A stretch of 64,000 nt of DNA from Thermoleophilaceae bacterium (GTDB taxonomy: Bacteria > Actinomycetota > Thermoleophilia > Solirubrobacterales > Thermoleophilaceae). Under the pieces are notes generated by a model that did not search any database, had not been told where the DNA came from, and saw nothing but the letters and a program-made list of their open reading frames with translations. Where the stretch lies: the NCBI GenBank assembly GCA_030448005.1, contig JAUJNT010000001.1, positions 721,904 to 785,903 of the forward strand, in the 5' to 3' direction. The position numbers and the translations under genes are program-made. Positions 1 through 64,000 of the stretch are shown here, piece after piece (position 1 is the stretch's first letter; each line of letters starts with the position of its first letter).

Positions 1-734
1 CTTGCCGGCCGGGTCGGTGTAGCTGACGAGGTCGCCGTTGGCATAGCCGTACTGCCAGCTTCGGCCCGACGGGTCGCTCAGCTCGGTGACCTGCCTGGCG
101 GCGTTGTGGCTGAGCCTCAGCTTGCGATCCTGCGTGTCGGTGATCGAGGAGACAAGTCCCGCGGCGTCGTAGCTGAGGCTGAGCTTGTTGGCGTTCTGGT
201 CGACGACCGAACTCAGGTTCCCGCAGTTCAAGAAATTGAACTTCACCCCGGTGGCGTGCCAGCGCAACGTGTAGGTGCTGTCCGCATTCTCGGTCAGCGT
301 CGCGCCGTAGCCGGTCGGCGAGTCAAATTCGCCCCCGGCGTTCTTCTTGAACCGTGCGTACTCACCGGTTGACCCTTAAAGGTCACCGTCTGGCCGTCGG
401 CCGAGCAGTCGATGTTCGTCTTGCGGCCGATGCTGGCAATCTGGCCATCCCCGAAGTCGCCGTCGAGGCCGTAGTCGAGACTGTTGTAGACACGGGTCAG
501 CTCGAGAGGCAGCCCTGTGCCGGCGATTGAGACATCGCGCGAGATCAGGATCAGATTGCCGCTTGCGACATTCACCTTCAGGAGCATGCGGTCGCTCAGG
601 CGCATCTCCTCGAACTGCCAGATCGAGAGGTCGCCCACCGGTGGCTCGAAGGTCGACGCCCGTGCCATGCCCGGCCAGAGCGCGACGAGCAGGGCTGCGA
701 GCAGGCCAAGGCGGACGGCACGTCGGACGGACAC
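1..734 (-). pseudogene. RHS/YD-repeat surface protein, 5' part, frameshifted, runs off the window
   Basis: N-terminal part of a large secreted RHS-family protein; its 3' part lies beyond position 1. I place the start at the GTG at 734, with AAGGAG nine bases upstream. A signal peptide (LGLLAALLVALWPGMARA) is followed by the block typical of the entry to RHS shells (VNVASGNLILISRDVSI, then LPLELTRVYNS). After position 375 the reading continues in another frame with YD-repeat-like text (LSLSYDAAGLVSSITD, SDPSGRSWQYGY). Adding one G to the GGG run at 373-375 (minus strand) restores a continuous protein. As written it stops soon after the shift. RHS proteins are polymorphic-toxin or adhesin scaffolds; the effector end is not visible here. 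The single homopolymer indel could be real decay or a sequencing error. Confidence 0.75.
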
Positions 735-857
735 GGCAGGCTCTCCTTCTGGAGGCTCGCGCGCCGTAGGGGGCGTCCTCCGTTCCTGTGGGCGACAGGA
801 ACCTACGCCGCCGGGCACCTCTACGGCAAGCCTCCGGGCGGCAGGCTGTGATCCGGA

Positions 858-1655
858 TCACGCCTTTTGGTGCGACTTGTGGCCCTGATCACAAACTCCG
901 CTTGGCGCGGGGCTGCCGCCGGGGGTAATAACCCCGACCGGCGCCGCTCGCTCGAACGCGAACAGCTCGGGCGGTGGGGCACCGCAGAGACGCCAGCCGC
1001 GCCGATCCGGCAGGACCAGTCCGCGCTGGGCCAGTTCCTTGAGGCGGCGACTGACCGTTTCGCGACGGGCGCTCACTAGCTCGGCGATCACCTCATGTGA
1101 GAGCCTCACCGGCATGAGAACTCCGTCACGATCGACCCGACCGAACCGATCGGCGAGCTGCCACAGCATGACCTGGACGCGAGAGCTAATCTGCGGGATC
1201 TGCGAGATCGCCAGGCGCAGAGCGAGCGAGCGAGCGTGGCCGGCAGTGCGCTCCGAGAGCGCGATCAGCAGCTCGGGCCAGGGGGCCCGCCTCGCGCAGG
1301 AAGCGCCGATCGAGCGCAGCGAGCTGGACTGACTGAAGCGCCTGCCAGCGGCTCTCCGTGAACAGCTCGGCGTACTCGTCGAGCACCGGCCAGGGACGGA
1401 CCAGATCGCCAGGCCCAATAAGATCGACCGTCTCGCGACCAGCTGGCACAACCTATGCAGGAGCACGCCACCGAGGATCAGCAGGCCATACTGGTCAGCC
1501 GCCTCGCGCGGGTCGAACAGGCACTCGCGCTGGCCACGATCAAGGCCGATCAGCTTCGTGGTTACGCACTCACGCGCTCTCCCGAGTGCCTCGCCCGCGA
1601 GCGTGGGAGCTAAGTCGGGATCGAGTTCGAGGAGTCGGACTCGCCCGGGGTTCAT
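858..1655 (-). pseudogene. Crp/Fnr-family regulator with two compensating frameshifts
   Basis: Start ATG at 1655 (MNPGRVRLLELDPDL). The C-terminal winged helix is clear (HEVIAELVSARRETVSRRLK, then LAQRGLVL), as in Crp/Fnr regulators. The cyclic-nucleotide-binding-like domain is split: residues up to LLHRL and from WPELLIAL onward share one frame, but the segment between (AGRETVDLIGPGDLVRPW to FLREAGP) reads in another. The two shifts lie near 1452, where one base is missing, and at the G5 run 1281-1285, where one is extra. They cancel, so the ORF stays open but would carry about 55 wrong residues. Correcting both gives a normal-length regulator of about 265 residues. No ligand can be inferred. 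It lies behind the RHS gene on the same strand. Confidence 0.7.
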
Positions 1656-1709
1656 GGCAGCCTCTTGCCACCTGCCCGAAGCGCCGCGGTTCTCTGGCAA
1701 TCGCAACAT

Positions 1710-2378
1710 TGCGACGATTTACCCGGATGGTCTAGGACGTTCACGCAATGTTGGCTGACCTTGACTTGACGCCCGGCCCCACCCACATCGGCCACGTGCT
1801 GCTGGCTCGGGCGCCTCACGGCTACACGACTCCTGTCCACTCCAGCCGCCCTCCCGAGCAGTCAGAAGGCTGCCGGTACGGCCGGCCAATCAGCCTCGAG
1901 AGCCTTGGCCTCATCGATGCGGTCAAGGCATCGGGGCGATGTTCTCGACCAGCGCCATGCGTCGAGCCCGTGCGTCTGCTCGTCCGGCGCGCGCACGACG
2001 CGGGGACTCCTCGAGTCCCGCGCCCGTGGCGGCGCGGTGGCCGGCGATCAGCCGGAGCGGCCCCCATCCCTTGTCGCTTACAAACGAGCGGGGACCAGCA
2101 CCCCTTTGCTAACCGAAGTTGCCCGCGTGACCGGCGCTTGACTCGCCGGGATGCAAGGGTGGCTCCTGGTCCCGTCTAGCTCCGCCACCCCGCTCGCTTG
2201 GAGGGTGCCAGACGTGGAACCAGAGCAGCCACGCAAGGGGAGAAGCCGACGCCGAGGAGCCACGTCTCCGGCTCGACCGGAGTCATTCGACTGGCGATGA
2301 GATACCAGTATCCGAACTAGATTGCGACCACGAAGGTGAGGCGTGCCGTTAGCCTCGATCCGCCGTTTTTCCGGCGCC
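1710..2378. other. 669-bp stretch without a recognisable gene
   Basis: Open frames exist on both strands, but they look like GC-driven shadows: Arg/Pro/Ser-rich, without domains, and several stops break any homologous-looking run. No tRNA, hairpin of note or inverted repeat was recognised. Lying between a damaged regulator and a decayed insertion sequence, it probably contains remnant DNA. Confidence 0.4.
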
Positions 2379-3913
2379 CCTGCAGATTCCGTGGGTGGTT
2401 TGAGGTAGCTCCGCCGGCCGGCTGTGCGTCAAGCGCCGCCTTGGTGCGGAGCGTGGCACGGGACGCGCTGGTCGGGATTTGCAGCGACTTCCGCGGCGCT
2501 TGACCCGCCAGCCGGCTTCGCTGGGAAGTCGGCTGTGGCCGGGCGCGGGGCGCCCGGACGGGGGTTGAGGTGCCCACGCCGCGGCGCTCCTGGGGTTCCG
2601 GCTTCGCAAGGTCAGGAACCCCGTGAAAGGAGTGGTGGCGACGTGCGCGCGACAAGGGCATGGAAGAAGCTGCTCGGCCTGGGGCGAGTGGTGATCGAGG
2701 CAGTCGACTTCGATCAGGCAGAGGGACCGGCGGCGGCGGTTGTGGTCTCGCTGCGCCCGAAGGCGCGCGAGCAGGGTCGCTGCGGAATCTGTCGGCGCCA
2801 TAGCCCGGGCTATGACTGGGGCGAGGGCCGCCGGCGCTGCCGGGCGCTCGGATCTGGGCAAGACCTTCTGCTTCCTCGAGGCAGAGGCGCCGAGGGTGTC
2901 CTGCACGCGCCACGGCGTGGTGGTCTGTGCGCTGCCGTGGGCGTGCCACGACTCGAAGCTCACGCGCTCCTTTGAGGATCAGGTCTGCTGGCTTGCGGTC
3001 AACACCTCGAAGACCGCGGTCGCTGAGCTGATGCGGACCAGCTGGCGCACGGTCGGCTGGATCTGCGAGCGCGCGATGGCCGAGGCGAGCACAAAGCGCG
3101 CTCTGTTCGGGGGCCTGCGCCGGGTCGGCTTCGACGAGATCTCGGTCGCAAGGGCCAGCGCTACCTGACCGTCGTCGTCTGCCACGACACAGGCAGCCTC
3201 ATGTGGACCCATCCCGGTCGCGACAGCGTCACGGTCGAGAAGTTCCTGGACCTGCTGGGAGACGAGCGCTGCGGCCAGATCGAGCTCGTCTCCCGCGGCA
3301 TGGCCGAGGGATCACCGCGCCGATCTCAGCGCGCTGCCCCGACGCGACGATCTGCCTCGACCCGTTCCACCTCATAAAGCTCGCGACCGACGCGCTCGAT
3401 GAGATCCGCCGCGAGGTCTGGAACGAGGCCCGCCGCCAAGGCCAGCGCCAGCTCGCGCGCGAGCTGAAGGGCGCGCGCTTCGCGCTCTGGAAGAACGCCG
3501 AGCGGCTGACCGAGCGCCAGCAGCTGAAGCTCGCCCGCATCCAGCAGATCAACAAGCGCCTCTTCCGCGCCTATCTGCTCGCCCAGCAGCTGCGCCAGAT
3601 CTACCGCGTCCCCTACGAGCACGCCGTCGTCCTGCTCGATGGCTGACTTCAGTGGGCCAGGCGCTGTCGGCTCGCGCCGTTCGCGCGCCTCGCGAGGACG
3701 ATCACTCAGCAGCGCGAGGGCATCGAGGCCGCGATCCGCCACGGGCTCTCAAACGCGCGCAAGGAGCAAATCAACACCCAGATCCGCTTGATCACCCGGC
3801 GCGGCTTCGGATTCCACACACCACACGCCGTCATCGCGCTCGCGATGCTCAGCCTTCGGCGGCCTCTACCCACCACTACCTGAAAGGTGAGAGCGACCCC
3901 CGGAACCTGCAGG
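2379..3913 (+). mobile_element. ISL3-like insertion sequence, degenerate
   Basis: The element is bounded by an imperfect terminal inverted repeat: 2379-2399 (CCTGCAGATTCCGTGGGTGG plus one base) matches the reverse complement of 3893-3913 at 18 of 21 positions. It encloses a transposase whose sequence matches the ISL3 family. No convincing flanking target duplication was found, so the exact outer ends are uncertain by a few bases. An inverted repeat GGGGTTCC/GGAACCCC lies upstream of the transposase at about 2594-2624. Confidence 0.65.
2643..3890 (+). pseudogene. ISL3-family transposase, broken
   Basis: DDE transposase of the ISL3 type. The N-terminus (VRATRAWKKLLGLGRVVIEA) has a Cys-containing zinc-binding region (CGICRRH, later C..H), followed by a helix-turn-helix part (TSKTAVAELMRTSWRTVGWI) and the catalytic core (VGFDEIS; ATICLDPFHLIKLATDALDE). 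The C-terminal text is LSNARKEQINTQIRLITRR, then LSFGGLYPPLPER. Start is the GTG at 2643. To read it through, one must remove a G at 2850/2851, add a base near 3149, add a G in the run 3308-3310, read TGA 3644-3646 as TGG, and remove a C near 3855. The in-frame stop plus four indels suggest a dead copy, though some indels may be sequencing errors. Confidence 0.8.
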
Positions 3914-4017
3914 AGATTCTATTTTCCTGCTAGGCAGCGGCCCGAGGCGGTCCCCGAAGGGACCGCTCAGAGCGCCTGTGGGCTCAGGCGCCTTCCGCCT
4001 CGCCTGCCCGAGCCGCC

Positions 4018-5781
4018 TCAGCGGCGTGTGTCGATCCGCCGGGCGATGTACAGGAACTCGCAGTTGCGGTGCCGGTCGCGCAGCGGTCCGCCGCGGCGGC
4101 CGGGGGTGATCCGCACCCTGTCCCGGCCGGGGCCGCAGTCGACCCTGGCGGCCGGCCCGACGATGGCCACGTTGATCGTGTCGTTGCCCGAGCCGCCGAA
4201 GACGCGATCCTTGCCGTTGCCGTTGCTGATTCCGTCGTTGCCGGAGCCACCGCGGATGACGTCGTTGCCGAATCCGCCGTTCATCCGGTCGTTCCCGGCG
4301 GCGCCGTCCATGCGGTCGTTGCCCTGGCCCCCGGACAGGACGTCCCGGCCGGAGCCACCGGAGAAGCGGTCACGCCCCGGCCCGCCCTCCATTCGGTCGT
4401 TTCCGGTTCCGCCCAGCAGGAAGTCGTTGCCGTTGCTGCCATCGAGGACGTCCCTGCCGCTGCCGCCCTCCACGCAGTCGTCCCCGCGACCGCCGGAGAC
4501 GCGGTCGTTCCCGCCGAGCGCGAAGATCCGGTCGGAGGTGTTCGTGCCGGTGATCCGGTCGGGACCGTTGGTCCCGAAGATGCCCACGAGCGGCCCGAAG
4601 CCTCCGCCGACGCACGGGCTGCCGCGGAAGAGGTCCCGTATCCGGTCGGTGATTGGGAAGACGGTGCCTCCACGCGGGCCCTCGGCACAGCCGAGCGTGA
4701 CTGGGTTGAAGACCGTCCCCGCGGGACACTGGACGTTCTGGACTACGCACTGGCCCTGCGGGTTGCGCGCCGATCCCGCCGGGCAGTTCACCCGGTCCAC
4801 GACGCACTGGTTGCCGAGGCTCGTCGAGCCGGTCGGGCAGGTCGTCACGTTGTTGATGCACTGGCCCTGCCCGTTGAGGGTGCTGCCGGCCGGGCACGTG
4901 ATGTTTGTGATGACACACTGACCGCCCGGGGTGGGGGTGCTCCCCGCCGGGCACACGCCGGGAGGCGGCTCTGCGTTGCAGACGTCGCCGTGGAAGTCCG
5001 CGATGGACTCGGCCACCACCACGTCCGCGACCGAAGCGGGAGCCACACCCGGGGCGCCGGGGAGAACCTCGATGTGGACGGCACGACGGGTAACCACCCC
5101 TTCCGGCGCATCGTCGGCATACGGCCCCTCTCTCCCGAGCAGCTCGTTGAGGGTGATCCTCAGTACCCCGGGCACCTCGATGACCTGGTTGGGCTCACCC
5201 GTGACGACCCGCTCGGTCGGCAGGCCCGTCGGCCCGACCCTGATGCCCAGAACCTGGCTCGTACTGCTCAGCACGGGCACGTTGGCGGCGCAGCGAGCTC
5301 GTGCCGAGGTATTGGCCGCCTGGACGACGATGTCGATACCGCCCAGCGTGATCGTCGTGTCCGTCACGTTTGCGGTCGAGAGCACCTGCTGCTCGAAGGA
5401 GGGACGGCCCGCATCGCAAAGCTCGTTGTTCTCCGGAGTAACCGCCGGATTGGGGTCATCGTCCGCGCACAGGATCTCGGTGCGGGCCTGGGCGGTTCTC
5501 GTCCTGATGATCGGAGCGTCCGCCGGGAGGGCGATGTCGGGCAGCCCACCCACGTCCTCGGCGCACTCCTCCCTGTCGAGGTTGGCGCCGAGCGGATCCA
5601 CGGGGGGGATCGGATCTCCGTTGAACAGAGTTGCCCGCACCGTGCTCGCTGAGCATGTGAAATAGGGGTCCGGGGCTCCCCCTACGTGATTCGCGGCCGC
5701 CGGCATCGATATGGCGAAGGCGCTGGTCACGGCCACCGCGACCGCCATGAGAATTACCGTCCGTGTTCCCGTCCGTGGCAT
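4018..5781 (-). CDS. Secreted RTX-like calcium-binding repeat protein with Cys-rich repeats
   Basis: 587-residue exported protein. Start ATG at 5781 has GGGAGG upstream. A signal peptide (ILMAVAVAVTSAFAISMPAAA) precedes an N-terminal domain of about 250 residues that I do not recognise. Next come five Cys repeats of about 22 residues (CPAGSTPTPGGQCVITNIT pattern), then about ten hemolysin-type GGxGNDxxx nonapeptide repeats (GGSGRDVLDGSNGNDFLLGG is typical). The tail has a Cys pair (VDCGPGRDRV, NCEFLYIARR) like other RTX-like proteins here. RTX repeats bind Ca2+ and fold outside the cell. No catalytic domain was recognised, so an adhesive or matrix role is an inference. It is divergent from the metalloprotease at 6005. 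Confidence 0.85.
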   Translation of the reverse strand: MPRTGTRTVILMAVAVAVTSAFAISMPAAANHVGGAPDPYFTCSASTVRATLFNGDPIPPVDPLGANLDREECAEDVGGLPDIALPADAPIIRTRTAQARTEILCADDDPNPAVTPENNELCDAGRPSFEQQVLSTANVTDTTITLGGIDIVVQAANTSARARCAANVPVLSSTSQVLGIRVGPTGLPTERVVTGEPNQVIEVPGVLRITLNELLGREGPYADDAPEGVVTRRAVHIEVLPGAPGVAPASVADVVVAESIADFHGDVCNAEPPPGVCPAGSTPTPGGQCVITNITCPAGSTLNGQGQCINNVTTCPTGSTSLGNQCVVDRVNCPAGSARNPQGQCVVQNVQCPAGTVFNPVTLGCAEGPRGGTVFPITDRIRDLFRGSPCVGGGFGPLVGIFGTNGPDRITGTNTSDRIFALGGNDRVSGGRGDDCVEGGSGRDVLDGSNGNDFLLGGTGNDRMEGGPGRDRFSGGSGRDVLSGGQGNDRMDGAAGNDRMNGGFGNDVIRGGSGNDGISNGNGKDRVFGGSGNDTINVAIVGPAARVDCGPGRDRVRITPGRRGGPLRDRHRNCEFLYIARRIDTRR

Positions 5782-5934
5782 CCGTGCCTCCCTGTAGGTG
5801 ATCCCTGCCCGGACTCCTTGCCCAGACCTGGTGCGAACCTGCCAACGGCACGAAAGCACAGTGCGTAGAGAGGGTCAAGGAGCAACCGTCGCGTGCAGGG
5901 CGGCCGGCACCCGCCCGACGTACGTCCAGGGAAG

Positions 5935-5959
5935 GGCGCCGGCCCTTCACGCCGGCGCC
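5935..5959 (+). promoter_or_regulatory. Strong hairpin in the leader of the metalloprotease gene
   Basis: Perfect inverted repeat GGCGCCGGC - 7-base loop - GCCGGCGCC, lying 45 bases before the TTG start at 6005 and between two divergent exported-protein genes. It has no U-tract. It could be an operator or an mRNA-stabilising or attenuating stem; function is unknown. Confidence 0.45.
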
Positions 5960-6004
5960 AACGGGGCCGAGAAGGAAGGGACATCCCGTTCAAGGTGACA
6001 TCAG

Positions 6005-7591
6005 TTGCACAGCACTCCCTTCCCCCTTCGGCCCCGCACATTCTCGCTCTCCTGGCTGCTGCTCGTCTGCGCCTGCCTGGCCCTGACGCTCTGCGCGGAG
6101 GCGCGGGCCAACCACGCCACGCGCGCCGCGGCGGGCACCGTCTCGACCGATGCCTACAAGCACGTCCGCGGGCTCGGTCCGGCCAAGCGCGCCCAGAAGG
6201 ACCTTCTGAGGGTGAAGCTCGAGGACGACAGCACGGTGGTGACCCACGGCCTCGATCCGGAGCCGGCCGCCCCCGACAGGATCGTCGACCTGGCCGGGCC
6301 CGAGCGCCGGCCCGCATGCGCCTCGGACTTCTTCCAGCACGTCCTCTACGGGTATCCGGCCGGCGCCCCGGACCGCCTCTCGTCGGTCAAGGCGACGATC
6401 CTGGCCGAGATGAAGCGCATGAACGCGCTGCTGAACGAGGAGGCGCTGGCCTCCGGCGGAAGGACCGCCGACTACAAGGTGAAGTGCGCCGGCGACGGCG
6501 AGATCAAGGTCGATGCCTTCCAGAGCGATCAGACGAGCAGCCAGACCACCTTTGCCGGTGTGGTGAGCGCGGCCAGGAAGGCGGGATTCGATGTCTCGAA
6601 CGCCGATTACACGATCTTCTTCGACTCCTCGGCACCGCCGGCCTGTGGGACGGGCACGCTGTCCGATGATCAGCGCCTGACCGCCGAGAACCAGAACAAC
6701 AGCGGTGGCGACTACGCCGTCGTGTACTCCGACTGCTGGACCAACCGCACCGCGATGCACGAGAACGGCCACAACCAGGGGGCGGTCCAGTACGACGCCC
6801 CCTATTCCACGGGCAACGGCGCCCACTGCAACGACGGCTACGACATCATGTGCTACTCCGACGGCGGAGACAGGGACGTCGGCATGAGCGTCTTCTGCTC
6901 GGACAAGATGCGCTTTGACTGCCGCCACGACACGTACTTCGACACCGCTCCCGCAGCCGGTGGGTACCTCGCCACCCATTGGAACCTCGGGTCGCCGCTC
7001 AACCGGTTCATCGCCTTCGATGACGTCGGCGTGCGGGCGCTCGCGTGCCAGGACGGCCTCGACAACGACGGCGACGGCAGGACCGATTACCCGTCGGACC
7101 TCGGCTGCTCCTCCGCGCAGGACGTGGACGAGACCGACATGCCGGCCTGCGGCGACCTCCGGGACAACGACGGCGACGGCCGGAAGGACTACCTCGACGA
7201 CCCGGGCTGCTCCTCGGCCCTCGACAACGACGAGTCGGACCCACCGCTCCCCACAGAGAGGACGGTGGTACAGCCGCCGCCTGCGCCCCTGGCGCCGCCC
7301 CCGCCCGTGACGCCCCCGCCCGCGCCGGTCGTCGCGGCGACGCCGCTGCTGCCCACGCTCACCATGTCGACGGCCCGCAGGTACGCACGGCAGCGCATCA
7401 AGCGCAAGAGCAGGCGGGCTACGGCGATCAGGATCAGCTGCGCCCGGCGGAGTCGCACGAGCGCGACCTGCAAGGTCCGGTGGAGGGTCGGCCGCAGGGC
7501 CGGCTACAGGGGGCGCATGGTCATCAAGTACCGGTTCCGAAGCGGCCGCGCGGCACTCGTGGCCACCTCGCGCCTGACCAGGCTGACCTGA
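6005..7591 (+). CDS. Secreted zinc metalloprotease-like protein with DxDxDG repeats
   Basis: 528-residue exported protein. The TTG start at 6005 follows AAGG by nine bases. A signal sequence (SWLLLVCACLALTLCAEARA) leads into a domain holding HENGHNQGAVQ at about residue 253 and a later YDIMCYSD, which resembles the Met-turn of metzincins. The family motif HExxHxxGxxH is altered: the third His position is Gln, so a different third zinc ligand must be used or activity is reduced. Cys residues (CWTN, HCNDGYD, FCSD, FDCRHD) probably form disulphides. Two acidic, EF-hand/thrombospondin-3-like segments follow (CQDGLDNDGDGRTDYPSD; LRDNDGDGRKDYLDDPGC), then a Pro-rich linker and a basic Cys-containing C-terminal domain. 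It probably acts outside the cell with the neighbouring subtilase. Confidence 0.75.
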   Translation: MHSTPFPLRPRTFSLSWLLLVCACLALTLCAEARANHATRAAAGTVSTDAYKHVRGLGPAKRAQKDLLRVKLEDDSTVVTHGLDPEPAAPDRIVDLAGPERRPACASDFFQHVLYGYPAGAPDRLSSVKATILAEMKRMNALLNEEALASGGRTADYKVKCAGDGEIKVDAFQSDQTSSQTTFAGVVSAARKAGFDVSNADYTIFFDSSAPPACGTGTLSDDQRLTAENQNNSGGDYAVVYSDCWTNRTAMHENGHNQGAVQYDAPYSTGNGAHCNDGYDIMCYSDGGDRDVGMSVFCSDKMRFDCRHDTYFDTAPAAGGYLATHWNLGSPLNRFIAFDDVGVRALACQDGLDNDGDGRTDYPSDLGCSSAQDVDETDMPACGDLRDNDGDGRKDYLDDPGCSSALDNDESDPPLPTERTVVQPPPAPLAPPPPVTPPPAPVVAATPLLPTLTMSTARRYARQRIKRKSRRATAIRISCARRSRTSATCKVRWRVGRRAGYRGRMVIKYRFRSGRAALVATSRLTRLT

Positions 7592-7698
7592 GAACCAAGG
7601 AACGCGGCCGGCCGAGCGAGGGACGACTCCGGCACGCGGCATCCTCGGGAGGGTGCTCACGTGCCGGGCGTCCTCGCCGCAGACGCTACGGTGGCCGG

Positions 7699-8919
7699 GT
7701 GGCACGCAGTGGTCCACCACCGGGGAGCCGCCACCGCCCGGACGCCAAGCCGCTCCACGTGGCGGCGTTCTATCTTCTCCTCGCGCTTCCCCTCTCCGGC
7801 GCCGCCGGCCCGGCCATGGCGGCACAGAAGCCGCCCAACGACCCGCTGTTCAGGTTCCAGTGGCACCTACGGGCCATCCAGGCTGACGAGGCGTGGCAGG
7901 TCACCCGCGGCGCCGGGGCCGTCGTGGCGGTGCTGGACACCGGCGTTGCGTATGAGGATCGCGGGCCGTACCGCCGCGCGCCGGACCTGGCTCGCACCCG
8001 CTTCGTGCCGGGATGGGACTTCGTGGACGGCGACTCCCATCCCAACGACGAGCCCCCGCCCGCCCGTCAGAGCCATGGCACCCACATCGCCGGGATCATC
8101 GCCCAGTCCACGGGCAACGGCATCGGCGGGGCGGGCGTGGCTCCCGCGGCGGCGATCATGCCCATCCGGGTGCTCAGGCGTGATGTGACGGGGTCGGCCA
8201 AGACGATCGCCCGAGGCCTCCGCTTTGCCGCCGATCGCGGGGCAGACGTGGCCAACCTCAGCATCGCCGGCCCCGCGGGGGCCGGGGAACTAGAGGACGC
8301 CGTGGCCTACGCGGTGTCCAAGGGCGTGACGGTGGTGGCCTCGGCGGGCAACGCCGGGCGCCCGGCGGTCAGCTTTCCCGCGGCCTACCCGGAGGTAATC
8401 GCCGTCGGGGCGCTCACCCGCGGCAACTCGCGCGCCTACTACTCGAGCTACGGCGAGGCCCTCGACCTCGTGGCGCCGGGAGGGGACCGAGAGGCGGTGG
8501 ACGGCGAGGGCGGGGAGGCCGGCGACGGGATCCTGCAGCAGACGCTGAAGGGTGGACGGTCGCGATTCTGCTTCTGCTTCATGGCCTCCACCTCGGCGGC
8601 GGCCGCCCAGGTGTCGGGCGCGGCAGCCCTGCTCGTGGCCTCGGGCCGCGCCCGAAGCCCCGCCGAGGTCAGAAGGGCCCTCACGAGGAGCGCGAAGGAC
8701 CTCGGGCCCTCCGGGCTCGACGCGCAGCACGGGGCGGGCCTGCTGCAGGCGGCGGGGGCACTGGAAAGCGCCTCGAGCGAGGACGGGGATGGCCCCGCGG
8801 GGATGCCCTCGGCCGTGTGGCTTGCCCTCGGGTTGGCCGGGGCGGTCTTCGCCGGTCTCATGATGCGCCGCCGGCTCGCCCGGGACGGCGTTCTGCCGGG
8901 CCCGGGGGGCGGCCGCTAG
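7699..8919 (+). CDS. S8 subtilase with C-terminal membrane anchor
   Basis: 406-residue subtilisin-type serine protease. I chose the GTG at 7699 because the signal sequence (HVAAFYLLLALPLSGAAGPAMA) starts shortly after; the ribosome site is weak. The catalytic triad is visible: Asp in VVAVLDTGVAY, His in SHGTHIAGIIAQ, and Ser in FMASTSAAAAQVSG, where the usual GTSMAxP is changed to STSAAAA. The oxyanion Asn is in VVASAGNAG. A C-terminal hydrophobic helix (VWLALGLAGAVFAGLMM) followed by RRRLAR would anchor it with the catalytic domain outside, the topology of mycosins. No type VII secretion genes lie nearby, so this is only a topological likeness. It is 107 bases downstream of the metalloprotease on the same strand. 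Confidence 0.87.
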   Translation: MARSGPPPGSRHRPDAKPLHVAAFYLLLALPLSGAAGPAMAAQKPPNDPLFRFQWHLRAIQADEAWQVTRGAGAVVAVLDTGVAYEDRGPYRRAPDLARTRFVPGWDFVDGDSHPNDEPPPARQSHGTHIAGIIAQSTGNGIGGAGVAPAAAIMPIRVLRRDVTGSAKTIARGLRFAADRGADVANLSIAGPAGAGELEDAVAYAVSKGVTVVASAGNAGRPAVSFPAAYPEVIAVGALTRGNSRAYYSSYGEALDLVAPGGDREAVDGEGGEAGDGILQQTLKGGRSRFCFCFMASTSAAAAQVSGAAALLVASGRARSPAEVRRALTRSAKDLGPSGLDAQHGAGLLQAAGALESASSEDGDGPAGMPSAVWLALGLAGAVFAGLMMRRRLARDGVLPGPGGGR

Positions 8920-8928
8920 CGGATTCCC

Positions 8929-8963
8929 GCCACCCCGGCTCGGAAACCTCGAGCCGGGGTGGC
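8929..8963. terminator. Bidirectional terminator hairpin
   Basis: GCCACCCCGGCTCG and its exact complement CGAGCCGGGGTGGC form a 14-bp stem around a 7-base loop, between the stop codons of convergent genes (8919 and 9002). There is no long T-run, as is common in GC-rich actinobacteria. Confidence 0.75.
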
Positions 8964-9001
8964 GTTGCCAGATTCTGCTTTCAGAGTCGGAGCCGTTGGC
9001 G

Positions 9002-12000
9002 TTAGCGGCGGCGGCGCCGGCTCTCCGATCGCCGTCGGACGACGCGCTCGCAGTTGCGGGAGACGACGTCCTTGCGGTCGGCAAGGACCCTGTCACGGCC
9101 GGTTCCGCAGTTCACGCGATCACGTGAGTTGTCGAGCGAGGTGATCCGGTCGTTGCCCGAGTTGCCGCTGATCCGGTCACCGCTCGAATTGCCGTTGATG
9201 CGGTCACCGCCCGAGCCGCCCGCGATCCGGTCGGCGCTGCTTCCACCGGAGATCCGGTCGGCGCTGCTTCCACCGGAGATCCGGTCACGCCCGCGGCTGC
9301 CGGTGATGCGATCCCTGCCGCTCATACCGAGCAGACGGTCGTTGCCGAAGCTCCCGAGCAGCGTGTCGTTGCCAGAGTCGCCCAGAAGCCGGTCGTTGCC
9401 TCGGCCGCCGTCGAGGCGGTCGTTGCCCGAGTTGCCGCGCATCCTGTCGTTGCCAGAGCTGCCGCTCACGCGGTCCCTGCCCGTTCCCGACACCAGCAGG
9501 TCGTTGCCAAGGCCGCCCTGGCCCCGGTCACTGCCCGTCCCGAGATCCACGCAGTCGTTGCCCGCGAGAGCATCGACCACGTCCTTACCCGGACCGGCGA
9601 AGATCCGGTCGGCCCCGGTCGTGCCGGTGATCGAGTTCGCCGCCGCCGTGCCGCGAATCACGTTCGCGGTCAACGTCGGGCAACCCGGGAAAGCGGCTGA
9701 CTCAGCCGGGGGCGGATTTCCAGGGCCAGCCGCGGCCGGCTCCAGCAGGATGAGCCGGTCCAGCACCCCGCTGAGACCCGTGGCCGCCGCCGTGGCCCCG
9801 GCGGTCGAGCTGAGCGGCGGCCTGGAGAGCGCCATGAGGGCGTTGACGCGGCCGACGGTGGAGCCGAGCAGCGCTCCGTCGATCGGCCTGGTCCCGTCGG
9901 CCACGTACATCAGGTTCGTGGGCAGCCCACGCCTGACGGACTCGGCCACGACGGCCTGGGAGGTCGCGTACTGGTCGGCTCCACCGAGGCGCTCGCCTCC
10001 GGGAAGCTCAGCCAGGACGGCGTCACTGACCACCTGGGACCCTCCGATCACCAGCGCCTTGTCGATGTTGAGGTTGCTGATCGCGTCCCTGGTCGCCGCC
10101 GGCAGCGAGTCCCTGTTCGCGAACAGGATCGGAAGGCGCCGGGCGGCTGCAAGCCCCGCCACCGCGACCGCGTCCGGGCTGTCCGGGTTGACGATCGCCA
10201 CCGCGTTGAACGCGGGCGCGTTGGCCGCCTTCTCGGCGTCGGTGCGGCGGTCGAGTTCCTCCGCGACCTGCTGCGCGGTGCCCGCGTCGTCGGCGCCCGC
10301 AAGACGGACGGCATTGTTTGGCAGGCCGTTGGCAACCTGGTCGCCGAGGGCTGAAGTGCCTCCAACTATGTAGGCACCGGCAGGGTTCATCCGGCGCACC
10401 TCGGCCGCGACGCTTGCGGGCAGACCCCCCGGCGGCGAGAGCAGCACCTGGCTCAGGTTGGCCCGGGCCAGCACGCCCGCGGCCAGGATCGCCGGCACGT
10501 CGCCCTCGGGGGCGATCACTACCCGCGTGCCGTTGCGAGTGGCGAACGTGGACGCGAGCAGGCCTTCCCCTCCGCCGGGGTAGGTGTGCTGGGACAGCCG
10601 CACGGATGTCCCGACCGGGTCCGTGCGCTGGAGGTTCTCCTGCGGGACCGAACCACCTCCGTTCATGGTGGCCTTGGCCAGGTAGATGTCCTGGTTGTCG
10701 TTGTCGAAGCTCCCGTTGCGGGAATCCATCCAAGCGATCAGCAGCCGGTCGTTGCCCTGGGGCGCCACGACGGGGCCAAAGTCCCAGCCGGTTCCGAACC
10801 GGTAGTCGTAGCCGACGTCGTTATTGTGCGACCTGTCGCTCACGCGATGGTTCGGACCGAAGCTCGCCCCCCCGTCATCGGACTGCGCGAGGTAGGTGTC
10901 GCCTAGACGGGCCTCCGCGCAGGGCCGGTGGGTGTGGACGCAGCCGCGGTACCAGTGGCGGCGGTCCTGCCACACGATGTCGATTCGCCCGTTGGGCGCT
11001 ACGCCCAGCTCCGGATGACGCGTCTGGGTAAACGCTCTCGGAGGAGCGTACGGCGATTCAGTGCCGGGCTTGGGCGCGGTGTCGTTGATCACCATCGGCG
11101 TCGACCAACCGACTCCCTTGTTGGTCGAGCGCTGGAAGTAGACGTCGCTGTCCGGCGGGATGAAGTGGTCGGCGCCCTGAAAGCCGCCGGCGGGCGCGCC
11201 GGGGGGCGCCTCTCCCTGGTTGTAGACGATGTAGACGTTCCCATTGGGCCCGACCGCGATGCGCGGGAAGGTGGAGCCCGTAGAGGCTTCGGGACGCGGC
11301 GGGTCCGTGCCGGCGGTGCTGGCGAGGTTGCTGACGGTGGCGATCTCCCTGACGCTCCAGCTCCCCTCCCGACCCTGCTCGTCCGAGCGCGCGACCTTGA
11401 GGACTGCCGGGCTGGGCTGCCCCGCCGGCAGCGCGGCTGCCCTAGGTCCGCGAGTGCGCCATGCGACGTACACGCTGCCGTCGGTCGGGTCGATGGCCGG
11501 CTGCGAGACCTCGGCGGGGGTCTCCCCAGGCGGATCCACCACAACCGGCTCGGAGAATGACGCTCCTGAGTTGTCCGAGACGGCCACCACGGCGTCCTCG
11601 AGACGTGGCAGGGTCGAACCCTGGGTGATAACCCTGTGGGCCGCCACGTAGACACGGTCGGCTCCGCCCGGGCCGCCCCCTCGCTGGACCGCGACCGTCG
11701 GGCGCTCGTAGTAGGGGGGCTCCGTGAGGCCGACCGGCATGGCCACCGAGGCGGTGTCCCAGCTACGCCCGCCGTCGGTGGACTTCGCGAGCATGACGCC
11801 CTGGGCCTGCCCGTTCACCCGCCTGGTGCCGTAGGCCGTGTAGACGTCCTGGCCACTGCCGAAGGCGACGGTCTGGAACTGGAAGTCGGCAAGGTGGTCG
11901 CCGATCAAGCTGCAGGCCGGCGCCCAGGGCAGCCCCCCCGCTTCCGCGGGCGGGACGGCGAGGGTATCCGCGGGGCTCCAGGTGGAGCCGCCGTCGAAGC

Positions 12001-12232
12001 TGGCCGTGCCCTCGCACCTCGGGTTGAGGTACTCGGCGTTGATCGCGACCACGTGGTTCGGGTTGCTTGGGTTGACGGCCAGCCCGACCTCATCCTTGCC
12101 GCGAAAGGCGCTCGTGTCCGAGTTCATCTGGAAGTTCTTGCCCACGCGGAGTTGCGCCTGGGCGCCGGGCACGGCTACCAGCAGGGAGCTGGTAGCCATG
12201 ACCAGGGCAAGGAAACGGGCACGCTTCGTCAT
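9002..12232 (-). CDS. Secreted sialidase-fold / cell-wall-binding-2 / RTX-like protein
   Basis: 1076-residue exported protein. Start ATG at 12232 has GGAGG about 10 bases upstream; a signal peptide ends near GAQAQ. Residues about 30-500 carry Asp-box repeats of a sialidase-type beta-propeller (SFDGGSTWSPAD, STDGGRSWDTAS, SDNSGASFSEPV, STNKGVGWSTPM, SDDGGASFGPNH). Residues about 560-830 match the cell-wall-binding repeat 2 family (VVIAPEGDVPAILAAGVLA, IVGGTSALGDQVANGLP, ALVIGGSQVVSDAVLAEL). The last 200 residues are RTX-like repeats (GNDRLDGGRGNDRLLGDSGN), ending in NCGTGRDRVLADRKDVV...CERV. Catalytic sialidase residues were not identified, so the propeller may bind rather than cleave. The gene follows the 12272-12850 gene with a 39-base gap, so they are probably co-transcribed. 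Confidence 0.83.
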   Translation of the reverse strand: MTKRARFLALVMATSSLLVAVPGAQAQLRVGKNFQMNSDTSAFRGKDEVGLAVNPSNPNHVVAINAEYLNPRCEGTASFDGGSTWSPADTLAVPPAEAGGLPWAPACSLIGDHLADFQFQTVAFGSGQDVYTAYGTRRVNGQAQGVMLAKSTDGGRSWDTASVAMPVGLTEPPYYERPTVAVQRGGGPGGADRVYVAAHRVITQGSTLPRLEDAVVAVSDNSGASFSEPVVVDPPGETPAEVSQPAIDPTDGSVYVAWRTRGPRAAALPAGQPSPAVLKVARSDEQGREGSWSVREIATVSNLASTAGTDPPRPEASTGSTFPRIAVGPNGNVYIVYNQGEAPPGAPAGGFQGADHFIPPDSDVYFQRSTNKGVGWSTPMVINDTAPKPGTESPYAPPRAFTQTRHPELGVAPNGRIDIVWQDRRHWYRGCVHTHRPCAEARLGDTYLAQSDDGGASFGPNHRVSDRSHNNDVGYDYRFGTGWDFGPVVAPQGNDRLLIAWMDSRNGSFDNDNQDIYLAKATMNGGGSVPQENLQRTDPVGTSVRLSQHTYPGGGEGLLASTFATRNGTRVVIAPEGDVPAILAAGVLARANLSQVLLSPPGGLPASVAAEVRRMNPAGAYIVGGTSALGDQVANGLPNNAVRLAGADDAGTAQQVAEELDRRTDAEKAANAPAFNAVAIVNPDSPDAVAVAGLAAARRLPILFANRDSLPAATRDAISNLNIDKALVIGGSQVVSDAVLAELPGGERLGGADQYATSQAVVAESVRRGLPTNLMYVADGTRPIDGALLGSTVGRVNALMALSRPPLSSTAGATAAATGLSGVLDRLILLEPAAAGPGNPPPAESAAFPGCPTLTANVIRGTAAANSITGTTGADRIFAGPGKDVVDALAGNDCVDLGTGSDRGQGGLGNDLLVSGTGRDRVSGSSGNDRMRGNSGNDRLDGGRGNDRLLGDSGNDTLLGSFGNDRLLGMSGRDRITGSRGRDRISGGSSADRISGGSSADRIAGGSGGDRINGNSSGDRISGNSGNDRITSLDNSRDRVNCGTGRDRVLADRKDVVSRNCERVVRRRSESRRRRR

Positions 12233-12271
12233 GACGCGAGATGACCTCCGTGTCGGGACGGTTACCGTCGG

Positions 12272-12850
12272 TTAGGCGCCGAGCGCGGGGCGGGTTGCCT
12301 TCCTGCCCCTGTCCCGGAACACGAGCGTGAGCCCTGTCGCGAGAAGCGCGACCGACAGGAGGATGCCCGGAAGCGGCAGGTCGGGGCTACCCGGTCCGGC
12401 CGAGGTCGGCGTGCCGCCGCCCCACGGAGCGGTTGCGCCCGGAGCGGCTGCTCCCTGGACTCGCACCGTGGCGCGGGCGGGTGACCCGGACTTCGGTGCG
12501 CCGGTGCTGGTGAACTGCGTGGCGTTGATCACGTACCAGCCAGGCGCTGCGTTTGCCGGCACCCGGATGTTCCTCGTGAAGCTGTCGCCACGACTGCCGC
12601 CCTCGGGCACTTCCTCGAGCACCTGGCCGTCGCGACTGGCCCAGCGGATCTGAACGGGGCTGTTCGTGCCGTTCGCCGCCGGCCCGGGCGCGAAGTTGCG
12701 AGCGGTGACCGAGATCACCTGGTTCGGCGCCACCACGGACGCGCTCGTGTCAAGCGTCGTCAGAGCGCCACAGGCCCAGGCGGTCGACGCGAAGACGGCG
12801 ACCGGAATGGCCGCGCCAATGATGAAAAGAAAGCCGACTCGACGTCGCAT
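12272..12850 (-). CDS. Secreted, C-terminally membrane-anchored protein of unknown function
   Basis: 192 residues. Start ATG at 12850 sits behind a strong AAGGAGGAG site. An N-terminal signal sequence (VGFLFIIGAAIPVAVFASTAWA) is followed by a domain of about 100 residues with beta-sandwich-like text (VVAPNQVISVTARNFAPGP; APGWYVINATQFTSTG), a Gly/Ala/Pro-rich linker, and a C-terminal helix (LPGILLSVALLATGLTLVF) ending in RDRGRK. The order suggests a surface domain held in the membrane, analogous to actinobacterial proteins with an LPxTG-like tail, but no sortase motif is seen. It is upstream of, and probably co-transcribed with, the large propeller/RTX protein. No function is assigned. Confidence 0.75.
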   Translation of the reverse strand: MRRRVGFLFIIGAAIPVAVFASTAWACGALTTLDTSASVVAPNQVISVTARNFAPGPAANGTNSPVQIRWASRDGQVLEEVPEGGSRGDSFTRNIRVPANAAPGWYVINATQFTSTGAPKSGSPARATVRVQGAAAPGATAPWGGGTPTSAGPGSPDLPLPGILLSVALLATGLTLVFRDRGRKATRPALGA

Positions 12851-13039
12851 GGAGCTCCTCCTTGTGGGACCCGTTCGGCGCCAGTATCCGGACCGAGGGC
12901 AATATATGTCAGTGCTTGCAACAGAACGAACTTACCGGACGCGCAAAGGTAGCAGGGCCCTCCGCGCAAGTGCTACGCGGCTTGCCCTATTGACCCCTGC
13001 GAAGCCGAAGGTAGCATGCGCAACCACAGTTGTCACAGG

Positions 13040-14593
13040 TCATCGCGGCACGGGTTTGCCCCTCCTCGAGAGGCCGAGCGCAAGTGATGCAAGGCCCGCG
13101 AGCACCGCCGCCAAGCCGCCCACCAGCAGGGCCTTCTGGGCCGCGGTGCGCACTCCCGGCTCCTCGAAGACCACGCGCGCGCTGCCGATATCCTGCTTGT
13201 TCGAGTCGATCGACCCCGAGCGCGTGTCGCTCCAGACGGCAAGCGCGGATGAGTCGTCGGACACCAGGCCGAGTCGGCTTCCCAGGTCCGGCAGCTCTCG
13301 CTCGTTGCCGTATCCCACCCGCGAGTCGAAGGCCCGCCCCGACAGCCGGATCCTGGCGCCGAAGCTCTCGCCATGGTCGAACGAGGACTGCAGCGAGACC
13401 TCGTTCACCAGGTCCCTGGCGTCGGCGCGACGGTCGTAGTAGACGACGTCCAGGCGGCCGCCCGGCGCCACGTCGAGCCGCGGCAGGTACTGCGAGGTGC
13501 CATCCCGCTCGGGCGTGTCGTTCACGCGCGTCGGCCCCTCCCACGCGCTACCGCCGGAGGGGCGGGACCAGACCAGCACGTCGGACTTCCCCATCCGCCC
13601 GTCCTGAAAGCCCGCGTACACCCTGCCGTCGCGGGCATCGACCGCCACGGAGGGAAACGGGGGTAGGAATGCGACGAATCGCTCCGTCGGCACCAGGTTG
13701 TCCTCGACCTCCGATTCCTCCCAGGTGGCTCCGCGATCGAGCGACCGCGCCAGGACGAGCTTGAAGCGTCCGGAGTAGGGACGCCCGCCTCGCCCCCGGT
13801 GCTCCCCCTCGTAATCGAGCCGGTCGTCGCCGAGGTCGAGATAGAGCACGTAGACCTCCCCCTTGGGCCCGACGGCCATGGCCGGCGCGAGGGCGCGCGC
13901 CCTCGCCGCCGGGTTCACGCGGACGGGGCGCTCCCAGCTTGCCCCGCCGTCGCTCGATCGGGACACGAGGATGGGGTTGCCGGGCGCAGAGAACTTGAAG
14001 AGCCCCACGTCCGTGTCGGCTCGCACGTAGCTCAGGTAGAGCCGGCTCCTGTTCTTCGGATCCGCGGTGAGGCGGACCTGGAAGGCGAGCCGGCCGAGGA
14101 GCTTGCGCGGCTTCGAGAACGTGCGGCCTCCATCGCCCGAGCTGACGTACCACCCTGCACTCGGCACGTTCCCCCTGCCCTCGAGCGTCACGTACGACAT
14201 GTGCAGCTTGCCGTCCCTGGTGAACGTGGCATCCGGCGCGAAGCACTTGGGCTCCTCCCCCTTCGGAATCTCCACCGGAACCCCCGACCACTTCGTGCCG
14301 CCGTCGAAGGAGACATGCACGCCGCAGGCATAACGGGGCCCGTCGACCCGATTGACGACCACGAGGTTGTCGGGCCTCCTCGGGTTGCGGACGATCGTCG
14401 GCGAGTTGTTGGCGCGTATGTCCCCCTGGCTGTCGGCGCCCTCGTTCACGGGCACGTCGCCGGCCGGGATCGTGGGCGTCGGATCCGTGTCGGTGAAGGC
14501 CGAGATCGCGATCGCCACGGCTCCCGCGAGCACCAGCCCGACGGCGACCGGCCACCGGCGCCACTGCCTCAAGAGCTCTTGCGCGCGGATCAC
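13040..14593 (-). CDS. Membrane-anchored sialidase-fold (Asp-box) protein
   Basis: 517 residues. Start GTG at 14593 follows AGGGGGG. An N-terminal hydrophobic helix (WPVAVGLVLAGAVAIAISAF) acts as signal or anchor. The body carries Asp-box repeats of a six-bladed propeller (SFDGGTKWSG, SGDGGRTFSK, SSDGGASWER, SLDRGATWEE, SFDHGESFGA), and a second helix (ALLVGGLAAVLAGLASLALGL) lies before the basic C-terminus RRGKPVPR. It resembles the propeller part of the 9002-12232 protein (shared NxPTIVRNPxxPDNLVVVN-like text), so the two are probably paralogues with different anchors: membrane here, wall-binding there. Substrate unknown; the sialidase Arg triad and Tyr could not be placed. Confidence 0.75.
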   Translation of the reverse strand: MIRAQELLRQWRRWPVAVGLVLAGAVAIAISAFTDTDPTPTIPAGDVPVNEGADSQGDIRANNSPTIVRNPRRPDNLVVVNRVDGPRYACGVHVSFDGGTKWSGVPVEIPKGEEPKCFAPDATFTRDGKLHMSYVTLEGRGNVPSAGWYVSSGDGGRTFSKPRKLLGRLAFQVRLTADPKNRSRLYLSYVRADTDVGLFKFSAPGNPILVSRSSDGGASWERPVRVNPAARARALAPAMAVGPKGEVYVLYLDLGDDRLDYEGEHRGRGGRPYSGRFKLVLARSLDRGATWEESEVEDNLVPTERFVAFLPPFPSVAVDARDGRVYAGFQDGRMGKSDVLVWSRPSGGSAWEGPTRVNDTPERDGTSQYLPRLDVAPGGRLDVVYYDRRADARDLVNEVSLQSSFDHGESFGARIRLSGRAFDSRVGYGNERELPDLGSRLGLVSDDSSALAVWSDTRSGSIDSNKQDIGSARVVFEEPGVRTAAQKALLVGGLAAVLAGLASLALGLSRRGKPVPR

Positions 14594-14717
14594 GAACCCC
14601 CCTGTACCTCGGTCGCCTGGCGATCGAAGGCGAGGATAGACGTCAGTGGGCGCTGCCGGATGCGAGTGGCCTGGTTTGCATCGCTGCTGCCCTCAGAGCC
14701 GAATGCGCCGCAACGTC

Positions 14718-16799
14718 TCAGCTCCGCTGCCTCGGATCGAGCACGATGGCAACCGCGTCGTCTTGCAGGGGCTCCTCCGCTGCCTCCATGGTCGCCTCTT
14801 GGATCGCCCTGGCGATGGCCGTCGCGGAGCGGCTCGGCGCCGACCGGACGGCCCGCTCGATCCCGTCGAGACCGAAGAGCCCGTCCTTCGTGCGGCGGGC
14901 CGTGATGCCATCGGAGTGGAGGATCAGCAGCTCGCCCTCCTCGAGACGGCGCTGGCGGCGGACGAACCTGCGCTCGCGCTCCATCAACCCCAACGGCAGC
15001 CCGGGCGGGGTGAAGAGCTGCTCGATCGTGTCGTCGGGCCGCAGCACCAGCGGCGGCGGATGGCCGCAATTGACCCAGCTGAAGGTGGAGTAGACGGCAT
15101 GCCAGCGCGCGACGATCGCCGTGACGAAGAACTCGGGCCGCCCGACGTCGTAGGTCACCTCGTGCATCGTCTTGGCGGCGGCTTCGAGGCTTTGGTCGCT
15201 GCGCCGCGCCGCGCGCAGAGCGGCGAGTGCGATGGCGCCCAGGGCCCCGGCGGTCGCGCCCTTGCCGACCGCGTCGGCGATAGCTAGCCAGGCGCCGTCA
15301 CGGTTCTCGACGTAGTCGAACCAGTCTCCACCGACCTCGTAGCTCGGGAGGACGCTCCCGGCGAGCACGCCGGCGCCCAGCCGCGCGATACGCGGTGGCA
15401 GCAGGCTCTGCTGGAGCTCGGCGGCCGCGTGGGTCTCCTTGCGCCGCCTTGCGGCGTCGAGGACGTCCGTGTAACCGCCGGCGAGCTCCATCGCGGCCGC
15501 GCCGTGCCGGCCGAGGTCGAGCAGCGGCTCCTCGGCGGCGCCGAGTGCGAGCAGCAGGCCGATCGCCCGGCCTCGCAGCCACATCGGCACGACGACAACC
15601 CCCGGAAGCTCTCCCTCGACGCGCGCCTTCAGGTCAGGGATGCCGTCCTCGGCCAACTCCGGGCCGAGCGCCAGGGGGGCATCGAGGCGGTCGGGGAACT
15701 CCTCGGGCCCCGCCAGCCGGAGCAGGTGGGTGCCATCGATGTCGAGCACGTAGAGCGCCACCGGGGTGCCGCTGATCCGCCGCGCCTCGGAGACGAACTG
15801 CTCCGGGAAGAGGTGCGGCGGGATCTCGTCGAGGACACGCGCGATGTCGAGCGGGACAGGCGCTCTCTCTCCGAGCTGGCCCGCCGGCCGAAGGCGCTGA
15901 AGCTCCCAGTCCTTCTCCGCGGTGACGTCGGACAGTATTCCCAGGATCCCGTAGACCTCGCCGTCCGTAGCGCAGAGCGGATGCGCCGCGAGCGCGATCC
16001 AGGCAACCGAGCCGGCGCGATCGCGATGTCCCCTGACGCCGGTCTGAGGCTCTTTCGTCTGCACGGCCCGGCTGAGTGGATAGGTGCCTCCTGGGCAGGC
16101 CGAGCCGTCCTCGTAGATCACGTCAAGCCGGGGCTCGGTGAGCTGGTCGCCGACCTCCGCCGTCCCGCTGGGGTCGAGGAAGCGAACAGCGCGAGGATTG
16201 ATGGAGAGCAGTGCGCCCTTTGGGTCGAGCAGGACGAGCCCTTGGTCAAGTGGCTCGCTGACCGAGTGAAAGAGTGCCTCCGGGGCAGGCCCGTCGGCGC
16301 CCGTTCCGGCCTCGAGGCAAGCGTCCAAGAAGTGGACGGACGCGGTTTCGAGCAAGTCCGCAGGTGGGCTCGGGCCGATCTCCGCAGCTCGCCGCAGCCA
16401 CTCGATCAGGGGCAGCATCGCGGCGGCCGCTTTGCGCCCCTGCCGCGCGAGCGGCACCAGCCCGAGTAGATCGAGGCGCCGCTCGCCTGCGAGGTCGACG
16501 AGCGCGCCGACGAGGGCCCGCAGCACGGCAAGTGGCGGCCGGTCGGGGGTCACCGTCTCCTCGACCGTCCTCTGGACCGCCGCGAGCGCGTCCTGTCGCA
16601 GTGCGTCCTCGAGCGAGTCGCGCGTCGGGAAGTGCCTGTAGAGGGTCGAGCGGCTCACCCCCGCCGTGACCGCGAGCGTCTGCATGTTGAGCTCGCCTTC
16701 GCGCGGAAGCGCGCTAACGGCCGCTCTCAGGATCGCCGCCCGGTTCTTTTGGGCATCCGAGCGCCGGCTGCGCGATCGGCCCTGCGCGCGGTCGGTCAC
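14718..16799 (-). CDS. TetR-type HTH / PAS / GAF / SpoIIE (PP2C) phosphatase fusion
   Basis: 693 residues from the GTG at 16799; an in-frame ATG at 16889 would add 30 residues. Residues 15-165 form a TetR-like N-terminus with helix-turn-helix (LAVTAGVSRSTLYRHF at 42-57). A PAS domain spans about 175-300 (GLVLLDPKGALLSINPRA; YGILGILSDVTAEKD). A GAF-like domain spans about 320-445. A SpoIIE/RsbU-type PP2C domain spans about 460-690 with its metal-binding Asp motifs intact: GGDWFDY, IADAVGKGATAG, NCGHPPP, LILHSDGI, QDDAVAIVL. SpoIIE-type phosphatases normally act on anti-sigma-factor antagonists. Here the sensor-phosphatase carries its own DNA-binding head, an unusual order. It is transcribed away from the envelope operon at 17007, which it may control. 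Confidence 0.88.
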   Translation of the reverse strand: MTDRAQGRSRSRRSDAQKNRAAILRAAVSALPREGELNMQTLAVTAGVSRSTLYRHFPTRDSLEDALRQDALAAVQRTVEETVTPDRPPLAVLRALVGALVDLAGERRLDLLGLVPLARQGRKAAAAMLPLIEWLRRAAEIGPSPPADLLETASVHFLDACLEAGTGADGPAPEALFHSVSEPLDQGLVLLDPKGALLSINPRAVRFLDPSGTAEVGDQLTEPRLDVIYEDGSACPGGTYPLSRAVQTKEPQTGVRGHRDRAGSVAWIALAAHPLCATDGEVYGILGILSDVTAEKDWELQRLRPAGQLGERAPVPLDIARVLDEIPPHLFPEQFVSEARRISGTPVALYVLDIDGTHLLRLAGPEEFPDRLDAPLALGPELAEDGIPDLKARVEGELPGVVVVPMWLRGRAIGLLLALGAAEEPLLDLGRHGAAAMELAGGYTDVLDAARRRKETHAAAELQQSLLPPRIARLGAGVLAGSVLPSYEVGGDWFDYVENRDGAWLAIADAVGKGATAGALGAIALAALRAARRSDQSLEAAAKTMHEVTYDVGRPEFFVTAIVARWHAVYSTFSWVNCGHPPPLVLRPDDTIEQLFTPPGLPLGLMERERRFVRRQRRLEEGELLILHSDGITARRTKDGLFGLDGIERAVRSAPSRSATAIARAIQEATMEAAEEPLQDDAVAIVLDPRQRS

Positions 16800-16904
16800 C
16801 AACGATCCCCGCCGCTCCCCAGCGGTCCGGCTGCCGGGTGGTGGCCCCCAACCCTTAATGGGACAGCGGGCTCGCTTGCCGGCGGGCATCGTCTCACTTT
16901 GTTC

Positions 16905-16941
16905 CCCGGCGTTTTCAAGTATGTGATTGTTTCACGCCGGG
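16905..16941. promoter_or_regulatory. Nested inverted repeats in the divergent promoter region
   Basis: CCCGGCG (16905-16911) pairs with CGCCGGG (16935-16941). Within this lies a GTGA-N5-TCAC palindrome at 16923-16935. The region separates the TetR-SpoIIE fusion from the envelope operon, so it is a reasonable operator candidate for an autoregulating TetR head. Binding is inferred, not shown. Confidence 0.4.
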
Positions 16942-17006
16942 CTGGGGAGTTACGACGTATCCACCGCAAAGGCGGTAAAGCGTCCGAGAGCCGGAGGTAG
17001 ACAGTC

Positions 17007-17564
17007 ATGGAACCCAGACACACAACGGGGCGCCGCTCGGCCGGCGCGCGCAAGCCCGCGCAGCGGGGCCTCCCCTACGGCAGGTCCCAGAAGCCGGGGA
17101 CTTCGCGATCCACGCGCACGAAGCCGTCGATCCAGACGCGCCCGTTTGCAAACCGCCCCGGGGCGGCGGGATCCAAGCAGCCGCGGCGAGGGCTCGCGGG
17201 CTTGACTGCGGCGGCGCGCCAGAAGCCGGCGAGGTCTCCTTTTGAGAAGGCGAGTGCCCGCCTCGCTTCGGGACGGCAGAGCAAGCAGTCCGGCGGACGC
17301 GCCGCGGCTGTGGCGAACATGGCGCGCGGGCTGATGACCCAGGGAAGCGCGCCGAACTCGAAGAAGGGGCCGGCGGCACTTGCCATGGCTGCCGCCGGGG
17401 CGGTCGGTGGCATCGCCGTGGCGCGGCGGCGAAAGGCCGGCACGTCCCCGGAGGCGGAAGCAACGACGGACACGACGCTCCATGTGTCGAGCGAGCCGGC
17501 GGAGGTCGGGGGCCGACCCGAAGTCGACACGCCGCCCGGGCCCCGGCCGACTAGCCAATCATAA
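17007..17564 (+). CDS. Basic low-complexity protein of unknown function, first gene of envelope operon
   Basis: 185 residues. ATG at 17007 with GGAGGT about eight bases upstream. The first 95 residues are rich in Arg, Lys, Ser, Gly and Pro (RRSAGARKPAQRGLPYGRS), suggesting a disordered, nucleic-acid- or wall-binding arm. A short Ala/Gly hydrophobic segment (ALAMAAAGAVGGIAVA) is followed by RRRK and an acidic/Pro tail. I do not recognise a family. It starts the run of eight same-strand genes with short gaps ending at 21642. Confidence 0.6.
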   Translation: MEPRHTTGRRSAGARKPAQRGLPYGRSQKPGTSRSTRTKPSIQTRPFANRPGAAGSKQPRRGLAGLTAAARQKPARSPFEKASARLASGRQSKQSGGRAAAVANMARGLMTQGSAPNSKKGPAALAMAAAGAVGGIAVARRRKAGTSPEAEATTDTTLHVSSEPAEVGGRPEVDTPPGPRPTSQS

Positions 17565-17585
17565 ACCGACGAGACGAGGTATCAA

Positions 17586-18128
17586 ATGGAGCAGTCCGGA
17601 GCAGCTGATCAGGCGAAGGAGAAGGTCGGGCAGGCAGGCGCGCAGGCGCAGGAGAAGGCCCAGCAGGCGGCCGGACAGGCGAAGGGAAGGCTCCGCGAGC
17701 AAGTCGACCAACGCTCGACGCAGGCGGGCGAGCAGCTGTCCTCGACGGCAGGCGACGTCCGCACGGTCGGCGAGGAGCTTCGTAAGCAGGGAAAGGACAA
17801 GCCCGCGCAGCTTGCGGACCAGGCGGCTGAGCGAGTCGAGCGGCTCGGCGGCTACCTGGAGGGGTCAGACGCCGATCGCATCCTCGGCGACCTCGAGGAT
17901 CTGGGACGAAAGCAGCCCTGGGCCGTCGCGGCGGGCGGGGTTGCGCTGGGCTTCCTTGCATCGCGCTTTCTCAAGGCCTCGAGCGAGAAGCGCTATCAGT
18001 CCTCGCAGGACGGGGATGAGACGGGGGAAGGACTCGGCTACGACGCCGCCCCGCGTGAGATCACGCCGCCCGCCCCGGCGCCGGTCGCGCAACCGGCCCA
18101 AGTCGAGCCGCTCGGAAGGAGGCTCTAG
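17586..18128 (+). CDS. Ala/Gln-rich coiled-coil protein with one membrane segment
   Basis: 180 residues. ATG at 17586 follows GAGG. Residues 1-95 are an amphipathic, Ala/Gln/Lys/Glu-rich helix (QAKEKVGQAGAQAQEKAQQA), similar in composition to LEA- and YtxH-like stress proteins. A hydrophobic segment (PWAVAAGGVALGFLASRFL) at about 125-143 resembles the membrane part of the DUF3618 protein downstream. The tail is Pro/Ala-rich. It probably sits at the membrane with the helix in the cytoplasm. The next gene starts 3 bases later, so the two are very likely translated together. Confidence 0.65.
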   Translation: MEQSGAADQAKEKVGQAGAQAQEKAQQAAGQAKGRLREQVDQRSTQAGEQLSSTAGDVRTVGEELRKQGKDKPAQLADQAAERVERLGGYLEGSDADRILGDLEDLGRKQPWAVAAGGVALGFLASRFLKASSEKRYQSSQDGDETGEGLGYDAAPREITPPAPAPVAQPAQVEPLGRRL

Positions 18129-18130
18129 CG

Positions 18131-18553
18131 ATGCCAGGCGAGAACTCGCAGGGCGACCCTCGCGAGCGGCCGGTCGGCGAGCTCCTCAAGGAGCTCTCGA
18201 ACCAGACGTCGACGCTCGTGCGCAAGGAGCTCGAGCTGGCGAAGGCCGAGATGGCCGAGAAGGGAAAGCAGGCGGGCCTCGGCGCCGGGATGTTCGGCGG
18301 CGCCGGCATCGTCGGGCTGCTCGCACTCGGCTCGCTGACCGCCTGCCTGATCGCCGCGCTCGACACCGGCATGGAGCTGTGGCTCGCCGCGCTGATCGTG
18401 ACGGTGGTGTACGGGGCGATCGCCGGGGTGCTGGCCTTGGTCGGCAAGCAGAAGACACAGGAGGCGATCCCCCCTGCGCCGGAACAGGCAATCGACAGCA
18501 CGAAGGAGGATGTCCAATGGGCAAAGACCCAGGCGAAATCCGCGAAGAGATAG
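18131..18553 (+). CDS. Phage holin family protein (holin-X type), copy 1
   Basis: 140 residues. ATG at 18131 behind GGAAGGAGG. The N-terminal helix (VGELLKELSNQTSTLVRKEL, then ELAKAEMAEKGKQAG) followed by two membrane segments (MFGGAGIVGLLALGSLTACL; LWLAALIVTVVYGAIAGVLA) and a short charged tail (PEQAIDSTKEDVQWAKTQA) matches the actinobacterial holin-X/DUF1469-like family. Despite the name these are usually chromosomal membrane proteins, not lysis genes. Its end overlaps the start of the DUF3618 gene by 37 bases. A paralogue lies at 19116-19778. Confidence 0.82.
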   Translation: MPGENSQGDPRERPVGELLKELSNQTSTLVRKELELAKAEMAEKGKQAGLGAGMFGGAGIVGLLALGSLTACLIAALDTGMELWLAALIVTVVYGAIAGVLALVGKQKTQEAIPPAPEQAIDSTKEDVQWAKTQAKSAKR

Positions 18554-19068
18554 AGCAGACTCGCGGCGAGATGGGCGAGACGGTCGAGGCGCTTGGCTAC
18601 AAGGCCGACGTCAAGACACGCACGAAGGAGAAGATCACCGGCAAGCGCGACCAGCTGAAGGAGCGCGTGACGCGCACTGGTTCACGTGCCGGCGACGCGA
18701 CGCCGGACGCCGAGCAGGTCAAGCAGAGCGCAAAGCAGGCCGCCGGGGTCGCGCAGGAGAACCCGCTCGGCCTTGCCCTCGGCTCGGTCGCCGTGGGCTT
18801 TGTCGCCGGTCTGCTGATCCCGTCGACGCGCGTCGAGCACGAGAAGATCGGCCCGATGGCCGACCAGGTCAAGCAGCGCGCGAAGGAGACCGGTCAAGAG
18901 GCGCTCGAGCACGGCAAGGAGGTTGCACAGGACGCTGCCCAGAGCGTCAAGGAGACCGCACAGCAGAGCGGCCAGGAGCACGCCGAGGAGCTGCGCGGAA
19001 GCGTCCAGGAGAAGGCTCAGCAGGCGAAGGAGGACGTCAGGCAGAGCTCTCCGGGCTCGATTGGGTGA
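18517..19068 (+). CDS. DUF3618 family protein, copy 1
   Basis: 183 residues. ATG at 18517, inside the end of the holin-X gene in another frame, with GAAGGAGG upstream. The N-terminus has the family signature (IREEIEQTRGEMGETVEALG, then YKADVKTRTKEK). One membrane segment (GLALGSVAVGFVAGLLIPS) lies at about 89-107, and the C-terminal 70 residues form a Gln/Glu/Lys-rich amphipathic helix (EKIGPMADQVKQRAKETGQE). The protein is longer than the copy at 19846 because of this tail. Function of DUF3618 is unknown; it is repeatedly found beside holin-X genes in actinobacteria. Confidence 0.82.
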   Translation: MGKDPGEIREEIEQTRGEMGETVEALGYKADVKTRTKEKITGKRDQLKERVTRTGSRAGDATPDAEQVKQSAKQAAGVAQENPLGLALGSVAVGFVAGLLIPSTRVEHEKIGPMADQVKQRAKETGQEALEHGKEVAQDAAQSVKETAQQSGQEHAEELRGSVQEKAQQAKEDVRQSSPGSIG

Positions 19069-19115
19069 GCCGGTTGAGCGTGGGGTGATCTAGCAGGCGA
19101 GGAGGTGCAGGGACG

Positions 19116-19778
19116 ATGGCAGGAAGAGGAATGTCGGGCCGGGGACGGCAGCGCGGGAAGGGCGGCGCGCGGCGGGAGACGCCACAGGAGGCGCGGGAGC
19201 GGATGACGAGGGCTCACCGTGCCGAAGCGCGCTCGCGCCAGCCGGCAAGCGACGTCGGAGGCGCGGAAGAGAGGGACCAGCCGGCGAGGTTCGCCGATCG
19301 CCCAAGGCCCGATGACGCGCCGGTGCATCGAAGCCCGGTGGCCACGACGCCAGACCGGCGCGAGCAGGCAGACGAACCGCCTGCGTCGGACTCACAAGAC
19401 GCCTCGGCCGCCGAGCTCGTAAAGCAGCTCACCGAGCAGACGAAGACGCTCGTCAAGCAGGAGATGCGCCTGGCGCAGGTCGAGCTGCAGGAGAAGGGAA
19501 AGAAGCTCGGGCTCGGCGCCGGCATGTTCGGCGCGGGCGGCCTCGTTGCCTTCTTCGGCACGGCGGCGCTGATCGTCGCGCTCGTGCTCGCCCTCTCGAC
19601 CGCGCTCGCGCCCTGGCTGGCGGCGCTGATCGTCGGCGTGCTGCTGCTCGCAGTCGCCGGCGGGGCGGCGGTGATGGGCAAGAAGCAGATCGAGCAGGCG
19701 ACGCCGCCTGTGCCAGAGCAGACCGTGGAGACAGTGAAGGAGGACGTCGAGCACGTGAAGAGCAGCGCGAAGCGATGA
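19116..19778 (+). CDS. Phage holin family protein (holin-X type), copy 2, with long N-terminal arm
   Basis: 220 residues. ATG at 19116 behind GGAGGTGCAGGGACG. Residues about 95-220 are closely related to copy 1 (ELVKQLTEQTKTLVKQEMRL; GLGAGMFGAGGLVAFFGTAAL; PVPEQTVETVKEDVEHVK). The first 95 residues are an added, disordered arm rich in Arg, Gly, Asp and Pro. Two membrane segments are visible. Together with the next gene this repeats the holin-X/DUF3618 pair, so the operon has probably grown by duplication of a two-gene unit. Confidence 0.8.
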   Translation: MAGRGMSGRGRQRGKGGARRETPQEARERMTRAHRAEARSRQPASDVGGAEERDQPARFADRPRPDDAPVHRSPVATTPDRREQADEPPASDSQDASAAELVKQLTEQTKTLVKQEMRLAQVELQEKGKKLGLGAGMFGAGGLVAFFGTAALIVALVLALSTALAPWLAALIVGVLLLAVAGGAAVMGKKQIEQATPPVPEQTVETVKEDVEHVKSSAKR

Positions 19779-19845
19779 GGAACTCAACCCAACAGCGCAA
19801 CGGGCCGGCGCAGGCGCCGGATCGCCAGCGCGGGAGGCGGTCTTG

Positions 19846-20205
19846 ATGCAGGAAGAAGGAGCCGCGCGCGAAGCCGAGCCAACCGAGCCGGAACAGATCA
19901 GGGCCGAGATCGAGGAGACCCGCGAGGAGCTCGGTGAAACGGTCGAGGCACTCGCCGAGAAGGCAGACGTCAAGTCGCAGGCCAAAGCCAAGGTCGACGA
20001 GCGCAAGCAGGTGCTCAAGGAAAAGCAGCAGGAGCTGAAAGGGAAGGCAAGCGACCTCCCGCGCCGAGCGCGCGAGGTCAAACCGGAGGATGCAAAGCGC
20101 ATGGCGTCCCAGGCGGCCGAGACGGCACGGGCAAGACCGGGTCCGACGATGGCCGCGACGCTGGTGCTCGCGCTCCTGCTGCTGCGTCTGTTCAGAAGGG
20201 ACTAA
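19846..20205 (+). CDS. DUF3618 family protein, copy 2
   Basis: 119 residues from ATG 19846 (an in-frame TTG precedes it). Signature IRAEIEETREELGETVEALA, then EKADVKSQAKAKVDERKQ. A single C-terminal membrane segment (TMAATLVLALLLLRLF) ends in RRD, so it lacks the amphipathic tail of copy 1. The last 30 bases and the next start are close, consistent with one transcript. Confidence 0.78.
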   Translation: MQEEGAAREAEPTEPEQIRAEIEETREELGETVEALAEKADVKSQAKAKVDERKQVLKEKQQELKGKASDLPRRAREVKPEDAKRMASQAAETARARPGPTMAATLVLALLLLRLFRRD

Positions 20206-20212
20206 GCGGACC

Positions 20213-20524
20213 GTGGAACTGAGCAGAGCACGACAGCTGCAGCTACTCCAGCACCAGGTCGCAAGCGCCGCGCTAACGCGCATTGGGGCGGACGAGATAG
20301 AGCGGAGCGTGATCGCACCGGCGAGCTGCTCCGAGGAGGACAAGGCAGCCCTTCGGCTCTACGCCTTCTCGTTTCTGCCGCGCTTCGAACAGCGTCGGAT
20401 CGCCCTCGATCGGCTCTGTGCGGCCGGGCAGCAAGAGGCGAGATCGCGCCGCCCGGGCTCGCGCTTTGGTGTCTCGCCGGAGTCGATCGACAACGCGCGG
20501 CAGCGCGTGAGGACGACCGCTTGA
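20213..20524 (+). CDS. Small hypothetical protein
   Basis: 103 residues from the GTG at 20213, seven bases after the DUF3618 stop. The text is mainly helical and charged (LSRARQLQLLQHQVASAALT; EEDKAALRLYAFSFLPRFEQ), without membrane segments. No family recognised. Its place between DUF3618 and YihY genes implies the same operon. Confidence 0.55.
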   Translation: MELSRARQLQLLQHQVASAALTRIGADEIERSVIAPASCSEEDKAALRLYAFSFLPRFEQRRIALDRLCAAGQQEARSRRPGSRFGVSPESIDNARQRVRTTA

Positions 20525-20619
20525 GCGAACGCGAGCAACATCGAGTTGGCTACGCGGAGCTCTTTCTGAGCCTGGCGGCTAGCGGCACGGACAACTAGAC
20601 AAACAGAGGGAGGCCAAAG

Positions 20620-21642
20620 ATGGCGCGAGTGGCAGACATGAAGGGACCGGGGTCTGACGACCGGTCCGGCGACCGCGAGAAGCGCTCCGGGCGCCGGCCC
20701 GAGGGCCCCGCGCACAAGAGCAAGGGCGGGCTGATGCAGACACTCAAGCGCACGGTCACGGAGTTCAAGGAGGACGAGCTCACCGACAGGGCGGCGGCGC
20801 TCACCTACTACGCGGTGCTGTCGATCTTCCCCGCGTTGATCGCGCTAGTGTCGGTGGTGGGGCTGATCGGTGACCCGAAGACCATCACCAAGGCACTCAC
20901 CGATGTCGTCAGCTCGGTGGGCCCCGCCTCCGCGGTCGAGCCGCTCAAGGGCCCGATCGAGGGCCTCACCAAGAGCTCTGGCACGGCGGGCATCGCGCTG
21001 ATCGTCGGCCTGGCCTCCGCGCTGTGGACGGCCTCGGGCTATGTCGGGGCCTTCATGCGCGCCTCGAACGTGATCTACGAGGTCGAGGAGGGGCGCTCGT
21101 TCATCAAGCTGCGGCCGCTGCAGATGCTCGTCACGCTCGTGCTGATCATCCTGCTCGCGCTCGTCCTGGTCGCGCTCGTGCTGACGGGCCCGATCGCCAA
21201 GCAGGTCGGCTCGGCGGTGGGCATCGGTAGCAGCGCGATCACGATCTGGAACATCGCCAAGTGGCCGGTGCTTGCGGCGATCGTGCTGTTCATGTTCGCG
21301 CTGCTCTACTACACCTCGCCAAACGCGAAGCTGCCTGGCTTCAAGCTCGTCACCCCCGGAGCGCTGCTTGCGATCGTCGTCTGGCTCGTCGCCTCGGCGG
21401 CGTTTGCCTTCTACGTCGCCAACTTCGGCTCCTACAACAAGACCTACGGTACCTTGGCCGGCGTGATCATCTTCCTCGTCTGGCTGTGGATCACAAACGT
21501 CGCGATCCTGCTCGGGGCAGAGCTGAACGCCGAGAGCGAGCGCAGCCGCGAGCTAAAGGCCGGAACGCCCGGAGCCGAGCGAGAGATACAGCTCGGACAC
21601 CGCGACGAGCCCAAGGACAAAAAGCGCTCCCGAACGGCCTAG
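20620..21642 (+). CDS. YihY/BrkB-family inner-membrane protein
   Basis: 340 residues. ATG at 20620 after GAGGGAGGCC. After a charged cytoplasmic arm the family signature appears (LTDRAAALTYYAVLSIFPAL). Six membrane helices are visible (ALIALVSVVGLIG; GIALIVGLASALWTASGYVG; LVTLVLIILLALVLVALVL; WPVLAAIVLFMFALLYY; ALLAIVVWLVASAAFAFYV; AGVIIFLVWLWITNVAIL). GAELNAESE follows the last helix, as usual for the family, then a hydrophilic tail. These proteins were once called ribonuclease BN but are not nucleases; a transport or envelope role is suspected. Last gene of the operon. Confidence 0.9.
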   Translation: MARVADMKGPGSDDRSGDREKRSGRRPEGPAHKSKGGLMQTLKRTVTEFKEDELTDRAAALTYYAVLSIFPALIALVSVVGLIGDPKTITKALTDVVSSVGPASAVEPLKGPIEGLTKSSGTAGIALIVGLASALWTASGYVGAFMRASNVIYEVEEGRSFIKLRPLQMLVTLVLIILLALVLVALVLTGPIAKQVGSAVGIGSSAITIWNIAKWPVLAAIVLFMFALLYYTSPNAKLPGFKLVTPGALLAIVVWLVASAAFAFYVANFGSYNKTYGTLAGVIIFLVWLWITNVAILLGAELNAESERSRELKAGTPGAEREIQLGHRDEPKDKKRSRTA

Positions 21643-21678
21643 GCAGACAGCTAAGTCGCCGAAGACGCCAGCGTCTGT

Positions 21679-21708
21679 AGGGGCCCGGCTCCGTAGGGTC
21701 GGGCCTCT
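21679..21708 (+). terminator. Probable terminator after the envelope operon
   Basis: Imperfect hairpin with GGCCCG pairing CGGGCC and partial extension on both sides, 37 bases after the YihY stop codon and before the convergent DUF4235 gene. Confidence 0.4.
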
Positions 21709-21737
21709 GAGGCGGCAGTCGGACGGCCGGCGGCGGG

Positions 21738-21785
21738 CCCCTGCCGAGCCGGCCAGATCGACCCCTGCCGAGCCGGCCAGATCGA
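21738..21785. repeat. Perfect 24-bp tandem duplication
   Basis: The unit CCCCTGCCGAGCCGGCCAGA plus TCGA occurs twice without mismatch (21738-21761, 21762-21785), in the non-coding gap between convergent genes. Confidence 0.9.
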
Positions 21786-21804
21786 CCTGACGACGAGGTG
21801 GCGG

Positions 21805-22077
21805 CTACTCCCCCTGCCCGGTCTTCCCGATCCAGGTGCCCTCGGACTTTGCGGCCGCGACGCGCAGGCTGCGGTCGATCGCCATGCGAGCGAGCTTGTA
21901 GAGCGTCCCTTCGAGGACCGCCGCCCCGATCAGCGGCGCGAGGCGCACGTTCTCCTGCGCGGTGTCGGGCGCCTCGCTGTTGAACAGCTGGCTCCACAGC
22001 TTGGCGGCGACTTTCTGGCCGACGATGCCGGCGACCACGAGGAAGGGCAACTCCGCTTTGAGAAGGAAGGTCATCAT
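21805..22077 (-). CDS. DUF4235 family small membrane protein
   Basis: 90 residues; starts at the ATG at 22077 or the next codon. Text (LVVAGIVGQKVAAKLWSQLF; APLIGAAVLEGTLYKLARMA; IDRSLRVAAAKSEGTWIGK) matches actinobacterial DUF4235, a small protein with one or two membrane helices. It is convergent with the envelope operon. Function unknown. Confidence 0.75.
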   Translation of the reverse strand: MMTFLLKAELPFLVVAGIVGQKVAAKLWSQLFNSEAPDTAQENVRLAPLIGAAVLEGTLYKLARMAIDRSLRVAAAKSEGTWIGKTGQGE

Positions 22078-22192
22078 CGCCGCACCCTACCCCGGCGAGC
22101 CGTCCCGTAACCACAAGCCACCCGCTGGGAGGGGCTCGGCCACGTCGTCGACCGGGTCGCCAATGCGACTGGACCCAGGCGCTTTCGCGGAG

Positions 22193-22265
<73 letters not shown>

Positions 22266-22310
22266 GCGGGGGTCGAGTCTAGCCCTGGCGCTTCCCTAGT
22301 ATTCCCGGCC

Positions 22311-22643
22311 GTGAACCAAGGACTCTTCTTGCGCTCATTGCTCGTGCAGGCCCTGATCGTCGGCGCGTTGTTCGCGCTCCTCGCGCTCACTCTCGACCGG
22401 GAGTTCTTCAAGGACTACGGCTTCGCGGTGGGACCGCTCGCATGGCTCGGCTGCTCGGTCGTGACCGCTCGGCTGCTGTCGCTCCCCCCCGGCCTGGCGT
22501 TGTTCGCCGCGCTGGCCGGCGGCGTCGCGGGGGGACTGGTCGGACTGGTTGCCGGCCACGCGGCCGGGCTCGTGGTGAGCCTGCTCGTGTTCGCCGCTTC
22601 GTGCGCCGGCTATGACGCCGAGCGCGACGCCGCGCCTGCCTGA
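22311..22643 (+). CDS. Small hydrophobic membrane protein of unknown function
   Basis: 110 residues from the GTG at 22311. It has about four membrane segments (SLLVQALIVGALFALLALTL; PLAWLGCSVVTARLLSL; LALFAALAGGVAGGLVGLVA; GLVVSLLVFAASCAGY) and little else. Similar small proteins occur widely in actinobacteria. It sits between two tRNA genes that are on the opposite strand. No function assigned. Confidence 0.6.
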   Translation: MNQGLFLRSLLVQALIVGALFALLALTLDREFFKDYGFAVGPLAWLGCSVVTARLLSLPPGLALFAALAGGVAGGLVGLVAGHAAGLVVSLLVFAASCAGYDAERDAAPA

Positions 22644-22668
22644 CCGGGCGGCAGCGGCCAGACCTCGA

Positions 22669-22741
22669 TAGGGGCGGGGGGATTCGAACCCCCGATCTCC
22701 GGCGTGAAAGGCCGGCGTCCTAACCCCTAGACCACGCCCCC
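22669..22741 (-). tRNA. tRNA-Glu (TTC)
   Basis: Minus-strand cloverleaf: GGGGGCG acceptor (first pair G-U), anticodon stem CCGGC/GCCGG around CTTTCAC (anticodon TTC), T-arm GGGGG-TTCGAAT-CCCCC. Discriminator A, no encoded CCA. Confidence 0.93.
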
Positions 22742-22864
22742 GGGTGGTGCCCAGTCTACGCCGCGCCCGTAGCGGGACCCCGGCCGCCGCGCCGCGGGCG
22801 GGGCTGCACGGACGTGGAGGCCACGTGGCCGGAAGCGCCGGTCACTTGCGCCATCATTGCCCAT

Positions 22865-22937
22865 GCCCCCGTAGCTCAGTGGTCAGAGCGGCGGTCTTTT
22901 AAACCGCGCGGCGCGAGTTCGATTCTCGCCGGGGGTA
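22865..22937 (+). tRNA. tRNA-Lys (TTT)
   Basis: Plus-strand cloverleaf: acceptor GCCCCCG/CGGGGGT, anticodon stem GCGGT/ACCGC with loop CTTTTAA (anticodon TTT), T-loop AGTTCGATTCT. Discriminator A, no encoded CCA. Confidence 0.93.
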
Positions 22938-22980
22938 TGCACAGTCTTGTCGGGCTCCGAGGCGAGCGCGGGCGCCGTTC

Positions 22981-24579
22981 TCAGTGCCTGAAGTGGCGCC
23001 GTGCGGTGAACACCATCGCCACGCCCGCGGCGTCGCAGGCCTCGACCACCTCCGGGTCGCGCCGCGAGCCCCCGGGCTGGATGACCGCGCGCACGCCCGC
23101 GTCGATGGCCAGCTGCGGCCCGTCGGCGAACGGGAAGAAGGCATCGGAGGCCATCACGGCGCCCTCGAGCGGGATCTCCCCAACCGCGGCCTTGGCGAGG
23201 GCGATCCGCACCGAGTCGACGCGGCTCATCTGCCCCGCGCCCACGCCGGCCGTGCCGAGGTCGTGCGCGAGCACGATGGCGTTGGAGCGCACGCGCTTGC
23301 ACACCTTCCAGGCGAACATCAGCTCGCCCCACTCCCCCTCGCTCGGCTTGCGCCGGCTCACCACCTGCATCTCCTCGCGCAACTCCGGGCCGACGTCGCG
23401 ATCCTGGACCAGCAGGCCTCCGCGCACGCGCTTGAAGTCCTCCTCGCTCACCTCCGAGCGGCGCTGCTCGGCGTCCTCCAGGATGCGCACGTTCTCCTTC
23501 TGCTGGAGCACCTCGAGCGCGTCCTCGTCGTAGCCGGGCGCGAACACGAGCTCGATGAACATGTCGTTCAGCTTCTCCGCGAGTGCGCGATCCACCCGCC
23601 GGTTGAGGCACACCACCCCACCGAAGGCGCTCGTCCGGTCGGTGGCGAGTGCCTTGTCGAAGGCGTCCTCGACGGTCGCCGCGAGGGCGCAGCCGCAGGG
23701 GTTGTTGTGCTTCACGATGGCCGCGGCGGGCACCTCGAACTCCTCCGCGAGGGTTCGGCCCGAGTCGAGGTCGAGCAGGTTGTTGAACGACAGCTCCTTG
23801 CCGTGCAGCTTCGAGGTCATCGAGAGCAGGTGGCTGCGGACGCCGGTCTCCGCGTAGAAGACGGCGCGCTGGTGGGGGTTCTCGCCGTAGGGCAGGTCGA
23901 GCACCTTGGTGAACGAGCGCGTCATGTGCGCCGGGAAGTCCTCCTCGCGCTCTGCGAACCAGCGCGAGATGGCGGCGTCGTAGCGCGCCGTGTAGGAGAA
24001 CGCCTCGAGCGCCAGGGTCTCCCTGGTGCGGCAGGAGAGCATCCCGTCGGTGTCGCGCAGCTCCTCGAGGACGGCGTCGTAGCTCTCCGGCGACACGACC
24101 ACCGCGGCGTATGGATGGTTCTTGGCCGCCGCCCGGATCAGCGTCGGTCCGCCGATGTCGATGTTCTCGATCACCTCGTCGTCGCTCACCCCGCGCCGGC
24201 CGGCCACGGTCTCGAATGGGTAGAGGTTGGCGCACACCAGGTCGATCGGCTCGATCGCGTGGTCGCGCAGCGTCGTCACGTGCTCATCGCTCGAGCGGAC
24301 GGCCAGCAAGCCCGCGTAGATCCTCGGGTTGAGGGTCTTCACCCGCCCGTCGAGGATCTCCGGGAAGCCGGTGTAGTCCTCCACGGAGCGCGTCTCGATG
24401 CCGCCGCCGGCCAGCTCGCGGGCGGTGCCGCCCGTCGAGACGATCTCGATCCCGAGCTCCTGCAGCCCCGCGCCGAAGTCCATCAGCCCCCGCTTGTCGG
24501 AGACGGTGAGCAGAGCGCGCCGGATCGGAACCTCCCCGGGGGCGCTCAGCTCGACGCTCGTCTGCGGAACGTTCGCCAC
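22981..24579 (-). CDS. purH: Bifunctional AICAR transformylase / IMP cyclohydrolase
   Basis: 532 residues from the GTG at 24579, chosen to give the usual length; the ribosome site is weak. It catalyses the last two steps to IMP. The N-terminal MGS-like cyclohydrolase domain is clear (RALLTVSDKRGLMDFGAGL; VSTGGTARELAGGGIETRSV; FPEILDGRVKTLNPRIYAGL), followed by the transformylase domain with the KHNNPCGCA motif and the conserved end (VMASDAFFPFADGPQLAIDA; VIQPGGSRRDPEVVEACD). It belongs functionally to the purine block upstream but is separated from purN by about 6 kb of accessory DNA. Confidence 0.95.
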   Translation of the reverse strand: MANVPQTSVELSAPGEVPIRRALLTVSDKRGLMDFGAGLQELGIEIVSTGGTARELAGGGIETRSVEDYTGFPEILDGRVKTLNPRIYAGLLAVRSSDEHVTTLRDHAIEPIDLVCANLYPFETVAGRRGVSDDEVIENIDIGGPTLIRAAAKNHPYAAVVVSPESYDAVLEELRDTDGMLSCRTRETLALEAFSYTARYDAAISRWFAEREEDFPAHMTRSFTKVLDLPYGENPHQRAVFYAETGVRSHLLSMTSKLHGKELSFNNLLDLDSGRTLAEEFEVPAAAIVKHNNPCGCALAATVEDAFDKALATDRTSAFGGVVCLNRRVDRALAEKLNDMFIELVFAPGYDEDALEVLQQKENVRILEDAEQRRSEVSEEDFKRVRGGLLVQDRDVGPELREEMQVVSRRKPSEGEWGELMFAWKVCKRVRSNAIVLAHDLGTAGVGAGQMSRVDSVRIALAKAAVGEIPLEGAVMASDAFFPFADGPQLAIDAGVRAVIQPGGSRRDPEVVEACDAAGVAMVFTARRHFRH

Positions 24580-24660
24580 CTCGCGAGCATATGCCACGCG
24601 GCGAGTGACGCGGCCCAACAGAAGCAGCACACGCTCGTCCGGCGTGAGAACCTGCGGTCG

Positions 24661-25107
24661 ATGGGTCTCTATATGCGGGCCATCGTGCGCGAGTGGCACG
24701 AACCGCCATTCGAGGAACTTGCTGCCTTCGTCGCGCAGCGGAGTCCGTTCCGGGTGAACGCCGTCGGTGGGCGCGTGTGGTCAGAGTTCGAGGCGCTGGA
24801 CCAAGGCGGCACTACCGTGCTTGCGCTCGACTTGACGACGGGCGCGGACGTGCGTGAGGAGCTTGACGAGCTGGAGGTTCGTAGACGACGCTGAGGGCCC
24901 CGCATCTGTCCGGGATTCGGTCAGGGCACATCTCCGCGAGGCGACAGCCGTGCTCGGCATGCAGGTGCTTCCGTCGGATCATGAGCAGTCGGTGGCGGCT
25001 GCCAACGTGACATCGACTACCTCGAGCAGCGCCCGGGAGTGCTCACGCAAGTGGACACGATCGGCTGGTACGACGGACCAGACTTGATTCTGCGCGAGCC
25101 TGAGTAG
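24661..25107 (+). pseudogene. Hypothetical protein with two frameshifts
   Basis: Starts at ATG 24661 (MGLYMRAIVREWHEPPFEEL) and runs as written to a TGA near 24894. Removing one G near 24880 gives continuous text FVDDAEGPASVRDSVRAHLR, and a second one-base correction near 25009 gives DIDYLEQRPGVLTQVDTIGW, then YDGPDLILREPE and a TAG at 25105-25107. The repaired product would be about 148 residues, soluble and acidic. I do not recognise a family. It is the first gene of the accessory segment between purH and purN. Confidence 0.5.
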
Positions 25108-25115
25108 ACGCGTCG

Positions 25116-25150
25116 GGCTCCTGCTTTTCGACGACGAGAGCGGCAGCGTC
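25116..25150 (+). repeat. Imperfect direct repeat, left copy
   Basis: GGCTCCTGCTTTTCGACGA begins the 35-bp copy, which recurs at 29035-29066 with two substitutions in the shared part and a three-base gap. The two copies flank the ArsR/SRPBCC genes, the IS110 element and the small ORF at 28715. Confidence 0.6.
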
Positions 25151-25362
25151 TAAGGGCTGCACAAGAGGACCAGCTGTCCCGGTCGGCTCGCTACGGCACG
25201 CGCAGGAGCGACGATCTCGACTCGATGTCGGTCGCGTGGGTGCCGCGTCTGTGGACGCGGGGGAGTTGCCGTGGACGTCGCCCCTTCGGGCGCAGGCGCG
25301 CTTGGATGGTTTCGAACGGCAGGTGTGGAGATAGCAAGCCCGCAACCCCTCAAGCCGCTGAT

Positions 25363-26685
25363 CTAGGCGGGATGAGGCTGGCTGCTCTGGTGTTCGATGG
25401 GCTTGTAGGCCGCGAGGGCCTGGTCCCATCGCCACTTGCCGCGGCCGGCGCGGAGGGGACCGGCTGCCTCGGGGGAGTGGTCGATGAGGTCCTTCATGCT
25501 CCAGGTCACGAGATCGCGTTTGCTTCTGTCGCGGTCGTCGGCGTAGGCGTACCAGCCGCTGTACTCAGGGCGCTTGCTGGGCTGGTGGATGAGCAGCTCG
25601 GGTGGGCGGCCCCCCTCGCCTATTGCCCGCTCGACCGCGAGGTAGAGGTCAGGGTTGAATCCGAGCGCCGTTCTCTCACGGCGTCTCGAGACAAGGCTCT
25701 GTAGCTGCCAGGCAACGAGCACGGCGATCATCAGCGCGAGGAAGAGGTCGTCGAGCTGTGCGTGTATCGAGGCGAGACCCGCAAAGACGGCCTGGCTGAG
25801 CGCGAGAACTCCTGCCGCAAGGAGGAGAAGCCGGACATCGGAGTGGCGCTGGAGAAAGGTCTTTCCGTCCGGCTCGGCCGGGGTTCGGAGAGAGCGTCCG
25901 CCGGCGGGTCCTTGCTGCGCCCCGTGCCACCAGGACATCAGCAGGGCGGCGGCTATGCCGGTCGAGAGGAGCGCGCCATCGCGGTCTTGGACCACGCTAA
26001 GGAGTCCCCAGGCCAACAGCCCCAGAGAGCAGAGCCCGAGGACGTGTCCCTGGATCCGCCGGTAGTGCCACTGCGACGGCAGCCAGCGGCGCGCCAGCCG
26101 GTCTTCGATCCCGCCGACGGCGAGCAAGGAGGCGAGCGTGACGAGCGCGATGCCCCAGAAGATCCACCCTGTCGGTTGCTCGAAGACGACCAGCAGGGCG
26201 ACGGTGCCGATCGCAATGGGAAGCACCAGCGACCCGACGGCGAGAGCGATCGGCCGCGCATTGGGAGCCACGTGGTCGCGGAGGAGCGGAGCAAGCGCCG
26301 CCCAGCCTGAGCGGCGCAGCGCAGCGGCCCGGTTCGGAGCCAGGCCGTCGAGCACGCGATGCGTGAGCGTGACCCGGGTGCCTTCGCCTCGGCGCTCGAA
26401 GGTCACTTCGACCTCGCTGCCCTCGTTGTCACGGAAGACGAGCCTGAGCCCGGGCTCCCAGACGGTGATCCGGCCGAGTTCCCTGCCTTCGCCGCTGGCG
26501 ATGTCATGCACGTCGAGCAGGCGCCCGCCGAGACACGGCTCGAAGCGGATCGCTGCAGTTCGCGTTATGTCGGGAAGCGTTTCCGCATCAACCCGATACC
26601 ACGCGTCGATCTCCCGTACGAACACGTCGAAGGCGACCTCGGGGGAGACCGCCAGCTCGACGCTGCTCGTGACGGCGTCGCTCAC
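25363..26685 (-). CDS. SRPBCC-domain protein fused to a membrane region
   Basis: 440 residues from the GTG at 26685, which overlaps the ArsR stop in GTGA. Residues 1-150 form an SRPBCC/AHSA1-like domain (SSVELAVSPEVAFDVFVREI; WYRVDAETLPDI; LGRITVWEPGLRLVFRD; VTLTHRVLDGLAPNRAAALR). Residues about 175-360 hold four or five membrane helices (LAVGSLVLPIAIGTVALLVV; IFWGIALVTLASLLAVGGI; VLGLCSLGLLAWGLLSVV; LLLLAAGVLALSQAVFAGL; LFLALMIAVLVAWQLQSLV), and a soluble tail follows (LGFNPDLYLAVERAIGEGGR; RPEYSGWYAYADDRDR). SRPBCC domains bind hydrophobic ligands and are often encoded beside an ArsR regulator, but the attached membrane region is unusual. Confidence 0.75.
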   Translation of the reverse strand: MSDAVTSSVELAVSPEVAFDVFVREIDAWYRVDAETLPDITRTAAIRFEPCLGGRLLDVHDIASGEGRELGRITVWEPGLRLVFRDNEGSEVEVTFERRGEGTRVTLTHRVLDGLAPNRAAALRRSGWAALAPLLRDHVAPNARPIALAVGSLVLPIAIGTVALLVVFEQPTGWIFWGIALVTLASLLAVGGIEDRLARRWLPSQWHYRRIQGHVLGLCSLGLLAWGLLSVVQDRDGALLSTGIAAALLMSWWHGAQQGPAGGRSLRTPAEPDGKTFLQRHSDVRLLLLAAGVLALSQAVFAGLASIHAQLDDLFLALMIAVLVAWQLQSLVSRRRERTALGFNPDLYLAVERAIGEGGRPPELLIHQPSKRPEYSGWYAYADDRDRSKRDLVTWSMKDLIDHSPEAAGPLRAGRGKWRWDQALAAYKPIEHQSSQPHPA

Positions 26686-27020
26686 CCGGGCTCTCCCCGA
26701 TCGCGCTCGGCGTGGTCCCGAAACGCCTCCAGCTGCAAGGCCCAGTGGCTCTCGAGATCGGCAAGCCACGCCCCGAGGGCCACGAAACGCTCATGGCGCA
26801 GGCGGTACCGCCGCGCGCGGCCATCCTCCTCGCTGAGCGCCACGTCGACGAGGCCGCCCGAGCGAAGCGCCTTCAAGTGATTGCTCATGGCCGGGCGGCT
26901 CACGCCCAACCGGTCGGCGATCTCGCTCGCCCGCAGTGTGCGCTCCCGCAACAGCTCGATGACACGGCGACGGGTCGGGTCAGCCAATGCGGCGAACGTT
27001 GCGTCAAGCTCATTCACCAC
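26682..27020 (-). CDS. ArsR-family transcriptional regulator
   Basis: 112 residues from the GTG at 27020 (or 27017). Winged-helix text is typical of the ArsR subgroup paired with SRPBCC proteins (LDATFAALADPTRRRVIELL; RASEIADRLGVSRPAMSNHL; KALRSGGLVDVALSEEDGRA; RRYRLRHERFVALGAWL). No Cys metal site is present, so it is probably not a metal sensor. No ribosome site is visible at the start, and a TTCA-N10-TGAA inverted repeat overlaps the start codon, a likely autoregulatory operator. It is translationally coupled to the SRPBCC gene by a four-base overlap. Confidence 0.85.
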   Translation of the reverse strand: MVNELDATFAALADPTRRRVIELLRERTLRASEIADRLGVSRPAMSNHLKALRSGGLVDVALSEEDGRARRYRLRHERFVALGAWLADLESHWALQLEAFRDHAERDRGEPG

Positions 27021-27276
27021 ATAATGAACTATTGCAGACGGCGGCATCCACATCAATGCCCGCCTCCAGGCAAGCAGCGCCAAGCGGCAGGGCGATTCCG
27101 AGTCGCGTCAGGAAAGTGCTGTCACTGTCAGAGTCGTTGCGGTCTGGGCGGTGACGTCCGACGGTTGCGGTTGGTTCTCGGGCTGGCGGCGGGCTGACTC
27201 TAGAGTGCCGTGTCGTCTGTTTGGTCTGACCGGCAAAGCTTGTGTCGCCCGTCGCCGCCCGAGGACCTCCGGCGTG

Positions 27277-28506
27277 ACTTGATAGGAGCGTGGCATCGCC
27301 CCGAGTGACGGTTGTCCGCCGAGGTCCGCTTCGCCGGTGCTCAACCAAACGAAGGGACGGTGCAGATGATCGTGATCGGAGCGGACACCCACAAGCGCAC
27401 GCACGCGCTGGCGGCTGTTGAGGAAGGAACGGGTCGCCAGCGCGGGACCCGCGAGATCAAGTCTGAGGAGGCGGGGCATCTGGCCGCGCTGCGCGCTGGG
27501 CACGCGAACTCGATGACGAGCGAGTGTGGCAATCGAGGACTGTCGGCACGTCTCGCGCCGGTTTGAGCAGGCGTTGATCGCCGCCGGTGAGCGGGTCGTC
27601 AGGGTCGCTCCGCACAGGATGGGCGCCTCTAGACGTGGGGAGCGCAAGCCGGGCAAGTCAGATCAGATCGACGCGCTAGCGATCGCCCGTGCCGTGGTCA
27701 AGGACGGAGTTGAGGACTTCCCCGCCGCCCATCTGGACGAGCAGGCGCTCGAGATCCGGCTGCTCTCCGATCACCGCAAGGATCTCGTCGCCGAGCGCAC
27801 CCGCGTCCAGAACCGGCTGCGGTGGCATTTGGTTGAGCTTTGCCCCGAGCTCGAGCGGTCACTCGGCCGCGGCTCGCTCGAGCAGCCACGACAGCTCGAT
27901 CGGCTCGAGCGCGCGTCGGCTGGAGCACGGCGCGCGCGTCAGGGTCGCGCGCGAACAGCTAAGACAGATCCGTGTGCTGAGCCGCCAGGTGGACGCGCTC
28001 GAACGCGAGCTGCTCGTCCGGGTCAAGGCACACCGCCCCCAGCTGCTCGCCGAGATCGGCTGCGGTGCGTTGACCGCGGCGCTGCTGATCGGCCGAACCG
28101 CCGGCGCCGAGCGATTCCCGACCGACGCGAGCTTTGCCCGCCTAACCGGCACGGCGCCGATCCCGTGCTCCTCAGGACAGCGAGACCGCCACCGGCTTGA
28201 CCGCGGCGGCGACCGCCAGCTCAACCATGCGCTGCACATCGTCGCGATCACCCGCGCCCGCTATGACCCCGCAACCAAGGCATACCTGGCACGCAAAGAA
28301 GCCGAAGGCAAGACCAAGAAAGGAGCGCTCCGCTGCCTCAAACGTCACCTCGCGCGCCGCTTCCACCACCTCCTAGCGCTCCCAGCCCTCCCGCCACAAC
28401 ACGAACCGAGCGACCCCGACGCGACCAACCTCGGAACGGCCCCATCGCCGATGATCTGCATGACCTAAAAACCCGCTGCTAGCGGAAATCACTTGACATA
28501 GGAGCG
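27277..28506 (+). mobile_element. IS110-family insertion sequence, degenerate
   Basis: A broken IS110 transposase is flanked by near-identical direct sequences ACTTGATAGGAGCG (27277-27290) and ACTTGACATAGGAGCG (28491-28506). IS110 elements lack terminal inverted repeats, and their ends are often marked by such short direct matches. The right copy contains TTGACA, as in the -35 that the right end supplies to the circular-junction promoter of this family. Exact ends are uncertain by a few bases. Confidence 0.6.
27366..28468 (+). pseudogene. IS110-family transposase, frameshifted
   Basis: DEDD transposase text begins at ATG 27366 (MIVIGADTHKRTHALAAVEE) and continues, after corrections, with RVWAIEDCRHVSRRFEQALI, APHRMGASRRGERKPGKSDQ, LARAVVKDG-like and HRKDLVAERTRVQNRLRWHL. 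The C-terminal transposase_20 domain follows (LLAEIGCGALTAALLIGRTA; FARLTGTAPIPCSSGQRDRH; RLDRGGDRQLNHALHIVAIT). Shifts lie near 27500 (extra GC in a GCGC run), near 27526 (missing G) and near 27908 (extra G). As written no intact protein is made. The Ser of the C-terminal active site is retained (PCSSGQ). Confidence 0.8.
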
Positions 28507-28714
28507 AGCCTTTCGACGTGGCTGTCGGATAAAGCCGTCTCGGAAAAGGAGCTGACCACTCCCAGCAACGACCGCCCCAGCGCCTGAGCGCGACGCATCG
28601 GCACAGACACCGCGGGCGCGACGGTCAAGGTCGCCGTTTCGGAGCCCACCCTTAGGAGCGATCCAGCGGGCTGGCTCGGCGTTTTCCCGACAGCCACCGA
28701 CGAAAGCAGGAGCG

Positions 28715-28984
28715 TCAGGAAGGGCGCTGCCAGTACCGCGGGGCTAGCTCGGCCTCGATCCAATCCTCGTCCTCGACAGGCGCATCCGGCCAGAGCGACT
28801 CGAAGCGCGCCGATCTCAACGACGAAGCTCGACGCCAGAAGTCGATCTCCTGGAGGTACGCGCCGCACTCCTTGTTGACTTCATCAGATGGTGCGTCTGC
28901 GAGCGCCGAGCCGATTCGGTCGCCCGACACGACCACCTCGTTTAGCAGTCGCGCAATGTCGAGTGTGATCTGTCGATCAAGCAT
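28715..28984 (-). CDS. Small hypothetical protein
   Basis: 89 residues from the ATG at 28984 (MLDRQITLDIARLLNEVVVS; GDRIGSALADAPSDEVNKEC; ARFESLWPDAPVEDEDWIEA). It is acidic, soluble and apparently helical. No family is recognised and the upstream ribosome site is weak. It lies between two insertion sequences and may be a remnant of a larger gene. Confidence 0.4.
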   Translation of the reverse strand: MLDRQITLDIARLLNEVVVSGDRIGSALADAPSDEVNKECGAYLQEIDFWRRASSLRSARFESLWPDAPVEDEDWIEAELAPRYWQRPS

Positions 28985-29034
28985 CGGAGCAACATACTCC
29001 GCACCGCCGCCTTCGCCCCGGAAGGGTGCGCTGA

Positions 29035-29066
29035 GGCTCCCGCTTTTCGACGAAACCGGCAGCGTC
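29035..29066 (+). repeat. Imperfect direct repeat, right copy
   Basis: GGCTCCCGCTTTTCGACGA begins the 32-bp partner of 25116-25150. It ends four bases before the target duplication of the IS256-family element. Confidence 0.6.
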
Positions 29067-29069
29067 ACC

Positions 29070-29077
29070 GCGACTGA
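29070..29077. repeat. Target-site duplication, left (GCGACTGA)
   Basis: Eight bases identical to 30511-30518 on the other side of the IS256-family element. Eight to nine bases is usual for this family. Confidence 0.88.
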
Positions 29078-30510
29078 GGTCGCGTCCCCCAACCGCTGTA
29101 AATAGCCGGGAGCCGTCAAGGCAACGGCGTAGGTTCCCTCAAGTCCAGCAAGACGATGAAGGAGGACCTACGCCGTGAGACGTACCGTACCGCCGTCGGC
29201 GGAGATTGAGGCGCAGATCGACCAGCTGCTTGCTGTTGGGGTCGGTGAGAACCCGCGCGAGTCGTTGTCGGAGCTCGCGAAGCTCGGTGCCAGGTTGATC
29301 ATCCAGCGCGCGGTTGAGGAGGAGTTCGACGCGTGGCTTGGCAGGGCGCGCTATGAGCGCCGGCCGGACCCTCAGCAGCGGGGCCTTCGAAACGGCTATC
29401 GCCCGCGCAAGCTGCAACTGCCGAGGGCGAGCTCGCAGTCGAGATCCCCCAAGTGCGCAGGGTGGCCGAGCCGTTTGTCTCGAAGCTGTTCCCGCGCGGC
29501 ACGAAATTGCTTCGTACCGAGCCGCTGCGGGCGATGGTGATCGGCGCGTTCGTCAGGGGCTTGTCGATGCGCGATGTCGAGTCGCTGTGCGAGCAGGCCG
29601 GGCTGGGAAAGCTGTCGAAGTCGACCGCATCGCGGATCTGCACCGAGCTGCGCGAGCGCTTTGAGGCGTTTAAGCGCCGCGACCTCTACGAGGTCCGCTT
29701 GGCGGCACTGTTCCTCGACGCGGTGTTTCTCTCGGTCCGTCCCGACGGACCGAAGGAGGGCGTGCTGGTCGGCTGGGGCTTCACCGATCAGGGCGAGCGC
29801 GTGCTGCTCTCAGTGATGCTCGGGATGCGCGAATCGCACGAGGACTGGCTTGAGCTCGGGCGCGACCTGATCGCCCGCGGCCTCGGCGCGCCGCTGCTGG
29901 TGGTCGCCGACGGCGCCCCCGGGTTGATCAAGGCGGTCGAGCAGTGCTGGCCTGCCTCAGATCGCCAGCACTGCGCCGTTCACCGCCTACGCAACCTGCT
30001 CACAAAGCTGCCCGAGCGGGAGCGCGAGCGCGTCCGCGGCGCCTACTGGCAGGCGCTCGATGAGGCCACCGACGAACGCAAAGCAAAAGAGCGGCTCGAG
30101 GCGCTCGTCGACCAGCTCGACGTGGCCGGCTATACCGCCGCCGCGAGGTGCCTTCGCAACGACCTCGACGCGCTCGTAGTCCACCTGCGCTACCCGACGC
30201 GGCACCGCCGGCGCTGGAGAAGCACGAACCTGCTCGAGCGATCGCTCGGCGAGGTCAAGCGACGGACGAAGGTGATCGGCCGCTTCCCCGGCGAGACCAG
30301 CTGCCTGACGCTCGTCTGGGCCGTGCTTGACCTCTACATCACGAACGCGACCAACGGCATCAAGTTCACCCAGCTCGAGCGCCACACGCTCAAACGGATG
30401 CGATACGAGGGCAACCAAGAGACGATCCCCAAGGAGGTGAGCGCCGCATAGACTGACCGCCACCGGGAACCTGAGCCGCGGCGAAGTTACAGCAACTAAG
30501 GGACGCGACC
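29078..30510 (+). mobile_element. IS256-family insertion sequence, complete ends
   Basis: 1433-bp element. The left end GGTCGCGTCCCCCAACCGCT (29078 onward) and the reverse complement of the right end GGTCGCGTCCCTTAGTTGCT (ending 30510) form terminal inverted repeats that continue with GTAA. It is flanked by perfect 8-bp duplications, indicating a fairly recent insertion. It carries one Mutator-type transposase gene. Confidence 0.9.
29175..30451 (+). pseudogene. IS256 (Mutator-type) transposase with one frameshift
   Basis: Starts at 29175 (VRRTVPPSAEIEAQIDQLLA) and carries the family's N-terminal text ARLIIQRAVEEEFDAWLGRA, RYERRP, GLRNGYRPRKLQ. The frame then breaks: one A appears to be missing at 29416-29417. 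From there the sequence continues in the next frame to TAG 30451 (EIPQVRRVAEPFVSKLFPRG; VRGLSMRDVESLCEQAGLGK; LFLDAVFLSVRPDG; VVADGAPGLIKAVEQCWPAS; DRQHCAVHRLRNL; WRSTNLLERSLGEVKRRTKV). The DDE core (LDAV, VADG, the E of NLLERS) and the CxxH motif are intact. One indel alone inactivates it, or is a sequencing error. Confidence 0.87.
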
Positions 30511-30518
30511 GCGACTGA
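30511..30518. repeat. Target-site duplication, right (GCGACTGA)
   Basis: Identical to 29070-29077; marks the right junction of the IS256-family element. Confidence 0.88.
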
Positions 30519-30589
30519 CGCTCGTGCACCTGAAGGGACAGTCGGTTCCCCCTGGGCGCGCAACCCAGATGCGACACCGAGGCGCGGGG

Positions 30590-31195
30590 CTACTCCGCCA
30601 CGCGCAGCCGCCGGGGCTCGGCGGGATCGATGCTCACCCCTCCGGCCGCGATCAGGCGGACGGCCCTCGGCAGCAGGCGGTGCTCGATCTCATGCACCTG
30701 GCTCTCGATGTCATCTGTCGCCCCCGGCTCGAAGGACTCCTGCAGGATCACCGGCCCACTGTCCACCCCCTCCTCCACGAAGTGCACGGTGACCCCCATC
30801 ACGCGCACGCCGTACTCGATTGCCTGCTCGATCGCCCGGAGACCGGGAAAGGCGGGAAGCAGCGAGGGGTGCACGTTGACTATCCGCCCGCCGAAGCGCT
30901 GGATGAACGAGCCGCCGAGGACCTCCATGAATCCCGCGAGCACGACGAGGTCGACCGAGTGATCCTGGAGCCAGTTACCGAGCGCCGCATCTCGCGCGTC
31001 GCGATCGGCGTGAGCCGACCTGGCGTACACCGCGGTGTCCACCCCTGCCCGCTCGGCTCGCCCGAGCCCCGGCGCGCCCGCCTTGCTGGAGCCGACGCAC
31101 ACCACCTCGATGCCCTCGCGCCCGTGCACCGTGTCGAGGATGGCCTGGAGGTTGGTGCCCTCGCCCGAGATCAGGACGCCGACGCGAAAGCCCAC
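30590..31195 (-). CDS. purN: Phosphoribosylglycinamide formyltransferase
   Basis: 201 residues from the GTG at 31195, 12 bases after recQ ends. It transfers a formyl group from 10-formyl-THF to GAR, step three of IMP synthesis. The N-terminal loop VLISGEGTNLQAIL, VLAGFMEVLGGSFI, the HPSLLPAF motif with its catalytic His after VN, and GVTVHFVEEGVDSGPVILQE with the catalytic Asp are all present. Length is normal. Probably translated with recQ; purH would be the expected neighbour but lies 6 kb away. Confidence 0.95.
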   Translation of the reverse strand: MGFRVGVLISGEGTNLQAILDTVHGREGIEVVCVGSSKAGAPGLGRAERAGVDTAVYARSAHADRDARDAALGNWLQDHSVDLVVLAGFMEVLGGSFIQRFGGRIVNVHPSLLPAFPGLRAIEQAIEYGVRVMGVTVHFVEEGVDSGPVILQESFEPGATDDIESQVHEIEHRLLPRAVRLIAAGGVSIDPAEPRRLRVAE

Positions 31196-31207
31196 CGCTT
31201 CGGTCCC

Positions 31208-32992
31208 TCAGACGGCGGCGCGAGCCGGCATGCGCAGGACGGGATAGGCGCCGCCGCTCGTCTCGATCCGTCCCTCGTCGATCAGCTGATCGACGCGCGC
31301 GAGGATGTCCGCCCGCCGCATCCGCGAGGAGGTGCCGTACGCCGGCAGTCCGTCGTAGGAATTGCGCTCGATCTTCTTCGTGCGGGCCCCGTGCAGGATC
31401 TCCGCGCAGGTCGTGCGCCCCACCGCGGGACGGGCCCCGCGCGCCACGGAGATGATTGCGTCGTCCAGATCGGCGACCATCTCGGGGGCAGGGGGCGGCA
31501 ACTCGGGGACGAGCCCCTCGTCACAGACGTCGCAGCAGAGTTGTCCGGGCGGGCGCGCGGCCGGCTCAGCGCGGTCACCGAAGTGGCGGAGCACGGCGCG
31601 GCGCCGGCACGCTTCCTGTTCCACGTAGGCCCATATCTCCCGGTACTGGCGCCAGCGGGCAGAGGCGCCGTCCTCGATGGAGGCCCGGCATGCTGCGGCG
31701 GCCCGGCGGTCGAACGCCGCGATGAGCCTTCCGGTGACGCGGTCCGGGGAGGAGGGCGACGGCGACACGAGCCCCGCCCTGGCGAGGTGCCCGAGCAGGG
31801 CCCGCAGCCGGTCGGGTCCCCCGCCCAGCCCGCGCGTGAGCTCGCGCGCGTCGAGCGAATAGCGCCCGTCGCCGTCGGCCGCCGCCAGCAGTCGTTCGGC
31901 GAGGGCGCCCGGCAGGGCCGGGTCGACCTCATCGCGCTTGATGAAGTGCACGTGGAGCGCCTTGTCGCGGTTCTCGGCGAGCAACAGCGCCCGCGCGGGC
32001 AGGCCGTCGCGCCCGGCGCGGCCGGCCTCCTGGTAGTAGGCCTCGAGCGAGGACGGCACGCTGGCGTGGACCACGGTGCGCACGTTCGGCTTGTCGATTC
32101 CCATCCCGAAGGCGTTGGTGGCCACGATCACGCGCACCTCGTCGGTCAGAAAGCGGTGCTGAGCGACTGCGCGCTCCTCGCGCCCGAGTCCGGCGTGGTA
32201 GGCCAGCGCCTCCTCGCCCAGCGCCTCGCAGAGCCCCTCGGCGGTCTCCTCCGCGCCCGCCCGCGTGCCCGCGTAGACGATGGCCGGCAGAGCATCGGCC
32301 CCGGCGAGCGTCTGGGCGATGAGCGCGCGCTTCTCCTGCACCGCCGGGCGGGCCACCGCGAACGAGATGTTGGGGCGATCGAAGCCCGTGGCCACGCGCA
32401 GCGGGTCACGCAACCCGAGCCGCCTGACCACGTCGAGCGCCACCCGCGGCGTCGCCGTGGCGGTGGACGCCACGATGGCCTGCGCGCCGAGGTGGCGCGC
32501 TGCGTCCGCGAGCCGGAAGTAGTCGGGGCGGAAATCGTGCCCCCACTGGGAGACGCAGTGAGCCTCGTCCACCACAAAGAGGCCGACGCGCGCGCGCTTG
32601 ACGGCGTCGAGGAAGCCGAGCGAAGAGAAGCGCTCGGGGGCCACGTAGAGGAGCCTCAACCCACCGCCTGCGGCGCGGCGCAGCACGCCGGCGTTCACGT
32701 GGCCGTCCTGCTGGGCGTTCACCAGCCCGACCGCATCGCCCAGCCCGCGCGCGCGCAGGGCCTCCACCTGATCGTGCATGAGCGCGACGAGCGGCGACAC
32801 GACGATCGTGAGGTCATCCCTCATCAGCGCGGGCAGCTGGTAGCACAGCGACTTGCCCGAGCCGGTGGGCATGACCACCAGCACGTCCTGGCCCGCGAGC
32901 GCCGCCTCGCACGCCTCTCGTTGGCCGGGACGGAATCCGTTGAAGCCGAAGCTCCGCTCGAGTGCGTCGAGGAGGTCCACCGCCGCTGACAC
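31208..32992 (-). CDS. recQ: RecQ-family ATP-dependent DNA helicase
   Basis: 594 residues from the GTG at 32992. Superfamily 2 motifs in order: FRPGQREACEAAL, Walker A VVMPTGSGKSLCYQLPALM, VSPLVALMHDQVEALRARGL, DEAHCVSQWGHDFRPDY (Walker B DEAH), ASTATATPRVALDVV, IVYAGTRAGAEE, VIVATNAFGMGIDKPNVRTV, YYQEAGRAGRDGLPARALLL. The RecQ-C zinc-binding Cys cluster (CRRRAVLRHFGD, then CCDVCDEGL) is present. The C-terminal 90 residues have an HRDC-like or winged-helix-like part (TTCAEILHGARTKKIERNSY). It lies inside the purine block. Confidence 0.9.
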   Translation of the reverse strand: MSAAVDLLDALERSFGFNGFRPGQREACEAALAGQDVLVVMPTGSGKSLCYQLPALMRDDLTIVVSPLVALMHDQVEALRARGLGDAVGLVNAQQDGHVNAGVLRRAAGGGLRLLYVAPERFSSLGFLDAVKRARVGLFVVDEAHCVSQWGHDFRPDYFRLADAARHLGAQAIVASTATATPRVALDVVRRLGLRDPLRVATGFDRPNISFAVARPAVQEKRALIAQTLAGADALPAIVYAGTRAGAEETAEGLCEALGEEALAYHAGLGREERAVAQHRFLTDEVRVIVATNAFGMGIDKPNVRTVVHASVPSSLEAYYQEAGRAGRDGLPARALLLAENRDKALHVHFIKRDEVDPALPGALAERLLAAADGDGRYSLDARELTRGLGGGPDRLRALLGHLARAGLVSPSPSSPDRVTGRLIAAFDRRAAAACRASIEDGASARWRQYREIWAYVEQEACRRRAVLRHFGDRAEPAARPPGQLCCDVCDEGLVPELPPPAPEMVADLDDAIISVARGARPAVGRTTCAEILHGARTKKIERNSYDGLPAYGTSSRMRRADILARVDQLIDEGRIETSGGAYPVLRMPARAAV

Positions 32993-33035
32993 TACCTGCG
33001 CGCGCGGCGGGGATGGGCGGGGCGTGCGGAAGCTG

Positions 33036-33452
33036 TCACCGAGAGGGTCGAAGTCTTGACAGACCGATCGCACCGACGATCAGACCCGCTACGGCCGGCA
33101 CGATCATCCCGGCCCACGACAGGTCGTCGACGGGGATATCCGGGTAGGGCTGACTGAAGGGGCCCCAGTCGGGCAGGACGTGCACGGCGACGAAGCCGAC
33201 CGCCGTAGCGAAGCCCACGAAGGCCGTGGCCGCCGGCGCAAGCGGGTGGCCCGCGGCGGCGAGGGCGAGCACCAGCAGCACGGTCACAAAGCCGGCGGCA
33301 CCAACCGCCGCGGTTCCTCCGGGGACCGCCGCCTCCTGTCTCAGGGCGTGATCGAGCGCATGGACGACAAGCAGGCCGAGGAGCAACCCGTTCCCGACCA
33401 CAAGGACCCGGAACCGACGGCGAGACACGCCTGAGAGGATGGTTTGAGCCAC
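33036..33452 (-). CDS. Small membrane protein of unknown function
   Basis: 138 residues from the GTG at 33452. Four membrane helices are visible (LVVGNGLLLGLLVVHALDH; AVGAAGFVTVLLVLALAAAG; ATAFVGFATAVGFVAVHVL; AGMIVPAVAGLIVGAIGLS). The pattern HALDHALRQ in the first loop and HVLPDWGPFSQPYPD before the last helix recur in small actinobacterial membrane proteins of unknown role. It starts 11 bases after the purF stop codon, so it is probably co-transcribed with purF. Confidence 0.65.
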   Translation of the reverse strand: MAQTILSGVSRRRFRVLVVGNGLLLGLLVVHALDHALRQEAAVPGGTAAVGAAGFVTVLLVLALAAAGHPLAPAATAFVGFATAVGFVAVHVLPDWGPFSQPYPDIPVDDLSWAGMIVPAVAGLIVGAIGLSRLRPSR

Positions 33453-33463
33453 GGGCGATGCGC

Positions 33464-34894
33464 CTAGGTCTTGAGGACCGCGAGCTCCTCGAGCGCGAAC
33501 TTCCCGTTCGCATCGTCGCTACGAGCCAAGGGGTAGTCACCGGAGAAGCACGCGTCACAGTGGGTCTCGCGCGTCCCGCGTATCGCCTCGTAGACCCCAC
33601 CGAGGGAGAGGTAGGCGAGCGAGTCGCAACCCAGCTCCTCCGCAATCTCCTCGACAGTGCGCCCGTGGGCCACCATCTCCTGCTTCGTGGACATGTCCAC
33701 GCCGTAGTGGCAGGGGTGGCGTATGGGTGGCGCGGAAATCCGCATGTGCACCTCCGCCGCGCCGGCCTCGCGCAGCATCCCGACGATCTGGCGCGTGGTG
33801 TTGCCGCGCACGATCGAGTCGTCCACCACCGCGAGCCGCTTTCCCTCCACGACCTCGCGCAGGGGGTTGAACTTCATCCTCAGGCCGTGCTTGCGCAACT
33901 CCTGGCCGGGCTGGATGAACGTGCGCGCCACATAGCGGTTCTTGATGAGCCCATCGTCGCGCGGCAGGCCCGAGGCCTTTGCGTACCCGGCGGCGGCGGC
34001 GTTGCCGGAGTCGGGGACCGCGATCACGACGTCTGCTTCCACGGGCGCCTCGCGCCACAGGATCTCGCCCATCTTGCGGCGCGAGACCTGGATGCGGTTG
34101 CCCTCGAGGATCGAGTCGGGCCGTGCGAAGTAGATGTGCTCGAAGACGCAGAAGGCCTTGCGAGGCGATTCGACCACCTGGCGGGTCTCGATGCCGCGAT
34201 CGCCGAGCGAGACCATCTCCCCCGGCGCCACCTCGCGCCACAGCTCGGCGTTGATGATGTCGAACGCGCAACTCTCCGACGCCACGCAGTAGCGCTCGCC
34301 GATCCGACCGAGCGAGAGCGGCCGCAGGCCGGCGCCGTCACGGAAGGCAACCACCGCATCCTCGGTCATCACCACCGTGGAGAAGGCACCCTCGAGCCGC
34401 GGCATCACGTCGGCCACCGCTTCCTCGATCGTGTCGGCCTCGTGGGTGGAGAGCAGAGCGGCGATGATCTCCGAGTCCGAGGTCGACCGAAAGGAGACGC
34501 CCTTCTCGGAGAGCTCCTCGTGCAGCTCGACGGCGTTGATGAGGTTGCCGTTGTGGGCAAGGGCGACCTGGTGGCGGTCGGGCCGCCAGACTGGCTGGGC
34601 GTTCTCCCAGGCGGAGGATCCGGTGGTGGAGTAGCGCACGTGCCCGATCGCCATCGCCCCGCCCAGCGCCCTCAGGTTGCGCTCGTCGAATACCTGGGAC
34701 ACGAGCCCCAGCTCACGCTCGATCATGATGCGACCGCCGTCGCAGGCGGCTATCCCCGCGGACTCCTGCCCGCGGTGCTGCAGCGCGTACAGGGCGAAGT
34801 ACGCGAGCTCGGCGACGTCGGACTCCGGCGCGTATACACCGAAGACTCCACATTCGTCGCGCGGTCCGTCGCGGTGGTCCAGGGGGTGGCTCAT
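33464..34894 (-). CDS. purF: Amidophosphoribosyltransferase
   Basis: 476 residues, ATG at 34894. First committed step of purine synthesis: PRPP plus glutamine to phosphoribosylamine. The N-terminus MSHPLDHRDGPRDECGVFGV shows a propeptide ending before the catalytic Cys (CGVFGVY). The glutaminase domain has GHVRYSTTG and AHNGNLIN; the PRPP site is VVDDSIVRGNTTRQIV. FeS-type Cys residues are near CDACFSGDYPL at the C-terminus. Length is normal. Confidence 0.97.
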   Translation of the reverse strand: MSHPLDHRDGPRDECGVFGVYAPESDVAELAYFALYALQHRGQESAGIAACDGGRIMIERELGLVSQVFDERNLRALGGAMAIGHVRYSTTGSSAWENAQPVWRPDRHQVALAHNGNLINAVELHEELSEKGVSFRSTSDSEIIAALLSTHEADTIEEAVADVMPRLEGAFSTVVMTEDAVVAFRDGAGLRPLSLGRIGERYCVASESCAFDIINAELWREVAPGEMVSLGDRGIETRQVVESPRKAFCVFEHIYFARPDSILEGNRIQVSRRKMGEILWREAPVEADVVIAVPDSGNAAAAGYAKASGLPRDDGLIKNRYVARTFIQPGQELRKHGLRMKFNPLREVVEGKRLAVVDDSIVRGNTTRQIVGMLREAGAAEVHMRISAPPIRHPCHYGVDMSTKQEMVAHGRTVEEIAEELGCDSLAYLSLGGVYEAIRGTRETHCDACFSGDYPLARSDDANGKFALEELAVLKT

Positions 34895-35020
34895 GCGCCC
34901 ACACCCAGCGTACCAGCGAGAACGGCGCCGTCAGGGGGGCTGGTCCCCAGGAGGAGGGCGCGCACCTGATCGGGCTGCCGACGGGAAGAACCTCGGTTCG
35001 TTCGCGCCTGCCTGCCGCCG

Positions 35021-35160
35021 GGCCGGGCTTTCGCCCGCCTTCCGGGCACAGGTTCGGCCGGCTTCCGCCCCGCCCGAACGGACCGGGCTTTCGCTCGCCT
35101 TCCGGGAAGAACCCCGGTCCCCTCCCACCCAGCCGGATCCGGCCGAGCTTCTGCCCGCCC
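35021..35160. repeat. 60-bp degenerate tandem repeats between purF and purL
   Basis: CCGGGCTTTCGCCCGCCTTC (35023 onward) recurs at 35083 with one change (both copies continue with CGGG to 24 bp) and in weaker form at 35143, each exactly 60 bases apart. Part of it (GGGCTTTCGCCC) can form a small hairpin. The flanking AAGAACC-type words also recur. The region is non-coding; it looks like a REP/BIME-like intergenic repeat. Confidence 0.65.
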
Positions 35161-35183
35161 CCTCAGCGGCCGGGGTCCCGCGC

Positions 35184-37403
35184 TCACCCGAAGGCCGCCG
35201 CCAGCGCGCCGGAAGCGCCACCCAGCTCGTCCAGGGACCACTCGAGGCCACCCTCGAGCGCAAGGGAGGCGCCCCCCACGGTGCCTATCGTGGCGACCGC
35301 GTCGCCCAGGCCGGCGGCGAGCGCGGAGAGCGCCTCGGGGGGACCGGAGACCACAAAGCGCCCCACGCCCTCGCCGAAGAGCCCGGTGAGGCGATCGGCC
35401 CCGTCGGGGGCCGACACCGAGGCCCCGATCCGGCCGGCGAGACAGCATTCCGCGAGCGCCACCGCGAGGCCGCCCTCGGCCACGTCGTGGATGCTCGCTA
35501 GCGTGCCGCCACGGGCGGCGCCGCGCACCTGCTCGATGCACTCCCAGACCGCCCCCACGTCGATGTCCGCAAGCCCCTGAGGAAGCTCTGCCCCATGCAG
35601 CTTGGCCAGCTCGGACCCGGCAAGCGAGGGTTGGAACCCGCGTGGCGATACCAGCGCGATCTCGTGGCCCTCCTCGGCGAATCCCAGCTGGGGCACGCTG
35701 CCGACGTCGGGCAGCCGGCCCACCATGCCGACCACCGGCGTCGGGTAGATCGGGGCGCCGCCCGACTCGTTGTAGAGCGACACGTTTCCTCCCACCACCG
35801 GCACGCCGATGCGGGTGAGCACGTCGGCCATGCCGGCCACGGAGCGCTCGAGCTGCCATGCCACGTGGGGCTTCTCAGGGTTGCCGAAGTTGAGGCAGTT
35901 GGTCAGGCCGAGCGGCTCCGCGCCCGCGCACGCAAGGTTGGCCGCGCACTCGAGCACCGCCTCCACCGTGCCGTGGTATGGATCGCACGCCACCCGCCGG
36001 CCGTTGCCGTCGATCGAGATGGCGATCCCCGGGCGTACGCCGTCCCCATCCTCGTCGGGATAGAGCTGAAGCACCGCTGAATCTGACTGCTGGGGGCGGC
36101 GCACCGTGCGGGACTGGACCAGGCAGTCGTACTGCTCGAACAGCGAGCGCCGCGAGCTCAGGTTGGAGGAGGAGAGCAGCGCGGGAAGCGCGTCGCGCGG
36201 GTCCTCTGACCGGAGCTTCCGGGCCGGGGCGCCGTAGATCTGACGCGCGGGCCTGGCCGGCTCGAGGTCATAGAGCGGGCAGTCGTCCACCAGAGCCTCG
36301 ACCGGCATGTCGCCCACAACGTGGTCGGCCCCCGCCCGGCTGTCGATCACCGTCAGGCGGCGGTCGGCCGTGACCTGTCCGATGGCCGTCGCACGGACCT
36401 CCCAGCGCGCGCAGACCGCCTCGAGCTCTGCCAGCTCGTCGGGCTCGATCACGCAGAGCATCCGCTCCTGGGACTCCGAGACCATGATCTCGAACGGCTC
36501 GAGGCCCTGCTCTCGCAGCGGCACCCTGCCGACGTCGATCTCGAGCCCGACCTCTCCCTTGGATGCCATCTCCGCCGCGCTCGACGACAGCCCGGCGGCC
36601 CCCAGGTCCTGCAGGGAGCGCAGAGTCCCGCGGTCGAGCAGCTCGAGGCAGCACTCGAGCAGCCGCTTCTCTTCGAACGGGTCCCCGATCTGCACCGTGG
36701 GGCGCTTCGAGGCGTCGTCCTCCCCGAGCTCCGCGCTTGCCAGCACCGAGGCGCCGCCGATCCCGTCGCGGCCGGTGCGCGCGCCCATGAGCACCAGCAG
36801 GTTGCCGACACCCGCGGCCGCGCTGCGCATGAGCCGGTCCGCGGGAGCGATGCCGAGGCACATGGCGTTCACGAGGCAGTTCTGCTCGTAGGGCGCCTCG
36901 AAGTACACCTCGCCTCCGACGGTGGGAACACCGATCGAGTTGCCGTAGTGGCCGATACCTGACACCGCCCCGTTCAGCAGATAGCGCGACCGTGGCGAGG
37001 CCAGCTCCCCGAAGCGCAGCGAGTCGAGAATGGCGATCGGCCGGGCTCCCACCGCGAACACGTCGCGCAGGATGCCTCCCACCCCGGTGGCCGCGCCCTC
37101 GAAGGGCTCCACGGCGCTCGGGTGGTTGTGGGACTCCACCTTGAACGCGATCGCCTGGCCGTCGCCCACGTCCACCGCGCCCGCGTTCTCGCCGGGGCCC
37201 ATCAGCAGGTGAGGGCCCTCGGTGGGCAGGCGCCCGAGCAGCTTCTTCGAGTGCTTGTAGGCGCAGTGCTCGGACCACATGAGCGAGAACACCGCGAGCT
37301 CGACCCCGTTGGGCTCGCGGCCCAGCTTCTCGATGATCAGCTCGTACTCGCGGTCGGTGAGGCCGAGCTCGCGGTGGCGGGACGCGGCCGGGCCGGCGCT
37401 CAC
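35184..37403 (-). CDS. purL: Phosphoribosylformylglycinamidine synthase subunit PurL
   Basis: 739 residues, ATG at 37403. Small-type PurL, the ATP-dependent synthetase subunit that works with PurQ and PurS. Conserved text: LGREPNGVELAVFSLMWSEH then CAYKHSKKLL, GDGQAIAFKVESHNHPSAVE, PFEGAATGVGGILRDVFAVG, ARPIA, LQDLGAAGLSSSAAEMASKG, VVGGNVSLYNESGG, SIHDVAEGGLAVALAECCL. Its start overlaps the purQ stop by four bases. Confidence 0.97.
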   Translation of the reverse strand: MSAGPAASRHRELGLTDREYELIIEKLGREPNGVELAVFSLMWSEHCAYKHSKKLLGRLPTEGPHLLMGPGENAGAVDVGDGQAIAFKVESHNHPSAVEPFEGAATGVGGILRDVFAVGARPIAILDSLRFGELASPRSRYLLNGAVSGIGHYGNSIGVPTVGGEVYFEAPYEQNCLVNAMCLGIAPADRLMRSAAAGVGNLLVLMGARTGRDGIGGASVLASAELGEDDASKRPTVQIGDPFEEKRLLECCLELLDRGTLRSLQDLGAAGLSSSAAEMASKGEVGLEIDVGRVPLREQGLEPFEIMVSESQERMLCVIEPDELAELEAVCARWEVRATAIGQVTADRRLTVIDSRAGADHVVGDMPVEALVDDCPLYDLEPARPARQIYGAPARKLRSEDPRDALPALLSSSNLSSRRSLFEQYDCLVQSRTVRRPQQSDSAVLQLYPDEDGDGVRPGIAISIDGNGRRVACDPYHGTVEAVLECAANLACAGAEPLGLTNCLNFGNPEKPHVAWQLERSVAGMADVLTRIGVPVVGGNVSLYNESGGAPIYPTPVVGMVGRLPDVGSVPQLGFAEEGHEIALVSPRGFQPSLAGSELAKLHGAELPQGLADIDVGAVWECIEQVRGAARGGTLASIHDVAEGGLAVALAECCLAGRIGASVSAPDGADRLTGLFGEGVGRFVVSGPPEALSALAAGLGDAVATIGTVGGASLALEGGLEWSLDELGGASGALAAAFG

Positions 37404-38068
37404 GCCGGCACGAGCCCTGCCGCGAGCGACTCGAACAGCCTGCCGCCGTCGGTGGAACCGGTGAGCGGATCGACGGCGTGCTCGGGATGGGGCATCAGGC
37501 CCATCACGTTGCGCTCGCGGTTGGTGACCGCGGCGATGTCCCGCGCCGAGCCGTTGGGGTTCTGCCCGTGGCGGTAGCGCAGCACGACCTGGCCGTCCGC
37601 TTCGAGCCTGTCGAGCACCTCCTCCGACGCGTAGTAGCGGCCGGTCGTGTGCTTGACCGGGATCGAGAGCACCTCACCCCACTCGCACGCGCGCGTGAAT
37701 AGGCTGGCGGCACTCGCAACCTCCACCTCCACCTGCCTGCAGAGAAAGCGGCGGCCGGTGTTCGGCAGGAGCGCGCCGGGCAGGAGCCCCGCCTCGCAGA
37801 GCACCTGGAAGCCGTTGCAGATTCCGAGCACGGCGCCGCCGGCGGCGGCGAACCGCCCCACCGCCTCCATCACCGGCGAGAAGCGCGCGATGGCGCCGCA
37901 GCGGAGGTAGTCGCCATAGGAGAAGCCACCGGGGATGACCACCGCGTCGGCATCTCCCACCGTGCGCTCGCCATGCCACAGGAGCTCCGCCTCGCCGAAG
38001 CGACGGCACGCGAGTAGCGCGTCGACCTCGTCGCAGCTGCCCGGAAAGCGGACCACCCCGAACCTCAC
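37400..38068 (-). CDS. purQ: Phosphoribosylformylglycinamidine synthase subunit PurQ
   Basis: 222 residues from the GTG at 38068, which overlaps the purS stop (GTGA). Class I glutamine amidotransferase that feeds ammonia to PurL. It has VVIPGGFSYGDYLRCGAIAR, the nucleophile elbow GICNGFQVLCEAGLLPG (Cys in GICNG), and the His-Glu pair in MGLMPHPEHAVDP. Normal length. Confidence 0.97.
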   Translation of the reverse strand: MRFGVVRFPGSCDEVDALLACRRFGEAELLWHGERTVGDADAVVIPGGFSYGDYLRCGAIARFSPVMEAVGRFAAAGGAVLGICNGFQVLCEAGLLPGALLPNTGRRFLCRQVEVEVASAASLFTRACEWGEVLSIPVKHTTGRYYASEEVLDRLEADGQVVLRYRHGQNPNGSARDIAAVTNRERNVMGLMPHPEHAVDPLTGSTDGGRLFESLAAGLVPA

Positions 38069-38310
38069 GAGGCAGGGTCGGCCGCGGGCTCGAGCAAGAG
38101 CACCTCGTAGTCCTCGATGAGCGGGTTTGCCAGCAGCCGCTCGCACATCTCCTCGATGCCGGCCGTGTCCTCCAGCTCGAGCTCCACCATCCGCCCGACC
38201 CGCACGTTGGACACGCCCTCGAAGCCGAGCGCCGGAAGCGCCCGCTCGACGACCTGGCCCTGGGGGTCGAGGATGCCCTCCTTCGGGCGGATCAGCACGC
38301 GCGCCTTCAC
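38065..38310 (-). CDS. purS: Phosphoribosylformylglycinamidine synthase subunit PurS
   Basis: 81 residues from the GTG at 38310 that overlaps the purC stop (GTGA). The small structural subunit bridging PurL and PurQ: VLIRPKEGILDPQGQVVERA; LPALGFEGVSNVRVGRMVEL; ERLLANPLIEDYEVLLLE. Both ends overlap neighbours by four bases, so purC-purS-purQ-purL are coupled. Confidence 0.94.
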   Translation of the reverse strand: MKARVLIRPKEGILDPQGQVVERALPALGFEGVSNVRVGRMVELELEDTAGIEEMCERLLANPLIEDYEVLLLEPAADPAS

Positions 38311-39233
38311 CGCGCCGCACCGCTGCGATCGAGCCAGTGCGAGAACGGCTCCCCGGCGATCCGCTCGTACGCGTCGATGTACAGCTTGCGGGTGCGGTCG
38401 ACGACCTTCGTCGGCAATGGCGGCGCGGGCGGCGTCTTGTCCCACCCCGAGCTCGCGGCCCAGTCGCGCACGTACTGCTTGTCGAACGAGGGCTGGGGGC
38501 GCCCCGGGGTGTAGCCCTGCGCCGGCCAGAAGCGCGAGGAGTCCGGGGTGAGCACCTCGTCGGCGAGCACGAGCGTGCCGTCGGGGCGGCGGCCGAACTC
38601 GAACTTGGTGTCGGCGAGGATGATCCCACGCTCGCGCGCGTGCGCGGCACCGAAGGAGTAGAGCTCGATCGACAGGCGCCGCACCTCCTCGAGGAGGGCG
38701 CGATCACCGACGATCTCGGCGGCGCGGTCGAAGCTCACGTTCTCGTCGTGGTCGCCGATCTCCGCCTTCGTGGCAGGGGTGAAGATAGGCTCGGGCAGGC
38801 GATCCGACTCCTGAAGCCCGTCGGGGAGGGGGATGCCGCACACCGTGCCCGTGGCCAGGTAGTCCTTCCAGCCCGAACCGGTTATGTAGCCCCGCACGAC
38901 GCACTCCACCGGCAGCATGTCGAGCCGCTCCACGAGCAGCCCGCGCCCGCGGCACTCCCCCGGCATCTCCGTGTAGGAGACGAGGTGGTTGGGGCAGATC
39001 TCCCGCGTGCGGTCGAACCAGAACGTGGACAGCCCGGTGAGCACACGTCCCTTGTCCGGGATGGCGGTGGGATGCACCACGTCGTAGGTGGATATCCGGT
39101 CCGAGGCCACCAAGAGCAAGCGATCCTCGCCCACGGCGTAGATGTCGCGGACCTTGCCCTGGGCGAGCAGATCCATGCTTTCGAGCGCGCCGGCCTCACT
39201 CACCCTGCTGAATCTAACAAGCCGCCCCGTCAC
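38307..39233 (-). CDS. purC: SAICAR synthase
   Basis: 308 residues from the GTG at 39233; a second GTG at 39203 would give a protein starting nearer the conserved part. It couples CAIR with aspartate using ATP. Conserved text: LLAQGKVRDIYAVGEDRLLL, VASDRISTYDVVHPTAIPDKG, VECVVRGYITGSGWKDYLAT, KAEIGDHDENVSFDRAAEIV, IILADTKFEFGRRPDGTLVL, ADEVLTPDSSRFW, SFDKQYVRDW. The long (about 300-residue) type. Confidence 0.96.
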   Translation of the reverse strand: MTGRLVRFSRVSEAGALESMDLLAQGKVRDIYAVGEDRLLLVASDRISTYDVVHPTAIPDKGRVLTGLSTFWFDRTREICPNHLVSYTEMPGECRGRGLLVERLDMLPVECVVRGYITGSGWKDYLATGTVCGIPLPDGLQESDRLPEPIFTPATKAEIGDHDENVSFDRAAEIVGDRALLEEVRRLSIELYSFGAAHARERGIILADTKFEFGRRPDGTLVLADEVLTPDSSRFWPAQGYTPGRPQPSFDKQYVRDWAASSGWDKTPPAPPLPTKVVDRTRKLYIDAYERIAGEPFSHWLDRSGAAR

Positions 39234-39262
39234 TCAGGCACCCGCGCGACGGGCAAACTGCC

Positions 39263-40546
39263 TCAGTTTGGGAGGTCATCGAGGCGCCCGACGATCTCCC
39301 GGGCGTGGCGCACGAACGCGCGCGGGTCGAAGATCGCGTCCAGGTCGAGCTCGGGGGCGGCGTCGGCCAGCAGCCCGCGAAACGGCGTGCGCTCCTGCCA
39401 CGCGCGCCGCGCGCTCTCCTGCACGATGCGGTAGGCCTCATCACGCGGGCGACCCGACTCCACCAGCGCGAGCAGGGCGCGCTGGGAGAAGAGCGCGCCG
39501 TGGGTGGCCTCGATGTTCTCCCTCATCCGGTCTACGTGCACCGTCATGCCGTCCACCACGCGGATCGCCAGATGCTGGGCGTAGTCGAGCAGGATGGTGG
39601 CGTCCGCCAGCGCCACGCGCTCGACCGATGAGTGCGAGATGTCGCGCTCGTGCCACAGCGCCACATCCTCCAGCCCGGCCTGCGCGTAGCCCCGCAGCAG
39701 CCGAGCGAGGCCGGTGATCCGCTCGCTCACGATCGGGTTTCTCTTGTGCGGCATGGCCGACGAGCCCTTCTGCCCGGAGCGGAAGGGCTCTTCGACCTCG
39801 CGGACCTCGGTGCGCTGGAGGTGGCGCACCTCCGTGGCAAAGCGCTCGAGGCCAGCACCGGCCAGGGCAACGGCTGCGAGGAGCTCCGCGTGGCGATCGC
39901 GCGCCACGACCTGGGTCGACACGTCCTCCCGTGCGAGGCCGAGCCGGCTCAGCACCGCCGCCTCCAGGTCGGGACCGGTGGCCGCGTAGGTGCCGACCGC
40001 GCCCGACAGCGCACCCACCGAAGCGCCGCGCGCCGCCCTCTCGAGGCGCTCAAGGTTGCGCTGAGCCTCGAAGGCAAACCCCGCGAGCTTCACCCCGAAG
40101 GTGGTGGGCTCGGCATGCACGCCGTGCGTGCGGCCCACGCAGAGGGTGCCCTCGTGCTCGCGCGCGCGCCGCACCAGGGCGTCGCGGAAGGAGCGGGCGC
40201 CCTCCGTCAGCAGGCTGCCCGCCTGGCTCAGCTGCAGGGCGAGCGCCGTGTCGAGCACGTCGGAGGAGGTAAGGCCGTGGTGCACCCAGCGGCCAGCCTC
40301 TCCGACCGAGGCCGCCACCACGTCCACGAAGGCGGCCACGTCGTGGTCCGTTACCCGCTCGCGCTCGGCCACCGCCTCGACGGTGAAGGACGCCCGCTCC
40401 CGGATCGCGATGGCGTCCTCGGGAGGCACCACGCCCCGCTCGGCCAGGGCGTCGGTCACCGCGAGCTCCACCCGCAGCCAGGTCTCGAGCTTGCGCTGCT
40501 CGGACCAGATCGCCCCCATCTCCGGGCGCGTGTAACGGGATATCAA
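39263..40546 (-). CDS. purB: Adenylosuccinate lyase
   Basis: 427 residues. I chose the TTG at 40546 because the family begins MIxRYTRPEM and this codon precedes [18 protein letters not shown], with AGGTG a few bases before. It acts twice in purine synthesis (SAICAR to AICAR; adenylosuccinate to AMP). Fumarase-superfamily motifs: [52 protein letters not shown] and the signature loop [20 protein letters not shown]. Normal length. Confidence 0.96.
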
Positions 40547-40553
40547 GCGGCAC

Positions 40554-41102
40554 CTATGCGTCGAGGATCTTCGCGGCCAGCACCGCCGCGTTGCGCGCGC
40601 CGTCCACCCCGACACAGCCCACCGGCACGCCCGGCGGCATCTGCGCGATCGCCAGCAGCGCGTCGAGGCCGCCGGCGATCGAAGTGCTCGAGGTCAGGGG
40701 GACGCCGATCACGGGAAGGTCCGTATGCGCGGCCACCACCCCCGGGAGGGCAGCCGCGAGGCCCGCCCCGGCGATGATCACCCGCAGGCCCCGGCCTCGC
40801 GCGTTCCTGGCGTACTCGGTGACCACGTCGGGATCCCGGTGGGCGCTCATCACGCGCACCTCGCTCAGGATCGAGCGGTCGTCGAGCTCCTTCTTTGCCT
40901 TCTCCATCACGGCCATGTCGCTCTTTGACCCCATCACGATCCCCACGCGCGGGGCGTCCACCTCGAGGTCGTCGAACTCGTGCTCCACCTGGGTCTCCAC
41001 CTCAGGGGCCGCCAGCGGCGCCGGGGCCTCGGGGATCGGGACCTCGGGGATCGGGACCTTGGGGGTCGGGACCTCAGGGGTCGGGGACTCGCTCTCCTCC
41101 AT
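40554..41102 (-). CDS. purE: N5-carboxyaminoimidazole ribonucleotide mutase with repetitive N-terminal arm
   Basis: 182 residues, ATG at 41102 behind GGAGGTG; the start overlaps the purD stop. The core (VGIVMGSKSDMAVMEKAKKE; VRVMSAHRDPDVVTEYARNA; VIIAGAGLAAALPGVVAAHT; LPVIGVPLTSSTSIAGGLDA; QMPPGVPVGCVGVDGARNAA) is a normal class I PurE. About 50 extra residues precede it, with five-residue repeats of VPxPE type. No purK is seen in the window. The arm could be a linker or docking region. Confidence 0.93.
   Translation of the reverse strand: MEESESPTPEVPTPKVPIPEVPIPEAPAPLAAPEVETQVEHEFDDLEVDAPRVGIVMGSKSDMAVMEKAKKELDDRSILSEVRVMSAHRDPDVVTEYARNARGRGLRVIIAGAGLAAALPGVVAAHTDLPVIGVPLTSSTSIAGGLDALLAIAQMPPGVPVGCVGVDGARNAAVLAAKILDA
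41028..41087 (-). repeat. Four 15-bp tandem repeats coding the PurE arm
   Basis: Units CTCGGGGATCGGGAC (41028 and 41043, identical), CTTGGGGGTCGGGAC (41058) and CTCAGGGGTCGGGGA (41073) encode VPIPE, VPIPE, VPTPK and PTPE-type repeats in frame on the minus strand. Confidence 0.85.
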
Positions 41103-42382
41103 CACACCTCCACGTGATCGACCGCTCGGGCCGCGATGTCCCGGCGCATTTGCTTGCCATCGAATTGGATCCGGTCCGCTGCGGCGTAGGCCCTGTCCCT
41201 GGCCTCGCCGGGCGTGCCGCCGATTCCCGTCACGTTGAGCACGCGGCCGCCCGCGGTCACGATGTGGCCGTCCTGCTCGGCGGTGGCGGCGTGCAGCACC
41301 TCCACCTCGAGCGAGTCGATCGAGCGCAGTCCGCGGATCTCGTCCCCGCTCGAGGAGGACTCCGGGTACCCGCGCGAGGCCAGCACCACGGTGACCGCCC
41401 ACTCCGAGGCCCACTCCATCTGCCTGTCCGCCAGCCCTCCCGGACGGGTTGAGCTCTCGAGCAGGTCGAGCAGATCCGAGCGCAGGCGCGGCAGCACCGC
41501 CTGGGTCTCGGGATCACCGAAGCGGCAGTTGTACTCGAGCACCTTGGGCCCGTCGGCGGTCATCATCAGGCCGGCGTAGAGGACGCCGTGGTAGGGACAG
41601 CCCCTCTTGCGCATCTCGTCCACAACGGGCTGGTGCACCGCGCGCGCCAGCGCGTGGGCGTGGTCGGCGGAGATGCCCGGCACGGGCGAGTAGCTGCCCA
41701 TGCCGCCGGTGTTCGGCCCCTCGTCCCCGTCGAAGATCCGCTTGTAGTCCTGGGCCGGGGCCATCGGGACGGCCCGCTCGCCGTCGCAGAGCGCCAGCAG
41801 CGAGATCTCCTCGCCATCCAGGAACTCCTCGAGGACCACCTCCGTGTGCCCGAAGCGGCGCTCGGTGAAGAACTCCTCGACTGCCGCCCGCGCGGCCGGT
41901 TCGTCCTCGCAGACGATCACGCCCTTGCCGGCGGCCAGGCTGTCGGCTTTGAGTACCGCCGGATAGGAGGCGCAGGGGATCTGATCGAGCGCCTCGCGCC
42001 TGCTCCGCAGCACGGTGTACGCGGCGGTCGGGATCCCCAGCTCGCGCATGAGCTCCTTCGCGTAGCGCTTCGATCCCTCGACCCTGGCCGCGGCCGCCGA
42101 GGGCCCGAAGGCGCGCACGCCCGCCTCCCGGAGGGCGTCCACCAGGCCCGCCACGAGCGGGGCCTCGGGGCCCACCACCACCAGGTCCACCTCCCGCTCG
42201 GTGGCGGCGCCGACGATCCCGTCGATGTCCTCCACCGCCAACTCCAGGCACTCCACCCTGTCCTTTTCGATGCCCGCGTTGCCGGGCGCGCACAGCACCT
42301 CGGGGTTCCTGCGGCTGCGCATGAGGGATCGCACGATCCCGTGCTCGCGGCCGCCGCCGCCTATCACGAGGACTCGATGCAC
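41102..42382 (-). CDS. purD: Phosphoribosylamine-glycine ligase
   Basis: 426 residues from the GTG at 42382 (GTG CAT CGA GTC), which gives the usual N-terminus VHRVLVIGGGGREHGIVRSL and has GGGGA upstream; an in-frame ATG at 42412 would add 10 residues. ATP-grasp enzyme of the second purine step: VVGPEAPLVAGLVDALREAG, VRAFGPSAAAARVEGSKRYA, YPAVLKADSLAAGKGVIVCE, GEEISLLALCDG, GPNTGGMGSYSPVP, VLEYNCRFGDPETQAVLPRL. Confidence 0.95.
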   Translation of the reverse strand: MHRVLVIGGGGREHGIVRSLMRSRRNPEVLCAPGNAGIEKDRVECLELAVEDIDGIVGAATEREVDLVVVGPEAPLVAGLVDALREAGVRAFGPSAAAARVEGSKRYAKELMRELGIPTAAYTVLRSRREALDQIPCASYPAVLKADSLAAGKGVIVCEDEPAARAAVEEFFTERRFGHTEVVLEEFLDGEEISLLALCDGERAVPMAPAQDYKRIFDGDEGPNTGGMGSYSPVPGISADHAHALARAVHQPVVDEMRKRGCPYHGVLYAGLMMTADGPKVLEYNCRFGDPETQAVLPRLRSDLLDLLESSTRPGGLADRQMEWASEWAVTVVLASRGYPESSSSGDEIRGLRSIDSLEVEVLHAATAEQDGHIVTAGGRVLNVTGIGGTPGEARDRAYAAADRIQFDGKQMRRDIAARAVDHVEV

Positions 42383-42412
42383 CGCGTCCCCGGGGTGGTA
42401 GAGACCGCACAT

Positions 42413-42694
42413 TCAGAGGGCCGAGATGAAGTCGTCCACCGGGATGGCCATCAGCGACTCGTAGCGCGCGGTCCCGCGCGAGCCGAGCTCGAGCGACACG
42501 CGGGCCATGGTGACCTCGTCGGGCGCCTCCACCACGTTCACGAAGTCGAACCGGCCGAGCACGGCCCACTGCGCCTTGACCTGCGCGCCGAGTTGCTCGA
42601 TCTCCCTGTTCACCTCGCGTATGCGCGCCGGGTTGTTCTTGATGGTCTGGACACCGTCGGGCGTGAGGGTGCTCAGGAGTACGAAGGTGGGCAA
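42413..42694 (-). CDS. GYD-domain protein
   Basis: 93 residues from the TTG at 42694, which has AAAGGA about seven bases upstream and gives the family start MPTFVLLSTLTPDGVQTI. The rest (KNNPARIREVNREIEQLGAQ; WAVLGRFDFVNVVEAPDEVT; GTARYESLMAIPVDDF) matches the ferredoxin-like GYD family (here GRFD in place of GxYD). Role unknown. It is the first gene of the minus-strand purine block. Confidence 0.82.
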   Translation of the reverse strand: MPTFVLLSTLTPDGVQTIKNNPARIREVNREIEQLGAQVKAQWAVLGRFDFVNVVEAPDEVTMARVSLELGSRGTARYESLMAIPVDDFISAL

Positions 42695-42808
42695 GGAGAG
42701 ATCCTTTCGGTCGGTCGTCCCTGTTCTCTCAGGTTTCCCTTGCCAGTTCAAGGGAGCCGCGCAAATCCGGCGTGCTCCCGTCCGCGTCCGGGGCGCGGCG
42801 GCGGAGGG

Positions 42809-43180
42809 TCACACCTCGATGTCGGGGTAGCGCGCGCGGAGGTGCTGGGCCAGCGCCTCGCGCACCCGCCGGCGCTCCTCGACCGACGCCATCCGGTAGC
42901 GCCCGAGCAGCTCCTTCTGGCCCTCGAGGGGCAGGTCGGAGATCTCCCAGCGCACCGCCAGGCGCTCGAAGAGGAGCTCCACGCGCCGCTGCCAGCGGTC
43001 CTCGGCCGACGCCGCGGGGCGGGCCTCGAGCGCCTCGAGCTTCCGCAGCGTCGAGCCCGTCAGCTCGTCTCGCAGCGTCAAGATGCTCCCGTCGGCGGCC
43101 GGGTAGGCGGTCGCTGCGCTGCTCGGCGAGGGCGCCCCATCTCCGGCTTCCTTGCGGCGCCGTCGCGCACGGCGGCCCAT
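42809..43180 (-). CDS. Hypothetical charged protein
   Basis: 123 residues. ATG at 43180 preceded by AGGAG. A basic start (MGRRARRRRKEAGDGAP) is followed by a soluble helical body (LTLRDELTGSTLRKLEALEA; DRWQRRVELLFERLAVRWEI; LEGQKELLGRYRMASVEERR). The frame ends DIEV. No family recognised. It is divergent from the exported protein at 43329. Confidence 0.65.
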   Translation of the reverse strand: MGRRARRRRKEAGDGAPSPSSAATAYPAADGSILTLRDELTGSTLRKLEALEARPAASAEDRWQRRVELLFERLAVRWEISDLPLEGQKELLGRYRMASVEERRRVREALAQHLRARYPDIEV

Positions 43181-43328
43181 CGATCTCCTCTCATCTTGTG
43201 CCGACCGACCGCAACTTCGCATCCTGGACAGAGTTGTGGCGGCCAGAAGGGGTACCGTACCCTCGACCTTTGCATATCCGGCCGGATGCCCGGAACCTGC
43301 AGACCACTCGATCCGGAGGACAAGACCC

Positions 43329-44036
43329 TTGAAGATTCGCCTCGCAGTCGTCGTCACCGTGGTTCTCGCCGGCGCGCTCGCACAGCCGGCGATGGGGGCG
43401 GGGGTCTTCCTGGAGCGCACCTGCCTTCGCGAGGGATCGCGCTCGAACTTCATCGGCGTTGGCTATCAGCCGGGTCAGCCGGTCGCCGCCTCGCTCGACG
43501 GCCGGCAGTTCGCCACGGGCGCGGCGGACGCCCTCGGCAGGGTTCCCGGGTTCATCGTGCTGCCTTCGATCACACGCTCGGAGCAGACCCGGGCGCTCAC
43601 GATAACCCAGGTCACGAACCCGGCGATCACGGGGACCACCCCCTTCAAGGAGACCAGCGTCTATGTGGTGACCAAGCCGAGGAGGTTCCGGCCCGGCACG
43701 AGGCTGAGGATCCGGGCGGGTGGGTTCTACGGCGCGGGCAGCACCCTGTACGCGCACGTGCGGGGGCCGAGGAGGCGCAACGTGCGTATCGGAAGGATCA
43801 CCGGCGACTGCGGCAAGGTCTCCGCCACGAGGAAGGCCCTACTCAGGAAGGGCGACCGTGCCGGCTTCTACACGGTGCAGTTCGACGGGGTCAGGCGATA
43901 CGTGGGCAGGAGGGCGCCGCTCTGGCTGCGGATGGGCTTCACGATCAGGCGGATCTTCAGGTTCAGCCGCTCCAGCTCGTTCGCCCGCCCCGTGCTGCCC
44001 GGCACCGTCGAAGGGGAGATACGCGGCGCCGGCTAG
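43329..44036 (+). CDS. Exported beta-rich protein of unknown function
   Basis: 235 residues. The TTG start at 43329 follows GGAGGA and precedes a signal peptide (IRLAVVVTVVLAGALAQPAMG). The mature part has a short N-terminal Ig-like segment (FLERTCLREGSRSNFIGVGY; QPGQPVAASLDGRQFATGAA) and a basic second half (YVVTKPRRFRPGTRLRIRAG; YAHVRGPRRRNVRIGRITGD). One Cys pair could form a disulphide. The pattern recurs in exported actinobacterial proteins, but no function is known. It converges on clpB with only 6 bases between stop codons. Confidence 0.72.
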   Translation: MKIRLAVVVTVVLAGALAQPAMGAGVFLERTCLREGSRSNFIGVGYQPGQPVAASLDGRQFATGAADALGRVPGFIVLPSITRSEQTRALTITQVTNPAITGTTPFKETSVYVVTKPRRFRPGTRLRIRAGGFYGAGSTLYAHVRGPRRRNVRIGRITGDCGKVSATRKALLRKGDRAGFYTVQFDGVRRYVGRRAPLWLRMGFTIRRIFRFSRSSSFARPVLPGTVEGEIRGAG

Positions 44037-44042
44037 GACCCG

Positions 44043-46583
<2,541 letters not shown>

Positions 46584-46586
46584 AAG

Positions 46587-46613
46587 AAATCTAAGCGTCT
46601 ATATAGCAGATTT
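46587..46613 (-). promoter_or_regulatory. Candidate heat-shock operator/promoter upstream of clpB
   Basis: Inverted repeat AAATCT-N15-AGATTT. Read on the clpB strand it contains ATCTGC, a -10-like TATATA and CTTAGATTT. The same words in the same spacing occur upstream of dnaK (52050-52076). On the clpB strand TTGAGG lies 18 bases before TATATA, a plausible -35. HspR encoded at 47903 is the natural candidate to bind; the site differs from the mycobacterial HAIR sequence. Confidence 0.55.
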
Positions 46614-46632
46614 GTCCGGCTACCCTCAAGGA

Positions 46633-47730
46633 ATGCGCAATATCTCCCTGGGGGGCTGGGTCCTCCTCCTACTCGCCGCCGTGCCGTCCGCGGCCTCCGC
46701 CGCCACCGTCGAGCTCGGTGCCGTGAGTGAGATCCGTGCCGGGGTCAACCCCACCGAGCCGTCGGGCGGCGGAGAGGCCGTCCAGCTCTCCGAGGCCGCC
46801 GGCACCTACGCGGTGCCCGCCGGCTACGGCGTGATCACCGCTTGGGAGCACCGCACGGGAACCGTCTCCGGGAGACTCACGTTCAAGGTCTACCGGCCCA
46901 CCGGGGAGCCCGGCCGCTTCTTCACCGTGGCATCCGACCCGCAGGCCGTGACGGCCGGCGCGGGCCACGCCTTCGCGGTGCGGATTCCGGTGCAACCGGG
47001 CGACAGGCTCGGCCTCTCCTCGCCCACCAATACGGTTCATCTGGCCTACCGAACGTTCAATCCCGCTGACCAGTTCGCCTTCTTTCCCGTGGACAGCGAT
47101 CCGGCCGCGGGCACGACCGTCACGCAGGACGGCGCTCCCGCAACGGGCTACCGGCTGGACGTGGCAGCCCGCGTGGAGAGCGACCTCGACGGCGACGGCT
47201 TCGGCGACGAGTCCCAGGATCGGTGCCCCACGAACCCGTCCACGCAGAGCTCGTGCCCCGCCCCAGCCGCGCTCCCTGCCTTCTCGGGCTGTTCCGCGCG
47301 CGCAGCCAACGTGATCCGCGGAACGGCGTCCGGCAACGTGATCACCGGTAGCTCTGGAGGCGACAGGGTGTACGCGGACGCGGGCAACGACACGGTCGAC
47401 GGCGCCGGAGGCAACGACTGCCTCGACCTCGGAAGCGGAAGCGATCGCGGCAACGGCGGACGAGACGCCGATCTCGTGCGGGGCGGGCCGGGGGCCGACC
47501 GGTTGGGTGGAGGGTCGGGCAACGACCGCCTTGACGGCGACTCGGGCGGCGACCGCCTCGCCGGAGGAAGCGGCCGCGACCGCATTGCCGGAGGAAGCGG
47601 CAACGATCGGATCGGCTCGCGCGACCGTCGGAAGGACCGGATCTCCTGCGGCAGCGGCAGGGACAGGGTGGCCGCCGACCGCATCGACCGTGTGTCGCGC
47701 GATTGCGAACGGGTCAGTCGACGCCGCTAG
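46633..47730 (+). CDS. Secreted RTX-like repeat protein
   Basis: 365 residues, ATG at 46633 with AAGGA immediately before it, unusually close. Signal peptide (WVLLLLAAVPSAASA), an unrecognised beta-rich domain (residues 25-180), an acidic thrombospondin-3-like segment (DLDGDGFGDESQDRCPTNPS), then about nine RTX-like repeats (GGSGNDRLDGDSGGDRLAGG) and the tail ISCGSGRDRVAADRIDRVSR...CERV shared with the 4018 and 9002 proteins. It is divergent from clpB, with only 49 bases between starts, and converges on hspR. Probably a Ca2+-binding surface protein. Confidence 0.83.
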   Translation: MRNISLGGWVLLLLAAVPSAASAATVELGAVSEIRAGVNPTEPSGGGEAVQLSEAAGTYAVPAGYGVITAWEHRTGTVSGRLTFKVYRPTGEPGRFFTVASDPQAVTAGAGHAFAVRIPVQPGDRLGLSSPTNTVHLAYRTFNPADQFAFFPVDSDPAAGTTVTQDGAPATGYRLDVAARVESDLDGDGFGDESQDRCPTNPSTQSSCPAPAALPAFSGCSARAANVIRGTASGNVITGSSGGDRVYADAGNDTVDGAGGNDCLDLGSGSDRGNGGRDADLVRGGPGADRLGGGSGNDRLDGDSGGDRLAGGSGRDRIAGGSGNDRIGSRDRRKDRISCGSGRDRVAADRIDRVSRDCERVSRRR

Positions 47731-47902
47731 CATCGCGAGCAAACCTGTACTGCCGAGCGGCGGGACGAGGTGCCGTCACACCTGTGGAGCGAGAATCGTC
47801 GGCACGGAGGGGGGGTGTGGTCTTTCGGTACGCGAGGAGTCAACGGATCAGCCACGCCCCAACCGCAGCCAGCATCTTTGCCGCCGGCTCTGCCGGTCCT
47901 GC

Positions 47903-48355
47903 TCAGCGCTGCGGGCGCGCGAGCCGCAGGCGTACGGCGGCGCCCCTCGGGCTACGGGGAACGAGGGCCTGGCCCGGCGCCTGGTAGGGCACGAGCTCGG
48001 CCCTGGCGGAGCGGCGGACACGGTGGATCTCCTGCTCGAGCTCCGCCTGGGCTCTCGTTGCCTGCCGCTCGAGGTTGTGCAGGCGGCGCTGCATCCGCGC
48101 GACCTCGCGCTCCAGCTCCAAGACCCGCTCGACCCCGGCGAGGTTCATGCCGCCCTGGGTGGTGAGCTCCTGGATGCGCCGCAGGCGCTCCACGTCCTCC
48201 TCCGAGTAAAGGCGGGTGTTCTTGGGCGAGCGACGTGGCGTGATCAGGCCGCGCATCTCGTAGATGCGCAACGTCTGGGGGTGCATGCCCGCGAGCTCGG
48301 CGGCCACGGAGATCATGTACACGCCTCGGGTGCGATCGTCGGATGACTCGGCCAT
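47903..48355 (-). CDS. hspR: MerR-family heat-shock repressor HspR
   Basis: 150 residues, ATG at 48355, overlapping the dnaJ stop by one base (TGATG). MerR-type winged helix: YMISVAAELAGMHPQTLRIY, EMRGLITPRRSPKNTRLYSE, EDVERLRRIQELTTQGGMNL, then a coiled coil (LELEREVARMQRRLHNLERQ). The dnaK-grpE-dnaJ-hspR order is the standard actinobacterial autoregulated operon. The C-terminal 30 residues are longer and more basic than in streptomycete HspR. Confidence 0.93.
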   Translation of the reverse strand: MAESSDDRTRGVYMISVAAELAGMHPQTLRIYEMRGLITPRRSPKNTRLYSEEDVERLRRIQELTTQGGMNLAGVERVLELEREVARMQRRLHNLERQATRAQAELEQEIHRVRRSARAELVPYQAPGQALVPRSPRGAAVRLRLARPQR

Positions 48356-49452
48356 CAGCCGCCCTTGCCCTTCAGCATCCGCTCGCGAGGGTTCTCGTCC
48401 ATCACGGTGGCCAGCTCGTCCACGACCTCTCGCTGCTCGCGCGAGAGCGAACGAGGCACGTCGATCACGAGCCGGTAGTGGATGTCGCCGCGGCCGCGGC
48501 CCCCCAGACGCGCCGGGCCCTCCCCACGCAGCCGCTGGACGGTGCCGTGCTGGGTGCCGGGGCTCACCCGGATCCGCTTCGAGCCGTTGAGCGTGGGCAC
48601 CTCGATGGTGGCCCCGCGCACTGCCTCTGGGATGGTGACGGGCACCTCCACCTCGAGGTTGTCCCCGCGGCGCTTGAAGAGCGGTGAGTCGGCCACGCGG
48701 GTGACCACGTAGAGGTCCCCCGGAGGACCACCGCGGGTGCCCGCCTCGCCCTTCCCCGCCAGCCGGACGCGACTCCCGTCGCGGACCCCCGCGGGTATGT
48801 TCACCTTGTAGCGCTTGACCTGGCGTGTCTGCCCACTGCCGTTGCAGGTTTCGCAGGGGTCGGTGATCTCCGTGCCCGTGCCGCCGCACTTGCCGCACGG
48901 CTGGGAGATGGAGAAGAGGCCCTGCGACTCGGACTCCACGCCCCGGCCCTGGCAGCGGGTGCAGACCTGCGGGGTGGTGCCCGGCCTTGCGCCCGTGCCC
49001 CGGCACGTCTTGCACGGGGCGGACAGCGAGACGCTGACCGGCACCTGGGCACCCTCCATCGCCTGCTCGAAGGAGATGTGAACGTCGGTCTCCATGTCAC
49101 GGCCCCGCTCCGCGCGCGCCGTGCCGGCGCCGGTACGGCCCGCGGCGCCGCCGAAGAGGTCGGACAGGATGTCGCCGAGGCCGCCGCCGAAGTTGCCGCC
49201 GCGGAAGGTGCCAGGGTCAAAGCCGCCCCCGCTGAAGACGCCCCCGGCGTCGTACTCGCGCCGCTTCTTGGGATCGGAGAGCACCGAGTAGGCCTGCTGG
49301 ATCTCCTTGAAGCGCTCTTCTGCCGCGGTATCACCCGGGTTCTTGTCCGGGTGATACTCGCGGGCGAGCTTGCGGTAGGCCTTCTTGATCTCCTCCTCGG
49401 AGGCCTTCTTGTCGACCCCGAGGGCCGCATATGGGTCCTTGACCGCGGGCAT
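48355..49452 (-). CDS. dnaJ: Chaperone DnaJ
   Basis: 365 residues, ATG at 49452, five bases after grpE. J domain with HPD ([20 protein letters not shown]), Gly/Phe-rich linker ([20 protein letters not shown]), four CxxCxGxG zinc motifs ([32 protein letters not shown]), and the C-terminal substrate-binding domain ([20 protein letters not shown]). A complete type I DnaJ that stimulates DnaK ATPase. Confidence 0.96.
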
Positions 49453-49457
49453 GGCGC

Positions 49458-50069
49458 TTACCCCGACACCACCACGCGAGCCGGACGGAGGACGGTGGCG
49501 TTCAGGCTGTAGCCCTTCTCGACCACGTCGATGACCATGCCGGGCTCGGCGCCTTCCTGCTGGCGCTTGGAGACCGCCTCGTGGAACGAGGGATCGAACT
49601 TCCGCCCCGCCGGGTCGAAGGGCTCCACGCCGTTGCGCGCGAGCACCGCGATGAGCTCGGAATGCACGAGGCGCACTCCGTCGGCCAGCTGGTCCTCGCC
49701 CTCCGCGGCTGAGGCGAGCGCCCGCTCGAGGTTGTCCACGACCGGCAGCAGCTCGCCGATCAGCCCGCTCTTTGCGCGCTGACCGGCGTTCGCCGACTCC
49801 TTGGCGGCCCGCTTGCGGTAGTTCTCGAAGTCGGCCTGGGTGCGCTGCGCAAGCGCGAGGTACTCGCCACGCTCGCGCAGCGCGACGGCGAGCTCGTCCT
49901 CGGGCTCGCCAGCAGCCTCGGCCTCTTCGGGATCGGCAACCGGGGCCACCTCTTCCTCGGCACCGCGAACGGGAGCCTCCGGCTCTGGCGGCGAAGGAGA
50001 TCCGTCGCCGGCCGCCTGTTCGGCGACCGGCGACCCTTCCTCGACGGCTGGGTCCTGCTTGCCTTCCAT
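49458..50069 (-). CDS. grpE: Nucleotide exchange factor GrpE
   Basis: 203 residues, ATG at 50069, four bases after dnaK. An acidic, Pro-rich N-terminal arm (about 60 residues) precedes the long helix and head ([75 protein letters not shown]). It releases ADP from DnaK. Confidence 0.95.
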
Positions 50070-50073
50070 CGAC

Positions 50074-52044
<1,971 letters not shown>

Positions 52045-52049
52045 TCAGA

Positions 52050-52076
52050 AAATCTAAGTGAGAGTATGGCAGATCG
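52050..52076 (-). promoter_or_regulatory. Candidate heat-shock operator/promoter upstream of dnaK
   Basis: AAATCT-N15-AGATCG, matching the clpB element in arms, spacing and inner words (ATCTGC, a -10-like CATACT, CTTAGATTT on the dnaK strand). It lies 45 bases before the dnaK start. No good -35 hexamer was seen. Confidence 0.55.
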
Positions 52077-52114
52077 ACGCGTACCGTTGGGCTATCTTCG
52101 ACCACGAGCCGCGA

Positions 52115-53011
52115 TCAACCCTCCGGAAGCGGTCGCGGCGGTCGCATCCGGGGGACGATCTCCACAGCCACGATCGCAACGAGGATGAGTGCGGCACCGG
52201 CGAGGGAGAGCGCCGATAGCCGCTCGTCGGCCAGAAGCCAGCCGAACAGACCGGCGAACGCGGGCTCGCTTGCCAGGATGAGGGCCGTGCGGGCCGGCGG
52301 CGCGTGGCGCTGGGCGTAGGTCTGTACGAAGAAGCCAAGTGCGCTGGCCACCAGGGCGGTGACGAGCAGGGCAGACCAGACGGTGGCGCCCTCCGGAGCC
52401 TGCAGGTGGCCGAGCGGCGCCGCTATCGCGAGGCACACCAGGGCGCACAGGCCGAGTTGCACCACCAGCAGCGCCCCGACGTCGTGATCGCGCGCCCCCC
52501 GTGCCGTGGCGAGGATGTGTCCCGCAAACGCCACCGCGCAGAGCAGGACGAGGCCGTCGCCGCGGAGGTTGAGGTTCCCGCCGGTGCCCGAGAGCAGGTA
52601 GAGCCCGGCTGCGGACACGCCCGCGGCGATCCAGGCTATCCCGGGCACGCGGTCCCGGAGCAGCAGCGATCCGAGCACCGGCGTGAGCACCACGAAGAGC
52701 CCCGTGATGAAACCCGCGTTCGACGCGCTCGTCGCCTCCAAACCGACCGTCTGCAGGATGTAACCGGCCGTGAGGAGAGCGCCCATCGCGAGGCCCACCC
52801 TCCAGCCCTCGGCGGAGAGGGCTCGCAGCCGGCTCCTGAAGATCAGCGCGACAAGCAGCGCGGCCAAGGCGAAGCGGTAACCGAGGAAGGCCATCGTGGG
52901 CAGAAGCTCGATCGCGTCCTGGACCATCACGAACGTGAGGCCCCAGACCGCCGCGATGCAGATCAGCGCACCCTCGGCGAGAAGCCGCCGGCGGTCCTCC
53001 CCCGGCCTCAC
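52115..53011 (-). CDS. EamA/DMT-family transporter
   Basis: 298 residues from the GTG at 53011, which overlaps the nth stop by four bases (GTGA). Ten membrane helices in two EamA repeats are visible, starting LLAEGALICIAAVWGLTFVM and, in the second half, GDGLVLLCAVAFAGHILATA and LVASALGFFVQTYAQRHAPP. The ARTALILASEPAFAGLFGWL motif before the last helix is typical of the family. Drug/metabolite exporters of this type cannot be assigned a substrate from sequence. Confidence 0.88.
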   Translation of the reverse strand: MRPGEDRRRLLAEGALICIAAVWGLTFVMVQDAIELLPTMAFLGYRFALAALLVALIFRSRLRALSAEGWRVGLAMGALLTAGYILQTVGLEATSASNAGFITGLFVVLTPVLGSLLLRDRVPGIAWIAAGVSAAGLYLLSGTGGNLNLRGDGLVLLCAVAFAGHILATARGARDHDVGALLVVQLGLCALVCLAIAAPLGHLQAPEGATVWSALLVTALVASALGFFVQTYAQRHAPPARTALILASEPAFAGLFGWLLADERLSALSLAGAALILVAIVAVEIVPRMRPPRPLPEG

Positions 53012-53682
53012 CCGGACCTGCGCGGATAGGGGCACACGCGCCGCAGCGGGCACTCGCCACAGCGGGGTGTGCGAGCCACGCAGATGCGCCGGCCGTGCCG
53101 GATCAGCGCGACATGTGCCTCGTGGGGATCGGCGCCGCGGGAGAGCCGCAGCATCTCGTCGTGGGCCTCCTCGAGCGGTGCCCCCGGGCGAAAGAGGCCG
53201 AGCCGGGTCCCCACCCGGTAGACGTGCGTGTCCACAGGCACGTCGGGTCGCCCGTAGGAGAAGAGCAGGACGCACGCGGCCGTCTTTCGCCCGACCCCCG
53301 GTAGCGCGCAGAGGTAGGCGCGCGCCTCCTCGAGCGGAGCGTTCTCCAGCCATCCGAGGTCGTCGTCTCCGAGCGCGCGCAGGATCTCCTGGATCCGCAC
53401 CGCCTTGGTGGGCGCCAGGCCGCCGGGGCGGATGGCGTCCTCGACCTCCTCGACCGGCGCGTCGCGCACCGCGTGCCAGGACTCGAATGTCTCCCGCAGC
53501 CGCCCGTAGGCCACGTCGCGGTTGCGGTCGTTCGTGTTCTGGGAGAGCACCGTGAGCACCAGCTCGTCGATCGGCGCGCGGTGCGGGCGCCCCGCGGGCC
53601 TGCCGTACTCGCGCCGCAGCCGCTCGAGGATCGCGCGCAGGCGTCTGGGTGGCGGCGGGCTCCACGTGCTCGCGACTTCCAT
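53008..53682 (-). CDS. nth: Endonuclease III-type DNA glycosylase
   Basis: 224 residues from the ATG at 53682 (MEVASTWSPPPPRRLRAILE); an in-frame ATG at 53748 would overlap the divergent hydrolase gene. HhH-GPD glycosylase: ELVLTVLSQNTNDRNRDVAY, then the helix-hairpin-helix LPGVGRKTAACVLLF with catalytic Lys, and VPVDTHVYRVGTRLG with catalytic Asp. The 4Fe-4S cluster loop is complete with C-x6-C-x2-C-x5-C spacing (CVARTPRCGECPLRRVC). It excises oxidised pyrimidines and cuts the AP site. Confidence 0.9.
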   Translation of the reverse strand: MEVASTWSPPPPRRLRAILERLRREYGRPAGRPHRAPIDELVLTVLSQNTNDRNRDVAYGRLRETFESWHAVRDAPVEEVEDAIRPGGLAPTKAVRIQEILRALGDDDLGWLENAPLEEARAYLCALPGVGRKTAACVLLFSYGRPDVPVDTHVYRVGTRLGLFRPGAPLEEAHDEMLRLSRGADPHEAHVALIRHGRRICVARTPRCGECPLRRVCPYPRRSG

Positions 53683-53728
53683 CGGGCGCAACGTACCGAG
53701 CGGCGGGACCGCGCCGGGGGCTGCAAGG

Positions 53729-54559
53729 ATGGCCGCGGCCATGGGCACCGTGACAGAGCAGCGAGCGGTGATCGCGGGAGTGGAGACCTTCTGGCGCCGT
53801 GCGGAGCCCGCCGGCGGCGTCGCGCCGGCCCTGTTCGTTCACGGGGTGCCCACCAACTCCGACATGTGGGCGCCCTTCCTCGAGGCCGCCGGAGGCGTGG
53901 CGCTCGACCTCCCCGGCTTCGGCCGCTCGGGCAAGCCGGCGGACTTCGAGTATTCGATTCCGGGCTACGAGCGCTTCCTGGAGGCCTTCCTCGAGCAGAC
54001 GGGGCTCGAACGGTTCTCGCTTGTGGTGCACGACTGGGGCGGGGCGCTCGGGCTGGCCACCGCGCAGCGGCTTCACGAGCGCCTCGAGCGGCTCGTCATG
54101 TTCAGCTCCCTGCCTCTGCTGCCCGGCTACCGGTGGCACAGGATCGCCCGGCTGTGGCGAACTCCCGTCATCGGCGAGATGACGATGGGCTTCACGACAC
54201 ATCTGACCCTCAAGGGGGTCCTGCGCAAGGCCAACGCCACGCCGGGGTCGATGCCGGACGACTTCATCGACTCCGTCTACGACCACTTCGACCACGGCAC
54301 CCAGCGGGCGATCCTGAGGCTCTACCGCTCCGCTCCGCCGGAGGTGCTGGAGCGCTGGGGCAGCGACCTGCACAAGCTCACGGCGCGGGCGCTGCTGCTC
54401 TGGCCGACGCAGGACCCATACATCCCCGCCGAGTTCGGCCAGGCCTATGCCGATGCGCTCGGCGGCGAGACCCGGCTCGAGATGCTGGAGGGCGCCGGGC
54501 ACTGGTCGTGGATAGACCGGCCGGAGCTCGTGGAGACGGCCGCCCGGTTCCTGCGCTGA
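53729..54559 (+). CDS. Alpha/beta hydrolase of the haloalkane dehalogenase/epoxide hydrolase type
   Basis: 276 residues; ATG at 53729 (or 53741) after AAGG. Oxyanion loop LFVHGVPTNSDMW, nucleophile elbow VVHDWGGALG with Asp as nucleophile, and catalytic His in GAGHWSWIDRPE. The Asp next to Trp is the pattern of haloalkane dehalogenases and epoxide hydrolases rather than Ser esterases. A helical cap covers about 130-210. Substrate is unknown. Divergent from nth. Confidence 0.83.
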   Translation: MAAAMGTVTEQRAVIAGVETFWRRAEPAGGVAPALFVHGVPTNSDMWAPFLEAAGGVALDLPGFGRSGKPADFEYSIPGYERFLEAFLEQTGLERFSLVVHDWGGALGLATAQRLHERLERLVMFSSLPLLPGYRWHRIARLWRTPVIGEMTMGFTTHLTLKGVLRKANATPGSMPDDFIDSVYDHFDHGTQRAILRLYRSAPPEVLERWGSDLHKLTARALLLWPTQDPYIPAEFGQAYADALGGETRLEMLEGAGHWSWIDRPELVETAARFLR

Positions 54560-54590
54560 GTGCGGGGGCTCGGCGGAAGGTTCAGACAAG

Positions 54591-55736
54591 ATGAGCACGA
54601 TGCCGCGCCGCCTCCTGACCGCGTTCGCCACGGCCCTGGCGGGCCTCGCCGTGGCCGGCTGCGGCTCGGATGAGAAGCCGGAGAGGGCCGCCCCACCGCC
54701 GGGGACGGGCAAAGAGGCGGCAAAGTCCCGCCCCGAGCGAGCCGCCGGCAGCGCCCGCGTTAGCACCGTGGCCTCCGGGCTCGAGGCTCCCTGGGAGATC
54801 GCCTTCCTGCCGGACGGCCGCGCACTGGTGACCGAGCGTCCCGGGCGCGTGCGCCTGCTGTCGCGCCGGCTCGACCTACGCGAAGAGCCGGTGGCCGAGC
54901 TAGAGGTGAGCGCGGTGGGCGAGAGCGGTCTGCTCGGGCTCGCGGTGGACCCCGACTTCGAGCGCAACGGCTTCGTCTATCTCTACCGGACCACGAATTC
55001 CGGCAACGAGGTGGTGCGCATGCGCATGGAAGGCGACCGGCTCGAGGAGGACGCCACGGTGCTGGATGGTCTGGAGGCGAGCCCGATTCACGACGGCGGC
55101 CGGATCCACTTCGGCCCGGACGGCCTTCTGTACGTGGCCACCGGCGAGGCCGGCGACCCCGACCTGGCACAGGACCGCCGCTCGCTGAACGGCAAGATGC
55201 TCCGGCTGCGCGACTTCCGAGGCGCGGGAGGGCGCCCCGAGGTGGTGTCCCTCGGGCACCGCAACGTGCAGGGCTTCGACTGGCAACCCGGAACCAACCG
55301 GCTCTTTGCAACGGAGTTCGGACCCGACGCCCACGACGAGGTCAACGTGATCCGCCGCGGCGGCAACTACGGCTGGCCGGAGGCTCAGGGCGACACGGGC
55401 GCCCCCCGGTTCGTGCCGGCGCTCGTTGACTACGAGGAGGTGATCGCTCCGTCGGGTGCCACCTTCGTCTCCCGGCGCGGCTCCGAGTGGACGGGCGGCT
55501 TCCTGCTCGCCGCGCTGCGGGGAGAGCAGCTTCGCCTCCTGACGCTCGACGGGGACAGGGTGAGCGGCGACAGGCCGCTCTTCGAGGGCCGCTTCGGCCG
55601 GCTGCGCACGGTGGTGGAAGGCCCCGACGGGGCCATCTACGCGCTCACGAACAACACCGACGGACGCGGCAGCCCCAGGGAAGGTGACGACCGGATCCTG
55701 AGGATCGTCCCGCCCAGCCGTCGGAGCGGGCGCTAG
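54591..55736 (+). CDS. PQQ-type sugar dehydrogenase, lipoprotein
   Basis: 381 residues, ATG at 54591 or 54600. A lipobox (LAGLAVAGCG) indicates lipid attachment and export. The six-bladed propeller of the soluble glucose dehydrogenase/YliI family follows: GLEAPWEIAFLPDGRALVTE, ESGLLGLAVDPDFERNGFVY, HDGGRIHFGPDGLLYVATGE, SLNGKMLRLRDF, GHRNVQGFDWQPGTNRLFAT, EFGPDAHDEVNVIRRGGNYG, IAPSGATFVS. The catalytic His (HDGG), the GHRN Arg and the Asp/Glu Ca2+ ligands are present. It oxidises aldose sugars if PQQ is available. Confidence 0.85.
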   Translation: MSTMPRRLLTAFATALAGLAVAGCGSDEKPERAAPPPGTGKEAAKSRPERAAGSARVSTVASGLEAPWEIAFLPDGRALVTERPGRVRLLSRRLDLREEPVAELEVSAVGESGLLGLAVDPDFERNGFVYLYRTTNSGNEVVRMRMEGDRLEEDATVLDGLEASPIHDGGRIHFGPDGLLYVATGEAGDPDLAQDRRSLNGKMLRLRDFRGAGGRPEVVSLGHRNVQGFDWQPGTNRLFATEFGPDAHDEVNVIRRGGNYGWPEAQGDTGAPRFVPALVDYEEVIAPSGATFVSRRGSEWTGGFLLAALRGEQLRLLTLDGDRVSGDRPLFEGRFGRLRTVVEGPDGAIYALTNNTDGRGSPREGDDRILRIVPPSRRSGR

Positions 55737-55745
55737 CCTGTCCTC

Positions 55746-57446
55746 GTGCCGCGCCCCGCGTTCTCAGTCGCGGCGCCGCCGCGGTCCCCTCCGCCGGAGA
55801 CCGCGCCGCCCCCGCCAGCCGAGTCGCCCGAGGCGGCAGGCTCTCGCACCCCCGTGCGCCGGAGCCACGACCCGTGGCGGCTGGCCCCCACGCTGATCGC
55901 CGCCGCCCTCGCGGCCGTCTACCTCGTGCTCAGGCCGCGGTCCCCCGACCTGGCAGCTCACATCTTCCGCGCGGAGCTGTTCGGGCGCGAGGGGTTCACC
56001 ATCTGGAACGGACAGTGGTACGGCGGCCATCACACCCCCGCCTACTCGGTCCTCTCGCCGCCTATCAGCTGGCTGCTCGGGCCCCAGCTGATGGGGGCCC
56101 TCTCCGCGGTGACGGCCACGGCGTGCTTCACCGAGGCCGCGCGCGGGCACTTCGGGGCCCGCGCCGCTCGGTTCGGCACCATCTGGTTCGGCGTCGGCTC
56201 GGCCACCTTGCTCTTCACCAACCGGCTTCCGTTCGCCCTCGGCACGGCGTTCGGGGTGGCTGCCGTCCTGGCGCTGCAGCGCAAACGCCGAATCCTCTCG
56301 CCATCGCTCGCCGTGCTGTGCGCGATCTCGAGCCCGGTGGCGGGACTGTTCCTGGCGATGGTAGGGCTGTCCTATGCGCTGGCGGCGGGCACGCGGCGGC
56401 TGGGTGTGCGGCAGCGAGACGGGCTCGCGGTTGCGGCGTCGGCGTTCGTGCCTCCGGTGCTGCTGACGCTGGCCTTCCCGGAGGGCGGCTACGCCCCCTA
56501 CCCCTTCTCGGCCTACCTCATGATCCCGATCTTCGCGGCGGCGTTCCTTGTGGTGGTGCCCCGCTCGCAGCGCACCCTGCGGACGACGACCGTCCTGTAC
56601 GCGCTCGGATCGACGCTGGCCCTGGCGATGCCGACCGCGATGGGCGGCAACACGGTGCGCTTCGGCGCTCTCTTCGCCGGCCCGGTGCTCGCGCTGGCCG
56701 TGGCCGGGCGCCGGCGGCGGCCGGTGATACCGCTGGCGATCCTCATGGCGGGGCTTGCGTTCTGGCAGTGGTCTCCCGCCGTGCGGGACATCTACAAGGC
56801 GGTCGACGATCCCGTGGCAAATGCCTCGTACTTCGATCCGGTACGCGAGTACTTCCGCCTGCTGCCCGACCAGCGGCGCGTGGAGATTCCCTTCACCTTC
56901 GGCCACTGGGAGGGAGCGGAGGTGGCCTCGGAGGTGCCGCTCGCGCGCGGGTGGCTGCGCCAGCTCGACACGGGTCACAACGCGATCTTCTACAAGGGCG
57001 GCCTCAACGAGCTGACCTACGCGAGCTGGCTCTCCGAGAACGCGGTTCGGTACGTGGCCCTCCCCGACGTCAAGCCCGACAGCAGCTCCTACCGGGAGCG
57101 GGCGCTCATCGAGCGCGGGCTGCCGTACCTGAGCCTGCGCGCCACCTTCGACCACTGGCGGATCTACGAGGTAACGCTGCCCACCCCGATCGTGATCCCG
57201 AAAGGGCACGCCAACATGGTGCTCGAGCAGCTCGGTTCGGATGAGCTGCTGCTGCGGGTGCGGAAGCCGGGCGCCGCGCTCGTACGGGTGCGCTGGACGC
57301 CCTACTGGCTGGCCAAGGGTGGCTGCGTGCAGCGCGAGGGGGAGTGGACCAAGGTGACCGCGGACAAGGAGGGGTTCCTGCGGCTCGTGACCCGCTTCTC
57401 GCCCGAGCGGGTGGTCCAGCGGGGTCGCCGCTGCAACGGGGGCTGA
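55746..57446 (+). CDS. Polytopic membrane protein of unknown function
   Basis: 566 residues from the GTG at 55746, nine bases after the dehydrogenase stop. A Pro-rich cytoplasmic arm is followed by about ten membrane helices (LAPTLIAAALAAVYLVL; LLGPQLMGALSAVTATACF; FALGTAFGVAAVLAL; MIPIFAAAFLVVV; ALGSTLALAMPTAMGG; LFAGPVLALAVAGRRR), with a soluble C-terminal domain of about 170 residues (REYFRLLPDQRRVEIPFTFG; NELTYASWLSENAVRYVALP; EQLGSDELLLRVRKPGAALV). The layout resembles membrane glycosyltransferases or YfhO-like proteins, but the catalytic Asp motif was not found. Immediately upstream of the inositol-lipid genes. Confidence 0.65.
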   Translation: MPRPAFSVAAPPRSPPPETAPPPPAESPEAAGSRTPVRRSHDPWRLAPTLIAAALAAVYLVLRPRSPDLAAHIFRAELFGREGFTIWNGQWYGGHHTPAYSVLSPPISWLLGPQLMGALSAVTATACFTEAARGHFGARAARFGTIWFGVGSATLLFTNRLPFALGTAFGVAAVLALQRKRRILSPSLAVLCAISSPVAGLFLAMVGLSYALAAGTRRLGVRQRDGLAVAASAFVPPVLLTLAFPEGGYAPYPFSAYLMIPIFAAAFLVVVPRSQRTLRTTTVLYALGSTLALAMPTAMGGNTVRFGALFAGPVLALAVAGRRRRPVIPLAILMAGLAFWQWSPAVRDIYKAVDDPVANASYFDPVREYFRLLPDQRRVEIPFTFGHWEGAEVASEVPLARGWLRQLDTGHNAIFYKGGLNELTYASWLSENAVRYVALPDVKPDSSSYRERALIERGLPYLSLRATFDHWRIYEVTLPTPIVIPKGHANMVLEQLGSDELLLRVRKPGAALVRVRWTPYWLAKGGCVQREGEWTKVTADKEGFLRLVTRFSPERVVQRGRRCNGG

Positions 57447-57516
57447 GAGCTGAGCGCCACTCGCCGGCAGATCGCTGGCTGCCGGGCGTGAGAGCCACTA
57501 CCCTGTCCTCGTTGTG

Positions 57517-58320
57517 ATGCAGGGCTATCAGGACTTCCTGGCTCAGTTCCGCCGTGCGTGGCAGCTCAGCAGTCGCTGGCTGCCCCAGGGGTGGCTGGAT
57601 GCCCTGTGGCAACTCGTCCTCTTCGCGGGCGCCTACTACGCCTACCGCCTGGTACGCGGCATCGTGCACGGACAGGCCACTATGGCCTTCGAGAACGCCC
57701 GCACCCTCGTCGACGTGGAGCGCACGCTCGGCCTCTTCTTCGAGCCTGGGCTGCAGGCGTGGGCCCAGGGCCAGCAATGGATAGTCACGGGCGCCAACTG
57801 GATGTACGTGAACTCGCACTTGGTGATCACCACGACGTTCCTCGTCTGGCTCTACATCGCCCGCAACCACGCCTTCTACTACGTGCGCAACATGTTCATG
57901 ATCGCCATGGGGCTGGCGCTCGTGGGCTACGTGGCCTTTCCCACGGCGCCGCCTCGCTACCTGCCCGAGTGGGGCTTCACCGACACCGTCGCCGCCTTCG
58001 TCGGGGACGCCGCAGAGCAGAGCGCCAGCGTTCTCTACAACCCGTTTGCGGCGGTGCCCAGCATGCACGTGGCCTTCGCGCTCATGATCGCCTTCCCTGC
58101 GATCAAGCTGGTCCGCCACCGGGCGCTCAAGGCGTTCTGGGCGATCTATCCGGTGGTGGTCACGTTCGTGGTGATGGTCACCGCCAACCACTTCTGGGTG
58201 GACGCGGCACTGGGTGCACTCGTGGCCGCCGCGTCGGCATCCGGCGCCTCATATGCGCTCGCCCGCGCCAGGCCGGAGACGTGGTCTTGGCGCACGCGCC
58301 GCGCAGAAGCGGTGGCCTGA
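57517..58320 (+). CDS. PAP2-superfamily (inositol-phosphotransferase-like) membrane protein
   Basis: 267 residues, ATG at 57517 (GTG at 57514 is possible). Six membrane helices, including WLDALWQLVLFAGAYYAYRL, LVITTTFLVWLYIARNH and MFMIAMGLALVGYVAF. Catalytic motifs of the PAP2 superfamily: VPSMHVAFALMIAFPA with His, and VTANHFWVDAALGALVA with the His-Asp pair. The Arg-containing motif 1 is reduced to a short segment (FPTAPPRYL), as in the AUR1/IPC-synthase branch. Placed directly before a phosphatidyltransferase and inositol-phosphate synthase, it may remove or transfer phosphoinositol. Role inferred. Confidence 0.75.
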   Translation: MQGYQDFLAQFRRAWQLSSRWLPQGWLDALWQLVLFAGAYYAYRLVRGIVHGQATMAFENARTLVDVERTLGLFFEPGLQAWAQGQQWIVTGANWMYVNSHLVITTTFLVWLYIARNHAFYYVRNMFMIAMGLALVGYVAFPTAPPRYLPEWGFTDTVAAFVGDAAEQSASVLYNPFAAVPSMHVAFALMIAFPAIKLVRHRALKAFWAIYPVVVTFVVMVTANHFWVDAALGALVAAASASGASYALARARPETWSWRTRRAEAVA

Positions 58321-58326
58321 CCCTCT

Positions 58327-58968
58327 GTGGCCACCGAGACGGCGGAGCCGGGCGGCGAAGGGGGCCGCCGAAACACGGCAGACGTGCGCGCGCGGGCTCG
58401 CAACCGCCTGATCGAGTCACGCCTCACCCCGAACGCGATCTCGATGACGGGGCTCGTCGGCAACCTGATCGCCGCGGTGCTCGTGACCCAAAGCGAGTTC
58501 CTCCTTGCGGGCATCGCGTTCATCCTCGGGTCGGTCATGGACACCCTCGACGGCCGCTACTCGCGCATGTCGGGCAAGGGCACGCCCTTCGGCGCGTTCC
58601 TCGACTCGAGCCTCGACCGCATGGAGGAGGGGATAGTGCTCACCGCGGTGGGCGCCCACTTCGCCGAGAGGGGCGACGAGCTGGCGGTGGCGGCGGTGGT
58701 GGTGTCGGTGCTCTTCTCGCTCATGGTCAGCTACACCCGTGCCCGCGCGGAGGCCCTCGGCGTGGAATGCAAGGTGGGCCTCGCCACGCGGCCCGTTCGG
58801 GTCGTGATCATCTCGGCCGGTCTGCTGTTTGCCGAAGGCGCCGGTGTAGGAGACTTCTCGTTGCTCGCGCCTGCCATCTACGCGTTGGCCGCGCTGACCG
58901 TTTTGACCACGTTCCAGCGGGTACTGCACGTACGGCGCGAGTTGACGGCGGAACCCCCCGCGGTGTAA
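58327..58968 (+). CDS. CDP-alcohol phosphatidyltransferase
   Basis: 213 residues from the GTG at 58327, seven bases after the PAP2 gene. The signature DxxDGxxxR-x8-GxxxDxxxD is present: [20 protein letters not shown], then [11 protein letters not shown]. Helices follow ([55 protein letters not shown]). In mycobacteria the orthologous enzyme joins CDP-diacylglycerol to inositol-1-phosphate; the adjacent inositol-phosphate synthase supports that reading here. Confidence 0.83.
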
Positions 58969-59062
58969 CCGCCACCCCCCTTTGGAGTCAGTAGGCCGTG
59001 CGGTTCCCATCGGGGACCGTTCCCAGCGGGGGCCCCGGTCCATGAGATTCCCAGGAGGCTCA

Positions 59063-60229
59063 GTGATAGAGAACACCCTTAACAACGGCGCATCCCGATA
59101 CCAGAGCGAGAAGGTGCGCGTGGCCATCGTCGGCGTGGGCAACTGCGCGTCCTCGTTCGTCCAGGGCGTTCAGTACTACAAGGACGCGGATCCGGCAGAG
59201 CGCGTTCCCGGCCTGATGCATGTGGACCTCGGCGGCTACCACGTCGGCGACATCGAGTTCACGGCGGCCTTCGACATCGACGCCGACAAGGTCGGCAAGG
59301 ACCTCTCGAAGGCGATCTGGTCCGGGCAGAACAACACCATCAAGTTTGCCGACGTGCCGAAGCTCGACGTGCCCGTCTACCGCGGCATGACCCACGACGG
59401 CCTCGGCAAGTACCTCAAGGAAAAGATCTCGAAGGCGCCGGGGAGCACCGACGACATCGTCGGGATCCTCAAGGAGACGAAGACCGATGTCGTGGTCTCC
59501 TACCTGCCGGTTGGATCGGAGAACGCCACCAAATGGTACGTGGAGCAGGTACTCGAGGCCGGCTGCGGCTTCGTGAACTGCATCCCGGTCTTCATCGCCC
59601 GCGAGGACTACTGGGGCGGGCGCTTCCGCAAGGCGGGGCTTCCGATCGTAGGTGACGACATCAAGTCCCAGGTGGGCGCCACGATCGTGCACCGCCAGCT
59701 CGCCAGCCTGTTCGGCGACCGCGGCGTGAAGATGATGCGCACCTCGCAGCTCAACGTGGGCGGCAACATGGACTTCTACAACATGCTCGAGCGCGAGCGC
59801 CTGGAGTCCAAGAAGATCTCGAAGACCAACGCCGTCACGTCCATCATGGAGCATGAGCTGCCCAAGGACGACGTGTACATCGGCCCGTCGGACTACGTGC
59901 CCTGGCTCACCGACCGCAAGTGGGCCCACATCCGGATGGAGGGCCAGGCCTTCGGCGACGTGCCGCTCAACATGGAGCTGAAGCTCGAGGTATGGGACTC
60001 CCCGAACTCGGCCGGCATCGTGACCGACGCCGTGCGTTGCTGCAAGCTGGCGCTGAACAAAGGTCTCGGGGGACCGCTCGAGGCCCCCAGCTCCTACCTG
60101 ATGAAGTCACCTCCCGTTCAGGTGCCCGACTCTCAGGCCCGCGACGACACGGAGGCCTTCATCAAGCAGTACGGCGGCGCCCCCAAGCTGCCCGGCAAGG
60201 CCAAGATCAAGGCAGAGCATTTGAGCTAG
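59063..60229 (+). CDS. ino1: Myo-inositol-1-phosphate synthase
   Basis: 388 residues. The GTG at 59063 has a perfect AGGAGG five bases upstream. It converts glucose-6-phosphate to inositol-3(1)-phosphate with NAD+. Rossmann motif [100 protein letters not shown], then [20 protein letters not shown]. The short actinobacterial/archaeal type. It supplies the head group for the phosphatidylinositol genes just upstream. Confidence 0.95.
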
Positions 60230-60289
60230 ACGGGCTCGGCATCCTGCCTCGCCTTCGACAGAGAGCCTCTTTCGCCGTTCCGGCGGCGA

Positions 60290-60324
60290 GTCCCGGTCGG
60301 ATCGCTGCGCGATCCTTCCGGGAC
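60290..60324 (+). terminator. Hairpin downstream of the inositol-phosphate synthase gene
   Basis: Stem GTCCCGG..GGATCGC paired with GCGATCC..CCGGGAC around a TGC loop; one internal mismatch region, about 14 paired bases. A T-containing but not T-rich tail follows. Likely intrinsic terminator or 3'-end stabiliser. Confidence 0.6.
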
Positions 60325-60414
60325 GCGGTTTGCCTGTTTGCCTGGTTCGCTTGATTCGCCCGGGTTCGCCCTGGCTGCCTGGTTTCCTGATCTGCCTGAA
60401 CCGACTTCCGCCTA

Positions 60415-60434
60415 AGCCGGCTCACTAGCCGGCT
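60415..60434 (+). promoter_or_regulatory. Two AGCCGGCT palindromes before the GT-PHP gene
   Basis: AGCCGGCT occurs twice, four bases apart, ending 13 bases before the GTG start at 60448. Each copy is self-complementary and the pair can form a hairpin. Candidate operator or translational control element. Confidence 0.35.
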
Positions 60435-60447
60435 GTAACCTGCGCTC

Positions 60448-62355
60448 GTGCCGCGGGAACGTCTCTCGATCGCCCAGGTCACGCCCTACCCGTGGGAGCA
60501 ACGCCACGAGGTCAACCGGTTCGCGGAGCGGACGTCTCAGGAGCTGCGTGATCGAGGGCACCGCGTGGTGGTGGTGGCGCCGTCGGATTCGCGCGAACTG
60601 GTCAGGGATGGACGTGGACGGGTAGGGGCACTCACCCGCGGCGAACCGGACGCGCTGTTCTCGGGCGAGGTGCTGGCCGTGGGCCAGAGCCTGCCGTTCA
60701 GACGGGGTGGCTCGGTGTCGCTCCCGCTGGATGTCTCCCGCACGATCGAGGACCTGCTCACCCACGCGGACATAGACCTGCTCCACGTGCACGAGCCATT
60801 CGCGCCGAGCGCGTCCTCGGCGGCTCTACGCCATTCCCGTGCCCTGAACGTGGGCACCTTCCACTCCCTGACGGAGCGGTTCGTCTCGACCCAGATGGCG
60901 CGCCCTCTCGTGCAGCGCATGTTCGGGCGCCTCGACGGCCGCACCGCGAGCTTTGCGGCCACGCGCGACCTTGTGGAGCGCTCGTTTCCGGGGAGCTACC
61001 GCGTGATAAGACCCGGCGCCGACCCGCTCGAGCGCTCCACCCCTCCCTCGTCGCCGCCCGAGATCCTCTTCTGCGCAGAGGAGGAGAGGGGAGCGCTGCG
61101 GCTCTTCCTGCGCGCGCTACGCAAACTCCCGTTGGAGCTCGACTGGACGGCCACCGTCTGGCTGCGCGATCCCGGCGCCGTGGCCTCGCCGCTCCAGGTG
61201 CCGCGCCGGCTGCGCGAGCGGATGCGGATGGCCGGGCCCGTCGACGGTTCGGAGGCGGAGCATCTCTCGCGGGCCACGATCGTCGTTGCGGCCTCGGCCG
61301 GCACTGCGCCGGCGCCTCATCTGCTGCTGCGCGCGCTCGCGGCCGGCACGGTTCCCGTGGCCGCTCGGCTGCCGCAATACGCCGAGGTGCTCGAGGAGGG
61401 GGATCTCGGCCTTCTCTTCGAGCCGCGTGACTCGGTGACCCTGGCCGCCCAGCTCGGGCGGCTGGTCGCCGAGCCGGAGCTCCGGGCCCGCTTCTCGAAG
61501 GACATCCGGGGCGCTCGTGACGGGCTCGGATGGTCGCGGACCGTCGATGAGCTCGAGGAGCTCTATGCGGTCGTCGCAGGACGCCGTCACCTCCCGGCGG
61601 GAGACGCGACCCTCAGAAAGCGCCTCGCCTCCCGCGGCTTCATCCACGTGGACCTGCACATGCACACCGATCACTCCCCGGACTGCGCCACGCCGGTGGC
61701 CACGCTGCTCGAAGCGGCCAAGACCGCCGGCCTGGGGGCAATCGCGGTGACCGACCACAACGAGGTGTCCGGCGCCCACGAGGCTCGTGCGCAGTCCCAG
61801 CGCGACGGCGGGGTCAAGGTGATCGTTGCCGAGGAGATCAAGACGGCCACCCAAGGGGAGGTGATTGCCCTCTTCATCGAGGAGAAGATCCCGCGTGGGA
61901 TGAGCCTGCAGGAGACCATCGCCGCGATCCGCGACCAGGGCGGCCTGGTGTACGTGCCCCACCCCTTCGACCGGATGCACTCCGTGCCCGACTACGAGCA
62001 CCTGCTCGACGTGGTGGAGGACATCGACGCCATGGAGGTGTTCAACCCACGGGTGGCCTTCTCGGCATTCAACGAGGAGGCCGCGCGCTTTGCGGCCAAG
62101 TACCGCATCGTCGCCGGGGCGGGATCGGACAGCCACGTCGCGGCCGGCCTCGGCTCGGTGAAGATCCGCATGCGCGACTTCGACGGGCCGGAGGAGTTCC
62201 TCGAGTCGCTGCGGGACGCGGACATAGTCCGCAAGCGCCAGAGCCTGCTCTACGTGCAGGCGCTCAAGTTCATCCAGACCAAAGCCACGCCCGAGAGCCG
62301 GCGAAAGCGCACGTCGAAGCCCGGCGAGGGAGTGGCCCGGGCCGGCAAGGAGTGA
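60448..62355 (+). CDS. PimA-like GT4 domain, catalytically degenerate, fused to a PHP phosphoesterase
   Basis: 635 residues from the GTG at 60448. Residues 1-385 align in text with PimA-type GT4 mannosyltransferases (IDLLHVHEPFAPSASSAALR; GTFHSLTERF; VIRPGAD). The sites that matter have changed: the Gly-Gly loop near the N-terminus is EQRHEV; the Arg/Lys pair of GRYxxxRKG is CAEEERG; the E-x7-E donor motif is GTAPAPHLLLRALAAG. Residues about 395-610 are a PHP domain with all motifs (HVDLHMHTDHSPDC, AVTDHNEV, AEEIKTATQGEVIALF, YVPHPFDRMHSVPDYE, VAGAGSDSH). The metallophosphoesterase part is therefore expected to be active and the GT part probably to bind or regulate. Confidence 0.85.
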   Translation: MPRERLSIAQVTPYPWEQRHEVNRFAERTSQELRDRGHRVVVVAPSDSRELVRDGRGRVGALTRGEPDALFSGEVLAVGQSLPFRRGGSVSLPLDVSRTIEDLLTHADIDLLHVHEPFAPSASSAALRHSRALNVGTFHSLTERFVSTQMARPLVQRMFGRLDGRTASFAATRDLVERSFPGSYRVIRPGADPLERSTPPSSPPEILFCAEEERGALRLFLRALRKLPLELDWTATVWLRDPGAVASPLQVPRRLRERMRMAGPVDGSEAEHLSRATIVVAASAGTAPAPHLLLRALAAGTVPVAARLPQYAEVLEEGDLGLLFEPRDSVTLAAQLGRLVAEPELRARFSKDIRGARDGLGWSRTVDELEELYAVVAGRRHLPAGDATLRKRLASRGFIHVDLHMHTDHSPDCATPVATLLEAAKTAGLGAIAVTDHNEVSGAHEARAQSQRDGGVKVIVAEEIKTATQGEVIALFIEEKIPRGMSLQETIAAIRDQGGLVYVPHPFDRMHSVPDYEHLLDVVEDIDAMEVFNPRVAFSAFNEEAARFAAKYRIVAGAGSDSHVAAGLGSVKIRMRDFDGPEEFLESLRDADIVRKRQSLLYVQALKFIQTKATPESRRKRTSKPGEGVARAGKE

Positions 62356-63008
62356 TGCACGGCAAAGGACAGCGGGTCGGCCCGTCAAAGCCCCCGCTCC
62401 AGGTGCCTGCAACCGACGACGAGATCCGAGAGAAGTACCTGGAGCGCGCGATTCGCGAGCTGAACCAGCTCACCCGCGACATCCAGGCGTGCGCGCACTG
62501 TCCGCGGGGCAACCTGATGCCGGTGCTCGGCTCCGGGCACCCGCAGGCCGACATCCTCATGCTGAAGTTCGCGCCCCGGCCCTCGGAGATCGAGGAGGGC
62601 GTGGCGTTCTACGGGCGGAGTGGCAGCGCGCTCATGAAGAGCTTCAAGCGGCTCGGGATCGACCCGCTCACCGTTTACGGCACCGTCTCCGTGAAGTGCC
62701 CGGTGACCGACACCGAACTGTCCGCGCCCGAGTGCCGCGCCCGCGTCCTCGACGAGCTTGCGATCGTCCAGCCGCGGATGGCGGTGGTGATGGGCGAGGA
62801 TGCCCTCGAGGAGATCAACGGGCTCGGCGTTCCCCTCGCGGCCGAGATCGAAGCCGCGCCTGGCAAGGTGCAGAAGCTCACCCCGAGCTGCGATGCGCTC
62901 TACGTCCCGGACATCGACGCCTCCCTCGACGACGAGCGCTCGAAGCGCAGCTTCTGGAAGGCCTTTCGGACGCTCGGCGACTGGTACGCGGACTTTCCGC
63001 CCTATTAA
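62355..63008 (+). CDS. Divergent UDG-superfamily protein with probable FeS Cys residues
   Basis: 217 residues; start ATG at 62355, coupled to the previous stop (TGATG). The layout follows family 4/5 uracil-DNA glycosylases: CAHCPRGNLMPVLGSG with two Cys, LMLKFAPRPSEIEEGVAFYG in place of GEAPGxxEDxxGxPFVG, RSGSALMKSFKRLG, VKCPVTDTELSAPECRA with the other two Cys, and MAVVMGEDALEEIN. The HPSP/HPA active-site motif is missing; the matching place reads YVPDIDASLDD. The FeS cluster may be kept while glycosylase activity is changed or lost. Function cannot be assigned. Confidence 0.75.
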   Translation: MHGKGQRVGPSKPPLQVPATDDEIREKYLERAIRELNQLTRDIQACAHCPRGNLMPVLGSGHPQADILMLKFAPRPSEIEEGVAFYGRSGSALMKSFKRLGIDPLTVYGTVSVKCPVTDTELSAPECRARVLDELAIVQPRMAVVMGEDALEEINGLGVPLAAEIEAAPGKVQKLTPSCDALYVPDIDASLDDERSKRSFWKAFRTLGDWYADFPPY

Positions 63009-63080
63009 AAATGATTGGTGCTCGATCTCGGGGGCCCGCGGGCCGGGCATAATCGCCTCTCCCCCGGGTAACGATGGGGC

Positions 63081-63785
63081 ATGACCAGGCCACAGGCAGA
63101 CGTTGCGACCTCGCTCTTGAGGATCGACCACATCGCGCTCAGGGTGGTCGACCCGGATGGGCTTTCCGCCTTCCTCTGCGACCACCTGGGCATGCAGAGG
63201 GGGGAGACCGCGGATGACTTGAGCGTCCTCGGCAGCCCGGGCGCGGGGACGATGTTTCTTATCTCCCAAGCCGAGGTGCCGTCAGACCCCGGCGCGCTCG
63301 AGCGGGTGGTGCTGCGCGTGTCCGATCTGGAGCGCGCGCTGTCCCTGCTGCCAGACAAGCTCGACGTCCAGCATCCGGAGCCCGGTCTCGCCGTCTTCGA
63401 GGGCCCGGAGGGGCTTGGCCTCGGACTGACTTCCGTCCTTGGCGGTGGCGTCGACTACGACATCGATCACGTTGTGCTTCGCGCGATGAACCCGGATGAG
63501 ACCACGATCGCCCTCGCTGAGCTCGGCTTCGTCCCTGCCGGAGGCGCGCTGCATGTGGCCGACAAGCAGATCCGGATCCGGTCGGGCATGAGGTCAGCCG
63601 GAGGGCCGGAGCTGCTCAGTCACATCGGGGTGCTCGTGGAGTCGGTCGACGCGGTGGCGGATCAGGCATTGCGGGGAGGGCTCGCGCCCGACAGGCTGAC
63701 GCTCCCTCCCAACAGGCTGGGCATCTACGTCCGCGGCCCCGAGAGGATCCGGGTGGAGTACGCCGAGGGCGCCTCGATGTCCTGA
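63081..63785 (+). CDS. VOC-superfamily (glyoxalase-like) protein
   Basis: 234 residues, ATG at 63081. Two beta-alpha-beta-beta-beta repeats (RIDHIALRVVDPDGLSAFLC; YDIDHVVLRAMNPDETTIAL) with His in the usual first-strand positions and Glu near each end (RIRVEYAEGAS). Metal site is plausible. The family includes lyases, dioxygenases and resistance proteins; the substrate is unknown. It converges on the RNA methyltransferase gene. Confidence 0.8.
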   Translation: MTRPQADVATSLLRIDHIALRVVDPDGLSAFLCDHLGMQRGETADDLSVLGSPGAGTMFLISQAEVPSDPGALERVVLRVSDLERALSLLPDKLDVQHPEPGLAVFEGPEGLGLGLTSVLGGGVDYDIDHVVLRAMNPDETTIALAELGFVPAGGALHVADKQIRIRSGMRSAGGPELLSHIGVLVESVDAVADQALRGGLAPDRLTLPPNRLGIYVRGPERIRVEYAEGASMS

Positions 63786-63800
63786 CGGTCCATCGGACCG
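63786..63800. terminator. Short hairpin between convergent genes
   Basis: CGGTCC-ATC-GGACCG, 6-bp perfect stem directly at the stop of the VOC gene; probably a bidirectional terminator. Confidence 0.4.
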
Positions 63801-63807
63801 GCGTCTC

Positions 63808-64000
63808 TCAACCGGGGGCGGCGCCGTCCACCCGTTCGAAGAGGGCCACCGACTCGATGTGGGGCGTCTGCGGGAACATGTCAACCGGTCGCACCGTGCG
63901 CAGCTCGTAACCGGCGTCCACGAGCTGGCGCGCGTTGGGCGCGAGCGTGGTGGGATTGCACGAGACGTACACGATGCGGCGGGCCTCGGCCTCGAGCACG
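63808..64000 (-). CDS. RNA (uracil-5-)-methyltransferase, C-terminal part
   Basis: Only the last 60-odd residues are in the window; the gene continues beyond 64000. The text [20 protein letters not shown] contains the catalytic Cys in SCNP, and [18 protein letters not shown] is the end typical of the TrmA/RlmC/RlmD family, which methylates C5 of uridine in tRNA or 23S rRNA using SAM. Which RNA is the target cannot be told from this part. Confidence 0.87.

What the first reader, a model, noticed from the sequence alone, without database searches (positions are those of the whole stretch)
14718..16799. DNA-binding TetR head fused to a PAS-GAF-SpoIIE phosphatase
Seen: one continuous ORF holds a TetR-like helix-turn-helix, a PAS, a GAF-like and a complete PP2C/SpoIIE domain with all metal-binding Asp motifs. 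Known: SpoIIE/RsbU phosphatases act by protein dephosphorylation in partner-switching sigma control, and TetR proteins are small ligand-sensing repressors. Inferred: this protein may couple direct promoter binding to phosphatase signalling in one chain, as a one-component regulator with enzymatic output. It is transcribed away from an envelope operon, with palindromes between.
Basis: partly seen in the sequence, partly recalled or inferred. Interest (0 to 1): 0.82.

Follow-up and report, generated by a model that had tools for sequence, protein, structure and literature searches.

The report
TetR DNA-binding head fused to SpoIIE phosphatase
One bacterial protein combines a gene-switching DNA-binding head with a stress-signalling phosphatase, recurs across a whole class of soil actinobacteria beside membrane-stress genes, and has a matching DNA site in its own promoter, which suggests a regulator that sits on DNA and also acts as an enzyme.

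Summary
ORF 14718-16799(-) (GTG start; open to ATG 16889) encodes a complete TetR-type regulator fold, a PAS, a GAF-like domain and an intact SpoIIE/PP2C phosphatase. It is not a chance or assembly fusion: all 30 relatives scanned carry TetR_N plus SpoIIE in one chain. The family spans many Thermoleophilia genera. Its commonest form is smaller (~490 aa): the TetR helix-turn-helix alone joined to GAF-SpoIIE. The window's long form is one clade, found in one family. HTH-positive genes usually sit beside, and mostly diverge from, membrane/stress genes (YihY/BrkB, Holin-X, DUF3618, DUF4235, PRC-DUF2382, MS-channel helices): 36/51 loci, versus 1/8 for HTH-less cousins. Their promoters share a half-site AASTGRGACA, often as inverted repeats, about 130-fold enriched over the rest of the loci. 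The window's paired element (16859-16896) is unique in its 3.2-Mb genome, with the same spacing in two near relatives. Best reading: an auto- and divergent-operon regulator whose HTH binds this operator while PAS/GAF-gated phosphatase signals to a STAS/anti-sigma partner. DNA binding has comparative support; phosphatase activity and target are inferred. No paper describing the fusion was found in the open-access library. New variant of a known kind.

The parts
14718..16799 (-). Fusion gene TetR-PAS-GAF-SpoIIE, preferred GTG start at 16799 (open frame to ATG 16889)
   Evidence: start choice
16254..16799 (-). Complete TetR-type domain: HTH (about residues 41-94) plus helical ligand-binding-like region to about residue 212
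   Evidence: TetR_N; phmmer 2q24 2.2e-11; AF2 plus Foldseek, listed matches all TetR regulators
15912..16253 (-). PAS_4 domain, residues 213-326
   Evidence: Pfam 2.9e-8
15477..15845 (-). GAF-like domain, about residues 349-471
   Evidence: AF2 secondary structure; PF01590 in 5/30 relatives
14736..15299 (-). SpoIIE/PP2C phosphatase domain (Pfam residues 531-718; the GGDWFD motif at 520-525 lies just before it)
   Evidence: Pfam 3.1e-37; Foldseek 3pu9, 3ke6, 5ucg; conserved Asp
16891..16899 (-). Operator-like half-site AAGTGAGAC
   Evidence: only AASTGRGAC match in the 64-kb window; 133-fold enriched upstream of the family
16857..16866 (+). Second half-site AATGGGACAG, inverted relative to the first
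   Evidence: inverted pair 16859-16896 unique in the genome; same spacing in L008 and L010
17586..18128 (+). Divergent small protein of low complexity; similar proteins beside the gene in L009, L084, L137
18131..18553 (+). Holin-X (PF07332)
   Evidence: 1.5e-39
18517..19068 (+). DUF3618 protein
   Evidence: 3e-12
19116..19778 (+). Second Holin-X (PF07332)
   Evidence: 2.2e-38
19843..20205 (+). DUF3618 protein
   Evidence: 6.7e-15
20620..21642 (+). YihY/BrkB membrane protein (PF03631)
   Evidence: 1.9e-68
21805..22077 (-). DUF4235 protein, recurrent neighbour
   Evidence: 1.1e-12; neighbourhood

Best explanation
The protein is a DNA-binding partner-switching phosphatase. Step 1 (supported by comparison): its TetR-type HTH binds inverted half-sites AASTGRGACA in the promoter between its own gene and a divergent block of membrane/stress genes, and so controls itself and that block, most likely by repression (the sign is inferred). 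Step 2 (inferred from domains): PAS, GAF and, in the long form, the TetR ligand region sense a cytoplasmic signal. Step 3 (inferred from conserved catalytic residues): the SpoIIE domain dephosphorylates a STAS anti-anti-sigma protein encoded elsewhere, freeing a sigma factor held by an RsbW-type protein. A single chain would thus give local promoter control plus a global stress output.
For: Architecture conserved: TetR_N and SpoIIE in 30/30 relatives; about 43 sampled Thermoleophilia genomes have hits reaching the HTH (my count). Recognition-helix residues V78, R80, T82, Y84, R85, H86, F87 at least 93% conserved, and metal-site Asp conserved. Motif: palindrome GRGACA-N3-TGTCYC log-likelihood 77.7 against at most 45.3 in shuffles; leave-one-out 32/56 loci at p<0.05, Fisher p about 1e-30; AASTGRGAC 18 in 15 kb of upstream DNA against 6 in 670 kb of the rest. 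Window pair unique in genome, with the same 32-bp offset in three related promoters. Motif variant GGGAC/GAGAC tracks a recognition-helix residue, 17:4 against 2:10 loci, p 6e-4. Neighbourhood 36/51 HTH+ against 1/8 HTH-, p 0.003; in five genomes the only DUF2382 gene is the neighbour. STAS (5) and RsbW-type HATPase (9) matches exist in the genome.
Against: No binding or enzyme data. The window's own promoter does not score for the N3 palindrome (p 0.19); it has a wider pair. The motif could belong to another regulator or sigma factor. About 40% of loci lack a significant N3 motif and 15/51 lack the neighbours. Loci are phylogenetically related, so p-values overstate. No STAS or RsbW gene was seen among the window's neighbours scanned.
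Confidence: 0.6

Rival explanations
1. Phosphatase first: the HTH only autoregulates or tethers the protein near its own gene, and the envelope genes are controlled by the sigma factor released through partner switching rather than by direct binding.
For: SpoIIE domain conserved, and HTH-less GAF-SpoIIE cousins exist as a clade; a SigB-like GTTT-N-GGGTA pattern is enriched in promoters but only in 5 loci.
Against: The motif lies in the shared divergent region next to the envelope genes; HTH-less cousins lack the neighbours.
Confidence: 0.22
2. The HTH has become a dimerisation or protein-interaction module, and the promoter motif belongs to an unrelated regulator or sigma factor.
For: Minimal forms have no TetR ligand-binding domain, the usual dimer interface; no binding data.
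Against: Recognition helix stays conserved; motif type covaries with a recognition-helix residue; no match upstream of HTH-less cousins except the one sharing an HTH+ promoter.
Confidence: 0.12
3. Artefact of assembly or gene calling, or a recent chance fusion.
For: Source genomes are mostly metagenome-assembled; the L010 copy is frameshifted.
Against: Same fusion in isolate genomes (Solirubrobacter taibaiensis, S. phytolaccae) and many genera.
Confidence: 0.01

Closest known systems
SpoIIE/RsbU-type PPM phosphatases with PAS or GAF sensors (RsbP, RsbZ, OsaC, Rv1364c; surveyed in PMC12143880)
   Same: PAS/GAF sensors in front of a SpoIIE PPM domain with conserved Asp motifs; Foldseek and phmmer hits to Rv1364c and SpoIIE
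   Different: N-terminal TetR HTH; operator-like promoter motif; the architectures named in that paper's survey section do not include a DNA-binding domain
TetR/AcrR one-component repressors (closest solved by sequence: SCO0520, 2q24)
   Same: HTH and, in the long form, full TetR fold; divergent gene arrangement; inverted-repeat candidate operator
   Different: Enzymatic C-terminus; most family members lack the TetR ligand-binding domain
HTH-less GAF-SpoIIE cousins of Thermoleophilia (L130-L136)
   Same: Homologous GAF-SpoIIE core, about 43-46% identity
   Different: No HTH, no promoter motif, no envelope-gene neighbourhood

Membership tests
TetR family | TetR_N HTH above Pfam gathering score | tested here: met
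   26.1 bits against 24; 30/30 relatives match at E<=0.01
TetR family | All-helical ligand-binding/dimerisation domain after the HTH | tested here: met
   Window long form: Foldseek to TetR over about 180 columns. Absent in minimal relatives
TetR family | Binds an inverted-repeat operator | tested here: inconclusive
   Conserved inverted half-sites by comparison; no binding assay possible
SpoIIE/PPM phosphatase | SpoIIE domain with metal-binding Asp motifs | tested here: met
   3.1e-37; D522, D539, D660, D711 aligned with SpoIIE/Rv1364c and conserved in the family
SpoIIE/PPM phosphatase | Dephosphorylates a STAS anti-anti-sigma partner | not testable with these tools
   STAS and RsbW-type domains present in the genome but no linked pair identified
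PAS/GAF sensor phosphatase (RsbP/RsbZ-like) | PAS or GAF sensor N-terminal to the phosphatase | tested here: met
   PAS_4 2.9e-8; GAF in 5/30 relatives and AF2 shape

The most novel reading that the evidence does not exclude
DNA binding is itself an input to the phosphatase. A TetR-type dimer seated on the operator would dimerise or reorient the SpoIIE domains through the GAF linker helix, so promoter occupancy sets partner-switching output, or the reverse: signal-driven dimerisation of the phosphatase sets operator binding. PPM phosphatases are reported to be controlled by linker-mediated dimerisation (PMC12143880); a DNA-binding dimer would be a new kind of input.
Probability: 0.22. Interest if true: 0.82.

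Novelty: new variant of a known kind. Interest (0 to 1): 0.64.

Why it matters
Partner-switching phosphatases are normally at least two protein contacts away from DNA. A conserved family, present across a bacterial class, puts a promoter-binding head on the phosphatase, with a candidate operator and a defined set of membrane/stress genes. That makes it directly testable whether one chain can join local repression and global sigma control. It also attaches a regulator to poorly understood families (YihY/BrkB, Holin-X, DUF3618, DUF4235, DUF2382).

Tried and rejected
Looked for a genomic regulon of the half-site: AAGTGAGAC occurs three times in the genome, but the copy near a YihY pair (C6:270509) and the one at C1:446054 lie inside coding sequence, so neither supports a second target. 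The top motif by likelihood (gap 1, AACTGT) appears to be one extended half-site, AACTGAGACA, not a separate palindrome. A SigB-like promoter pattern was found in only five loci and not pursued. Helical spacing of half-sites (10, 31-32, 42-43 bp) is suggestive but sparse. The phylum-wide sample gave no family member outside the order; the class sample shows it in two more families, f5 and f7. Papers that named TetR and SpoIIE were checked in part and held nothing on a fusion. My first fixed-gap pattern (N23) was wrong and found nothing; the correct gap is 26.

Full report
Observation. The ORF 14718-16889(-) is uninterrupted. Pfam calls TetR_N, PAS_4 and SpoIIE, all above gathering scores. An AF2 model of residues 31-723 has mean pLDDT 82 and a low-confidence linker between PAS and the GAF-like domain; its best PDB matches are SpoIIE/RsbU-type phosphatases, including the Rv1364c RsbU-RsbW structure and B. 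subtilis SpoIIE. A model of the first 182 residues alone (pLDDT 86) matches only TetR regulators among the listed rows, over nearly its whole length. The N-terminus is therefore a full TetR regulator, not only an HTH.

Distribution. The full four-part order occurs in five further genomes or contigs: L008, L009 (=G220), L010 (=G208), L011 (=G212), L012 (=G211). The L010 copy is split by a frameshift; whether that is a sequencing error or a broken gene cannot be told. Many more relatives carry a minimal form of about 490 aa: HTH, short linker, GAF, SpoIIE. All 30 proteins in alignment A1 match both TetR_N and SpoIIE. In a class sample of 399 genomes, 66 have a match at 1e-30; by my count of the table about 43 genomes have hits that reach the HTH end of the profile. 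A phylum sample of 397 found members only in the window's own order. Isolates Solirubrobacter taibaiensis and S. phytolaccae carry it, so it is not an artefact of metagenome assembly.

Evolution. A tree of 63 GAF-SpoIIE cores puts the long form in one clade (100/99) and the HTH-less cousins in one clade (98/95); minimal forms make up the rest. The root is not known, so the direction (gain of TetR ligand region plus PAS, or loss) is open, but the long form is one event confined to the window's family in this sample.

Neighbourhood. In the window, the gene diverges from Holin-X, DUF3618, Holin-X, DUF3618 and YihY/BrkB genes, with DUF4235 beyond. Across loci, 36 of 51 HTH+ genes have at least one of YihY, Holin-X, DUF3618, DUF4235, PRC-DUF2382 or MS-channel-helix within 4.5 kb, against 1 of 8 HTH-less cousins, and that one sits beside an HTH+ gene (Fisher p 0.003). 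In 28 loci such a gene is upstream and divergent. YihY matches number 2-7 per genome, so single adjacencies are unlikely by chance. More telling, in G211, G122, G077, G081 and G084 the only DUF2382 gene of the genome is the neighbour of a fusion gene. G000, G070 and G066 do not show the DUF2382 adjacency.

Operator. Motif search in 56 upstream regions gave the palindrome GRGACA-N3-TGTCYC (log-likelihood 77.7; best of 12 shuffled sets 45.3) and an extended half-site AASTGRGACA. Leave-one-out scoring, with near-identical upstreams removed from training, gives p<0.05 in 32 of 56 loci, where 2.8 are expected. The half-site AASTGRGAC occurs 18 times in 15 kb of upstream DNA and 6 times in 670 kb of the remaining loci. 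In the window it occurs once in 64 kb, at 16891-16899 (0.93 expected by chance anywhere, so position is what matters). A second, inverted half-site lies at 16857-16866. The pair TGRGAC-N26-GTCYCA has a chance expectation of 0.04 in the window, occurs nowhere else in the genome, and has the same 32-bp offset in L008 and L010; in L010 the second site reads TGTCTCA instead of TGTCCCA, still within the motif. The window's own promoter does not score for the N3 palindrome (p 0.19). Loci with Ser after the conserved Arg of the recognition helix favour GGGACR sites (17 loci against 4), those with Ala or Gly favour GAGACR (10 against 2), p 6e-4. L116 and L119, which lie inside a mostly Ala/Gly-type clade but have Ser, also have only GGGAC sites. 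This is what one expects if the HTH reads the motif. Caveats: the motif was learned from these sequences, relatedness inflates p-values, and another regulator could own the site.

Enzyme. The SpoIIE Asp motifs align with SpoIIE and Rv1364c and are conserved in the family. The genome has five STAS and nine RsbW-type HATPase matches and six SpoIIE domains, so a partner-switching network is available, but nothing links this protein to a specific partner. Activity is inferred.

Mechanism. The best-supported reading is local control of its own and the divergent promoter by the TetR head, combined with PAS/GAF-gated phosphatase output. PPM phosphatases are reported to be regulated by linker-mediated dimerisation (PMC12143880, section read). 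An operator-bound dimer could therefore also set phosphatase activity; this is the novel reading, not shown. The minimal form lacks the TetR dimer domain, so it would need GAF or phosphatase dimerisation to bind a palindrome, which fits such coupling but does not prove it.

Literature. Searches of the open-access library for TetR with SpoIIE, RsbU, Pfam accessions and Solirubrobacter found no description of the fusion. Subscription papers and InterPro were not searchable, so prior mention cannot be excluded.

Noticed in passing
L008 (JAUJMQ010000053.1): A contig binned as Egibacteraceae encodes an 80% identical copy with the same promoter elements; it is probably a mis-binned Thermoleophilia contig.
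   Followed up: partly
L010 about 6881-7000; G208:C5:250500: The closest same-genus copy is split by a frameshift near the PAS domain; sequencing error or pseudogene not resolved.
   Followed up: no
window 9002-12232 (-) and 13040-14593 (-): Two large proteins downstream of the fusion gene: 13040-14593 has BNR/Asp-box sialidase-like repeats; 9002-12232 looks related to it, with calcium-binding-like glycine/aspartate repeats at its C-terminus.
   Followed up: no
G066:C2:339000-342700 (L108): An HTH-less GAF-SpoIIE gene and an HTH-bearing one lie head to head and share a promoter carrying AASTGRGAC motifs.
   Followed up: partly
upstream regions of the family, e.g. L093, L086, L095: Half-site spacings cluster near 10, 31-32 and 42-43 bp, hinting at helical phasing of several sites on one DNA face.
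   Followed up: partly
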